Below are positions 1 through 44,525 of a stretch of 44,525 nucleotides of DNA, in pieces. The position numbers and the translations under genes are program-made. The notes beneath the pieces were generated by a model that did no database searches, was not told the origin of the DNA, and saw only the letters and a list, made by a program, of their open reading frames with translations. Numbering within the stretch: the first letter of the stretch is position 1; every line of letters starts with the position of its first letter. Origin of the DNA: Candidatus Hydrogenedentota bacterium. GTDB taxonomy: Bacteria; Hydrogenedentota; Hydrogenedentia; Hydrogenedentales; JAGMZX01. The stretch is from the NCBI GenBank assembly GCA_029556545.1, contig JAKQEQ010000175.1, positions 1-44,525 of the forward strand, written 5' to 3'.

Positions 1-850
1 CGGGGTCGGCCTTCGCGTCGGCCATGATCGGCACGGGCGCATGGAAGAGCGGTGTCACGGCGTTCTTGCCGAGGTATTTCCGGTAGCGTGCGTCGTCGGG
101 ATGCACCAGCACGGCCACGCACGCCGCCAGCAGTTCGGGCCGCGTCGTCGCGATGACCAGGTGGTCCTGTTCCCCCTCGACGCCGAAACGCAGGAAATGA
201 TATGCGCCGGGAACCTCGCGGTCCGCGAGTTCCGCCTGGGCGATGGCCGTCTGGAAGTCCACGTCCCAGAGCACGGGCCGCTCGTCCTGGTAGATCTCGC
301 CTTTTTCGAGCAGGTCGAGGAAACTCGACTGCGAGATGCGGCGGCAATGCTCGTCGATGGTCGCGTATTCGAGGTCCCAGTCGTAGCTCATGCCGAGGCG
401 CGTCCACAGGTGCTTGAAAACCTTCTCATCCTCGCGGACGACCTCGTCGCACAATTCGACGAAGTTGCGGCGGCTTATGGGCTGTGGCGCGCCCTTTCCA
501 CCCCGTTGCGGGGTGAAGGCCGGATCGTAGGGCAGGTGACCTTCGCACTTGACGTTAAGCAGATTCTGCACGCGCCGCTCTGTGGGCAGCCCGTTGTCGT
601 CCCAACCGATGGGGAAGAAGATGTTCTTGCCGCGCATCCGCTGATAGCGCACCACGAAGTCCTGGTGCGAATAGCTGAACATGTGCCCCACGTGAAGCGA
701 GCCGCTTACCGTTGGCGGCGGTGTATCGACGACGAACGTTTCGTCGCGGCCTCGGGCCGGGTCCCACTGGTACAAACCCCGCTCCTGCCAGTACGCCTGC
801 CAGCGGGGCTCCACTTCCTCGGGCTTGAACTGTTTCGGCAACTCCATCAT
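1..850 (-). CDS. valS: Valyl-tRNA synthetase, type 2 (5' part; cut by left window edge)
   Basis: Charges tRNA-Val with valine in the cytoplasm. Only the first 283 or so residues are in the window; the gene runs off the left edge. Translating the minus strand from the ATG at 850 gives a class I synthetase N-terminus with the HIGH-type motif HVGH at residues 53-56, preceded by DTPPPTVSGSL, and then GWDDNGLPTERRVQN around residues 88-102. That last stretch replaces the PGTDHAGIAT of ordinary bacterial ValS and is the mark of the archaeal/actinobacterial-like type 2 subfamily. The start of the editing domain (ATTRPELL) is also visible. Two ATGs lie in tandem (850 and 847) behind a weak AGGA; I take the first. 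A promoter with a perfect -10 and a strong hairpin precede it. Identification is firm; only the exact start is uncertain. Confidence 0.95.
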   Translation of the reverse strand, partial: MMELPKQFKPEEVEPRWQAYWQERGLYQWDPARGRDETFVVDTPPPTVSGSLHVGHMFSYSHQDFVVRYQRMRGKNIFFPIGWDDNGLPTERRVQNLLNVKCEGHLPYDPAFTPQRGGKGAPQPISRRNFVELCDEVVREDEKVFKHLWTRLGMSYDWDLEYATIDEHCRRISQSSFLDLLEKGEIYQDERPVLWDVDFQTAIAQAELADREVPGAYHFLRFGVEGEQDHLVIATTRPELLAACVAVLVHPDDARYRKYLGKNAVTPLFHAPVPIMADAKADP

Positions 851-885
851 GCATTCCTGTATCGGGTCTGGTGGACAAAAGGAAG

Positions 886-904
886 CACGCACGAGCCGTG
901 CGTG
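886..904 (-). promoter_or_regulatory. Perfect hairpin at the start of the valS transcript
   Basis: Two perfectly complementary 8-nt arms (CACGCACG at 886-893, CGTGCGTG at 897-904) are separated by three bases. With the -10 box at 913-918, transcription would begin near 906, so the mRNA would open with this stem. It may protect the 5' end or regulate translation, or simply be one of the many small palindromes in this genome. It has no T-box features. Confidence 0.5.
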
Positions 905-912
905 AGGGCCGC

Positions 913-942
913 ATTATAGCAAAGCGCGGGCGGGCACGTGAA
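913..942 (-). promoter_or_regulatory. Sigma-70-type promoter for valS
   Basis: Read on the minus strand there is a perfect TATAAT (plus 913-918) and TTCACG (plus 937-942) 18 nt upstream. It sits 63 nt before the valS start in the gap between valS and the site-2 protease gene. The -10 is perfect; the -35 matches four of six bases. Confidence 0.55.
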
Positions 943-948
943 ACGACG

Positions 949-1602
949 TCAGACTTCCTGGCCCCACGTAACGAACCACAGCAGCGCGTACTGCAGCTTC
1001 GGCATGGCGAACGACAGCCAGGGCCGCGCCACCAATATGGCAATCAGGATGCCGAAGGGCCCGATCTGCGCCAGCACCCGCTGGCCGCCCGGCGGCAGGA
1101 AATACTCGAGCACGTGATGCCCGTCCAGCGGCGGCACGGGAATGAGATTGAACAGGAGTAACAAGAGATTGATCATGATCAGATAGATCGCGATCATCAT
1201 GAGAATCTCCGCGATCTGCACGTCGGGCTGCAAGCCGAATATCGAGATGAGGATGCGCAGGATCAGCGCGCACGCAAACGCCGCCAGGAGATTCGAACCC
1301 GGCCCCGCAAGCGCAATCAGCATCGGGTCCCGTCGCATATTGTTCAGGTTTCTCGGGTTGAACGGCACGGGCTTCGCCCAGCCGAACAAGTACGGAACGC
1401 TTGTGAGCATCATGAACAGCGGCAGGATGACCGTGCCGAGGGGGTCGGCATGTTTGACGGGGTTGAGGGTCAGGCGACCCATGAGCCGCGCGGTCGGATC
1501 TCCGCAATAATTTGCCATGGCCGCGTGCGCCGCCTCGTGGATGCACAGCGAGAACAGGAGGCAGAAATACTGCAACAACACAAAGCCAATGTCAATATTC
1601 AT
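949..1602 (-). CDS. Site-2 protease family (M50) membrane metalloprotease
   Basis: A 217-aa integral membrane zinc protease of the rhomboid-unrelated S2P/Rip type. The zinc-binding HEAAH lies at residues 22-26 in the first membrane segment, and the second conserved motif, NLIPVPPLDGHH, is near residues 151-162 and supplies the third ligand (Asp). Several hydrophobic segments are present and there is no PDZ domain, so this is the short stand-alone form common in bacteria, whose substrate is usually unknown. The ATG at 1602 is preceded by AAAGGTG and by a good promoter. It is transcribed in the same direction as valS but has its own start signals. Family assignment is firm; the substrate cannot be told from the sequence. 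Confidence 0.92.
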   Translation of the reverse strand: MNIDIGFVLLQYFCLLFSLCIHEAAHAAMANYCGDPTARLMGRLTLNPVKHADPLGTVILPLFMMLTSVPYLFGWAKPVPFNPRNLNNMRRDPMLIALAGPGSNLLAAFACALILRILISIFGLQPDVQIAEILMMIAIYLIMINLLLLLFNLIPVPPLDGHHVLEYFLPPGGQRVLAQIGPFGILIAILVARPWLSFAMPKLQYALLWFVTWGQEV

Positions 1603-1640
1603 TGAAAAAAAGACACCTTTCGAGCGCCTGAGCCGTCTAT

Positions 1641-1669
1641 AGTATAAGCGCCGTTATGAGACGATGCAA
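1641..1669 (-). promoter_or_regulatory. Sigma-70-type promoter for the site-2 protease gene
   Basis: Minus-strand TTGCAT (plus 1664-1669), a 17-nt spacer and TATACT (plus 1641-1646). Predicted start near 1634 gives a leader of about 32 nt before the ATG at 1602. The gene is divergent from tatA, which has its own promoter at 1767-1795. Confidence 0.65.
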
Positions 1670-1695
1670 AGCGGCACGCGGGTTTCAGCGGTTCC

Positions 1696-1729
1696 GTCCG
1701 ACGGGTCCGACAGGTCCGATAAGTCGGAC
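1696..1729. repeat. Minisatellite: four units of GTCNGAC plus 2 nt (period 9)
   Basis: Units begin at 1696, 1705, 1714 and 1723: GTCCGAC, GTCCGAC, GTCCGAT, GTCGGAC, each followed by two variable bases. The array lies between the divergent promoters of the protease and tatA. An array of the same unit, period and copy number occurs at 11456-11489. Confidence 0.75.
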
Positions 1730-1766
1730 TCCGCGGCGCGGTGCGCGCTGGTGTGGGGGGCGACCC

Positions 1767-1795
1767 TTGTTTCCCCGCGGCGGGAGCGGTATAAT
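1767..1795 (+). promoter_or_regulatory. Sigma-70-type promoter for tatA
   Basis: TTGTTT (1767-1772), a 17-nt spacer and a perfect TATAAT (1790-1795). The predicted start near 1802 gives a 36-nt leader before the tatA ATG, which contains an AAGGAG ribosome binding site at 1825-1830. Confidence 0.6.
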
Positions 1796-1837
1796 TAGGT
1801 GAAGCTGAGATGAAGCTTGAAAACAAGGAGAATACCC

Positions 1838-2017
1838 ATGACTTGGGGTCCGTGGGAACTGTTTATCATTCTGGCGATCGTGTTGGTCCTCTTCGGCGGC
1901 GGCAAGCTGGCGGGGGTGGGCAAGTCTCTCGGGTCGGCCGTGTCCGAGTTCAAGCAGGCCATCAAAGAGAGCGACGAGACCGACAAGGAAAAGCCGGAAG
2001 CGAAGAAGGACGCCTGA
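1838..2017 (+). CDS. tatA: Twin-arginine translocase subunit TatA/TatE family
   Basis: A 59-aa small subunit of the Sec-independent export pathway that assembles at the inner membrane to move folded proteins carrying twin-arginine signals. Residues 5-22 form the membrane helix (starting WGPWELFIILAIVLVLFG), followed by the hinge GGGKLAGVGKSLG, an amphipathic helix (SAVSEFKQAIKES) and a charged Lys/Glu/Asp tail, exactly the TatA plan and length. I chose the ATG at 1838 because AAGGAG stands 7 nt before it; the upstream in-frame TTG at 1817 would add a charged segment before the helix. A client is in the window: the oxidoreductase at 18374 has a twin-arginine signal. The gene is monocistronic and converges on the regulator gene at 2126. 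Confidence 0.93.
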   Translation: MTWGPWELFIILAIVLVLFGGGKLAGVGKSLGSAVSEFKQAIKESDETDKEKPEAKKDA

Positions 2018-2064
2018 GCAATTACGCGCGCCGCGAGTCGGCGGCGCGAAGGCGTATTGCGAAG

Positions 2065-2099
2065 GAGCGCGAAAGGGAGAGAAGCAGCCTTTCGCGCTC
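2065..2099. terminator. 12-bp perfect stem between convergent genes
   Basis: GAGCGCGAAAGG (2065-2076) pairs perfectly with CCTTTCGCGCTC (2088-2099) across an 11-nt loop, followed by TTTC on the plus strand. It sits in the 108-nt gap between tatA (ending 2017) and the minus-strand regulator gene (ending 2126), the expected place for a shared terminator. The T-tract is short on both strands. Confidence 0.6.
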
Positions 2100-2125
2100 T
2101 TTCGCCATGTTGAGGTCGGCGCGCT

Positions 2126-3493
2126 CTATCCCTCCTCGTACGTTTTCAGCTTTCGATACAGCGTGCGCAGGCCGATCCCGAGCGTCTTCGCGCAGCGCGC
2201 CTTATCGTTTTCGCACACCCGCAGCGTCTCCTCGATCACCCGCCGCTCGACGGTCTCCATCGTCATGCCGATGCGCAGGCGGATTTCGTCGGACCCCGGC
2301 GCGCTTTCGGCGCGGATGCGCTGCGGCGCGTCCTGAAGCCGAAGGCGCGCGTTGGGCCGGGCCGCGGCGACCATGCCCTCGATCACGTTTTCGAGTTCGC
2401 GGACGTTGCCCGGCCAATCGTACCGGGCGAACAGGTCGAGCACCGCGCCGTCGCAACCGCCGAGGGTCTTGCCCTGACGCGCCGCCGCTTCCTGAATGAG
2501 GCGATGCACCAGCAGGGGAAGGTCCTCGCGCCGCTTGCGCAGGGGCGGCGCCTCGATGGTCACGGCGCTCAGCGCTTCGTGCAGCCGCGCGTCAAACGCC
2601 CCCTGCGCCGCGAGCCGGTCCAGCCGCTGGTCCGTCGAGGCGATAAGACGCACATTGACGCGGACGGCCCTGCCGTCGCCGGGCCGGGGCGCTTTCCCGG
2701 TGCGCAGCGTCTGGTGGAGTCGTTCCTGCAACGCCGGGGACAGGGTGTCAATGCCGGCGAGGTAAAGCGTACCGCCGTCGGCAAGCAGGAAACGGCCTTG
2801 ACGCAGCGGCGAATTGCCCATGTCGCGCCCGACGGCGTAACCGAACAACTCCGAACGGACGACCACCTCGGGGAGTCCGCGACAATCCAGGCTCACAAAC
2901 GGCTCATCGCGGCGCGGGCTGTTGTGGTGGAGCGCCTCGGCGATGAGGCGCTTGCCCGCGCCCGGCTCACCGTAGATGAGCACGCGCGCGTCGCTCGGGC
3001 CTATCTGCCGGACGGCGTTATAGAGTTGCGCCATCAGGCGGGATTTCCCTATGAGGGCCGTCAGCCCAAGGCGCTCATCCAGGCGGCGGTGCAGTTCGGT
3101 CTTCGCCAACGCGAGCCGCTGATGCGCCAGGCCATGCTGGATGATCGCTTCGAGTTTTGCCAGGTTGACCGGCCGCGTCTGATAATCATAGGCCCCTTGG
3201 CGTATCCCCTCCGTGGCCCGGTCGATATGCTTCGCGTCGGCGATGAGGATCGCGCACAGGTCTGGGTTGTGTGCTTTCGCCGCGCTCAGGATGCGCATCC
3301 CGTCGATTCGGCCCGGACCCAATTCCGTGACCACCGCGTCGAAGGGACGCCGGTCCAGACAGGCGAACGCCTTCTCCGCGCTGTCGACCCACTCCGCGCC
3401 GTAGCCGTGATCGCGCAGGTAGGACAGCATTGCGCGGCCCAATTCGCGGTCCCGCTCGACCACCAGCACTTCGCCTTGCGCTTCCGAAGTCAT
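2126..3493 (-). CDS. NtrC-type regulator with degenerate receiver and inactive AAA+ domain
   Basis: A 455-aa protein with the order receiver (1-120), AAA+ sigma-54 interaction domain (about 140-370), Fis-type helix-turn-helix (about 415-452). The overall plan is that of an enhancer-binding protein, but the key residues are gone. In the receiver, the phospho-acceptor Asp is Glu57, the acidic pair is Glu13-Arg14 and the conserved Lys is Arg107. In the AAA+ domain the P-loop GEPGAGK (175-181) remains, but GAFTGA is replaced by VGRDMGNS (221-228), the Walker B Asp-Glu is Ala246-Gly247, and the two arginine-finger positions are Asp301 and Ala307. WPGNVRELENVI and the DNA-binding helices are intact. 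It probably binds DNA without driving sigma-54 open-complex formation. The ATG at 3493 follows AAAGGGG; longer in-frame starts upstream lack receiver-like sequence. Confidence 0.85.
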   Translation of the reverse strand: MTSEAQGEVLVVERDRELGRAMLSYLRDHGYGAEWVDSAEKAFACLDRRPFDAVVTELGPGRIDGMRILSAAKAHNPDLCAILIADAKHIDRATEGIRQGAYDYQTRPVNLAKLEAIIQHGLAHQRLALAKTELHRRLDERLGLTALIGKSRLMAQLYNAVRQIGPSDARVLIYGEPGAGKRLIAEALHHNSPRRDEPFVSLDCRGLPEVVVRSELFGYAVGRDMGNSPLRQGRFLLADGGTLYLAGIDTLSPALQERLHQTLRTGKAPRPGDGRAVRVNVRLIASTDQRLDRLAAQGAFDARLHEALSAVTIEAPPLRKRREDLPLLVHRLIQEAAARQGKTLGGCDGAVLDLFARYDWPGNVRELENVIEGMVAAARPNARLRLQDAPQRIRAESAPGSDEIRLRIGMTMETVERRVIEETLRVCENDKARCAKTLGIGLRTLYRKLKTYEEG

Positions 3494-3758
3494 TCCGGCC
3501 CCTTTGCGGCCTTCACCGAGTAGCCGCCGATTAGGAAATGTTCCGGCCCGTTCCTGAAGTCCCGCGCAATCCACCGTCCACAAGCCGCGCGCGGCATGGC
3601 ACGCCGTCTCCCCGGCCTGGCGACACCGCGCGCCGTTAATCCATCGTGTCCGCCCGCGGAAAGGCCATTCTACCCCGAGTCTCCACGGGTTCCGCAATCC
3701 AAGGCTTCGCCAATGACCCCGCGCCACAGTCCCCGCCGCCGAATTCCCGCTACAAATC
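3494..3758. other. Intergenic region between the regulator gene and the tRNA promoter
   Basis: GC-rich gap with no credible coding sequence on either strand. No convincing promoter for the regulator is visible; the best minus-strand -10 (CCTAAT) has a poor -35. Confidence 0.5.
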
Positions 3759-3788
3759 TTGCGCGCGGCCCCGGATTCTTGCTAGACT
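3759..3788 (+). promoter_or_regulatory. Promoter for tRNA-Arg
   Basis: TTGCGC (3759-3764), an 18-nt spacer and TAGACT (3783-3788), with a predicted start about 15 nt before the mature 5' end of the tRNA. Confidence 0.5.
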
Positions 3789-3809
3789 ACGTTTCCGCCG
3801 ACACGCAGC

Positions 3810-3886
3810 GTACCCGTAGCTCAATTGGATAGAGCGCTTGGCTACGGACCAAGAGGTTGGGGGTTCAAGTCCCTCCGGGTACGCCA
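3810..3886 (+). tRNA. tRNA-Arg (anticodon ACG)
   Basis: A 77-nt cloverleaf. The acceptor stem is GTACCCG (3810-3816) with CGGGTAC (3876-3882), then G and an encoded CCA (3884-3886). The anticodon stem CTTGG/CCAAG encloses the loop CTACGGA, giving anticodon ACG, whose A is normally converted to inosine to read CGU, CGC and CGA. The T arm contains GGTTCAAGTCC. It stands alone rather than in a tRNA cluster. Confidence 0.96.
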
Positions 3887-4373
3887 TTTCTGACTTGAAT
3901 CAACTACCCCTGACCTGTCAGGAACGCTCGGCTTCTTTCCGCCTGTGTTCACCAATGCGGTCCCTCCGCCGTATGAGCCGCCGATCGGTCTGACGCTTTC
4001 GAATTGGCGTCACCGCCTCACACGGAAGACGCCGACATTTTGCTTCCGGCTTGGCCGTCCGTTTCCATCGGACTGCGCCCGCGCCATTGTCGGAATGTAC
4101 ATCCGGGGGCACAAACGTGTCTCTGTGGAAACATTGGAAACAACGTCCCAGAGAGAGTACCCTACAGCTTCAAGACATGGCGTCCAAGAGATCCATCCAT
4201 GTTGCTTGATTCGAACCGAAGTAAGCGTTGGCCAGCGCTATAACGTATCGTGGACGAGAAACTTATAGGTCCGGGCGTAGCATGCGCATAACCCACAGGT
4301 CATAGATCTGAATTCTTCCCCACTACTCGATCTTGACCCTGCGGAATCCCATATGCATTGACGGTGTACATTC
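3887..4373. other. Intergenic region downstream of tRNA-Arg, no gene seen
   Basis: About 490 nt with no convincing coding sequence; the short open frames show no recognisable domain or ribosome binding site. A small palindrome, CTGACCTGTCAG, follows the tRNA and may help end its transcript. No integrase and no repeat of the tRNA 3' end was seen, so I do not call an attachment site. Confidence 0.5.
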
Positions 4374-5174
4374 ATGATTGCCGGCACAATGAGACTAAAA
4401 GGCAAGAAAGCGCTCGTGACGGGTGCGGCGCGCGGTATCGGCCATGCAATCGCAGGGGCCTTTGTATCCGAGGGCGCGGAAGTTGCCATCTGCGACATAG
4501 ATGGTCTCGCAGCCGCTCTGGCCGCCGACGAGATAAGGCGCGAATGCAGAGGCAATGCGTATGGATTTCAGATGGACGTTGGCGACCGCGGAAGCGTCTT
4601 TGCGTGTGTCGAGGAATGTGTTGCACGACTGGGGAAAATCGATATTCTTGTGAACAACGCGGGAATATCACGGGTCGTGCCCTTCCTGGAAATGCCGGAA
4701 TCGCTGTGGGACGATACATTGCGGGTAAACCTAAAGGGTGTCTATCTGTGTTGCCAGGCGGTACTTCCGAGTATGGTCGCCGCGGGCGGAGGCACAATAA
4801 TCAATATAAGTTCCCAATCCGGCAAGCGTGGCAACTCTCAGTACGCGGCCTACTGCGCGTCGAAGTTCGGAGTCATCGGCCTTACCCAAAGCCTCGCGCA
4901 GGAATTCGCGGAATCGGGCATAACCGTGAATGCCATCTGTCCTGGCGTCGTCTTCACCGAATTGTGGCGGTCGCCGGACATGCTTGACGCCTATGCCCGC
5001 AAACGAGGCTTGGCGCCTGAGGAAGTGGCGGCCTACTTCGAGTCGAAGATCCCGCTGAGGCGTCTTTGTACAGTCGAAGACGTCGCGCGCGTAGCTGTCT
5101 TTCTCGCAAGCGATGACTCGGCCTATATGACGGGCCAGTCGCTGAACGTCAGCGGCGGGCTTGAAATGAGCTGA
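4374..5174 (+). CDS. SDR family NAD(P)-dependent oxidoreductase (polyol/sugar dehydrogenase-like)
   Basis: A 266-aa classical short-chain dehydrogenase. The Rossmann motif TGAARGIG lies at 16-23, Asp41 after beta-2 suggests NAD rather than NADP, NNAG is at 94-97, and the catalytic set is Ser147, Tyr160 and Lys164 (YCASK). The C-terminal FLASDDSAYMTGQSLNVSGG is standard for the family. It is the first gene of a tight three-gene set with a class II aldolase (23 nt downstream) and a zinc-dependent dehydrogenase, which suggests oxidation of a polyol or sugar, followed by aldol cleavage. Neither ATG at 4374 nor the in-frame ATG at 4389 has a clear ribosome binding site, so the start may be five residues later. 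The precise substrate is unknown. Confidence 0.9.
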   Translation: MIAGTMRLKGKKALVTGAARGIGHAIAGAFVSEGAEVAICDIDGLAAALAADEIRRECRGNAYGFQMDVGDRGSVFACVEECVARLGKIDILVNNAGISRVVPFLEMPESLWDDTLRVNLKGVYLCCQAVLPSMVAAGGGTIINISSQSGKRGNSQYAAYCASKFGVIGLTQSLAQEFAESGITVNAICPGVVFTELWRSPDMLDAYARKRGLAPEEVAAYFESKIPLRRLCTVEDVARVAVFLASDDSAYMTGQSLNVSGGLEMS

Positions 5175-5196
5175 CCAGGAAAGGGAACAAGGACTC

Positions 5197-6246
5197 ATGC
5201 CGGTCATATCGGATCCCGTTGAATCCCGGGAAGTGCTTGCGGAGGCCCGGGAGTTGGGCGTTGCGATTCCTTCCTTTTGCGCCGAAGACGAGCGCACGCA
5301 GGAATGTATTCTGCTTGGCGCGATGGAAAAAGGCGCGGAACTGGGAGTGGAGAACCTGCCCGTCATGATGGCGTGCACGGCGAACTACCCCTCTCACGGC
5401 CAGATGAAGCTGTATACGCGGGCCGGTATCGTTCGCTTGGGACTGCTGGGCTTCTTCTCCTATCTTGACGTCATGATGTCCGAGCACAGTCCGTACCGAA
5501 ACTTGCGCGTATTGCCTTGTCTGGATCATGGTATTCCCGAACTGGACACCTATGCACTCAATGAATGCGCGGAAACGTTTTCCATTGTCATGTTTGACGG
5601 ATCTGAACATCCCCTTGAAGAAAACATGCGCACGACGGCGGAATACGTTGAAAAGACCAAGGGCCGCGTTCTTGTCGAGGGTTGCGTGGACCACATCGTG
5701 GAATCGGGCGACGATGCCGAGAGCCAAATCACCAGCGTGGCCGACGCGGAGCGCTTTGTATCCGCGACGGGCGTCGATCTTATCGTGGCGAACCTTGGCA
5801 CGGAACACCGCGCGGCGGCGGCGGAAAAGAAGTACCATTCGCAGCGCGCACGCGAAATCAGCAATTCCGTCGGCAGAATCCTTTGCCTGCACGGCACATC
5901 GTGCCTGAAGGACGAGGAACTCCCAAGACTGGCCGGGGACGGAATCATAAAGGTGAACATCTACACGATTCTGGCGCAACTGGGAGGCCAGGCCGTCGCC
6001 CACCACGTGCTCAAAGACTTGGGCAACATGTTCACGCGCGATGAGCTTGAGGCGTTACGCGACGCCGGCTACCTCGGCAATCGCTACTTCAGTGAGAGCT
6101 ATCGTGAGCAGCAGTGCGGGGGCAAACTTGGCTCGAAACTGGCGCACGTCGCGGAGGTTCCCCGCCGCGATGTGTGGGTTGATTGCGTGAAGGAACAAAT
6201 CAAGCACTATATGGACGTGTTTAACTACCGCAATTACGGACGATAG
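5197..6246 (+). CDS. Class II (zinc) aldolase, fructose/tagatose-bisphosphate aldolase family
   Basis: A 349-aa TIM-barrel aldolase that reversibly cleaves a ketose phosphate into a triose phosphate and an aldehyde. Seen motifs match the family: CLDHG (Asp110 catalytic, His111 zinc ligand), VMFDGS then PLEENMR (131-145), LGTEHR (His204) and LHGTS (His232) as further zinc ligands, and IKVNIYT (251-257). The stretch EGCVDHI (161-167) stands where the family has EGELG, and LGTEHR replaces GTVHG, so it is divergent from glycolytic enzymes and probably acts on a different sugar phosphate. AAGG precedes the ATG at 5197. It lies between the SDR and MDR genes and is probably co-transcribed. Family is firm, substrate open. 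Confidence 0.87.
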   Translation: MPVISDPVESREVLAEARELGVAIPSFCAEDERTQECILLGAMEKGAELGVENLPVMMACTANYPSHGQMKLYTRAGIVRLGLLGFFSYLDVMMSEHSPYRNLRVLPCLDHGIPELDTYALNECAETFSIVMFDGSEHPLEENMRTTAEYVEKTKGRVLVEGCVDHIVESGDDAESQITSVADAERFVSATGVDLIVANLGTEHRAAAAEKKYHSQRAREISNSVGRILCLHGTSCLKDEELPRLAGDGIIKVNIYTILAQLGGQAVAHHVLKDLGNMFTRDELEALRDAGYLGNRYFSESYREQQCGGKLGSKLAHVAEVPRRDVWVDCVKEQIKHYMDVFNYRNYGR

Positions 6247-6310
6247 GGAAAGACGCGCGGACATTGTCAGGTTTTCGCGAGATGCGTTTCCAAATGGAAG
6301 GAAATCAAGC

Positions 6311-7348
6311 GTGAAAGCAGCGATTTACAACGGGCCCGGAGACATCGTGGTGGGTGACATACCGGAGCCGCGGTCAACATCCAGGAACGCCATCGCGCGA
6401 GTCAAGGTCTGTACTATCTGCGGAACCGACCTGAAGTTGTATACCGTCGGCAACCCGCGCTGTAAGCCGCCGCGCGTCATAGGCCATGAATTGGCGGCGG
6501 ACGTAATCGCCGTCGGCAACAAAGTCGAGGGACTTGCCGTCGGAGATCGCGTCACGTTCGCCACGACGATTGCCTGTAAGCGCTGTGAGTACTGCAGCCG
6601 GGGACTTGAGAATCTCTGTCCAAACGTCAAGTGCATCAGTTTCGATTTCGACGGCGGATTCGCGGAACGCATCGAGATTCCCGCCGAAGCCATCGAAGGG
6701 GGGAACGCCCTGGTTGTTCCGCCCGAGGTAAGCGATCCGGGCGCGGCCCTCGCCGAACCCCTCAGTTGTGCCATCAACGCGCAGAAGATTGCCGGGGTCA
6801 AGCCCGGCGACTGTGTGGTCGTCGTCGGCGCGGGTCCGCTGGGCTGCATCAACGCGGAAGTAGCCAAAGCCTTCGGCGCGCACCGGGTGATCGTAACGCA
6901 GACCTCGCCGACCCGCGCCGCGCTGGCGCGCAAGCTGGCGGACATCGAGGTGCTGGAAGTGGGCCGCGATGGCGCGGCGGAAAAGGTGATCGAGGCCACC
7001 GGCGGACAGGGCGCGGATATCGTAATCGCCACGGCGCCGGTGGCGGCCTCCCAGGCGGAGGCCTTGGGCATGGTTCGAAAGGGAGGCACGCTGAGTCTCT
7101 TCGCGAGCCTGCCGAAAGGGGGTTCCACCATACAAATTGACACCCGAATTATTCACTATGGACAGGTGTCCATTGTCGGCGCGTCCGACTCGCGCCCGTG
7201 CGACGTGCGCGACGCCTTGGCGATGCTGGCGGCGGGAAAGATAGACGTGGACAGCATTGTGACACACCACTTGCCCCTTGACAGGGTTCTCGATGGGATT
7301 GAATTGATGCGGAACCGCACGGGACTGAAAATTGCGATCTACCCTTGA
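6311..7348 (+). CDS. Zinc-dependent medium-chain dehydrogenase (sorbitol/threonine dehydrogenase-like)
   Basis: A 345-aa MDR alcohol dehydrogenase. Cys37 (ICGTD) and His59-Glu60 form the catalytic zinc site, and Cys89, Cys92, Cys95 and Cys103 form the structural zinc lobe. The coenzyme fold is VVGAGPLG near 172-179; after the second strand the usual acidic residue is missing (VIVTQTSPTR), so NADP use is possible. Polyol dehydrogenases and L-threonine dehydrogenases share this plan. The start is GTG at 6311, with GGAAGGAAAT shortly upstream. It is 64 nt after the aldolase and completes the operon begun at 4374; two dehydrogenases plus an aldolase fit a polyol catabolic route. It converges on the pseudopilin gene with only 36 nt between. 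Confidence 0.9.
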   Translation: MKAAIYNGPGDIVVGDIPEPRSTSRNAIARVKVCTICGTDLKLYTVGNPRCKPPRVIGHELAADVIAVGNKVEGLAVGDRVTFATTIACKRCEYCSRGLENLCPNVKCISFDFDGGFAERIEIPAEAIEGGNALVVPPEVSDPGAALAEPLSCAINAQKIAGVKPGDCVVVVGAGPLGCINAEVAKAFGAHRVIVTQTSPTRAALARKLADIEVLEVGRDGAAEKVIEATGGQGADIVIATAPVAASQAEALGMVRKGGTLSLFASLPKGGSTIQIDTRIIHYGQVSIVGASDSRPCDVRDALAMLAAGKIDVDSIVTHHLPLDRVLDGIELMRNRTGLKIAIYP

Positions 7349-7384
7349 CCTACCATTTACCCGGCGCGGAACCGCGGCCCGTAG

Positions 7385-8419
7385 TCACGGATGGATAACG
7401 GTGTACTCGAGGGGATGGCCCGGCTTGGGGCGGTCGATGGCGGCGGCCACAAACGGGGTGACCGGATAATCGCCCACGCTTTCGCCATAAGGCACGCGCG
7501 TCGGATATCGGAGAAAGCGCGCGTGGCCGTCCATGTACAGCACGTTCGCGCCGCCGGGAATATGGTTGAACGCCACCACGCCTACGCCGATGACGCCGGT
7601 CTGCGCGCCGCCGCTGGTGATGGTGTCGAACGCGATGGGTACGACACTCTGCGCGGCGGCGTTCGCGCCGGGGTTGTTGATGTCGGTAATCAGGAACCGT
7701 TCAACGCCTTCTCGGAGACGATAGATGGTCACTTGCGGCCCGGTCTTGCCGCCCGAGCCCGTCACCCCCACGTTCGGATAGATGCCCGCCAGGCCCATCG
7801 AGTCCGCGCCGGCGACGTCGGCGGGGTCGAAGGTCATGTCTTCCGGCTCGATTGGCGGCGTGTTGTCGGCCCCGCCGTACTTTTGCCCCACGAGCATCCC
7901 GAAGTAGTCCGAGTCCTGGGTCGTCACCCAGCCCAGGTAGGCGTACGAAAGGAACTTGCCCATGACATTCCAATCCATGAACTCCTGCACGGAACTCAGT
8001 GTGCGCGTGAGTGTGCCGCCGCCCTGAGGATAATCCACGCTCAGCACGTGGCCCGCCTGAAGTGCTTCCAGCGCGCCCTTCGGGCCCCGCGCCGTCGCGG
8101 ACGACGGGCAGAAGAGCACGTTGAAGTCGGTCAGGTACTCGGGATACAACTGCCGCGGATACCAGAGGCTCTTCTGAAATCCCGGCTGAATCCGCCCGTC
8201 GCCGTCCAAGGTCAACGCGTTGGACGGATACAGGCCGCCTTCCGACTCGCCAGCGTACATGCGGCAGACAAGCCCGAGATTCTTGAGGTTATTGGCGCAA
8301 CTGGCGCGTCGCGCCGCCTCGCGCGCGCGCGCAAGCGCGGGCAACAGAATCGCGGCCAAAATGCCGATGATGGCAATGACCACCAGCAGTTCGATGAGTG
8401 TGAATCCTTGTTTTCGCAT
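7385..8419 (-). CDS. DUF1559-type prepilin-like protein
   Basis: A 344-aa protein with a type IV pilin/type II secretion N-terminus: MRKQG, cleavage before [20 protein letters not shown], then an alpha helix rich in Ala and Arg. Such proteins are processed by prepilin peptidase and sit in the inner membrane or in a pseudopilus. The C-terminal part has [18 protein letters not shown], an H-x10-DG version of the H-x9-DG motif that marks the greatly expanded DUF1559 family in planctomycetes and relatives; the function is unknown. I chose ATG 8419, 22 residues inside the longest frame, because GGGGAAG lies just before it and it gives a proper short leader peptide. The long plus-strand frame covering the same DNA is a shadow. 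Confidence 0.93.
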
Positions 8420-8609
8420 ACTACTTCCCCGCCGCCCGGTGCGCTGCGCCACGGCGACCTGTTCAAACAAAGGATACCGAGTCACGCCCGCCGCAAATGA
8501 GTCCTAAGACTTGCGCATTGGGCAGAGTCCGACCATACGCCAGTGACTGGTGAAACTCAAGGTATTGACCGCTCTTTCCGATATCGGGTTTCGTCTTCCA
8601 TTCGGCGAT

Positions 8610-8638
8610 TTGACAAGGCATGCCAGAACTAGCATAAT
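8610..8638 (+). promoter_or_regulatory. Promoter of the HigBA-like pair, giving an almost leaderless mRNA
   Basis: TTGACA (8610-8615), a 17-nt spacer and CATAAT (8633-8638). Transcription would start at about 8645, on top of the toxin ATG at 8644. The spacer contains the palindrome GGCATGCC (8617-8624), partly repeated at 8641, a candidate operator for the antitoxin. Confidence 0.65.
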
Positions 8639-8643
8639 ACGGC

Positions 8644-9018
8644 ATGGAAGTTCCGCAGTTGTTGAAGTCGATCTACTGGGTCGGGAGCGCACGCAAGGAC
8701 ATGCGGCGGCTGCCGGAAGCCGTCCGCTATACATTCGGGTATGCGCTGTATCTCGCGCGGCGCAACGAGAAACACGCCGCCGCCAAGCCACTCAAGGGCT
8801 TCGGCGGCGCGGGCGTTCTCGATATTGTAGAGGACTTCGCGGGAGACACGTATCGCGCCGCATACACGGTTCGCTTTCAGGGAGCCGTCTATGTACTGCA
8901 TGTTCTTCAGAAGAAATCCAAGCAGGGCGCGGCTACGCCACAGGCGGACATGAACCTGATTCGTGAGCGCCTGAAGTTGGCCGAAGCCCATTACCACACG
9001 GAGCATTCACAGCCATGA
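8644..9018 (+). CDS. HigB/RelE-family toxin (phage Gp49-like)
   Basis: A 124-aa protein of the phage-derived Gp49-like/HigB branch of the RelE superfamily, which are usually ribosome-dependent mRNA endonucleases. The opening KSIYWVGSARKDMRRLPEAVR, then YALYLAR, AAAKPLKGFGGAGVLDIVEDF, YRAAYTVRF and VYVLHVLQKKSKQG are the typical family sequence, including the basic residues of the expected catalytic surface. The stop overlaps the start of the antitoxin gene by 4 nt (ATGA), the usual toxin-first order for this branch. There is no Shine-Dalgarno sequence before the ATG at 8644, which fits the near-leaderless transcript predicted from the promoter. Length and motifs look intact. Confidence 0.9.
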   Translation: MEVPQLLKSIYWVGSARKDMRRLPEAVRYTFGYALYLARRNEKHAAAKPLKGFGGAGVLDIVEDFAGDTYRAAYTVRFQGAVYVLHVLQKKSKQGAATPQADMNLIRERLKLAEAHYHTEHSQP

Positions 9019-9356
9019 CGAAGCAACGCGAGCAGTCACGCGCCATCGAGCGGAGCAGCGGCAACACCTTCGCGGACTTGGGCGTCCGTAACCCGGAAGA
9101 AGCCCTTGCGAAAGCGGCATTGGCCCGCCAGATTGCGCGCATCATCGACGGGAAGGGGTGGACGCAGGAGAGAGCCGCCGTCGCGCTTGGAGTGGATCAG
9201 GCCAAAGTGTCTGCTCTGATGCGCGGCCGCTTGCAGGGATTCTCCACGGACCGCCTGCTTCGGTTCTTGCTCGCGCTCGGGCGGAACGTGGACATCGTAA
9301 TTCGCCATCGAGCCGTCCGCGCCCCACGGCCTCGTATCCACGTGTCCTGCCGCTGA
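9015..9356 (+). CDS. HigA-like XRE-family antitoxin
   Basis: A 113-aa protein with a Cro/C1-type helix-turn-helix at about 37-80 (ARQIARIIDGKGWTQERAAV, then LGVDQAKVSALMRGRLQGFS). It is expected to bind the toxin at 8644 and to repress their shared promoter. The family signature LLRFLLALGRNVDIVI follows at about 81-96. The N-terminal part (SSGNTFADLGVRNPEEALAKA) matches HigA-like antitoxins. Translation is coupled to the toxin by the ATGA overlap. The last 15 residues or so are basic and not conserved in the family as I know it, so the end may be a modest extension. The gene converges on the GH116-like gene. Confidence 0.9.
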   Translation: MTKQREQSRAIERSSGNTFADLGVRNPEEALAKAALARQIARIIDGKGWTQERAAVALGVDQAKVSALMRGRLQGFSTDRLLRFLLALGRNVDIVIRHRAVRAPRPRIHVSCR

Positions 9357-9429
9357 GCCGCCGCCTCGCCGTGGGTAAGGCAGGCTTCGTCCCCTTTCCT
9401 CACGGCCCCGAGAATACGCAACACGCCGT

Positions 9430-11427
9430 CTACGGCGCGACAGCGAGGGCCGCGTAGTCCTTCGGTTGTAGCGCCTGGAACAGGGTCCAGACACAGGGGT
9501 TCGAGTAGTAATGAGTGCCCCAACTGATCTCGCCGGTATCGGGTTTGAGGGACCACGGGATGTTCCATGGGATTCCCTGTCGCAGCGCGATATTCGCGTA
9601 GCTTTCCTCGAAGAGGCGCACGGCCTCTTCCTTGCGCCCGGCGAAGGCGGTCATGGCGCAGAAGTTCCAGACCTCGCCGATGGTGATCACGGCGGAGTGG
9701 GCTGCGAAGGAATCGTCTATCGAGCCGTCGGGGCGCACACCGTTCACGGCGCCGTAGGGCGTGGCGGCGACATTGCCCAGAAAGACCGTGTCAATCATGC
9801 CGCCCACGCGCCGTTCCGGCAGAATATTGCCGAGGCCGCACGCATAGGCGAACCATTGGCCGCACAGCGCGTTCGTGAGCGAGGTGTCGCTCGTCCGGTT
9901 ATTCGTCGGGTCGTTGTAGAGCCGATAATACGCGCCGTTCCAGAGCAGAGCGTCGAAGGCGCGCGCGGCGCGGGCTCGGATTCCGCGCACTTCGTCCGCG
10001 AAGGCCTTGTCGTCCGTTCGCGTGGCGGCGGCCTCGGCGGCGTGCAGCGCGGCAAGGCTGATGCCGCCGGTGTAGGCGCTGGTTCCCCACCACGGCCACA
10101 CGTCGTAGTACTGATTCGCGGGGAAGCCCGTCGCGCTGCCGGGCGCTTCATTCACCAGGCCGTCGCCGTCTGTGTCCAGGGTCAGCGCGTAGCGCAGCGC
10201 CTTCTTCATCGCTGGATAGACCGCGCGGAGATAAGCCTCGTCTTTCCAGAGAACTTGGTTGCGCCAGCATGTGAGCACGAACTCGGTAGAAACGATGGGC
10301 CGCTGCAGGTCCCACATCGGTGTGCGCGTGCCCGCCGGCGTGCCGAAACCGAAGGCAATCTGGCCGCTGTCCGCCTGCGTGCGGATAAACTCCGCCATTG
10401 TCGCCTTCTCGCACTCGGGCCAGAGCAGCGCCAGCGGAAACGAACCGTTGAAGCGGCATACAAAGGTCTCCGTAATCGGACAGCCGGTGAATGACTCACT
10501 GAGGAAGAAGCGCCCGTCGTCCATCCACCACGAATTGCGCGCCAGGACATAAAGACTGTTCAGCAAGGCATCCTGGAGCATCGGGGAAATTTCGCTCGCG
10601 TAGATGCGCTCCTGCCACCGGATCAGCGCGCGCTCGATGGCGGCCCCGCGCCGGAGCGCCGATTCGAGCGCGTCTTCGGCGTCGCGATAATGCTCCGCAT
10701 ACCGATGGCGCAGGCGCTCGCCGTCGCTCGAATTCCATTCCGGGAAATGCCACGCCAGCGCGAAGGTCACCTCCGAAGTTTGCCCCGGCGCGAGCGCGCA
10801 CTCCGCCGTCGCGGCGAGCAGCCCGTCCTTGCTCTCTTGCCGCAGTACCGTCCAGTCGGGTCCGCTGCCCCCGACGGCGTAGCCGCCGTCCGTTGCTTCG
10901 GCGTCGGCTTTCACTTCGTGGCGCTTCCATTGGAGCACAATCGCCGCGGGAACGGAGTCCTGCCCCGTATTGGTCACGATGAACTTGAAGAACACCGCGG
11001 GCAACGCGGAGACGTCGTAGTCATGCGGGACCAGCGGCGCATAGGCGCGCAGATACGCCGTAACCGGGCCGAACGCGGCGCCGAAATCGAGGTCCGCGCA
11101 GGGAAAGTGGCCCCAGAAGCGCGCGCCGGGCACGGCGGCCCGTCCCGGCAGCAGTTCGACCGTCCGCCCGCCGATACGCAGGACAAACCCGCTTTCGGGC
11201 TCCACGGGACGCGGCTTGAGCCAGTCGTTCTCGACGCTCGCGGCGCCGAACGCCCCGCTTGCGGTCAACTCGACGAATCCCGTGCCGAGCGCGCCTAGCG
11301 GCAGCGGGCTTTTCAGCGTGGCTGCAGTATGCCACACGCCGCTGACGGGGCGCGAGAACCCCGGCACGTCGAAGCTGTCAAACTGCGGCAGCGCGTGAAG
11401 CAACATCGGGGCGAGAACGAGCAGCAT
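9430..11427 (-). CDS. GH116-like glycosidase (bile-acid beta-glucosidase family), secreted
   Basis: A 665-aa protein. The N-terminus MLLVLAPMLLHALPQ looks like a short signal peptide. Residues about 30-60 carry PLGALGTGFVELTASGAFG, the N-terminal beta-sandwich start typical of GH116, and the C-terminal half is an alpha/alpha barrel with TPMWDLQRPIVSTEFVLTCW, DTDGDGLVNE, YDVWPWWGTSAYTGGISLAA and a late NIPWSLKPDTGEISWGTHYY. These match the GH116 non-lysosomal glucosylceramidase family, whose members cleave beta-glucosides or beta-xylosides; glycogen-debranching-like (6-hairpin) relatives are the alternative. ATG 11427 is chosen over the longest frame because GGGAGG precedes it and the upstream extension crosses the minisatellite and a palindrome. 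Its neighbours suggest glycoside breakdown. Activity is inferred. Confidence 0.75.
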   Translation of the reverse strand: MLLVLAPMLLHALPQFDSFDVPGFSRPVSGVWHTAATLKSPLPLGALGTGFVELTASGAFGAASVENDWLKPRPVEPESGFVLRIGGRTVELLPGRAAVPGARFWGHFPCADLDFGAAFGPVTAYLRAYAPLVPHDYDVSALPAVFFKFIVTNTGQDSVPAAIVLQWKRHEVKADAEATDGGYAVGGSGPDWTVLRQESKDGLLAATAECALAPGQTSEVTFALAWHFPEWNSSDGERLRHRYAEHYRDAEDALESALRRGAAIERALIRWQERIYASEISPMLQDALLNSLYVLARNSWWMDDGRFFLSESFTGCPITETFVCRFNGSFPLALLWPECEKATMAEFIRTQADSGQIAFGFGTPAGTRTPMWDLQRPIVSTEFVLTCWRNQVLWKDEAYLRAVYPAMKKALRYALTLDTDGDGLVNEAPGSATGFPANQYYDVWPWWGTSAYTGGISLAALHAAEAAATRTDDKAFADEVRGIRARAARAFDALLWNGAYYRLYNDPTNNRTSDTSLTNALCGQWFAYACGLGNILPERRVGGMIDTVFLGNVAATPYGAVNGVRPDGSIDDSFAAHSAVITIGEVWNFCAMTAFAGRKEEAVRLFEESYANIALRQGIPWNIPWSLKPDTGEISWGTHYYSNPCVWTLFQALQPKDYAALAVAP

Positions 11428-11455
11428 GATCGGGGCCTCCCAAGCATCGTTGTCG

Positions 11456-11489
11456 GTCGGACGTGTCAGACAAGTCAGACCTGTCGGAC
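11456..11489. repeat. Minisatellite: four units of GTCNGAC plus 2 nt (period 9)
   Basis: Units begin at 11456, 11465, 11474 and 11483: GTCGGAC, GTCAGAC, GTCAGAC, GTCGGAC. Architecture and copy number are the same as at 1696-1729. It lies 29 nt upstream of the GH116-like start codon, in the promoter/leader region of that gene. Confidence 0.75.
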
Positions 11490-11522
11490 TCGTCGCGCCA
11501 CAGCATAGCCCAAACGGCGACG

Positions 11523-11611
11523 GAATTGACACCGACAAGAGGAGCGGGGCCATCCTGCCCCCGAATGGTGGGGCGGGACGCCCCACCTCCTATACCCCCG
11601 AATTGACACCG
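11523..11611. repeat. Palindrome-bearing mini-element between 12-nt direct repeats
   Basis: GAATTGACACCG occurs at 11523-11534 and again at 11600-11611. The 65 nt between them contain a perfect hairpin, GGTGGGGCG (11567-11575), loop GGA, CGCCCCACC (11579-11587). The layout resembles a small insertion with target-site duplication in the gap between two divergent genes. The GGA loop also occurs in the palindrome at 31741-31757. Confidence 0.6.
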
Positions 11612-11652
11612 CCGCGTGAGAGTGCCATGCTCTAAGGCTCGGAGGCGCACGG

Positions 11653-12390
11653 ATGGTCGGAGGACGTTATATTCGCGTGTTGTGTCTTTCCCTGTGGCTC
11701 TCAGGCGCATGGGCGGTCGAGCACTGTTCCGGACAGGAACCGACGCAGCCGAACGGTGAAGAGCCGCGGGAAAGCGCGATCCCGCCCGACTGGGAGCCGG
11801 TCGAACTCGACTTGCCCAGCCCCCTGTTCGTGGGCACGCCGCGCGAACTGTGGACGCCGAACCTCGGGCCGCCGTCGCTCGAACCGCGTAAGCCGTTTTT
11901 CGCGCCCAAGGGCGTGGCGAACGTCGCGGAAGGGGCGCGCGTCACCGCCGGCCAGTCGCGCCCGCTCCTCGGCGACCTCGAACAGGTCACCGACGGCGAC
12001 AAGGCGGGTTCGGACGGCAGTTTCATCGAGATCGAGGCGGGGCTGCAATACATCCAGATCGATCTCGGCAACGATCACGAGATTTTCGCCGTCGTGGTCT
12101 GGCATTTCCACATGGAACCGCGCGTGTATTTCGACGTCGTGGTGCGTGTGGCCGACGACCCCGACTTCATCGCCAACGCGCGCACGCTGTTCAACAACGA
12201 CCACGACAATTCAGCGGGGTTCGGCGTCGGCAAGGACAAAGACTACATCGAGACCTATGAGGGCAAGGTCGTCGAGACCGCGGGGACGAAGGCGCGATAC
12301 CTCCGCCTGTACAGCCGCGGCAACACGTCGAACGAACTGAACCACTACATCGAAGTCGAGGTTTACGGCAAGCCCGGCAACGGAGGGTGA
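11653..12390 (+). CDS. Secreted discoidin-like (galactose-binding fold) protein
   Basis: A 245-aa protein with a signal peptide at about 1-28 (RVLCLSLWLSGAWAVEHCSG; the Cys might suggest lipidation but the context is weak). A proline-rich linker follows, then from about residue 90 a domain starting GARVTAGQSRPLLGDLEQVT and DGDKAGSDGSFIEIE, with QYIQIDLGNDHEIFAVVVWH, and ending ARYLRLYSRGNTSNELNHYIEVEVYG. This is the pattern of F5/8 type C/discoidin-like jelly-roll domains, which bind sugars or surfaces. GGAGG stands 8 nt before the ATG. ThuA follows after 4 nt, so the two are probably co-translated. No catalytic residues are recognised; function in carbohydrate binding is inference. Confidence 0.7.
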   Translation: MVGGRYIRVLCLSLWLSGAWAVEHCSGQEPTQPNGEEPRESAIPPDWEPVELDLPSPLFVGTPRELWTPNLGPPSLEPRKPFFAPKGVANVAEGARVTAGQSRPLLGDLEQVTDGDKAGSDGSFIEIEAGLQYIQIDLGNDHEIFAVVVWHFHMEPRVYFDVVVRVADDPDFIANARTLFNNDHDNSAGFGVGKDKDYIETYEGKVVETAGTKARYLRLYSRGNTSNELNHYIEVEVYGKPGNGG

Positions 12391-12394
12391 GTAC

Positions 12395-13150
12395 ATGAAA
12401 TATGGAGTAGTCCTCCTTTGTGCGCTGTTGGCGGCCGGCGTCCGCGCCGAGGACAATGAAGGAACCGGGAAGGACGGCGAACCGATCAATGTCGCGGTCG
12501 TGACGGGCGGTCACGGTTTTGACGAGCCCGCGTTCCTGGCCTTGTTCGCCAGCCTGGAAAATGTCCACCACACCCATCTGCCGCAGAAAAAGGGCAGCGA
12601 ATTCCTCGAAGATATCGCCGACTGGCCCTATGACGTCGTCGTGCTCTACAACATGTCGCGCGGCATCTCGGAGAAACGACGGGCGAATTTCGAGGCGCTG
12701 CTGGACCGCGGCGTGGGGCTGGTTGTCCTCCACCACGCCATCGCGAACTATCCCGAGTGGCCGGGCTACGCCGCGATCATCGGTGGGTCGTATTTCTTCG
12801 AGGAAACCACACGGGACAGCGTCACCTACCCGCGGTCCGAGTACACCCACGACGCCGAAATCCGCGTGAAGATTGAAGACGCGGGCCATCCGGTCACGCG
12901 GGGCGTCGAGGATTTCACGATCGTCGACGAGACCTATCGCAAGTGGGTCTACGACGCGGGCAATCACCTGTTGTTGAGCACGGATCATGCCGAAAGTAAT
13001 CGCGAACTTGCGTGGACCCGCGAAGCGGCCGGACGGCGGGTCTGCGTTATTCAGCCGGGGCACGGCCCGGAAGTGTTTTCGGACGCCGCCTATCGGCGCC
13101 TGGTCGCGCAGGCGATTCGATGGGTGGCGCGGCGGGAGTCAAAGGAGTAA
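12395..13150 (+). CDS. ThuA-like domain protein, exported
   Basis: A 251-aa ThuA-family protein (class I glutamine amidotransferase-like fold) with a signal peptide at 1-18 (MKYGVVLLCALLAAGVRA). Conserved features seen are VAVVTGGHGFDEPAF (34-48), YDVVVLYNMS, VGLVVLHHAIANYPEWPGYA (around 108-127), GGSYFFE, HPVTRGVEDF, DETYRKW and VCVIQPGHGPEVFSD. ThuA and ThuB act in trehalose and related disaccharide use through 3-keto intermediates in rhizobia; many ThuA proteins in this kind of genome are exported and sit with DUF1080 and Gfo/Idh/MocA proteins, as here. The gene starts 4 nt after the discoidin-like gene with GGAGG overlapping its stop. The catalytic role is not established for this branch. 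Confidence 0.9.
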   Translation: MKYGVVLLCALLAAGVRAEDNEGTGKDGEPINVAVVTGGHGFDEPAFLALFASLENVHHTHLPQKKGSEFLEDIADWPYDVVVLYNMSRGISEKRRANFEALLDRGVGLVVLHHAIANYPEWPGYAAIIGGSYFFEETTRDSVTYPRSEYTHDAEIRVKIEDAGHPVTRGVEDFTIVDETYRKWVYDAGNHLLLSTDHAESNRELAWTREAAGRRVCVIQPGHGPEVFSDAAYRRLVAQAIRWVARRESKE

Positions 13151-13172
13151 CACGGGGACACGCGTATCGTGG

Positions 13173-13191
13173 CACGGGCGTCTCGCCCGTG
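13173..13191. repeat. Palindrome CACGGGCG-TCT-CGCCCGTG
   Basis: Perfect 8-nt arms and a 3-nt loop in the 122-nt gap between thuA-like and URO-D genes. This GGCACGGGCG-TCT-CGCCCGTG sequence is one I know as a recurrent intergenic repeat in planctomycete- and verrucomicrobia-like genomes. It could also act as a terminator for the upstream gene, though no T-tract follows. Confidence 0.7.
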
Positions 13192-13272
13192 ATCGAGAGT
13201 TCATGGGCAAGATGCAAACGCTACTCGAAAATTTGTTCTTGCCGGTTGCGAGACAGTTACGGAGAATAGCGC

Positions 13273-14688
13273 ATGGATATGGAAGCTCGGTATCAGGAAC
13301 GGCTCAACCGCTACGTGACGGCGCTGCGAAACGGCAAGCCGGACCGTATCCCGATTCGGCCGTTCGTCGCGGAGTTCACGGCGCGCTACGCGGGATTCAC
13401 CTGCCAGGACGTGGCCCACGACTACGAGAAAGCGTTTGTGGCCGCGCGTCGATGCGCCGCCGACTTCGACTGGGACGCGGTGGTCGCGAACATGGTGTAC
13501 GTATGGACCGGTCTCGCGCACGCCATCGGATTGCGGTATTATGGCGTGCCCGGCGTCGATATTCCCGCGGATACCGGCTTCCAATACCTCGAACCGCAAG
13601 AGTCGGACGCCTTCATGCGCGCCGACGAGTACGATGCACTCATTGCCGACCCGACGGGTTTTCTTTACGAAACGTGGCTGCCGCGCGTGGCGCGGGACGT
13701 GCAACGGTCGGGCGAGCCGGTCACGTTCCGGCACAACATGTCGATTCTCAAGGGCGGCATGGCCATGATGACCTATTTCAACGCCTTCGGGCCCCAGATC
13801 GAGGCGCTGCGGCGCGAATCGGGCACGGTCTCCGCGATCGCCGGCATCTTCAAGGCCCCCTTCGACATTATCGCCGATAAGTTGCGCGGATACATCGGTC
13901 TGACGATGGACCTCATGACGCAACCGGACAAGGTGCTCGCCGCGTGCGAGGCGCTCATGCCCCATCTCTACCAGGTCGCCCTCGGCGGCGCGGATCCCGA
14001 GAAGAACGTGCCCATCGGCTTCTGGATGCATCGGGGCTGCGTGCCCTTCATCACGCCGGATCAGTTCGACAACCTGTACTGGCCGACACTCCGCCCGATT
14101 ATCGAAGCGTTGTGGGCGCAGGGCCACCAGACCATGTTCTACGCCGAGGGCAAGTGGGACGCCCACCTCGAGGCGTTCGCCGCGTTGCCCGATCAGAGCA
14201 TCGTGTTCCATATCGACCGCACCGACTATCGCCGTGCGCATGACGTGCTCGGGCACAAGTTCTGCCTCAGCGGCGGCGTGCCGAACTTTCTGCTGGCCTA
14301 CGGCACACCCGACGAGGTCCGCGCGTACTGCAAGGACCTCATCGATTACGCCGGACGCGACGGCGGCTACATCATGGACGCCAGCGCCATCATGCAGAAT
14401 GACAGCAAGGCCGAGAACGTTCGCGCGATGACCGAGTTCACGCGCGAATACGGCGTCTACAACGGGGCCGCCTCGCCCACTGCGTTGAGCGACGCGCCCG
14501 GAAACGTTGAAGTGGACCCCGAGAGCTGGCGCAAGACGCGCCGCGCGCCGGGCGTCTGCGTGCCCTGGGAAGAGAAACTGGCGGAGTTGCCGCCCATCAC
14601 CGGCGACGCGGATCTGGTCCGGCGCATCTGGGAAAACGTGGACGCCCTCGGGTATTTGTATATCTGGCAGTGCCTGCTTTCGTTCTAG
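13273..14688 (+). CDS. Uroporphyrinogen decarboxylase (URO-D) family methyltransferase-like protein
   Basis: A 471-aa soluble TIM-barrel protein of the URO-D superfamily. Visible marks are the N-terminal NRYVTALRNGKPDRIPIRPF (the family's KPDRIP), a central KAPFDIIADKLRGYIGLTMD, FWMHRGCVPFITPDQFDNLY, YAEGKWDAHLEAFAALP, HIDRTDYRRAHDVLG, and CLSGGVPNFLLAYGTPDEVR then DGGYIMDASAIMQNDSKAEN near the C-terminus. True heme-pathway HemE is about 350 aa; this longer form belongs with the MtaA/CmuA-like or wholly uncharacterised relatives, which are abundant in Hydrogenedentota-like genomes. GGAG precedes the ATG. It sits in the sugar region rather than with heme genes, so a role in methyl transfer or demethylation of a plant or algal compound is possible but unproven. 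Confidence 0.82.
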   Translation: MDMEARYQERLNRYVTALRNGKPDRIPIRPFVAEFTARYAGFTCQDVAHDYEKAFVAARRCAADFDWDAVVANMVYVWTGLAHAIGLRYYGVPGVDIPADTGFQYLEPQESDAFMRADEYDALIADPTGFLYETWLPRVARDVQRSGEPVTFRHNMSILKGGMAMMTYFNAFGPQIEALRRESGTVSAIAGIFKAPFDIIADKLRGYIGLTMDLMTQPDKVLAACEALMPHLYQVALGGADPEKNVPIGFWMHRGCVPFITPDQFDNLYWPTLRPIIEALWAQGHQTMFYAEGKWDAHLEAFAALPDQSIVFHIDRTDYRRAHDVLGHKFCLSGGVPNFLLAYGTPDEVRAYCKDLIDYAGRDGGYIMDASAIMQNDSKAENVRAMTEFTREYGVYNGAASPTALSDAPGNVEVDPESWRKTRRAPGVCVPWEEKLAELPPITGDADLVRRIWENVDALGYLYIWQCLLSF

Positions 14689-14762
14689 GCGCGCCATCAT
14701 GAAGGACACCGGAAAGCATAGACGGACACGGACGGACAAGGACTGAAGAAGAGACAGCGGCC

Positions 14763-17700
14763 ATGTCCATTCGAAGAAAGGGCCTCGGGATGATGCGCGG
14801 GTTAGGTTATTGCATGGTGCTTGTAGGGGCGCTTGGCTGCGCTTGGGGATTTCACGCCGCGGCGGCGAACGCCCAGCCGCATGCCTTCTTCGCCATGGAC
14901 ACCGGTACCAAAGACGACGCCCATCAGACCGCCGAGGCGCAGGCCGCCATGCTCGCGGAACTCGGCTACGCCGGCATCGGCTATTCGGGCGTCGAGGGGC
15001 TGCGCGAGATGCTTGCCGCCCTCGATACCCACGGACTGCGCCTGTACACCGTCTATCTCACGCTCGATATCGACGCCGCCGAGCCAAACCCCGAGATCGC
15101 GCAGGCGATTGCCGCGTTGCAGGGGCGCGATGCGATTCTCTGGCTGACCGTCGTCAGCCAGGTTTACGCGCCCTCCGCGCCGGAGGGCGACGCGCAGGCC
15201 GTCGCCCTGATCGCGCCGCTTGCGGAAGAGGCTGCGCGCGCGGGACTGCGCATCGCGTTGTATCCGCACGTGAACACTTGGCTCGAGAAGGTGGCCGACG
15301 CGGTGCGTGTCGCGGATGCCGTGGCCAACGACCGCGTGGGCGTCACGTTCAACCTGTACCACTGGCTGCGGGAAGGTAAGCCCGATACACTGGGCCAGAC
15401 CCTCGACGCGGCGCTGCCGCGCCTCTTCGTGGTCACCATCAACGGCTCGAACCGGCAAGGCAGCATCGAGACGCTGAACCGGGGCGATTATGACGTGCTC
15501 GGTCTCCTGCAAGCGCTGCGCAAGCGGGAATATGCCGGGCCGATTGGCTTGCAGGGCTATGGCATCGGCGGCGACGCCCGCATGAATCTCGCCTTGTCCA
15601 TGACGGCATGGCGACAACTCACGCAGCGCCTGAAACTCGATTGGACGGCGCTGCTCGGGACCGGTGATTTCAGCGCCTTTCGCGAGGGAACCGGCGAATG
15701 GGTTGTGGCGGGAAATGTCCATCAGCACCCGGACGACGAGAAGCGGCTGGCGTGGGAAGCGGGCGCGGACGCGGTGGTCAACGGCGAGTCCGGGAAAACG
15801 GCGAATCTCGTGACGCTGCTCGAGCACGGCGACATCGAGGCGCATATCGAGTTCATGGTCCCGAAAGGCTCAAACTCGGGCATATACTTTCAGGGGCGCT
15901 ACGAAATCCAGGTGCTCGACAGTTGGGGCGTCGCGCAACCGCAACACAGCGACTGCGGCGGCATCTATCAGCGCTACCACGAGGGACCGGGCGTCGCCGA
16001 CGGCGAACGCGGCTACGAGGGGCGTCCCCCGCGCGTGAACGCATCCAAAGCGCCCGGCGAATGGCAGTCCTTCGACGTCCTCTTCCGCTCGCCGCGATTC
16101 GACGCAAGCGGCGCGAAGACCGCGAACGCGGCGTTCCCGCGCGTGCTGCACAACGGCGTGCTCGTTCACGTCAACCAGGAACTCAGCGGTCCGACGCGGG
16201 CCGCCTTGTTCGGCGACGAACAGCCCCTGGGGCCGATCATGTTGCAGGGCGACCACGGGCCCGTGGCGTATCGCAATCTGCGTATTCGCGCCGTCGACAC
16301 CGGCCCTTACGCCGACATCGTGGGCTATGACTATGGTCAAAACCGCGCGGCGCTGCTGGCCCTCGAACGCGACATCCAGAGCGCGATTCCCGAGCGTTTC
16401 GCCGAGATCGAAGCGCGCTTGCTGGCTACCTTCGCCGCGCCCGACGCTACGCCCGCGTCCAGGCAGTTCGTCTGCCGCATGCTCCAGCGCGTCGGTTCGG
16501 ACGCCACGGTCCTCACGCTCGCGCCGCTGCTCGGCGACATCCAACTCGCGCACATGGCGCGGTTCGCCTTCGACGGCATCCCCGGGCGGCTCGTCGAGGA
16601 AACGCTCGTGGCCGCACTCGCCGACGCGACCGGCGATCTCCGCATCGGCATCATCAACACCCTCGGCGATCGGGGCCGGGACGACGGCGTGGACGCGCTG
16701 GGCGCGCTGCTCGAGGACAACGACATTGAGACGGTCAAGGCCGCCGCGGCCGCCTTGGGCAAGATTTCCTCCGAGCACGCTTTCAGCGCCCTGCTGCGCG
16801 CTACACCCGACGGCGCGCCCGAACGCGAGGAGGCATTGGCGCGCGCGCTGCTCGCGTGTGCGGACGCCATGCTCGAGCGCGGCGACGCCGAGAAGGCCGC
16901 CGGCGTATACGAGGCGCTTTACGCAGCCGAGCAATCCGCCATATTGCACGCAAGAACGTTTCGAGGTCTGGCGCTTGCCAAGGGCGCGACGGCGCTCCCG
17001 ATGGTCACCGAGGCGCTCACCGGCGAGGAAGCCGCAATCTACGCCGCCGCGCTCGACGTCGTGCGCGTAATGCAAGGCGACGGCGTCACGGGCGCGCTGA
17101 CCGATGCGCTGCCGTCGCTGCCGCCGGACCGTAAGGCGGACCTCCTCGTCGCGATCGCGGACCGCGGCGACGCCGCGGCGCTGCCCGCCGTCATCGCGGC
17201 GCTCGGCGAGGACGACGGCACGGTGCGCCTCGCGGCCATCGAGGCGGCGGGGCGGCTCGGCGACGCGACCGCCGCGGATGCGCTGCTCGATATCGCCGCC
17301 GCCGCGAAAGGCCGGGAGAAAGTCGCGGCGGATACGGCTCTCGCGCGGCTGCGCGGCGAAGGCGTGGATGATGCGCTGATTGCACGACTTGCGGAAGGAA
17401 CACCCGAACTCGGGCGCGGCTGTATCGAGGCGCTGGAGAAACGCGGGGCCGTCGAGGCGACGCCCGCATTGGTGGAAGCGATGCGCGACGCCGATCCCAA
17501 GGTGCGCGTCGCCGCCGTGCGCGCGTTGGGCGCCGTCGCGCCGCCGGAGACGCTGCCGGAACTCGCGGCGTTCATGGCCGCTACGAAAGACGACTCCGAA
17601 CGCGACGCGGCGGAGACGGCGATTGCGGCCGTCGCCATGCGCGTCGAGGCCCCGCCCGAGCGCGCCGCCGCGCTCATGGCGGCACTGCCGACGCCGGATT

Positions 17701-18263
17701 TCACACCCTCGCTGGCGCGTGTGCTCGGGCGGCTTGGCGACGGTCCTTCCCTGGCGAAGCTGCGGGAAATGCTTTCCGCGCCAGTGCCCGAGACGCGCGA
17801 CGCGGTGGTTCGCGCGCTTGCCGCATGGCTCGACCCGGAAGCCTTGCCGGACCTGCTCGCGCTCGCAGGGGACGCGCAAGACGAAACGCATCGTATCCTG
17901 GCCCTGCGCGGCGCGATTCGTTTGCTTGACGCGCCCGCCGACCGCGCCGTCGAGGATACGGTCGTGTTGTGCGCGAAGGCGCTCGAACTGGCGACGCGGC
18001 CCGACGAGCGAAAGATGGCGCTCGGCGTCATTGGCAAAGTACCGCATCCCGATGCGATCGCGTTGGCCGTCGCGCGGTTGGACGACCCAGAGATCGCGAC
18101 CGAGGCCGCGCAGGCGATTCTCCAGCTTGCCGAGCCGCTCGCCGCCGCGAACGCGGACGCCGTCCACGCCGCCCTCGAACGCATCATCGACGTGCTGCCG
18201 GGGCAGGACCCCGCGACCCAGGCACAAACGCTCTTGGAGAAACTGACGGAACAACAACCATGA
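14763..18263 (+). CDS. Exported TIM barrel-DUF1080-HEAT repeat fusion protein
   Basis: A 1166-aa protein in three parts. After a signal peptide (to about residue 37, cleaving near ANA-QPH), residues 40-290 resemble the xylose isomerase-like TIM barrel of sugar phosphate isomerase/epimerase proteins (GYAGIGYSGVEGLREML, GLRIALYPHVNTWLE, GVTFNLYHWLREGKPDTL). Residues 291-512 are a DUF1080 (3-keto-disaccharide hydrolase) jelly roll: DFSAFREGTGEWVVAGN, FMVPKGSNSGIYFQGRYEIQ, LDSWG, CGGIYQ, ASKAPGEWQSFDVLFRSPRF, ILQGDHGPVAYRNLRIR-like end. Residues about 530-1160 are HEAT/PBS-lyase repeats. DUF1080 proteins cleave 3-keto glycosides in Bacteroides and others. The fusion joins an isomerase-like and a hydrolase-like part on one exported chain. 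A later start at 14790 or 14793 is possible. Confidence 0.85.
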   Translation: MSIRRKGLGMMRGLGYCMVLVGALGCAWGFHAAAANAQPHAFFAMDTGTKDDAHQTAEAQAAMLAELGYAGIGYSGVEGLREMLAALDTHGLRLYTVYLTLDIDAAEPNPEIAQAIAALQGRDAILWLTVVSQVYAPSAPEGDAQAVALIAPLAEEAARAGLRIALYPHVNTWLEKVADAVRVADAVANDRVGVTFNLYHWLREGKPDTLGQTLDAALPRLFVVTINGSNRQGSIETLNRGDYDVLGLLQALRKREYAGPIGLQGYGIGGDARMNLALSMTAWRQLTQRLKLDWTALLGTGDFSAFREGTGEWVVAGNVHQHPDDEKRLAWEAGADAVVNGESGKTANLVTLLEHGDIEAHIEFMVPKGSNSGIYFQGRYEIQVLDSWGVAQPQHSDCGGIYQRYHEGPGVADGERGYEGRPPRVNASKAPGEWQSFDVLFRSPRFDASGAKTANAAFPRVLHNGVLVHVNQELSGPTRAALFGDEQPLGPIMLQGDHGPVAYRNLRIRAVDTGPYADIVGYDYGQNRAALLALERDIQSAIPERFAEIEARLLATFAAPDATPASRQFVCRMLQRVGSDATVLTLAPLLGDIQLAHMARFAFDGIPGRLVEETLVAALADATGDLRIGIINTLGDRGRDDGVDALGALLEDNDIETVKAAAAALGKISSEHAFSALLRATPDGAPEREEALARALLACADAMLERGDAEKAAGVYEALYAAEQSAILHARTFRGLALAKGATALPMVTEALTGEEAAIYAAALDVVRVMQGDGVTGALTDALPSLPPDRKADLLVAIADRGDAAALPAVIAALGEDDGTVRLAAIEAAGRLGDATAADALLDIAAAAKGREKVAADTALARLRGEGVDDALIARLAEGTPELGRGCIEALEKRGAVEATPALVEAMRDADPKVRVAAVRALGAVAPPETLPELAAFMAATKDDSERDAAETAIAAVAMRVEAPPERAAALMAALPTPDFTPSLARVLGRLGDGPSLAKLREMLSAPVPETRDAVVRALAAWLDPEALPDLLALAGDAQDETHRILALRGAIRLLDAPADRAVEDTVVLCAKALELATRPDERKMALGVIGKVPHPDAIALAVARLDDPEIATEAAQAILQLAEPLAAANADAVHAALERIIDVLPGQDPATQAQTLLEKLTEQQP

Positions 18264-18293
18264 GTCCCTGCGCGCGCCGGGACCATGCACAAA

Positions 18294-18308
18294 GTCCATA
18301 GAGTCCAT
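18294..18308. repeat. Short 9-nt-period repeat, GTCCAT twice
   Basis: GTCCAT at 18294 and 18303, 9 nt apart, in the gap before the Tat-exported oxidoreductase. It has the same period as the GTCNGAC arrays and may be a decayed or variant member. Confidence 0.35.
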
Positions 18309-18373
18309 TCGTCGCGGCAGCCCGGTCTGAAACCTGCGACGAAGAGTGAGACGAAGCAACGAGGATTAGCGGC

Positions 18374-19666
18374 ATGAACTTACGAAAGAACGACCTGACG
18401 CGGCGCGTGTTCCTGCGCGGCGCCGTCGCGGCGCTGGCCGCGCCGATGATCATCCCCGCCCCGGCTCTCGGCCGCGGCGGGCGCGTGGGGCCGGGCGACC
18501 GAATCGCCGTGGGCTGCATAGGCGTCGGCGGGCAGGGCCGGTACGTCATGAAAAACTTCCTGAACGACCAGCGCGCGCGCGTGATCGCCGTCTGCGACGT
18601 GAAAGAAGCCTGCCGCCTCGAAGCCAAGCAGCAGGTGGACGGCTTCTACAAGAACAGCGACTGCGCCGTCCACCTGGACTTCCGCGAACTGGTCGCCCGC
18701 GACGATATAGACGTGGTCTCGATCGCTTCGACGGACCACTGGCACGTATTGCACGCCCTGGCCGCCGTGCGCGCCGGAAAAGACGTCTACGTCGAGAAGC
18801 CCCTCGCGGTCAGCATCGCCGAATTGCAGGCCATGCGCGACGCCGTCCACGCGCACGGCAGACGCTTCCAATTCGGCACGCAGCAGCGGTCCGCCCGCGA
18901 GTTCCGCTTCGCCTGCGAACTGGTGCGCAACCGCCTCATCGGCGACCTCCACACCATCAAGGTCGGCGCGCCTGCGAGCATCCCATCGGGCAATTTCCCC
19001 GAACAACCGATACCTCCGGGCATCGACTACGAGATGTGGCTCGGGCCCGCGCCCTACGCGCCCTACAGCGAGAACCGAGTCAGCAATCAATACTGGTGGC
19101 ATTGTTCGGACTACGCCATCGGCTTCATCTCCGGCTGGGGCATCCACCACATCGACATCGCGCAATGGGGCAACGACACCGACCACACGGGGCCGGTCGA
19201 GTTGATCGGGGGCGGCGTGTTTCCGAAGGACGGCATGTGCGACTGCGCCCTCAAGTGGAATATCGAGGCGCGCTACGCCAACGGCGTCCGCCTCGATTAC
19301 ACCGACGACGGCCAGAACGCCCACGGCATCACCTTCGAGGGCACGGAAGGCTGGGTCTACGTCAAACGCAACTTTATCGACGCGCACCCGAAATCGCTCC
19401 TGCGGTATGCACTCAAGCCCGACGAAATCCACCTCTACGAAAGCACGAGCCACGTCGGCAACCTGCTCGACTGCGTGCGCACCCGCGCCGAGACGATTTG
19501 CCCCATCGACGTAACCGTGCGTTCCGACACCATCTGTCAGATCAGCGACATCGCGATTCGCGCGCGGCGTCCGCTGCGCTGGGACCCCGCCGCCGAGCGT
19601 TTTGTGAACGACGAGGCCGCGAACCGGCTGCTGTCCCGCGCCATGCGCGAACCGTGGCGGCTGTAG
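18374..19666 (+). CDS. Gfo/Idh/MocA family oxidoreductase with twin-arginine signal
   Basis: A 430-aa NAD(P)-dependent sugar oxidoreductase. Arg10-Arg11 in LTRRVFLRG followed by a weakly hydrophobic stretch ending ALG form a twin-arginine signal, so the protein should be exported folded, with its cofactor bound, by the Tat system encoded nearby at 1838. The Rossmann motif is GVGGQG (50-55), EKP is at 141-143, and the C-terminal sheet domain carries GWGIHHIDIAQWG with the catalytic-type His pair. Exported members of this family have been proposed to oxidise glycosides at C3, which fits the DUF1080 protein encoded just upstream. GAGG precedes the ATG. The substrate is not known. Confidence 0.9.
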   Translation: MNLRKNDLTRRVFLRGAVAALAAPMIIPAPALGRGGRVGPGDRIAVGCIGVGGQGRYVMKNFLNDQRARVIAVCDVKEACRLEAKQQVDGFYKNSDCAVHLDFRELVARDDIDVVSIASTDHWHVLHALAAVRAGKDVYVEKPLAVSIAELQAMRDAVHAHGRRFQFGTQQRSAREFRFACELVRNRLIGDLHTIKVGAPASIPSGNFPEQPIPPGIDYEMWLGPAPYAPYSENRVSNQYWWHCSDYAIGFISGWGIHHIDIAQWGNDTDHTGPVELIGGGVFPKDGMCDCALKWNIEARYANGVRLDYTDDGQNAHGITFEGTEGWVYVKRNFIDAHPKSLLRYALKPDEIHLYESTSHVGNLLDCVRTRAETICPIDVTVRSDTICQISDIAIRARRPLRWDPAAERFVNDEAANRLLSRAMREPWRL

Positions 19667-19727
19667 TCGCTGGGGCCGGACGCAACTCGTCTCTATCCGG
19701 CGTCTGTACGGTATCGTGACGTATTAT

Positions 19728-19955
19728 CGCCCCGAAGGGGCGGAGACATGAAAGCCCAGGGCAACGCCCTGGGAAAAGGAATGGATTAAGTGATGCGGAG
19801 CCCTGAAGGGGCGAAACACGGAGAAGGCCACTCCGTCGGAATAGAGCAGGCCGACAACCTATTGCGCCCCTTCAGGGCTTGTCATTGGGCCTGGCTCGTT
19901 TTCCCAGGGCGTTGCCCTGGGCTGCCATGTCTTGGGCCTTCGGCCCAAAATTAGT
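19728..19955. repeat. Composite inverted repeat with perfect 24-nt arms
   Basis: The 24-nt sequence at 19754-19777 (CCCAGGGCAACGCCCTGGG with one more base before and AAAA after) is exactly the reverse complement of 19899-19922. Inside, CCCTGAAGGGGCG (19801-19813) is the reverse complement of 19865-19877. Outer hairpins CGCCCCGAAGGGGCG (19728-19742) and GGGCCTTCGGCCC (19934-19946) flank the structure. Each half is itself a stack of hairpins, so the RNA could fold in more than one way. Elements with CCCAGGGC/GCCCTGGG cores recur in planctomycete-like genomes. No transposase accompanies it. It fills the 420-nt gap between two oxidoreductase genes; no gene is seen here. Confidence 0.85.
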
Positions 19956-20086
19956 AGACTTAGGGCAGGGCATACCTCAGCCCCGCGTTTGGGGTTGCAT
20001 TGTGCGATTCCCTTGCGGAACATGGACGCGCAAACGTCTGTGGTAAAGTGTAAAGAGCAAGCAGACCGTGGAATGAGGAAGAGACC

Positions 20087-21097
20087 ATGAGCAAGCTGGG
20101 CGTCGGCATCATCGGCTGCGGCTGGGTGGGCGAAGAGTACATCAAGGCCTTCCAAAACGACGCGCGCTCCGAAGTGCGCGCCCTGGTCAACCCGTCGCTC
20201 GCGCGCCCGGAAATGTACAAGGCGAAACACGGCCTGAACTGCACCGTGGGCAGCGACGCCGACGCCATCCTCCCCCGCGACGACATCGACATCGTCGTCG
20301 TCGCGACGCCCCACGACCGGCACACGCCCTACGTCGTCGCCGCGGCCGCCGCGGGCAAGCATCTCGTCATCGAAAAGCCCGTGGCGCTCACGCCCGAAGA
20401 CGTGCGGCGGCAGCAGGACGCCGTGCGCGAGGCCGACGTCAAATCCGTCGTCAGTTTCGTGCTCCACTGGAACCCGCTGCTCATGACCGTGGACCGGCTC
20501 ATCGAACGCGGGGCCTTCGGCAACGTGTTCCTCGTCGAAGTCGACTACCTCCACCGCATCTGGTGCGGCCCGGACAGGTGGCTCGGCTCGGCCAAGCAGG
20601 GCGGCACGTCCATACTCGTGGGCGGCTGCCACGCCGTCGACGCCCTCCGCTGGTTCGCGCGGAGCGAGGCCGTCGAAGTCACGGCCTACCAGACCAAGAC
20701 CGAGAACCCGAACGAATACCCCGGCACCATCACCGCCATCGTCAAGTTCGCCAACGGCGCGATTGGCCGCGTCACCAGCAGTTTCGACGCGCAAATGCCC
20801 TACGTCTTCCACATCGGCGTCTACGGCACGGAAGGCTCGATCCGCAACGACAAGGTTTACGCGCCCAAACTCTTCCCCGGCCAAAACGGCTTCATGACCA
20901 TCCCGTGCGTCCTCCCCGACAGCGGCGACGTGGCGCACCACCCCTTCCAGGGCGAGGCAAGCCACCTCCTCGACTGCATCCTCGAGGACCGCCGCCCCTT
21001 CCCCGACCTCGACGACGCCGTCAAGACCATGGACATCTGCTTCGCCGCCGACGCCAGCGCCGCCCAAGGCCGCCCCGTGGCGCTCGCAAGCGCGTGA
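20087..21097 (+). CDS. Gfo/Idh/MocA family oxidoreductase (cytoplasmic)
   Basis: A 336-aa NAD(P)-dependent oxidoreductase without signal peptide. Rossmann motif GCGWVG at 10-15, VVATPHDRHTPYVVAAAAAG, EKP at 96-98 and, in the second domain, ILVGGCHAVDALRWF with His as the usual catalytic residue. The ending PFPDLDDAVKTMDICFAADASA is typical. GAGGAAGAG precedes the ATG. It is the second member of the family in this region, and being cytoplasmic it may act on the product imported after the exported one has worked. It is separated from the exported one by the large inverted repeat, so a shared transcript is uncertain. Substrate unknown. Confidence 0.9.
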   Translation: MSKLGVGIIGCGWVGEEYIKAFQNDARSEVRALVNPSLARPEMYKAKHGLNCTVGSDADAILPRDDIDIVVVATPHDRHTPYVVAAAAAGKHLVIEKPVALTPEDVRRQQDAVREADVKSVVSFVLHWNPLLMTVDRLIERGAFGNVFLVEVDYLHRIWCGPDRWLGSAKQGGTSILVGGCHAVDALRWFARSEAVEVTAYQTKTENPNEYPGTITAIVKFANGAIGRVTSSFDAQMPYVFHIGVYGTEGSIRNDKVYAPKLFPGQNGFMTIPCVLPDSGDVAHHPFQGEASHLLDCILEDRRPFPDLDDAVKTMDICFAADASAAQGRPVALASA

Positions 21098-21143
21098 GAA
21101 GCGACACTTTCGTGACAAGCGTCGACGTGCTGTTCTCCCCTCG

Positions 21144-21164
21144 TTCCCAAGTTGCACTTGGGAA
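21144..21164. repeat. Palindrome TTCCCAAGT-TGC-ACTTGGGAA
   Basis: Perfect 9-nt arms with a 3-nt loop, flanked by CTCG and TGCG. It follows the oxidoreductase gene by 47 nt. I know this TTCCCAAG...CTTGGGAA type as a common dispersed repeat of planctomycete-like genomes; it is not followed by a T-tract. Confidence 0.7.
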
Positions 21165-21369
21165 TGCGTGTTTCCGGAATAACTGCGTTGTGGACGCTCT
21201 GCCTGCTGCGGCATCGATTTCTGCGCCGACGCCTTGCGCCGGAAACTGCATCGTTCCGTGAAACAAGACCAAGCCGACTAATCGCGATAGGTGGTCGCGC
21301 GTAGGCACGTAGTGCATGCCGTACTGCGAGATCATTAATGATAAACGGCAATCGATGGAGATACAGACC

Positions 21370-21597
21370 ATGACTTGCAGCGGCTATGTGAAGGGCGGTG
21401 TTGTCGTCTTGGATACTCCCGACGCGCTGCCGGAAGGAGCGCGCGTCATAGTGGCCCTATCTGGAGCCGACGGGCAGGAGTCAAGCACACCGCAAAGCCT
21501 GTACGAACAGTTGGAACCGATTATCGGCATTATCGAGGGGCTGCCCCCGGACTTCGCCGATAACCATAATCGTCGTGGTTCGTCGTGCCAGCTTTAG
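21370..21597 (+). pseudogene. Small DUF104-like antitoxin, C-terminus apparently replaced by a repeat
   Basis: A 75-aa open frame. Residues 1-40 (SGYVKGGVVVLDTPDALPEG, then ARVIVALSG) resemble the beta-strand start of DUF104-like small antitoxins, and the later LEPIIGIIEGLPPDFADNHN resembles the helical end of related planctomycete proteins, which then normally continue with a short HYLYG-type tail. Here the frame instead enters a dispersed repeat after DNHN and ends RRGSSCQL. GGAG lies 9 nt before the ATG at 21370; the longer in-frame start at 21316 has none. No toxin gene (such as a PIN-domain protein) follows, so the partner is missing or lost. Call is by sequence resemblance only. Confidence 0.5.
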
Positions 21598-21660
21598 CTT
21601 GTCTTGCAGGGGGCATGGTTCGTAGCTCAAGCACCAGCTTGCCTTGAAGGATGCTCAAGG
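21572..21660. repeat. Dispersed repeat with AGCTTTAGCTTGTCTTGCAG and a related inverted copy
   Basis: The stretch holds GGTTCGTCGTGCCAGCTTTA, then AGCTTGTCTTGCAGGG, GGTTCGTAGCTCAAGCACCA and GCTTGCCTTGAAGG. GGTTCGT begins both halves (21578 and 21615), and both carry AGCTTG followed by TCTTGCAGG or CCTTGAAGG, so it reads as two imperfect copies of one unit. In reverse it can be translated as an arginine/alanine-rich peptide of the kind often mis-annotated as a protein in planctomycete-like genomes. It cuts into the end of the antitoxin-like gene. Confidence 0.5.
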
Positions 21661-21919
21661 ATTTAGAACACGCGGAAGCATGCACTACAAACGACCGCGT
21701 CCGCGCGAAATCCGTTGCAGAATCGAGCAGCTTGCCATTATGAAACACCCGCGGGCCGTGGCGCGCGGCAATTCTCCCGAAAAAACATGCGCGCGGATTG
21801 GCATGCGACTTGTTCCCTTCCTTACAGTAGGTAGTGACGACGTCCGCAAGTGCGCGGTCGGCGGGTAGCGCGCACTACCAGCAAACGCACATGTATGCAG
21901 GGAAAGGAGCGGTTACGAA
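21661..21919. promoter_or_regulatory. Upstream region of clpB, no clear heat-shock element
   Basis: No gene is seen. I looked for a sigma-32-type or CIRCE-type site and found neither in convincing form. The best promoter-like pair is TTGGCA near 21799 and TACAGT near 21824 with an over-long 19-nt spacer. A strong GGAAAGGAG ribosome binding site lies just before the clpB start. Confidence 0.3.
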
Positions 21920-24520
21920 ATGCGGTTGGACAAATTGACGATTCGGACGCAGGAGGCGCTTGCGGCGGCTGTGGACCTTGCCGCGCGGCAGCAGCACCCC
22001 GAGGTCACCGCGCTCCACGTGCTGGCCGCGCTGCTCGAACAGGATCAAGGCGCGGTCGTGTCGATTCTCCAGCGGCTTGGCGTGGCGCCGGGTCAGCTTG
22101 CGGGCGAGACGCGCCAGGCGCTCGAGCGGCTGCCGCGCGTCTCGGGCGCGGCGGCGAATCCGGGGTTGAGCGGCGAGGCGCAGCAGGCGCTCGAGGCGGG
22201 CTGGCGCGTCGCGCAGTCGCTCAAGGACGAATACCTCAGCACGGAACACGTGCTGATCGGCATCATCGAACATGGCCGCGGCGACGCGGCGCAGTTGCTC
22301 AAGCGCCACGGCGTAACGAAGGACGACGTGCTCCGGGCGCTGCGCGACGTGCGCGGCACGCAGCGGGTCACGGACCCGAACGCGGAGACGACGTATGACG
22401 CCCTCGAGAAGTACAGCCGCGACCTGACGCAGCTCGCCCGCGCGGGAAAGCTCGATCCGGTCATTGGCCGCGACGACGAGGTCCGCCGCGTGATCCAGGT
22501 GCTCAGCCGCCGCACGAAGAACAATCCGGTGCTTATCGGCGAGCCGGGCGTCGGCAAGACGGCCATCGTCGAGGGCCTGGCGCAGCGGATCGTCGCGGGC
22601 GACGTGCCCGAGGGTCTCAAGCACAAGCGCATCGCGGCGCTCGACATGGCGGCGCTCATCGCGGGCGCGAAGTTCCGGGGCGAATTCGAGGAGCGGCTCA
22701 AGGCGCTGCTCAGCGCGGTGCAGCAGGCCGAGGGGCAGGTCATTCTCTTCATCGACGAGATGCACACGATCGTGGGCGCCGGCGCGGCCGAGGGCGCGAT
22801 GGACGCCTCGAACATGCTGAAGCCCGCCCTCGCGCGGGGCGAACTCCACTGCATCGGCGCGACCACGCTCAACGAGTACAAGAAGCACGTCGAGAAGGAC
22901 CCGGCGCTCGAACGGCGGTTCCAGCCGGTGCTCGTGAGCGAGCCGGACGTCGAGAGCGCCATCGCCATCCTGCGCGGACTCAAGGAACGCTACGAGGTGC
23001 ACCACGGCGTGCGCCTCAAGGACGCCGCGCTCGTGGCCGCCGCGCACCTGAGCCACCGCTACATCGCCGACCGGTTCCTGCCCGACAAGGCCATTGACCT
23101 GGTTGACGAGGCCGCCTCGCGCCTACGCATCGAGATCGACTCGATGCCTTACGAGATCGACGTGCTCGACCGCCGCCTGCGCCAACTCGAAATCGAGCAT
23201 CTCGCGCTCAAGAAGGAAAAGGACAAGGCGTCCCAGGACCGCCGCGCCGCCATCGAGCAGGAAATGGCCGAACTGCGCGAGCAGATGATCGCGAAGAAGG
23301 CCCAGTGGCAGGCGGAGAAGGACGTGATCAACAGCATCCGCGGCGTTCAGGCGCAGATCGACGAGGCGAAGCGCCGGGAGGAAATCGCCGAGCGCAACGG
23401 CCAGCTCGACAAGGTCGCGGAAATCCGCTACGGCACGCTCAACGAACTCCAGCGCAAACTCGAAACCGAGAACAAGCGGCTCGCGGAACTGCAAAAGGGC
23501 GGCAGCTACCTCTCCGAGGAGGTGACCGAAGAACACATCTCGAAGATTGTCTCGAGTTGGACCGGCATCCCCCTCGACAAACTGCTCGAGGGCGAGATGG
23601 ACCGCCTCCTCAAGTTGGAGGACCGGCTCGGCGAACGCGTCATCGGCCAGGAGGACGGCGTCCGTGCCGTGGCCGATGCGGTGCGCCGCGCCCGCGCCGG
23701 ACTCAAGGACCCGAACCGGCCCATCGGCTCGTTCATCTTCCTCGGCCCGACCGGCGTGGGCAAGACGGAACTGGCCCGCGCGCTGGCGGAGTTGCTGTTC
23801 GACAGCGAGCACGCGATGGTGCGCATCGATATGTCGGAATACATGGAAAAGCATACGGTTTCGCGGCTTATCGGCGCGCCGCCCGGCTACATCGGCTACG
23901 AGGAAGGCGGTCAACTCACCGAGGTCGTCCGGCGCAAGCCCTACTGCGTCGTGCTCCTCGACGAAATCGAGAAGGCCCACCACGACGTGTTCAACGTGCT
24001 GTTGCAAGTCCTTGACGACGGACGACTTACGGACGGACAGGGCCGCACCGTCGATTTCAAGAACACGGTCGTCATCATGACCTCGAACCTCGGCGGCGAA
24101 CTCTTCCAGCAGGAAGGCGGCGACGACCAGAAAGAAGAGGCGGTCCGCGCGATGATGCGGCAGTATTTCCGGCCCGAATTCCTGAACCGGGTCGACAAGG
24201 TGGTCGTGTTCCATCCCCTGACCCGCGAGCATATCCGCCGGATCGTGGACGTGCAGATGAAGCAAGTCGCCAAGCGCTTGCAGGACAAGGAGATAAGCAT
24301 CGCGTTGAGCGACGCGGCCCGCGACCGCCTCGCGGACGAAGGTTTCGACCCGGTTTATGGCGCGCGGCCCCTCAAGCGGGCCATTCAGCGCCTCGTGGTG
24401 GACCCCTTGGCCCTGCAACTGCTCCAGGGCGCCACAAAACCCGGAAACCATGTTATAATTGGGGTGGACGGAGGCGGTGGCGGGCTTACGTTCGAAACAG
24501 TATCGCTCCAAACGGCCTAA
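21920..24520 (+). CDS. clpB: ATP-dependent disaggregase ClpB
   Basis: An 866-aa Hsp100 chaperone that, with the DnaK system, extracts polypeptides from aggregates in the cytoplasm. In order: the N-domain double repeat (1-150), AAA+ 1 with Walker A GEPGVGKT (about 207-214) and Walker [16 protein letters not shown], the middle coiled-coil domain (about 410-525, starting [20 protein letters not shown]) that separates ClpB from ClpC and ClpA, then AAA+ 2 with [10 protein letters not shown] (about 605) and [20 protein letters not shown], and the C-terminal [13 protein letters not shown]. Length and motifs are those of a complete ClpB. There is no IGF/IGL-type ClpP loop, as expected. GGAAAGGAG precedes the ATG. 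Confidence 0.97.
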
Positions 24521-24818
24521 TGTGGTAGTTGACCTTGGACCGGTCCTAGAACCGGTCCGCAAACCCTCCCCGGGGTCGGGCGTATCCCCAGCGCCCGGCC
24601 TCGCATTGATTTTGGGGAAACGTCCGGTGAACGCCATGGTCTGCTGGCGACCGCGCGGGATCGCCGCCGGGCGCACGAACGGACTCTTCCACGGAAGCCA
24701 CCGCGGGCGACGCGCCGACGCCAACCACTACAGCCTGAGCCAAAGCGCCAAGCGCCACCCCAGGCGTCTGCCCCCGGAAAGCACCCTGTGCATCACCTGA
24801 CGCTGACCCGCCCAGGGG
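24521..24818. other. Gap between clpB and the low-GC cassette
   Basis: GC-rich sequence with no recognisable coding region on either strand; short open frames have no ribosome binding site or known domain. It contains the post-clpB hairpin and ends in the cassette promoter. Confidence 0.5.
24537..24558 (+). terminator. Hairpin after clpB
   Basis: GGACCGGT (24537-24544) pairs perfectly with ACCGGTCC (24551-24558) across a 6-nt loop, 17 nt after the clpB stop. No T-tract follows, so it may be a Rho-assisted end or processing site rather than an intrinsic terminator. Confidence 0.45.
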
Positions 24819-24847
24819 TTGACAGCCCCGCAAGGACGTGCTACAGT
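24819..24847 (+). promoter_or_regulatory. Sigma-70-type promoter ahead of the GHKL-PRTase cassette
   Basis: A perfect TTGACA (24819-24824), a 17-nt spacer and TACAGT (24842-24847). The predicted start near 24854 leaves a leader of about 200 nt before the first ATG at 25055. The base composition falls within this leader, suggesting the promoter lies at or just inside the left edge of the acquired segment. AAGGA stands 7 nt before the ATG. Confidence 0.6.
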
Positions 24848-25054
24848 CGCGTCAAGGTGGGCGCAGGCCCGCCACGGACCACCATCTTAAATTGCCCCGG
24901 TGGCTGTCGAAAGCTGGGGGAAGCTCAGTTCTGCCATGATGTCGCACCAAGCGATGTTGAATCGATCGCGGCACTCTTCGCGCTCATGATACGCCTCACG
25001 CGAAGCGCTTGAGCGTAAAGAACGTCGTTCACGTGGCATTACAAGGATGCACAT

Positions 25055-28000
25055 ATGACGACACAAAGCGACTATTCTCTGTCCCTCGTTGGCGATCTTG
25101 CGCTGGGAGACTATCCCGTAGGTCTTTCCCGGCTTCCCGATTTTCTCGAACGTGCGCGCGAATCTCACACAGCGAGTGAAATCAAGCTGGATTTCTCTTG
25201 GTTTGATCTTACGATGCTCTGCCATTTCGCGCTAGCCATCAAGGCTTGCCCTGGGGCTCCTCCCGATTCCTTAGCAGAGAGGATAATGCTGAGGTTTGCT
25301 ACGGAGCAATGTCCCAGGAAATATCGTTTTCTTTGGCGCTCTGGATTCTTCTCTTCCACACGTGTTGATCATAACAAGAGCCCATTTCATGTCTATCCAG
25401 ATATCTGGAAAGAACAGCCGGCTGATGCCATACAACGTGCGAATTTCTCTCCGCTGCTAATCAGTGAATTACCGAAGAAAGATGAAGACAAGGAGCATGA
25501 CCGCGTTTCGGGCTATTCCGAAATGTCGCTTTCCCTGGTCCAAGACCTTCTTGAACAGATCGAGAAGATGGCGGTCTTTCCGCTAGTGGCTCATACGAAC
25601 CTGATCAGCTCACGAGAGTACCTTTACGTCGTCCTTTGGGAGCTTGTGCAAAATGCCGTGGATCATTCCAATGGGAAGAATGTGGCCGTTGCGGCACAGC
25701 TCTTCTATCCAGGGGAACTGCCCGGTGATAAACCTCTCGATCTTTCCAAGCAATATCGACTCGAAGAGCGCAACAGCAAGAAGTTGGAGAAGAGGCGTAA
25801 TTGGCTCGCAAGGCATCGGAATTGTCCATATCTGTTGCTCACGTGTGTTGATGATGGAATTGGCATTCCGGCTTCCATGCGTCAGAGACCACAAGTGCCG
25901 GAAGGCGAAGATTCTGATCTGCTGGGCTTTGCGCTTGAGAGAGAGTTTTCCTCGCATGACTGCGTCGAACACTATTTCGATGTCCACGGACTCCACCTTA
26001 TAGGGAATCTCCTATCAGCATACGATGGATACCTCTTCTTTCAGAGCGGGAGAGCGCGTCTTCAACTCGATGCTTCCGGCAAGAGCAGTGAGTCACTTGA
26101 CGTGGACCACGTTTTGAAAGGTACGTCTTTTCAGATCCTCCTTCCGCTCGACGTTCTTGCAAGCAGCTACTCCGTCTTTCACACTGACGGCAGGGATACC
26201 TCGAACTCCGCTCCTCCAGTTGTTGTTGCCGAAGAAATTCGGCGGCACAGCATCGAACTGCCTCCGCCTCCCCATCTTCGGAAAGAAGTTGTCAATGCTG
26301 TTGTCAAGTCGGTTTCTGACATTGACAGGATTCTTTATCTGGACTTCGTCGGTATGCCGAGGGAAAGACATTTTGTTGGCCTCCTGCTCCACTGCATACG
26401 GCAAAGGAGGTCGCATTTCCCGACCGTCGTGTTGAATGCCCCTGAAGAACTGTTTTCGGCTATCGCCGGGCTCCAACGGTTTGAAGAGTCCAAGTCAGGC
26501 GGCGATCCAGAAATGAGGCAAGTCGACCAGGGACTGGCGCTATCTCTTTCGCGTGGCGTGGAGGAATACGCATCTCCGCTGATCCTACCCGTCGCACGAA
26601 TCGTCCCAATTGAGGTAGAGGGTGCGGCGGCAAACAAGAGACGTATCGCTGTTCAATGGCTAGGCTTGGGGCGTCGCGGACCACATGCCCCAGCATTGGC
26701 AAGGTGTCTGCTTGATTATTTATTCGACTGCGAAGGAACAGCGTCAGAGGACGTTCTCGAAAGCGAGGCTCGCAAGCACGGTGGACATGACGGTATCGCC
26801 AACTCCGTTCTAAGGTGGATAAAGCGAAGCAACCCGGGGCTTCTCAACGAGCATTCCTCCTCCAGCGGCAGCAATGAATGGAGCCTTGCTTTTAGCGCAT
26901 CGCAACTCTACTTTGATTCAGTTGCGAGCCTTGAAGACCAGATTTGTAGGGCAATTGAACGGTATGCCCACGTAAAGAAGAACGACCCTGAGGTCATCTA
27001 TCACTGTAACTGGCGCGAGCATAACGCCTATCAGTCCGAGTATTACGAGGTTTGGAATGTCGTGGCCATTCCTCAGTATGCGCGGATGACGGCGTCTCTA
27101 TTACTGACAAATTCACAAGCACACCCTGGGATTGGCGCGCATCTTGCCGAAGTGAAAGGAATTATAAGCGTAACCCCATCCGCGGGCCTCATAGCACGCG
27201 AGATCGCGCGTACGCTACGAATTCCGCATTGGGAAGCCAAGAGTGTCTATGACCTCGATGATGCCGAGTGGCCGGAAGATTTCAATCACGAGCCGGTCTT
27301 AATGGTGGATGATCTCGTTGGTACCGGAAAGACGTCCAGAATGGTCCTGGAGTGTATAAGTAAGAAGAACGCTCAATGTAGGGGTATCTTGACTTTGCTG
27401 GCTTCGACAGAAGGCTGCAGTTCTAGGGCGACTCTTGGTCAAAACATTGTACACGTGTTGGAGGTGGAACTGGGTTGCCCTTCTGAAGATAGGATTGCGG
27501 ACGCCCGACAGCGCGGCAATATCCGTGAGATTGATCCGCACACCCTTGAGCCGATACCTGCCAGCTGGCTTGAAAGAGCAACACCGCCAGAGAGGGAGGC
27601 GCGGAGGAATGAGCTGCGCGAGATAGTCGGGATGAACGGCTTTCAAAGCGGTCACTATGCCTATTCCGGACACCACTACTACACTTTTTTTGACACAATC
27701 GGGTACATGAACAACTCGGCAGCACTGCAGAAGCTTGAGTCTTGGTTCTGGGACAGTATCCGCACCTGGTACAAGGACATCGTCCTCCCCATAAACAATA
27801 ACGAGCCAGTGAAGAGAATCTCAATTATCTACCCCTACTACTCGCCAATTGCCGCGTTTCTTCACGAGATTTCCCCGCGCATTCCTGAGAGCGCTCCAAC
27901 AGAAGAGGTCAGCGTTCACGTCGCCAAACCTTATCGGCGAACTATGGGAAAGACAGGATATCATGTTGTTGCCATCGGTACTGGGATCCCCGAGGAACCG

Positions 28001-29893
28001 GCGAGATTCTGTGTTTTTATTGATGATGGGATAGCAACCGGCGGCACGATGTCCGCTATCATCGAGGAACTCGTGGGACGTTATCCCGACGACCCCTCAT
28101 CATCGAGGAACACCGTTGTTTTCCAATCAGCTATTCTCGCGCTGATCATTTTCGACCGTATCGGTATGGGACCGCGAAAGCACTTCAGGAAACTTTATTC
28201 ATATCGCGGAGGAGTTAGGTTCGATTTCAAGCCTCTTCATTCATTCAATCTTCAGGCATTCTACGCCGCGGATTGCCCTATTTGCCGCATCAAGAGGGAT
28301 ATCGAGTCTTTGTTTCGAGATCACGAACACGTAAAGAAGCATATCGGCGATAGCATTGAGTCCGTTGATATCATTGAACCTGTTTCGAAGTGGCTCTCGC
28401 CGACGTACCTGACTGGGGTATCTACTCTGGCACGAAACAAGGCACCCGATCTGCTCAACGACAGTGATACTATTGCCGCCGTCGTTAACGCCAATGACGT
28501 GCTCTTCTCCGACAGAGCCACCGGGGACCAGATCCGCAGGAGCATCAGCGACACCGCAAAAACTCCAGTAGCGCGCCTTGAGATACTCCGATCGGTCGCG
28601 ATGGACTCCTTCCTGTATCGCTCAGTCCACGATGAGCCGTTTCTTACCGCAACGATCGTGAAACTCTTGTTCAGAGGTTGCGTCTCAAGTTCCTACAGGA
28701 AATGGTTCCTCCTCCACGTCCCCTATTTCGTCTCTCACAAGTTGGCCACGAAGCTTCTGCTTGGCGATCTACCTCGAGATCTTCGAGCGGTCGACGATTC
28801 CGTTATCAACGACGGAGGCAACAGGGTGGGTATTGCCGAGTACTTCGATCATCGCGGCGATGTCTTCGATACCCTCATTTGCGCGATTTGGTTGTTGAAC
28901 AATAGTTTACCGAAACCGTTCATTACGGACCATGACAACGGCGTCAGCGCGAGCGGCCAGGTGGTTACCGGAGTTGAGCCTGCCACACATTGGGACTCGG
29001 AATGGCGGAAATGTCTTTCAGATTATCCGCTAAGCTTCCGCCTCGCCAGTGCCACTTCGGCAACGAATCTTTACGAGGTACGTAGGCGGGCCGATATGCT
29101 GCTGTGCAATTTTGCGACACATTTCTCTCGTGATCATGAAGAATCGTACCGCTATAGACTTTCCGTCCTTCTCAATGAGGACATGCCTAGGCAAGAACTG
29201 GCGGCTTTCTATGCGCGAGACATGAAATACACAGTGGACTCCATCACACGCGTCAGGCAGTATTACGGGATTAATGAGGCCATGTTCCCCGATGACGTCC
29301 TGGCTGGTTTGTTGCGACTTTACGACAAATGGATAAGAGGTGATGCTGAATCGGGTGAGCAATGGCGTTCGCTGGTAACCTCTGCTCTAGTAGCAGAATC
29401 CTTCATAGAGCAGCCTGAAACCATGATTGGAAGACTCCTTGGGGAGTTGGCGCCGGCCATCACGACGGTACTATCAGTAACCTCTCAAGCGATTCATCAA
29501 AAGAACAGGAATGCATCACGGGAGACAGGAACGGAGGAGACATTACAGATTACTGTGGGAGAAGACGCCACGGCTCTACACGTGTTTTGCACGCGCAGGT
29601 TACTTTGCGAAACACTTAGCCACCTTGTTCGAAACGCAGCTCAGCGCCCCGGACGTGTTTTGCGAGATATTAAGATGGATGTTAAGACAAAGACAAAGGA
29701 CGGCAGATTGCGCGTTGTCTTTGTTGTGACGCAGCCCGATGAATTGTCAAAGGAAGATATTGAGAACTGGCACTCTGCATATGGTGGAATCAGGTCTCAG
29801 AAGGACGCGCTGGAATTGTTCCGCGCCGATCTGAGCGTGAATCCCCCTCGCGAATTCTGCATTGAAGTGGACGCCGTCAGAATGGAGAGATAA
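25055..29893 (+). CDS. GHKL ATPase with two phosphoribosyltransferase-like domains (1612 aa)
   Basis: A large soluble protein with no signal peptide or membrane segment. Residues 1-90 are STAS-like in pattern. Residues about 160-365 form a GHKL (histidine kinase/Hsp90-type) ATPase: N box WELVQNAVDHS (195-205), G1 DDGIGIP (266-272), HGLHLIGNLL (311-320) and GTSFQILLPL (356-365). A second STAS-like stretch (about 420-475) follows. PRTase-like domain 1 spans about 640-830 with the PRPP-loop signature VLMVDDLVGTGKTS (748-761); domain 2 spans about 905-1070 with FCVFIDDGIATGGT (985-998), followed by CPIC (1074-1077). The last 100 residues have an N-box-like LCETLSHLVRNAAQ (1517-1530) but no G1 box, a degenerate GHKL end. 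No histidine-kinase dimerisation (H-box) motif was found. GC and codon use differ sharply from the neighbours. It is followed 3 nt later by a receiver-HD gene. Domains are clear by motif; the role is unknown. Confidence 0.8.
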   Translation: MTTQSDYSLSLVGDLALGDYPVGLSRLPDFLERARESHTASEIKLDFSWFDLTMLCHFALAIKACPGAPPDSLAERIMLRFATEQCPRKYRFLWRSGFFSSTRVDHNKSPFHVYPDIWKEQPADAIQRANFSPLLISELPKKDEDKEHDRVSGYSEMSLSLVQDLLEQIEKMAVFPLVAHTNLISSREYLYVVLWELVQNAVDHSNGKNVAVAAQLFYPGELPGDKPLDLSKQYRLEERNSKKLEKRRNWLARHRNCPYLLLTCVDDGIGIPASMRQRPQVPEGEDSDLLGFALEREFSSHDCVEHYFDVHGLHLIGNLLSAYDGYLFFQSGRARLQLDASGKSSESLDVDHVLKGTSFQILLPLDVLASSYSVFHTDGRDTSNSAPPVVVAEEIRRHSIELPPPPHLRKEVVNAVVKSVSDIDRILYLDFVGMPRERHFVGLLLHCIRQRRSHFPTVVLNAPEELFSAIAGLQRFEESKSGGDPEMRQVDQGLALSLSRGVEEYASPLILPVARIVPIEVEGAAANKRRIAVQWLGLGRRGPHAPALARCLLDYLFDCEGTASEDVLESEARKHGGHDGIANSVLRWIKRSNPGLLNEHSSSSGSNEWSLAFSASQLYFDSVASLEDQICRAIERYAHVKKNDPEVIYHCNWREHNAYQSEYYEVWNVVAIPQYARMTASLLLTNSQAHPGIGAHLAEVKGIISVTPSAGLIAREIARTLRIPHWEAKSVYDLDDAEWPEDFNHEPVLMVDDLVGTGKTSRMVLECISKKNAQCRGILTLLASTEGCSSRATLGQNIVHVLEVELGCPSEDRIADARQRGNIREIDPHTLEPIPASWLERATPPEREARRNELREIVGMNGFQSGHYAYSGHHYYTFFDTIGYMNNSAALQKLESWFWDSIRTWYKDIVLPINNNEPVKRISIIYPYYSPIAAFLHEISPRIPESAPTEEVSVHVAKPYRRTMGKTGYHVVAIGTGIPEEPARFCVFIDDGIATGGTMSAIIEELVGRYPDDPSSSRNTVVFQSAILALIIFDRIGMGPRKHFRKLYSYRGGVRFDFKPLHSFNLQAFYAADCPICRIKRDIESLFRDHEHVKKHIGDSIESVDIIEPVSKWLSPTYLTGVSTLARNKAPDLLNDSDTIAAVVNANDVLFSDRATGDQIRRSISDTAKTPVARLEILRSVAMDSFLYRSVHDEPFLTATIVKLLFRGCVSSSYRKWFLLHVPYFVSHKLATKLLLGDLPRDLRAVDDSVINDGGNRVGIAEYFDHRGDVFDTLICAIWLLNNSLPKPFITDHDNGVSASGQVVTGVEPATHWDSEWRKCLSDYPLSFRLASATSATNLYEVRRRADMLLCNFATHFSRDHEESYRYRLSVLLNEDMPRQELAAFYARDMKYTVDSITRVRQYYGINEAMFPDDVLAGLLRLYDKWIRGDAESGEQWRSLVTSALVAESFIEQPETMIGRLLGELAPAITTVLSVTSQAIHQKNRNASRETGTEETLQITVGEDATALHVFCTRRLLCETLSHLVRNAAQRPGRVLRDIKMDVKTKTKDGRLRVVFVVTQPDELSKEDIENWHSAYGGIRSQKDALELFRADLSVNPPREFCIEVDAVRMER

Positions 29894-29896
29894 GAC

Positions 29897-31477
29897 ATGA
29901 AGATCTTGTATTGTGACGACCTTCAAGCGCATAGAGATGGGCAAAAGAAACACCTTGAAGGCGAATGGGCGAAACTAGAGGAAGAAGGTGTGTTTCACGA
30001 GGCGCTGATTCTTAAGCCATGCGCAGACATTGTAGACGCGACGGAGGCGGCGGAATACGATGCAGTGTTGCTAGATCTTCTTTGGGGACCCGAGAAGAGG
30101 CCATATGGCATTGAATTGGCCGAGAAGGTTCGCAAGCAATATCCCGAGAAGCCGATCATGGTTTTCACGGTTTCCACAGACGCCCAGTATTACGACCGGC
30201 TTCTCGCGGTAAACATTTGTGCCTATTTGAGAAAAGCAGAGTCGTCGAGAACAACTTGCCTTCACATTATGCAAGGCATTGACCGAGCACGGAAAGCGCG
30301 CAAGGGCCAGTGTCTGTATAAACGTATTCGCGAGACTGCTAGGAGGGAAGGATGGAGCGGTGATGAAGTCGACAAGGCTGCGTCGGCCGTGTGGAAATTT
30401 GAACGACCGCATGACCGCTGGAGCGAATTCTGGAACGCTTTCGACCAGCGTCTTGAACTGATGGGCTTGGCATCGGCATTTAGGGAAATCGGTAAGTTCT
30501 TTGGCGATGCAGATTTGCTTATGCTGAGTAGCCTGCCTGGAATGCGTGGGCATTTAGAACACGTCCTTAACGTGTATTTTACAGGCTACGTAATCAGCAA
30601 CAACAATGGACGCTTTCGCGCGGCGGCTCGTCATGCTGCGAATAATCTAAAGGACATGGATTGGAAAAGCGTGGAAGACAATGACGAATACTACTGGAGC
30701 CTTTTCCAGCTTGCCTGGTTGGCTGCTGCCACCTTTCATGATGCGGCGTATCCCCTGGAGGTACTACCGGACACATACGCTCGATGTACGGAAGTGAAAG
30801 GAAGATTTGCTCATGTGCTTAAGCTTGGGACCGAGCCGCCCAACGAAATTGCGGTACAGGACGCGGCGACATTGACGGAAGAACTCGCCACGACGCTCAC
30901 GAATTTGAAGACAGGGATACCCCATACTTTTCTCCAACAAGGGCTCGTGTTCAACGGCTCCCGGGTTAATCATGGCGTTGCGGGAGGACTTCTCTTCGCG
31001 AGCGTAATCAAAAGCGTAGTAGCGCTTCCGGGTTCACCGCCCGAATTGAAGGCGTATCTGCAATGGGCTGGATCAGCGATGGCCCTTCACGCATTGAAGG
31101 TTCCAGGCAGCAAGCAAGGCGTCAAGATGTCGCTTGAAAAGGACCCTCTATCATATTTGCTGTTGGCATGTGATGAGATTCAAGTATGGGATAGGGAAAG
31201 ACCTGATGCGAGTATGACGAGGTCACCATTCAAAAGCACGGAGCTCACAGGACTCGATGTCGAGAACGATAAGGTCGAGGCGCGTGTCACGTGTCATCTC
31301 TATGAGAACGTCAATACACAAGACCAATCATTCAAAGAAGCTAAGGACAGGATAAGCAAGTCCATTTCGGATGACAAGGTGATTCTTAATGCGTATGTTG
31401 ACGGGTGCGGCCTCAAGATCGTTGTTAAGCGGGTGATATCTGCGCCTGCCTATGAGTTTGACGTGCTTACTTTCTGA
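29897..31477 (+). CDS. Response regulator receiver fused to an HD-type phosphohydrolase-like domain
   Basis: A 526-aa protein. Residues 1-125 are a complete receiver: acidic pair Asp7-Asp8, phospho-acceptor Asp60 (YDAVLLDL), Thr91 and Lys113. Residues about 175-435 are helical with HD-superfamily spacing of metal ligands: His219/His222 (GHLEH), His281-Asp282 (TFHDAAYPLE), His359 (RVNHG), His398 (ALHAL) and Asp426 (LLACDEIQVWDR). This suggests a metal-dependent nucleotide phosphohydrolase or phosphodiesterase, but it lacks the HGYxxP motif of HD-GYP c-di-GMP enzymes. The last 75 residues are unassigned. The ATG at 29897 is 3 nt after the upstream stop with GGAGA before it, so the two are translationally coupled. 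Phosphorylation may switch the HD domain; the upstream GHKL domain is the obvious candidate partner. Confidence 0.8.
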   Translation: MKILYCDDLQAHRDGQKKHLEGEWAKLEEEGVFHEALILKPCADIVDATEAAEYDAVLLDLLWGPEKRPYGIELAEKVRKQYPEKPIMVFTVSTDAQYYDRLLAVNICAYLRKAESSRTTCLHIMQGIDRARKARKGQCLYKRIRETARREGWSGDEVDKAASAVWKFERPHDRWSEFWNAFDQRLELMGLASAFREIGKFFGDADLLMLSSLPGMRGHLEHVLNVYFTGYVISNNNGRFRAAARHAANNLKDMDWKSVEDNDEYYWSLFQLAWLAAATFHDAAYPLEVLPDTYARCTEVKGRFAHVLKLGTEPPNEIAVQDAATLTEELATTLTNLKTGIPHTFLQQGLVFNGSRVNHGVAGGLLFASVIKSVVALPGSPPELKAYLQWAGSAMALHALKVPGSKQGVKMSLEKDPLSYLLLACDEIQVWDRERPDASMTRSPFKSTELTGLDVENDKVEARVTCHLYENVNTQDQSFKEAKDRISKSISDDKVILNAYVDGCGLKIVVKRVISAPAYEFDVLTF

Positions 31478-31497
31478 AATCAGTGGACACTCGTGGG

Positions 31498-31512
31498 GAA
31501 AACGGGGTTTTC
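31498..31512 (+). terminator. Weak hairpin after the receiver-HD gene
   Basis: GAAAAC, loop GGG, GTTTTC, starting 21 nt after the stop codon. The second arm supplies a short T run. It is a weak stem and is offered only because nothing stronger is visible here. Confidence 0.3.
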
Positions 31513-31740
31513 ACATGCGACGTTCAAAGAAGTCTTGCATATCGTGTCCAGGGGACGCTGTCTGGCTGCATATCTCGTGCGCGTCCTGTGAAGTACAGGG
31601 TGCTTTTCTGTAAGCGTCCGGTGAGGGCCAACTTCCGTATTCGGCGGGTTCGTGGGACAATGCCGTCGTTACATCAACTGGAGATGACGGACGGCGGCGG
31701 GCAGGTTTGCGGGTGCGGGCAGTCTGCGCCCCACACTATC

Positions 31741-31757
31741 GGGGGCAGGATGCCCCC
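31741..31757. repeat. Palindrome GGGGGCA-GGA-TGCCCCC
   Basis: Perfect 7-nt arms with loop GGA. The same arms with a one-base loop occur at 39631-39645, and the same loop occurs in the palindrome at 11567-11587. Confidence 0.65.
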
Positions 31758-31881
31758 GCTCCTGTATGGCCGCTCGACGGGAGGGGGAGGACCAACTTTT
31801 TGTGTCGCGGTCCCGGCCTTGACGTCCAGAGCCGCAAGCGCGCAGTACGTGTGCTTGCGGCCCTGTATGCCAAATACCGAA

Positions 31882-34800
31882 TTACCGCCTCTTGCGGAGC
31901 ACGAACGCGCCCGAGATCGCAGTCACGCCGGCGAGGATGCTCAGTCCCAGCAGGCCGGTGACCGGGATGGGCGGATCGACCGTGAGATACACCACCGGCG
32001 AGTAGTGTGTCTCGAGGTCGTCGGACACGGCGAGATAGTACGCGCCCGCGTGAGCAAACTCGAGCGGGGTGAACGCGAGCACGGGCGTCGTGCTGCCGGT
32101 CAGGGTGTCGTTATCGCTGAGCGCCTGGACCGTCTTCAATCCGTCGTCGAAGTACCATTGCATTTCGACCGTGCCGAGCCCGCCCTCGACAATCGTCCGC
32201 AGTTCCTTATATCTGGCGGCGTTCCAGGTGAGGCGGTAGTTCCCCAAGCCGTCGGGTTCGAGTTCTTCCGTATCCATCGTGATCGAGATGTGCTCTCCGA
32301 TGCGCATGTTGCTGACATCGGATACCACCTCCTCGAAGTAGTCGGTGATGCGGCTGTAATGCTCGAAGACGCCTACGCCCAGGGCCGCCGGATCGACCGA
32401 AAGCTCCTGCGAGTTCTCCGTCGGCGTGAACGAGATCAGAACGGTCTCGCTGGTCGATCCGCCGGGCCGCCTGATCCACTCGAAGGTAAGGGGACTGAAG
32501 CCGCCCGTAAAGCGCGTGCGCAGCAGGAAGGGAGGCGAATCCGTGTAGCCAAGCGCATCCGCCGGGCTTTCCTCGATTGCGAGCGGGTCGCCCACGAAGA
32601 GCCGCGCCGTATTCGACGTCGCGCTCTCGGGGCCGCTCATGTCGGATCCGGAGTCCTGGACGACGAGCCGGAAGTCGTGGCGGTCGTCCGCCTCCGATAC
32701 CGGATCGATAGTCACCGTGTCGGTGTCCGCTCCCGAGATACTGCCCTCGTTCACCAGGGGCATGAACCCGGATCCGGCGTCCCGTTCCCACGTCAGGGTG
32801 AGCGGCGGGATGCCGCCCGACACCGTGGCCGGAATACTGACGGCGCCGCCTGGGCTGACGCGGTAAGTCACCGTATCGATGGCAACGGTTGGCCGTTCGA
32901 AGACCTCGACGACAGTCACGTTGGAGATTTCATTTTCGCTAGCGCCATCGGTGATGCTGCACGAATAGCCGCCCGTGTCGCTCAGGTAGGCGCCCGTGAT
33001 TATCAGCGTGTCCGTATCGGCCCCGGAAACGTTGTCGCCATTGACCAACGGCGCGCCGTCGCGCAGCCAGGCGTATGTGTAGTTGCCGTCGCCGCCCAAA
33101 GCCGAGACTTCCAGTACCAGGTCTTCGCCTTCATATATTTGTATCGGGCCGACGGGGATGGGGCCGAACACGGTCAACAACAGCTTGAACTCCGCCGCGT
33201 TGGTCGCCTCCGTATGCGTGTTGTCCGTAATCAGACAGCGATACAGATTACCATCTATGGCTTCATCGGCCACCAGCGTCAACGTCGAGAAGAGTTCCCC
33301 CGGCATGTTGACGAAGCCGCCGCCGTCGTTTACCTGCCACTGGTAGTCCAGACCGCCCGCGCCATCGGCGTTCCGCACCTCGAAAACGACCGGCTGCCCA
33401 TATTGGGCGGCCACGTCCTGCACGGGGTCATACGTGATCGGGCTGTGAATGTTCGCGAAGGAGTCCGACCCGACCGAGGCGACGGTCGTCGTGAAGACCC
33501 GGCCTGCCGGCAACGTGCCACCATTGACGGGTCGGGGTCCGTTCGACCCGACTTCGAGAATGACTTCAGGCAGGTCGAACAGGCTGTTGTTCTTGATGAA
33601 TATCTGGTCATAGCCCGCGAAGGGCGAATTGGCGCCGGAGAGGCGCACCATCTCGATGCGGAACAGCCCCGGTGGACTTACGAGCCCCTGGTTCCAGAAC
33701 GACGTGTTCAGAATGCCTTCAGTGGCGGCGCCGCTTGCTAATTGTCCGATGTAGGGATGGTTCTCCAAAGCATCGTACGAGTTGCCGCCTGTCAGTATAT
33801 CGTCATTGCGCACGTTGCCGAACACGGGCGTCGCGTTGGGATCGGCGACGCGGTTTACCGCCGGGCGTTGACTCGATGGATTGCGCAGATTGCTGATCAG
33901 CGTTACCCTGCCGTTATGATACGATTGCGTCGAGGCCACGTTGTTCGCCAAGACTTCGCCGGCGCTGGCCAGAATCACCGAGCCCTGCAACTTGACCATG
34001 CCCGGCGTAGCTTTGCCGCCCACGCCGCCGGCCCCGCCGCGGCCGCCGGTTCCGCCGCGGCTGCCGGCGCCGCCCCGCCCGCCGGTCCCACCGGCGTTGC
34101 CGTTCCCGCTACGCGCGCTCAAATGTATATACCCCCAACCGAACGAACCGCCGGACCGGCCGGCCATACCCTCAGTGTAGTCCGCCGCGGCGCCACCGAT
34201 TATCCCTGTCGCCCCCGCTTTCGGCAAGCCCGCCGAAATATTGACCGCCCCGCCAAACTGAAGAAGGCCGCGCGCGCCGAGCACGATGGCGCCGCCGCCG
34301 TGCGCGCCCACGCCGCCGGCCCCTCCTCGCCCGCCGGACCCTCCGTACCCGCCTGCGCCGCCCTGTCCGCCTGCGCCGCCATTGCCTTGACTCTCACCGC
34401 CCGGCGAAGGCGTATTGGCAACGGCAGTCGATGTACCGTTATTGGCGATGGGGCCTTGATCTCCTACGGCCCCCGGTTGACCCAATCCCGCGCCGCCGCC
34501 GCCGCCGCCGCCGCTGCCCCCTGACCCGGCGCCACCCGCGCCGCCACCGCCGCCGGCAAACCAAGTCACCGGCGATGATGATACGAACAAGCCGCCGCCT
34601 CCGCCGCCGCCGGCGGCCCCGCCCCCACCGCCCCCACCTGCGCCCCCACCGCCGCCGCCGCCGCCGCCCGCGCCGCCGCCGCCGCCCCCCCCGGGACCCG
34701 CGTATAAGTCAAGGGTGTTAGCCGGCGCGGTGAATTGCGCCGCGTTGCCGTCCCCGCCCGGATTGCCGATGATTCCGTTATCCCCCCCACTTTGTTCGCC

Positions 34801-35610
34801 AACCAGCGCGGATCCACCGTCTGCGCCGTTGCCTCCGGATCCGCCCACTGCGCCACTTGCCGGATAGGTGGCGCCTATCCCCCCCGTACCGCGTAAAGTC
34901 GACCCCGCGCCGGCTGCGCCGGCCGTCTGGTCGCCCAAGCCACCCGCGCCGCCCGCGCCGCCATCCCCTCGAAAGCCCGCGCCGGTAATGTTATTGAAAC
35001 CGAAACCGCCGTTCAGACCATTATTCCCGGCGGATCCCGCGAAGCCGGTATTGCCGACGGTGCCGCCATAACCGTTACCGCCGACCGCCCCCTGTTGGCC
35101 GTTGTTGGATCCCGCCGTCCCTTGCCCACCGAAACCGCCACTGCCGCCCGGCCCACCGACGCCGCCCCCGCCGGCGTTGCCCCCCGTTCCACCGCCGCCG
35201 CCCCAGCCCGCCAGGCCGCCCATCCCCCCTCCCGAACGGCCCACGCTCCACCCGTTGCTCCCTTCGATTCCGGACACGTTAAACGTGGCGTCTATGCGCA
35301 TATCATTCACGGAGAGGACAGAGATCGGGTGGGGGCCTGTAACGTCAATCGACACAGTATTGCCAATGAAGACATTATCAAAGCGGTAGGTCACGACACC
35401 GTCCTCGTAGACGCCGTCCGCGCGCTTGATCAAGTTGACGGTCATCTGTCGCAGGACCGTGTCAAACTTTACATAGGTCGGCGAATCAAGAGACAGGTCC
35501 CCTTGGCTTGGTGTTCTCAGCGGATCCAGGTACGAATACTGTGCATGCACGCTCGTGGCACACGCCACGACGGCAACTAGCAGCAGCACTCCCAAGCAAC
35601 GGTGTCTCAT
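31882..35610 (-). CDS. Large exported glycine-rich protein with Ig-like domains and C-terminal anchor
   Basis: A 1242-aa surface or secreted protein. Signal peptide 1-23 (MRHRCLGVLLLVAVVACATS, cleaving after VHA). Residues about 127-533 are Gly/Ala-rich with GG, GGx and long polyglycine runs, recalling PGRS-type or silk-like repeats. A unique region follows, then four or five Ig/PKD-like domains from about 720 to 1200 with YQWQV, YTYAWLRDG, LTLTWERDAG and LTFEWIRR strands. The last 30 residues are PIPVTG, a hydrophobic segment and RKRR, a PEP-CTERM-like sorting signal plan without the PEP. ATG 35610 is chosen because it yields the clean signal peptide. The long plus-strand frames over this region are GC-rich shadows. 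Likely adhesive or matrix protein; no enzyme motif seen. Confidence 0.88.
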   Translation of the reverse strand: MRHRCLGVLLLVAVVACATSVHAQYSYLDPLRTPSQGDLSLDSPTYVKFDTVLRQMTVNLIKRADGVYEDGVVTYRFDNVFIGNTVSIDVTGPHPISVLSVNDMRIDATFNVSGIEGSNGWSVGRSGGGMGGLAGWGGGGGTGGNAGGGGVGGPGGSGGFGGQGTAGSNNGQQGAVGGNGYGGTVGNTGFAGSAGNNGLNGGFGFNNITGAGFRGDGGAGGAGGLGDQTAGAAGAGSTLRGTGGIGATYPASGAVGGSGGNGADGGSALVGEQSGGDNGIIGNPGGDGNAAQFTAPANTLDLYAGPGGGGGGGAGGGGGGGGGAGGGGGGGAAGGGGGGGLFVSSSPVTWFAGGGGGAGGAGSGGSGGGGGGGAGLGQPGAVGDQGPIANNGTSTAVANTPSPGGESQGNGGAGGQGGAGGYGGSGGRGGAGGVGAHGGGAIVLGARGLLQFGGAVNISAGLPKAGATGIIGGAAADYTEGMAGRSGGSFGWGYIHLSARSGNGNAGGTGGRGGAGSRGGTGGRGGAGGVGGKATPGMVKLQGSVILASAGEVLANNVASTQSYHNGRVTLISNLRNPSSQRPAVNRVADPNATPVFGNVRNDDILTGGNSYDALENHPYIGQLASGAATEGILNTSFWNQGLVSPPGLFRIEMVRLSGANSPFAGYDQIFIKNNSLFDLPEVILEVGSNGPRPVNGGTLPAGRVFTTTVASVGSDSFANIHSPITYDPVQDVAAQYGQPVVFEVRNADGAGGLDYQWQVNDGGGFVNMPGELFSTLTLVADEAIDGNLYRCLITDNTHTEATNAAEFKLLLTVFGPIPVGPIQIYEGEDLVLEVSALGGDGNYTYAWLRDGAPLVNGDNVSGADTDTLIITGAYLSDTGGYSCSITDGASENEISNVTVVEVFERPTVAIDTVTYRVSPGGAVSIPATVSGGIPPLTLTWERDAGSGFMPLVNEGSISGADTDTVTIDPVSEADDRHDFRLVVQDSGSDMSGPESATSNTARLFVGDPLAIEESPADALGYTDSPPFLLRTRFTGGFSPLTFEWIRRPGGSTSETVLISFTPTENSQELSVDPAALGVGVFEHYSRITDYFEEVVSDVSNMRIGEHISITMDTEELEPDGLGNYRLTWNAARYKELRTIVEGGLGTVEMQWYFDDGLKTVQALSDNDTLTGSTTPVLAFTPLEFAHAGAYYLAVSDDLETHYSPVVYLTVDPPIPVTGLLGLSILAGVTAISGAFVLRKRR

Positions 35611-35645
35611 GCATGCACCCCAAGAATCCCCCGGAAAAGTGGTGC

Positions 35646-35674
35646 ATCGTATCATGACGCCTGCCTCCCCTCAA
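35646..35674 (-). promoter_or_regulatory. Possible promoter of the glycine-rich protein gene
   Basis: Minus-strand TTGAGG (plus 35669-35674), 17-nt spacer, TACGAT (plus 35646-35651). Each box matches four of six bases. A start near 35639 would exclude the upstream Met at 35655 and supports ATG 35610. Confidence 0.35.
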
Positions 35675-35699
35675 TGAGGTTATCCCCGAATTACGTTAT

Positions 35700-35730
35700 A
35701 AAAAAACCGAGGCGCCCCACAGCACCCCGG
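35700..35730 (-). terminator. Intrinsic terminator after the subtilisin-like protease gene
   Basis: On the minus strand CCGGGGTGC, a 6-nt loop and GCGCCTCGG form a 9-bp stem (two G-T pairs) followed directly by seven T. It lies about 340 nt after the protease stop codon and upstream of the glycine-rich gene, separating their transcripts. Confidence 0.7.
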
Positions 35731-36067
35731 GCAACACAATCGTCGATACGCAGCCGTGCGTGTAATTAAGGAAACTGTCCCCAAGAATATTGCACGCTTT
35801 TAACGTCCCTCGCACCCTGCAACAACCTCTAGGGACCGCCACAACGGTCTATTCCCACGCTAGCTTTATTGTAGCCGCCAATGTGCTTTCTGTCAAGGAT
35901 TGCCGACATGATTCATGGGAAAAAGCGCATGTTCAGCCACCTGATCGGATATGCAGGAGAGTTTGCAAACTCAGTAAACGCAAGCGCTTATGGCGATCTA
36001 ACGCGACCGGACCAAGTCGAAGTCACGGTGGCCCGACCCTCCGTCGACTCCCCCGCGTGTCGGTCTG
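35731..36067. other. Gap between protease stop and terminator
   Basis: About 340 nt with no gene I can support. It would be the 3' untranslated end of the protease transcript. The motif AATTAAGGAAACTGTCCCC near 35765 resembles sequences that accompany REP-associated transposases, but no such gene is here. Confidence 0.4.
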
Positions 36068-39000
36068 TTACCCCGCAGGGACACGCTGTCGGCGCCTTAC
36101 GCGAAGCAAGATACCGACGAGGATGGCGAACAAGAGGGCGTCGGCCCGCTTCGCGGCGACGGGCGCGGCGCGGTGGCCGGTATCGGGTAGGCTGAATGCG
36201 AGTGTGCCGTCAGGGTCGCGGGACTCGCCGCCCGGATTGCGGGCAAGAATCCAATACGTGTAGTAGTGGTATTCGAGCACCGCTTCGCGGCAGGCGCCGC
36301 CGGGCGTAAGGGTCGGCGGCAGGGCGGTGAGATCCTCGAACCGGGTTTCCGTGATCCACTCGCTGATCGGAACGGCATTCGCGAGATTCTCGTCGGCGGA
36401 CCGGTAGACCTGGTATTCCGTGAGCCCCGGGAATCCGGTCCAGGTGATGAGGACATGATCGACCGAGGTTCCGTCCGACGCGGCAACGTCTGTTGCGCGT
36501 TCGGGCGGCTGAGGCACGAGCGGGTCCGTGCCGATCACGAAAAGTTCGTCGTAGTCCGAACGGCCATCCCCGTCGGTGTCGGCGTCGTAGGGGTTCGTAC
36601 TGTTAATGAAGTGCTCGTCATGATCGGGGACCCCGTCGCCGTCCGAGTCCAGGTCCAGGAAGTTGGGGACCCCGTCGCCGTCCACGTCCTCGTAGCCTTC
36701 GACGAGGTCCGGGACGCCGTCGCCGTCCGAGTCATCGTCGAAGATATTGGGGATACCGTCGCCGTCTTCGTCGCCGCCCCCCTTTATTATGTCCGGGATG
36801 CCGTCGCCGTTGGTATCGCCGTCGGTGATGACTGGATGCCACACTGCGCGCCTGCCCGTGAGGTTGTGATGGTGTAGCAGCAGCGCGCCGAGCGAGCCGC
36901 GCTTGGCGAATGCAGCCTCGTCATACCTGACCGGTAGCACGCCGCCGCCGGGGTTGAATCGGACCGGCAGGTCGAAATGGGTCGGGAGCCCGTCGGGTCC
37001 CATCGCGAAAGCCAGGCCCGGTCGCGCGAGATCGTATGCGAGGGGTCCGACTTCATCGACAACCCGGTCGACCTCGCCGCGCAGGACGCTCCGCACGCTG
37101 AAGGCAAATGCCGTGTTCACGTCCGAGAGGCCGAGGTCGGCGGCGGCAACGGACAGGTAGAGCCCGTCCGTGAGGAACAGGGCCGAATCATATTGGTGCG
37201 CGCCATAGCCGTTTATGTAGCCTTGGACCGTGTTGTTTCCCTCGAGGTCCACGAGCCGGGTCACGAATACGTCCGAATCGAACGAGATGTTCGGGTCCAG
37301 AACGTTCGACGTACTGTACAAGAGGAAGTCGGCCTCGCCGTCCTGATCCACGTCGATGCGGACCTCGAAACGGACCGCGTTCGGCGTGGCCCATGGCGCC
37401 CACGTGGCGACGCCGAAGTGGACCTTGGCGTCCGCGATCGCCTTGCCGGCGGCGTAGTCGCTCGTCACGCCGATGAACCTGAGGTCCGCACAGTCATCGA
37501 AGCCGGTTAACTCGGTCTCGTTCCCACTGTAGGCCAGCAATTCAAAGGGCGTCACGAGCGAGACGACGTCGAACATGAAGTACTCATTGCCCGTATTGAT
37601 GCCGGTGCCGACGAGTTCCATGCCGGTTTCGGTCCCGTTCTCAAAGCGCAGCCCCGGCGTCTCGGTACGCATGTTGGCTACGCGGCGTATGGTGGCGTAA
37701 AACGGCACACGCAGCGGGATATGGCCTTCCGAGGTCGGGGTCAGGACCACATACCCCGACCACTCGCTGATCCAGTGGCGCTTGTGCTCGTTCAGAAGCT
37801 CGGGCACGGCGGGATCGCGCGGATGTTTGATGCGGCTCGCGTCGGCCTGGATGCCGACCTCGATATCGACGTGCCCGCCGGGCGGAATCGGGCCCGTCTG
37901 GGTCGGTAGGACGAAGTAGTCCACACCAACCATGCTCGTGACGAAATCCAGCCCCACGGCGTACGAGGCTGTGGTCGCGCCCTTGTTCTCAATGCGCAGG
38001 TACTGGCGCTCGACGACCATGGTGGCGACTTCGCGGGTCTCGAAGGTGATGCTCACGCGCTCCGGGTGCGCCGCATGATAGGCAATGACCGAACTCGTCG
38101 CGGCGCCCACGGGGTCGATGCGGCCCGCCCCCGCGTGCGCCGGTCCCTCGCGCGGCAATCCGTAGTCCGGGAGGCGAAACACGTTGTTGACGGCCGTGTT
38201 CATCAGAAGAGCCTTGAGTTCCGCGACGCTCCAGTCGGGGTGAAGCTCGCGGAGCAGCGCCATACCCCCCGACACGTGCGGCGCCGCCATCGAGGTGCCG
38301 CTGAGCACGGAACTGAGGGTGTCGGGATTCGCCGCGCTGAACAGGCGCGATGATCGAATGCGCTTGCCCGGCGCGGAGACGTCCGGCTTCACGATGACGC
38401 TGTCCGCTCCCTGCGACGGCCCCCGCGACGAGAACGAAGCAAGCCGGTCCGGCTTCACGTCGGCCTCAGCCGGGTCGTCGTCCTCCGAGGCGGCCACGCT
38501 GATGGCGCGCGGCGCGCTTCCCGGCGTCCCCGTGACGAAATAGGTACTTCCGGCATTCCCCGCCGACGCGACCACGATCACGCCGGCCAGCGCGGCATTG
38601 TCACACGCCACGGCCTCCGGGTTGCTGTGCGGCGCGAAGTCATCGCCCACCGACAAGTTGATCACATCCAGTCGGTCCGAGAAATCGCCGTCGCCATCGG
38701 GGTCGACGGCCCATTCGATGGCGGGAATGAGCACTAGCGACGCGCCTGACCTGCCGAAGACTTTGAGCGCATACAACGTAGCCCGAGGCGCGGCGCCCGG
38801 GCCGATCTGCAGGCTGTCCCTCGGTGTGGTTGCGTCATAGGGCCCGGTGTACGTCGCGCCATCAGCGTCCACTCCGAACCCCGCCGCGGTTCCGGCGACG
38901 TGGGTCCCGTGGCCGTGCTGGTCCATCGGGTCCGGGTCAGGAGTCGGCACGGACAGCACAGGGTCGAAGGGGTCATAATCGTCACCGACGAAGTCGTAAC

Positions 39001-39610
39001 CGCCCGCCACCTTCATCGTAGGAAAGTAGCCGTCCGTGATGACGCGCGTGTTGTTGTTGGCGTGGTCCTGTGGGCTGCCCGATCCCCCAAAATTCGGGTG
39101 GAGGTAGTCAATACCCGTGTCGATCACCCCGATACGTACGCCCTCTCCGGTCAAGCCGAGGCCGGCGTTATCCCAGAGCACCGGCATTTCGAGAAACGGC
39201 ATGCTGGTCGTGTTCCCCACGCAGACGGGGCGCAGTTTGTGGACCGCGCGGACGCCGGACAAGGCACGCAGGGCCTCGACGGCCTCAGGCGGGGCGCTGA
39301 TCGCGATGCCGTTGTAGACTCGTTGCGCGCGGTACAGGACCTGCGTTCCGATGGTTGACTTTCCCGCCAGCGCCCGGAGCGCCCGCCGTTGTTCTTCCTC
39401 GATAGCGTTGAGGCGCGCCTTCGTCGCGCCTCCGGCCTTGGCGGCATGGCTGCCTGCTTCGAGGGACACCGCGTAGACCGTCGCGACGGGCGGGGTCTCG
39501 AGTTCGAGCATGTAGGCGTCTGCCGCGGCAAGCCTGCCGCCCACGAGGGAAGTGAAGGTAAAGAAACACGCTGCGTAATACGGCACACGACCCGCGACGG
39601 AACGAGACAC
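36068..39610 (-). CDS. Exported S8 (subtilisin-like) peptidase with calcium repeats and C-terminal anchor
   Basis: An 1180-aa serine protease. Signal peptide 1-31 ([20 protein letters not shown] then LVGG, ending AAADA), an inhibitor-like prodomain (about 35-130), then the catalytic domain with Asp164 ([13 protein letters not shown]), His234 ([13 protein letters not shown]) and Ser440 ([13 protein letters not shown]). A long beta-rich region follows, then thrombospondin type 3-like DxDGDGxPD repeats (about 928-1030), a fibronectin type III-like domain and a final hydrophobic segment with RVRRRQR. The start is probably GTG at 39610, with GGGAG before it; the longest frame adds 25 unlikely residues. 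It is next to the glycine-rich protein and ends in the same kind of hydrophobic-plus-basic tail, so both probably go to the same surface site. Confidence 0.9.
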
Positions 39611-39630
39611 GCGCAAACTCCCAGGGAAAA

Positions 39631-39645
39631 GGGGGCATTGCCCCC
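39631..39645. repeat. Palindrome GGGGGCA-T-TGCCCCC
   Basis: Perfect 7-nt arms with one central base, upstream of the protease start. It shares its arms with the palindrome at 31741-31757. Confidence 0.6.
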
Positions 39646-39776
39646 CTACAAACACACGCCGGCGCACCGCGTTGCCGCCCGGCAAGTTTATTGTAACACA
39701 TGAGCAACGACGGCCGTGGCGCCGGCGTCACCGTGCCGGGCGCGCGCGGCGCTTCAACCCGGACCCGAAGCACACG

Positions 39777-41612
<1,836 letters not shown>

Positions 41613-42097
41613 ATCTGCGTCTCCTTCCTTCTCGAAGCGTCGGCTTGCCGCGCCGATTTCCCGGAGCATCCGACTCGCCGTTTCCCGCCGCGCCAGCGCC
41701 CAAGGTCGCCTTCCGACGCATGCGCTCCCTACATGCCTTGCAGGATGCGCATGATTGCACTGCCTCTCGCGCCGCTATCCCGGTGCCTGCCGCGCGCGAA
41801 AACCCCATCGCGGCCGCCGCGTATGCCCACGCCCGTCTTGCCCACAACGCCCCATCGTGGGCGAAAGTATATGCGGAAACCGGAGCACTTGTCCACATGA
41901 TCCGTGAACATCTGTCGAGAACGCGTCCATTTATGGGATAAGAGCCCTGTGGCCATAGCCCGCGCCAGAGGGAGGCACAAGGTCGTAAAGCGCTGCAATC
42001 AAACACCTTATGGCACTAGATGATTCATTTTCGAGGGCGGTCGCGCGGCGAACGCCGCAGTCAGATGCGAAAATTCACGCCACGACCGAGTTTTCGG
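41613..42097. other. Gap upstream of pckG and the PilZ gene
   Basis: About 485 nt between two divergent genes with no gene I can support. No convincing promoter for pckG was found on the minus strand. Confidence 0.45.
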
Positions 42098-42126
42098 TTC
42101 ACAGAACGGACAGTTTCTGATACAAT
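42098..42126 (+). promoter_or_regulatory. Sigma-70-type promoter for the PilZ gene
   Basis: TTCACA (42098-42103), 17-nt spacer, TACAAT (42121-42126), each matching five of six consensus bases. The predicted start near 42133 leaves a leader of about 260 nt before the PilZ ATG. Confidence 0.65.
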
Positions 42127-42132
42127 AGAGTT

Positions 42133-42392
42133 GGTGGGCATTTGCCGCGATGTCGCTCAAGCGCACACTCGTTCTGGGCAGCGGAGGCTGCCGTAGCTCC
42201 GGGGGGGGGCTTTATTCCTTCGACCGTACTCCCTCTTTACGCCTGGTGTGCTTCCCGGGAGTCAGCGCCATTGCGCCGTCACTCCTGTGCTCATAGATAA
42301 GGCGGTACTAAAACGCAGGGCTGTTTGCGCGCGCCCGGGCTCGCAGGGGTACAGCGTGTCGTCGCGTGCAACGGAACCAGGAGAGGTGTCCC
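42133..42392 (+). other. Long 5' leader of the PilZ gene
   Basis: About 260 nt without a gene. It contains GCAGCGGAGGCTGC and a run of nine G followed by CTTTATT. It could hold a regulatory RNA structure, but I could not match it to a known riboswitch (including c-di-GMP classes) or to 6S or SRP RNA. Confidence 0.35.
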
Positions 42393-42770
42393 ATGATTAA
42401 GAGCGCGGAACAACGCAATTCCACGCGGTGCCCCGTTCACGCTCCGGCGGAGGTACGGCTTGATAACGGGCTCTTGATGGAAGGGGAATCGCGCAACGTA
42501 AGCCTCAATGGCATGTTGATAACCTCGGAACGGCTGTTGCCCGTGGGGAATACCTGCCGTGTTTCGCTGCTGTTACACGGGAACGTGGGCAACCTGCGGC
42601 TCGAAATGCATGGGCGCGTGGTGCGCGTCGACGATGAGGGCATCGCCATCGAGTTTTCGCAGGTCGGTATAGAGAGCCTGGAGCATTTACGCAAGCTCGT
42701 GCTATATAATATCGACGATGTACACCCGATGCAGGAAGAAACGGAACAAGAGGAGGGATGGTATCCTTGA
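42393..42770 (+). CDS. PilZ domain protein (c-di-GMP binding)
   Basis: A 125-aa single PilZ domain. The first binding motif RNSTR (Arg8 and Arg12) and the second NVSLNGM (35-41) match the RxxxR and D/NxSxxG pattern needed to bind c-di-GMP; Asn35 in the first place of the second motif is an accepted variant. The C-terminal helix continues SLEHLRKLVLYNIDDVHPMQ. AGGAGAGG precedes the ATG at 42393, which I prefer over longer frames. It lies 48 nt before an acyltransferase-hydrolase gene and may be co-transcribed, which would tie c-di-GMP to envelope lipid metabolism. That link is inference. Confidence 0.9.
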   Translation: MIKSAEQRNSTRCPVHAPAEVRLDNGLLMEGESRNVSLNGMLITSERLLPVGNTCRVSLLLHGNVGNLRLEMHGRVVRVDDEGIAIEFSQVGIESLEHLRKLVLYNIDDVHPMQEETEQEEGWYP

Positions 42771-42818
42771 CGCCGGCGGCGGGGAACGGCATCCGGGCGC
42801 GGCGTTGCGGAGTGCCTG

Positions 42819-44525
42819 ATGCCGTCGACCGTCGCGCTCACCCTCAGCAAGTGGGTCCTTGATCTGGCAACGCGCCTGATCAAGGCCAACGTCCGGCTTC
42901 ACAATACGGAACGATTGACGGACGACATGGCCGTCGTCTTCGTCGTGAATCACTTTACCCGTCTCGAGACCGTACTCCTCCCCTACGTCCTCCACCAGCA
43001 CACCGGCAAGGAAATCTGGGCGCTCGCCGCGGCGGAACTCTTTGTCGGGCGCATCGGCGAGTTTCTCGAATCCACCGGCACGGTCTCGACGCGCGACCCG
43101 GACCGCGACACGCGTATCGTTCGGTCGCTGCTCAACGGCGAGCATCCCTGGATGATCTTCCCCGAAGGCGCGATGATCAAGGACAAGCACGTCGTGAACG
43201 CGCGGGGCGAGTTCGAGGTCTATAGCGGCAACGGCCGCCGCCCCCCGCACACGGGCCCCGCCGCCTTGGCGTTGCGCGCCGAGTTCTACCGTCACAAGAT
43301 CGGCTGTCTCCATGCCCGGCCGGGTCAGCAAGGTTTGGCGCAAGCGCTCGAGAAATTCGCCCTCGACGCCGCGGAGCCCGCGCTGGCCAAGCGCACCGTC
43401 ATCGTGCCGGTCAATGTCACGTACTACCCCATGCGCGCCCACGAGAACCTGCTGAGGCGCATCGCCGAACGCTACGCCGACAACCTTACCCCCCGCGCCC
43501 TCGAGGAACTCTCGGTCGAAGGCACGACTCTGGCCGAGGACACGGACATCGATGTGACACTGGGCGACCCCATCGATGTGCGGACGTATCTGAACGCGCC
43601 AGAGTATGCCGCCATGATGGCCTGTGGCCTGAACGACATGGACGATCTCGAACGCGACCCGAAGTCGCTCTTCCAGGAAGCGGTGCAGCAGGTCGCGCGA
43701 CGGTATATGACCGCCATCTACCGGCTGACGACCTTGAATCTCGATCATGTGCTCGCCGCGATCCTGCGGCGAAGGCCCGCGGGCCGCTTCTCGGAGTCGG
43801 ATTTTCGCCGCCGCGCGTATCTCGGCGCCCGCCGGGTCCGCGCGCTGCCGGGATACCGGTGTCACAAAAGCCTAGACCAGTACCCGGAACTGCTTACTGA
43901 GGAGCCCTGCCCGCCTTATGACGATTTCCTCGCATTGTGCGATCGCGAGGGTGCGCTGCGCCGCCGCGGCGCGACCCTCATCAAGAACCCGCCACGGATA
44001 CACGATGCCGCCGACTTCCACCTCGTCCGCACGCGCGACATGACCTATGTCATCGCGAACGAAATCGAGCCGCTGGCCGAGGTGACGGACACGCTGAATC
44101 ACGTCGCGCGCGCTCCGCGCTGCTGGACCGCCCGACGGCTGCGCGAAATCCTGTGGGGCGAAGACCAGCATCGTTTCGAAGAGGACTACGCGCGTTATTA
44201 CGACCCCGCGCTCAGCAAAAAACCGGACGTCGGACGGCCCTTCTTTCTCAGGCCGCTTTGGCCGCGGGGGGGCGTCCTGCTGGTCCACGGCTACATGGCG
44301 GCCCCGCTCGAGGTGCGCAGCCTAGGCGAATACCTGTACACGCGCGGCTACGCCGTTTACGGCGTCCGCCTGCGGGGTCACGGCACGTCGCCCGTGGATC
44401 TCGCCGAAACGGGCTGGGAGGACTGGTACGCCTCGATCACGAACGGCTACGCCGTACTTCGGAGCCTGACCGATCACCTCGTCTGCTGCGGTTTCTCGAT
44501 GGGCGGGCTCATGGCCTTGCTCGCG
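42819..44525 (+). CDS. Acyltransferase-alpha/beta hydrolase fusion (3' end beyond window)
   Basis: At least 569 residues from ATG 42819, open at the right edge. Residues about 30-300 resemble PlsC-type 1-acylglycerol-phosphate acyltransferases: NHFTRLE (44-50) at the catalytic HxxxxD position, with Glu50 in place of Asp, FPEG (114-117) and IVPVNVTYYPM (195-205). A divergent region follows, then from about residue 484 an alpha/beta hydrolase starting GVLLVHGYMAAPLEVRSLG, with YGVRLRGHGTS and the nucleophile elbow GFSMGG (Ser560). Such a fusion might both acylate and deacylate, or transfer acyl chains between envelope lipids. GGAG precedes the start. The Asp and His of the hydrolase triad would lie outside the window. 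Confidence 0.85.
   Translation, partial: MPSTVALTLSKWVLDLATRLIKANVRLHNTERLTDDMAVVFVVNHFTRLETVLLPYVLHQHTGKEIWALAAAELFVGRIGEFLESTGTVSTRDPDRDTRIVRSLLNGEHPWMIFPEGAMIKDKHVVNARGEFEVYSGNGRRPPHTGPAALALRAEFYRHKIGCLHARPGQQGLAQALEKFALDAAEPALAKRTVIVPVNVTYYPMRAHENLLRRIAERYADNLTPRALEELSVEGTTLAEDTDIDVTLGDPIDVRTYLNAPEYAAMMACGLNDMDDLERDPKSLFQEAVQQVARRYMTAIYRLTTLNLDHVLAAILRRRPAGRFSESDFRRRAYLGARRVRALPGYRCHKSLDQYPELLTEEPCPPYDDFLALCDREGALRRRGATLIKNPPRIHDAADFHLVRTRDMTYVIANEIEPLAEVTDTLNHVARAPRCWTARRLREILWGEDQHRFEEDYARYYDPALSKKPDVGRPFFLRPLWPRGGVLLVHGYMAAPLEVRSLGEYLYTRGYAVYGVRLRGHGTSPVDLAETGWEDWYASITNGYAVLRSLTDHLVCCGFSMGGLMALLA

What the first reader, a model, noticed from the sequence alone, without database searches (positions are those of the whole stretch)
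25055..31477. Low-GC two-gene cassette: GHKL/dual-PRTase protein plus receiver-HD protein, a candidate undescribed conflict or signalling system
Seen: a 1612-aa protein with GHKL ATPase boxes and two separate PRPP-loop motifs, followed 3 nt later by a receiver fused to an HD-like domain with full metal-ligand spacing. Established: GHKL, PRTase and HD domains occur in nucleotide-centred conflict systems, and comparative-genomics work has named conflict-system PRTase and HD families (PRTase-CE, HD-CE); I cannot test membership here. Inference: the large protein senses a trigger through ATP binding, the PRTase domains make or modify a nucleotide or base, and the phospho-regulated HD protein removes it or acts on it. 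Having both PRTases and the GHKL domain on one chain with a receiver-HD partner is unlike systems I know.
Basis: partly seen in the sequence, partly recalled or inferred. Interest (0 to 1): 0.92.

Follow-up and report, generated by a model that had tools for sequence, protein, structure and literature searches.

The report
Rare mobile nucleotide-signalling gene pair
A foreign, very rare pair of bacterial genes (an ATP-binding protein with two nucleotide-building domains, plus a phosphorylation-controlled nucleotide-hydrolase-like partner) also turns up as an accessory unit in a bacteriophage, so it is probably an uncharacterised weapon or shield in the contest between bacteria and mobile DNA.

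Summary
ORF A (25055-29893, 1612 aa) carries a GHKL ATPase domain, two type I PRTase modules and a degenerate second GHKL domain. ORF B (29897-31477, 526 aa) is a receiver fused to an HD domain with all five metal-ligand motifs. The pair is foreign: GC3 is 0.55 against 0.77-0.92 in neighbours. No relative appeared in about 530 genomes or among plasmid and phage records. One full relative was found, same order and translationally coupled, in an 81.8-kb tailed-phage contig (A 27-31%, B 34-37% identity). There it is an accessory unit read opposite to its neighbours. Key motifs of GHKL1, both PRTases, receiver and HD are conserved in both copies. The upstream border is a dispersed repeat, IS3-linked in one genome; other copies in the order border known or candidate defence genes (PDC-M02/Hma, NsnB-like, Mrr). 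The best reading is a nucleotide-centred conflict system: A senses and processes PRPP or nucleotides, B is a receiver-gated HD phosphohydrolase. Activity, trigger and phosphodonor are untested. Membership in HD-CE or Detocs is not met; PRTase-CE is borderline. It is a new architecture assembled from known conflict domains.

The parts
25055..29893 (+). Gene A, 1612 aa: N-terminal domain - GHKL1 - linker - PRTase1 - PRTase2 - helical region - degenerate GHKL2
   Evidence: ORF; homologue P0004 in phage contig, 27-31% identity over nearly full length, blastp 6.5e-114
25595..26164 (+). GHKL1 ATP-binding domain (aa 181-370), N box N200, D266xG268xG270, DVHGL, GT
   Evidence: HATPase_c 2.6e-4, phrog_3364 6.9e-9; most conserved domain between the two copies, 45%
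27122..27454 (+). PRTase module 1 core (about aa 690-800): TPSAGL pyrophosphate loop and PRPP loop VDDLVGTGKT at 27302-27334
   Evidence: PF00156 above cut-off; NCBIfam; motif kept in P0004; Foldseek of the model to APRT/OPRT/XPRT structures
27635..28324 (+). PRTase module 2 (about aa 861-1090): YPYYSP, PRPP loop FIDDGIATGGTM at 28016-28051, CPxC at 28274-28285
   Evidence: PF00156 second stretch, PRTase_2; DDGIA[TS]GGTMSA and CPxC invariant in both copies
29345..29890 (+). Degenerate second GHKL domain (about aa 1431-1612)
   Evidence: phage homologue matches HATPase_c 1.2e-5 at aa 1481-1580; aligned window region keeps N1527 but lacks a DxG box
29897..31477 (+). Gene B, 526 aa: receiver - HD - C-terminal domain
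   Evidence: ORF; homologue P0003 34-37% identity, blastp 3.7e-96
29897..30286 (+). Receiver domain of B, phosphoacceptor D60 (30074-30076), D7/D8, T91, K113
   Evidence: PF00072 5.1e-5, below cut-off; same residues in P0003
30509..31216 (+). HD domain of B with H219/H222, HD281-282, H359, H398, D426
   Evidence: blastp to L009 HD protein 7e-7; five ligand motifs in the same order and similar spacing in three proteins
24797..24931 (+). Left border: copy of a dispersed repeat with promoter-like TTGACA-17-TACAGT (24819-24847) and an abrupt conserved end at ...AAGCTCA
   Evidence: matches in 8 of 68 genomes of the order; alignment of copies; promoter-like scan, not above chance overall
31581..31722 (+). 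Right border: terminator-like hairpin (31581-31603) and a 113-bp sequence (31610-31722) that also borders the C33 cargo in the same genome

Best explanation
The pair is a mobile, nucleotide-centred conflict system of two proteins. A is an ATP-dependent sensor and processor: its GHKL1 domain binds ATP and switches conformation, and its two PRTase domains bind PRPP and a nucleobase or nucleotide, as enzymes or as sensors. B is the effector: a metal-dependent HD phosphohydrolase held in check by its own receiver domain, released by phosphorylation or by contact with A when a trigger such as infection by another mobile element disturbs nucleotide or PRPP pools. B would then hydrolyse nucleotides or a nucleotide signal and stop growth of the intruder. 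Shown here: domains, conserved catalytic residues, genetic coupling, mobility, phage carriage. Inferred: binding, enzyme activity, trigger, order of events and conflict role.
For: Domains and motifs. An independent homologous pair with the same gene order in a phage genome with terminase large subunit (1.1e-82), portal (8.6e-33) and DNA polymerase, read opposite to the genes on both sides. Catalytic positions of GHKL1, both PRTases, receiver and HD are conserved across copies only about 30-37% identical. Foreign composition and absence from 67 other genomes of the phylum and hundreds of others. The border repeat elsewhere abuts PDC-M02A/B and HmaA/B, NsnB-like plus PDC-S39, and Mrr type IV restriction genes. 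A related HD protein lies on an element with serine recombinases and a relaxase. PRTases are effectors in type III retrons (PMC12548924); a two-component logic with a nucleotide-destroying effector exists in Detocs (PMC11249213).
Against: No phenotype or activity data. No conserved phosphoacceptor histidine in A, so A is not a canonical kinase for B; the phosphodonor is unknown. Only two members are known. PADLOC gives only sub-domain PRTase hits and no system call for A or B. In its own genome the pair sits between clpB and secreted-protein genes, not in a multi-system defence island. No background rate was measured for defence genes next to the border repeat.
Confidence: 0.45

Rival explanations
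1. Phage offence or superinfection exclusion: the pair is primarily a phage accessory unit that remodels host nucleotide pools or blocks competing phages or host nucleotide-signal immunity; the bacterial copy is a remnant of such an element.
For: The only other complete member is in a phage, opposite in strand to its neighbours with slightly lower GC (0.57 vs 0.61).
Against: No phage genes lie next to the window copy; its flanks are repeat relics and ordinary genes. With two members the direction of transfer cannot be told.
Confidence: 0.25
2. Regulatory, non-conflict system: a two-component-like switch controlling nucleotide salvage or stress metabolism, with catalytically active PRTases and an HD phosphodiesterase.
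For: Receiver, GHKL, PRTase and HD domains are all common in ordinary signalling and salvage (own knowledge).
Against: Absent from every other genome of the order searched, foreign composition, present in a phage.
Confidence: 0.18
3. The PRTase domains are non-catalytic PRPP/nucleotide sensors and only the HD domain is an enzyme (a variant compatible with the best explanation or either rival above).
For: PRTase2 lacks a classical glycine-containing pyrophosphate loop (YPYYSP instead) and PRTase1 of the phage copy has L where the last PRPP-loop T is expected; sensor PRTases such as PurR are known (own knowledge).
Against: The acidic pair and TG or SG of both PRPP loops are kept in both copies.
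Confidence: 0.4
4. Chance juxtaposition of two unrelated horizontally acquired genes.
For: Only the proximity itself, if the second locus were ignored.
Against: Same gene order with overlapping or 3-nt spacing in two highly diverged loci.
Confidence: 0.02

Closest known systems
Detocs (defensive two-component system)
   Same: Two-component parts with a receiver-bearing protein and a nucleotide-destroying effector; anti-phage (PMC11249213; receiver fused to effector is from own knowledge)
   Different: Detocs has three genes, and its best-described effector is a PNP; here two genes, no conserved DHp histidine, tandem PRTases on the GHKL protein and an HD output domain
PRTase-CE (Pfam PF24390) and type III-A retron PRTases (PADLOC PRTase_III-A)
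   Same: Type I PRTase in a predicted or proven conflict setting; PF24390 at 25.3 bits, PADLOC 3.6e-5
   Different: PF24390 cut-off is 27 and the phage copy scores 12.3; no reverse transcriptase gene or Rfam RNA match in the cassette
HD protein L009:895-2940 (unnamed, with a weak RyR match)
   Same: Same HD ligand motifs in order and similar spacing, blastp 7e-7; lies on a recombinase/relaxase element
   Different: No receiver, no GHKL-PRTase partner; different C-terminus
Ter-system PRTases (PRTase_2, PF15609)
   Same: PRTase thought to make a nucleoside signal in a conflict system (PMC7824862); weak PF15609 match of PRTase2
   Different: No TerB/C/D/F, TelA or HAD enzymes in the pair; below the Pfam cut-off
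phrog_3364 (phage GHKL-region protein, unknown function)
   Same: GHKL1 region of A matches at 6.9e-9 and of the phage copy at 6.1e-8
   Different: 304-position family without PRTases

Membership tests
PRTase-CE (PF24390) | Score above the Pfam gathering cut-off (27 bits) | tested here: not met
   25.3 bits for A, 12.3 for the phage homologue: borderline for one member, clearly below for the other
HD-CE | Match to the Pfam HD-CE model | tested here: not met
   No HD model of any kind in Pfam hits B at E up to 10, nor the phage copy at E up to 1
HD superfamily | H...HD...H...H...D metal ligands | tested here: met
   Motifs conserved in three diverged proteins
HD superfamily | HD fold | tested here: inconclusive
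   AlphaFold model of B has mean pLDDT 38, too poor for a fold search
Type I phosphoribosyltransferases | PRPP loop with acidic pair and TG, in a PRTase fold | tested here: met
   PF00156 above cut-off with two stretches; model core matches PRTase structures, Foldseek 2.4e-5, prob 1.0, TM about 0.5 to one module; overall pLDDT 50.5
Histidine kinases (two-component sensor) | DHp helix with conserved phosphoacceptor His before a HATPase domain | tested here: not met
   The candidate His before GHKL2 in the phage copy (LLAHLAPRL) is Glu in the window protein (LLGELAPAI); no conserved His helix precedes GHKL1
Response regulators | Acidic pair, phosphoacceptor Asp, Thr/Ser, Lys | tested here: met
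   D7/D8, D60, T91 (S in the phage copy), K113; PF00072 slightly below cut-off (23.8 and 27.8 vs 30.2)
Detocs | Three-gene defence system | tested here: not met
   Two genes only in both loci; no Detocs match in PADLOC
Type III retron | Reverse transcriptase and msr-msd RNA with a PRTase effector | tested here: not met
   No further gene in the cassette; no Rfam match in 24500-32000
Anti-phage defence system | Protection against phage in plating assays | not testable with these tools
   needs bench work

The most novel reading that the evidence does not exclude
Probability: 0.2. Interest if true: 0.85.

Novelty: new variant of a known kind. Interest (0 to 1): 0.56.

Why it matters
If the pair works as proposed it would join ATP-binding, PRPP chemistry and phosphorelay control in one compact unit, which no family library searched here describes. 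Its presence in both a bacterium and a phage makes it a handle on how nucleotide-centred conflict moves between hosts and viruses. The border repeat may also help to find hidden defence cargo in this poorly studied bacterial order.

Tried and rejected
Single-sequence locus searches of A and B found nothing because the patterns chosen were unsuited. A synthetic degenerate GHKL+PRTase+HD alignment hit only unrelated loci. A degenerate HD alignment worked and found L069. The last genome-collection scan chose poor patterns and found nothing, so rarity in that collection is not proven. L081 was a chance motif hit. AlphaFold of B with two sequences was unusable (pLDDT 38) and was not used for fold searches. 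I first took the shared flanks for the ends of a cargo-swapping transposon, then for an IS3 right terminus; the complementary left terminus was not found beside the IS3 genes, so this is left open. Retron, Ter and histidine-kinase readings were rejected on missing parts. The papers searched held no mention of PRTase-CE, and HD-CE hits were unrelated.

Full report
Observation. Composition is foreign: GC 0.51-0.52 and GC3 0.55-0.56, against GC3 0.77-0.92 for clpB, HEAT-repeat, GFO/IDH, Ig-domain, subtilase and PEPCK neighbours. The genome is one of 68 held for a phylum with a single order; I take it, without proof, to be Hydrogenedentota-like.

Domains of A. Pfam Pribosyltran is above its cut-off with two stretches, PRTase-CE is 1.7 bits under its cut-off, and HATPase_c matches at 2.6e-4 over 189-365. 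NCBIfam adenine and hypoxanthine PRTase models reach 2.5e-7. PHROG 3364 covers the GHKL region at 6.9e-9. The PRPP loops are VLMVDDLVGTGKT and VFIDDGIATGGT. An AlphaFold model of aa 622-1102 is weak overall (pLDDT 50.5), but both PRTase cores reach about 70-80, and the model matches OPRT, XPRT and APRT structures (Foldseek 2.4e-5, probability 1.0, TM about 0.5 to a single module).

Domains of B. Only a receiver is seen by Pfam (5.1e-5, below its cut-off). The rest aligns with an HD-motif protein from another contig (L009, blastp 7e-7). R[GD]H-x2-H, HD[AI][AG]YP, [ND]H, LH and CDE[IL]Q recur in the same order in B (219/222, 281, 359, 398, 426), in its phage homologue (233/236, 293, 380, 417, 445) and in L009 (143/146, 202, 306, 341, 376).

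A second copy. Patterns built from the HD motifs found one more locus in the viral collection. L069, part of an 81,782-bp contig, carries A' (1602 aa) and B' (547 aa) in the same order, B' starting inside the end of A'. Blastp E-values are 6.5e-114 for A and 3.7e-96 for B. Identity is highest in GHKL1 (45%), then PRTase2 (38%), PRTase1 (32%), and lowest in the degenerate GHKL2 (23%). The C-terminal HATPase of A' is recognised by Pfam at 1.2e-5, just under its cut-off, which reveals the second, degenerate GHKL domain in A. The contig encodes terminase large subunit (1.1e-82), portal protein (8.6e-33) and DNA polymerase, so it is a tailed phage. The cassette is on the plus strand between minus-strand genes, with slightly lower GC (0.57 vs 0.61): an accessory (moron-like) unit.

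Distribution. No relative of A in the 67 other phylum genomes, in 386 genomes spread over the domain or, with profiles, in further sets; about 530 distinct genomes in all, hits being single PRTases only. B had only receiver hits in the phylum. The search tool does see a 36% relative when it is present. Plasmids and phages: no relatives. The 85,000-species collection was scanned only with poor patterns, so absence there is not shown.

Surroundings. The left border (24797-24931) is one copy of a dispersed repeat: promoter-like TTGACA-17-TACAGT, then a conserved stretch ending abruptly at CTGTCGAAAGATGGGGGGAAGCTCA. It occurs in 8 of 68 genomes, with 5-6 copies in some. In G015 both copies follow a sequence ending in the 3' part of an IS3-type orfB, with an orfA ORF in L052 (rve 2.5e-22). 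In G000 a second locus, C33, has the same left border (88%) and the same right border (85%) around a different low-GC three-gene cargo. Elsewhere the repeat is followed by PDC-M02A/B plus HmaA/B (L055), an NsnB-like ATPase plus PDC-S39 (L058), a type IV Mrr restriction gene (L065) and weaker matches in L056 and L061; other copies are followed by ordinary genes. I did not measure a background rate, so the link to defence is suggestive.

Mechanism. GHKL1 has a full ATP-binding motif set, both PRTases keep the acidic pair, the receiver has all its switch residues and the HD domain all its ligands, all conserved at 30-37% overall identity, so I expect each to function. A lacks a conserved phosphoacceptor histidine, so who phosphorylates B is open. 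The most likely scheme is that A senses and processes PRPP or nucleotides under ATP control and B is a receiver-gated HD phosphohydrolase. Defence, phage offence and plain regulation are separable only at the bench; I put conflict (defence or phage offence) at about 0.7 together.

Comparison. Detocs is the nearest in logic (PMC11249213) but has three genes and its best-described effector is a PNP. Type III retrons use PRTase effectors (PMC12548924). The Ter system uses PRTases for signal synthesis (PMC7824862). A 2026 machine-learning screen lists PRTase in validated and HATPase/REC in predicted defence systems (PMC13092281); its figures were not available, so I cannot say whether this combination is among them. 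No family library searched describes the GHKL-PRTase-PRTase plus receiver-HD combination.

Verdict. It is a new variant of a known kind (nucleotide-centred conflict systems), interesting because it is rare, intact, coupled and shared with a phage, but functionally untested.

Noticed in passing
window 24797-24931; L021 9339-9467; L051-L068 (G004, G005, G006, G011, G015, G032, G058): A dispersed repeat with an abrupt conserved end (CATCTTAAATTGCCCCGG..CCTGTCGAAAGATGGGGGGAAGCTCA), next to IS3-type transposase genes in G015, directly precedes variable cargo, several times known or candidate defence genes. RNAalifold energy of the core was lower than all 200 column shuffles; Rfam finds nothing.
   Followed up: partly
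L021 (G000 C33) 9339-12779: Second low-GC island in the same genome with the same left and right borders as the window cassette but different genes, one with DUF3825.
   Followed up: partly
window 31610-31722 and L022 3318-3369: Sequences starting GTAAGCGTCC[TG]GTGA next to a palindrome; they resemble IS66-type ends from memory, not tested.
   Followed up: no
L009 895-2940 (-): 681-aa HD protein with a sub-threshold RyR match, on an element with serine recombinases and a MobA-like relaxase; no relative in plasmid records.
   Followed up: partly
window 31727-31767: Short GC-rich palindromic repeat (GGGGCAGGATGCCCCCGCTCC) found at many places in G000.
   Followed up: no
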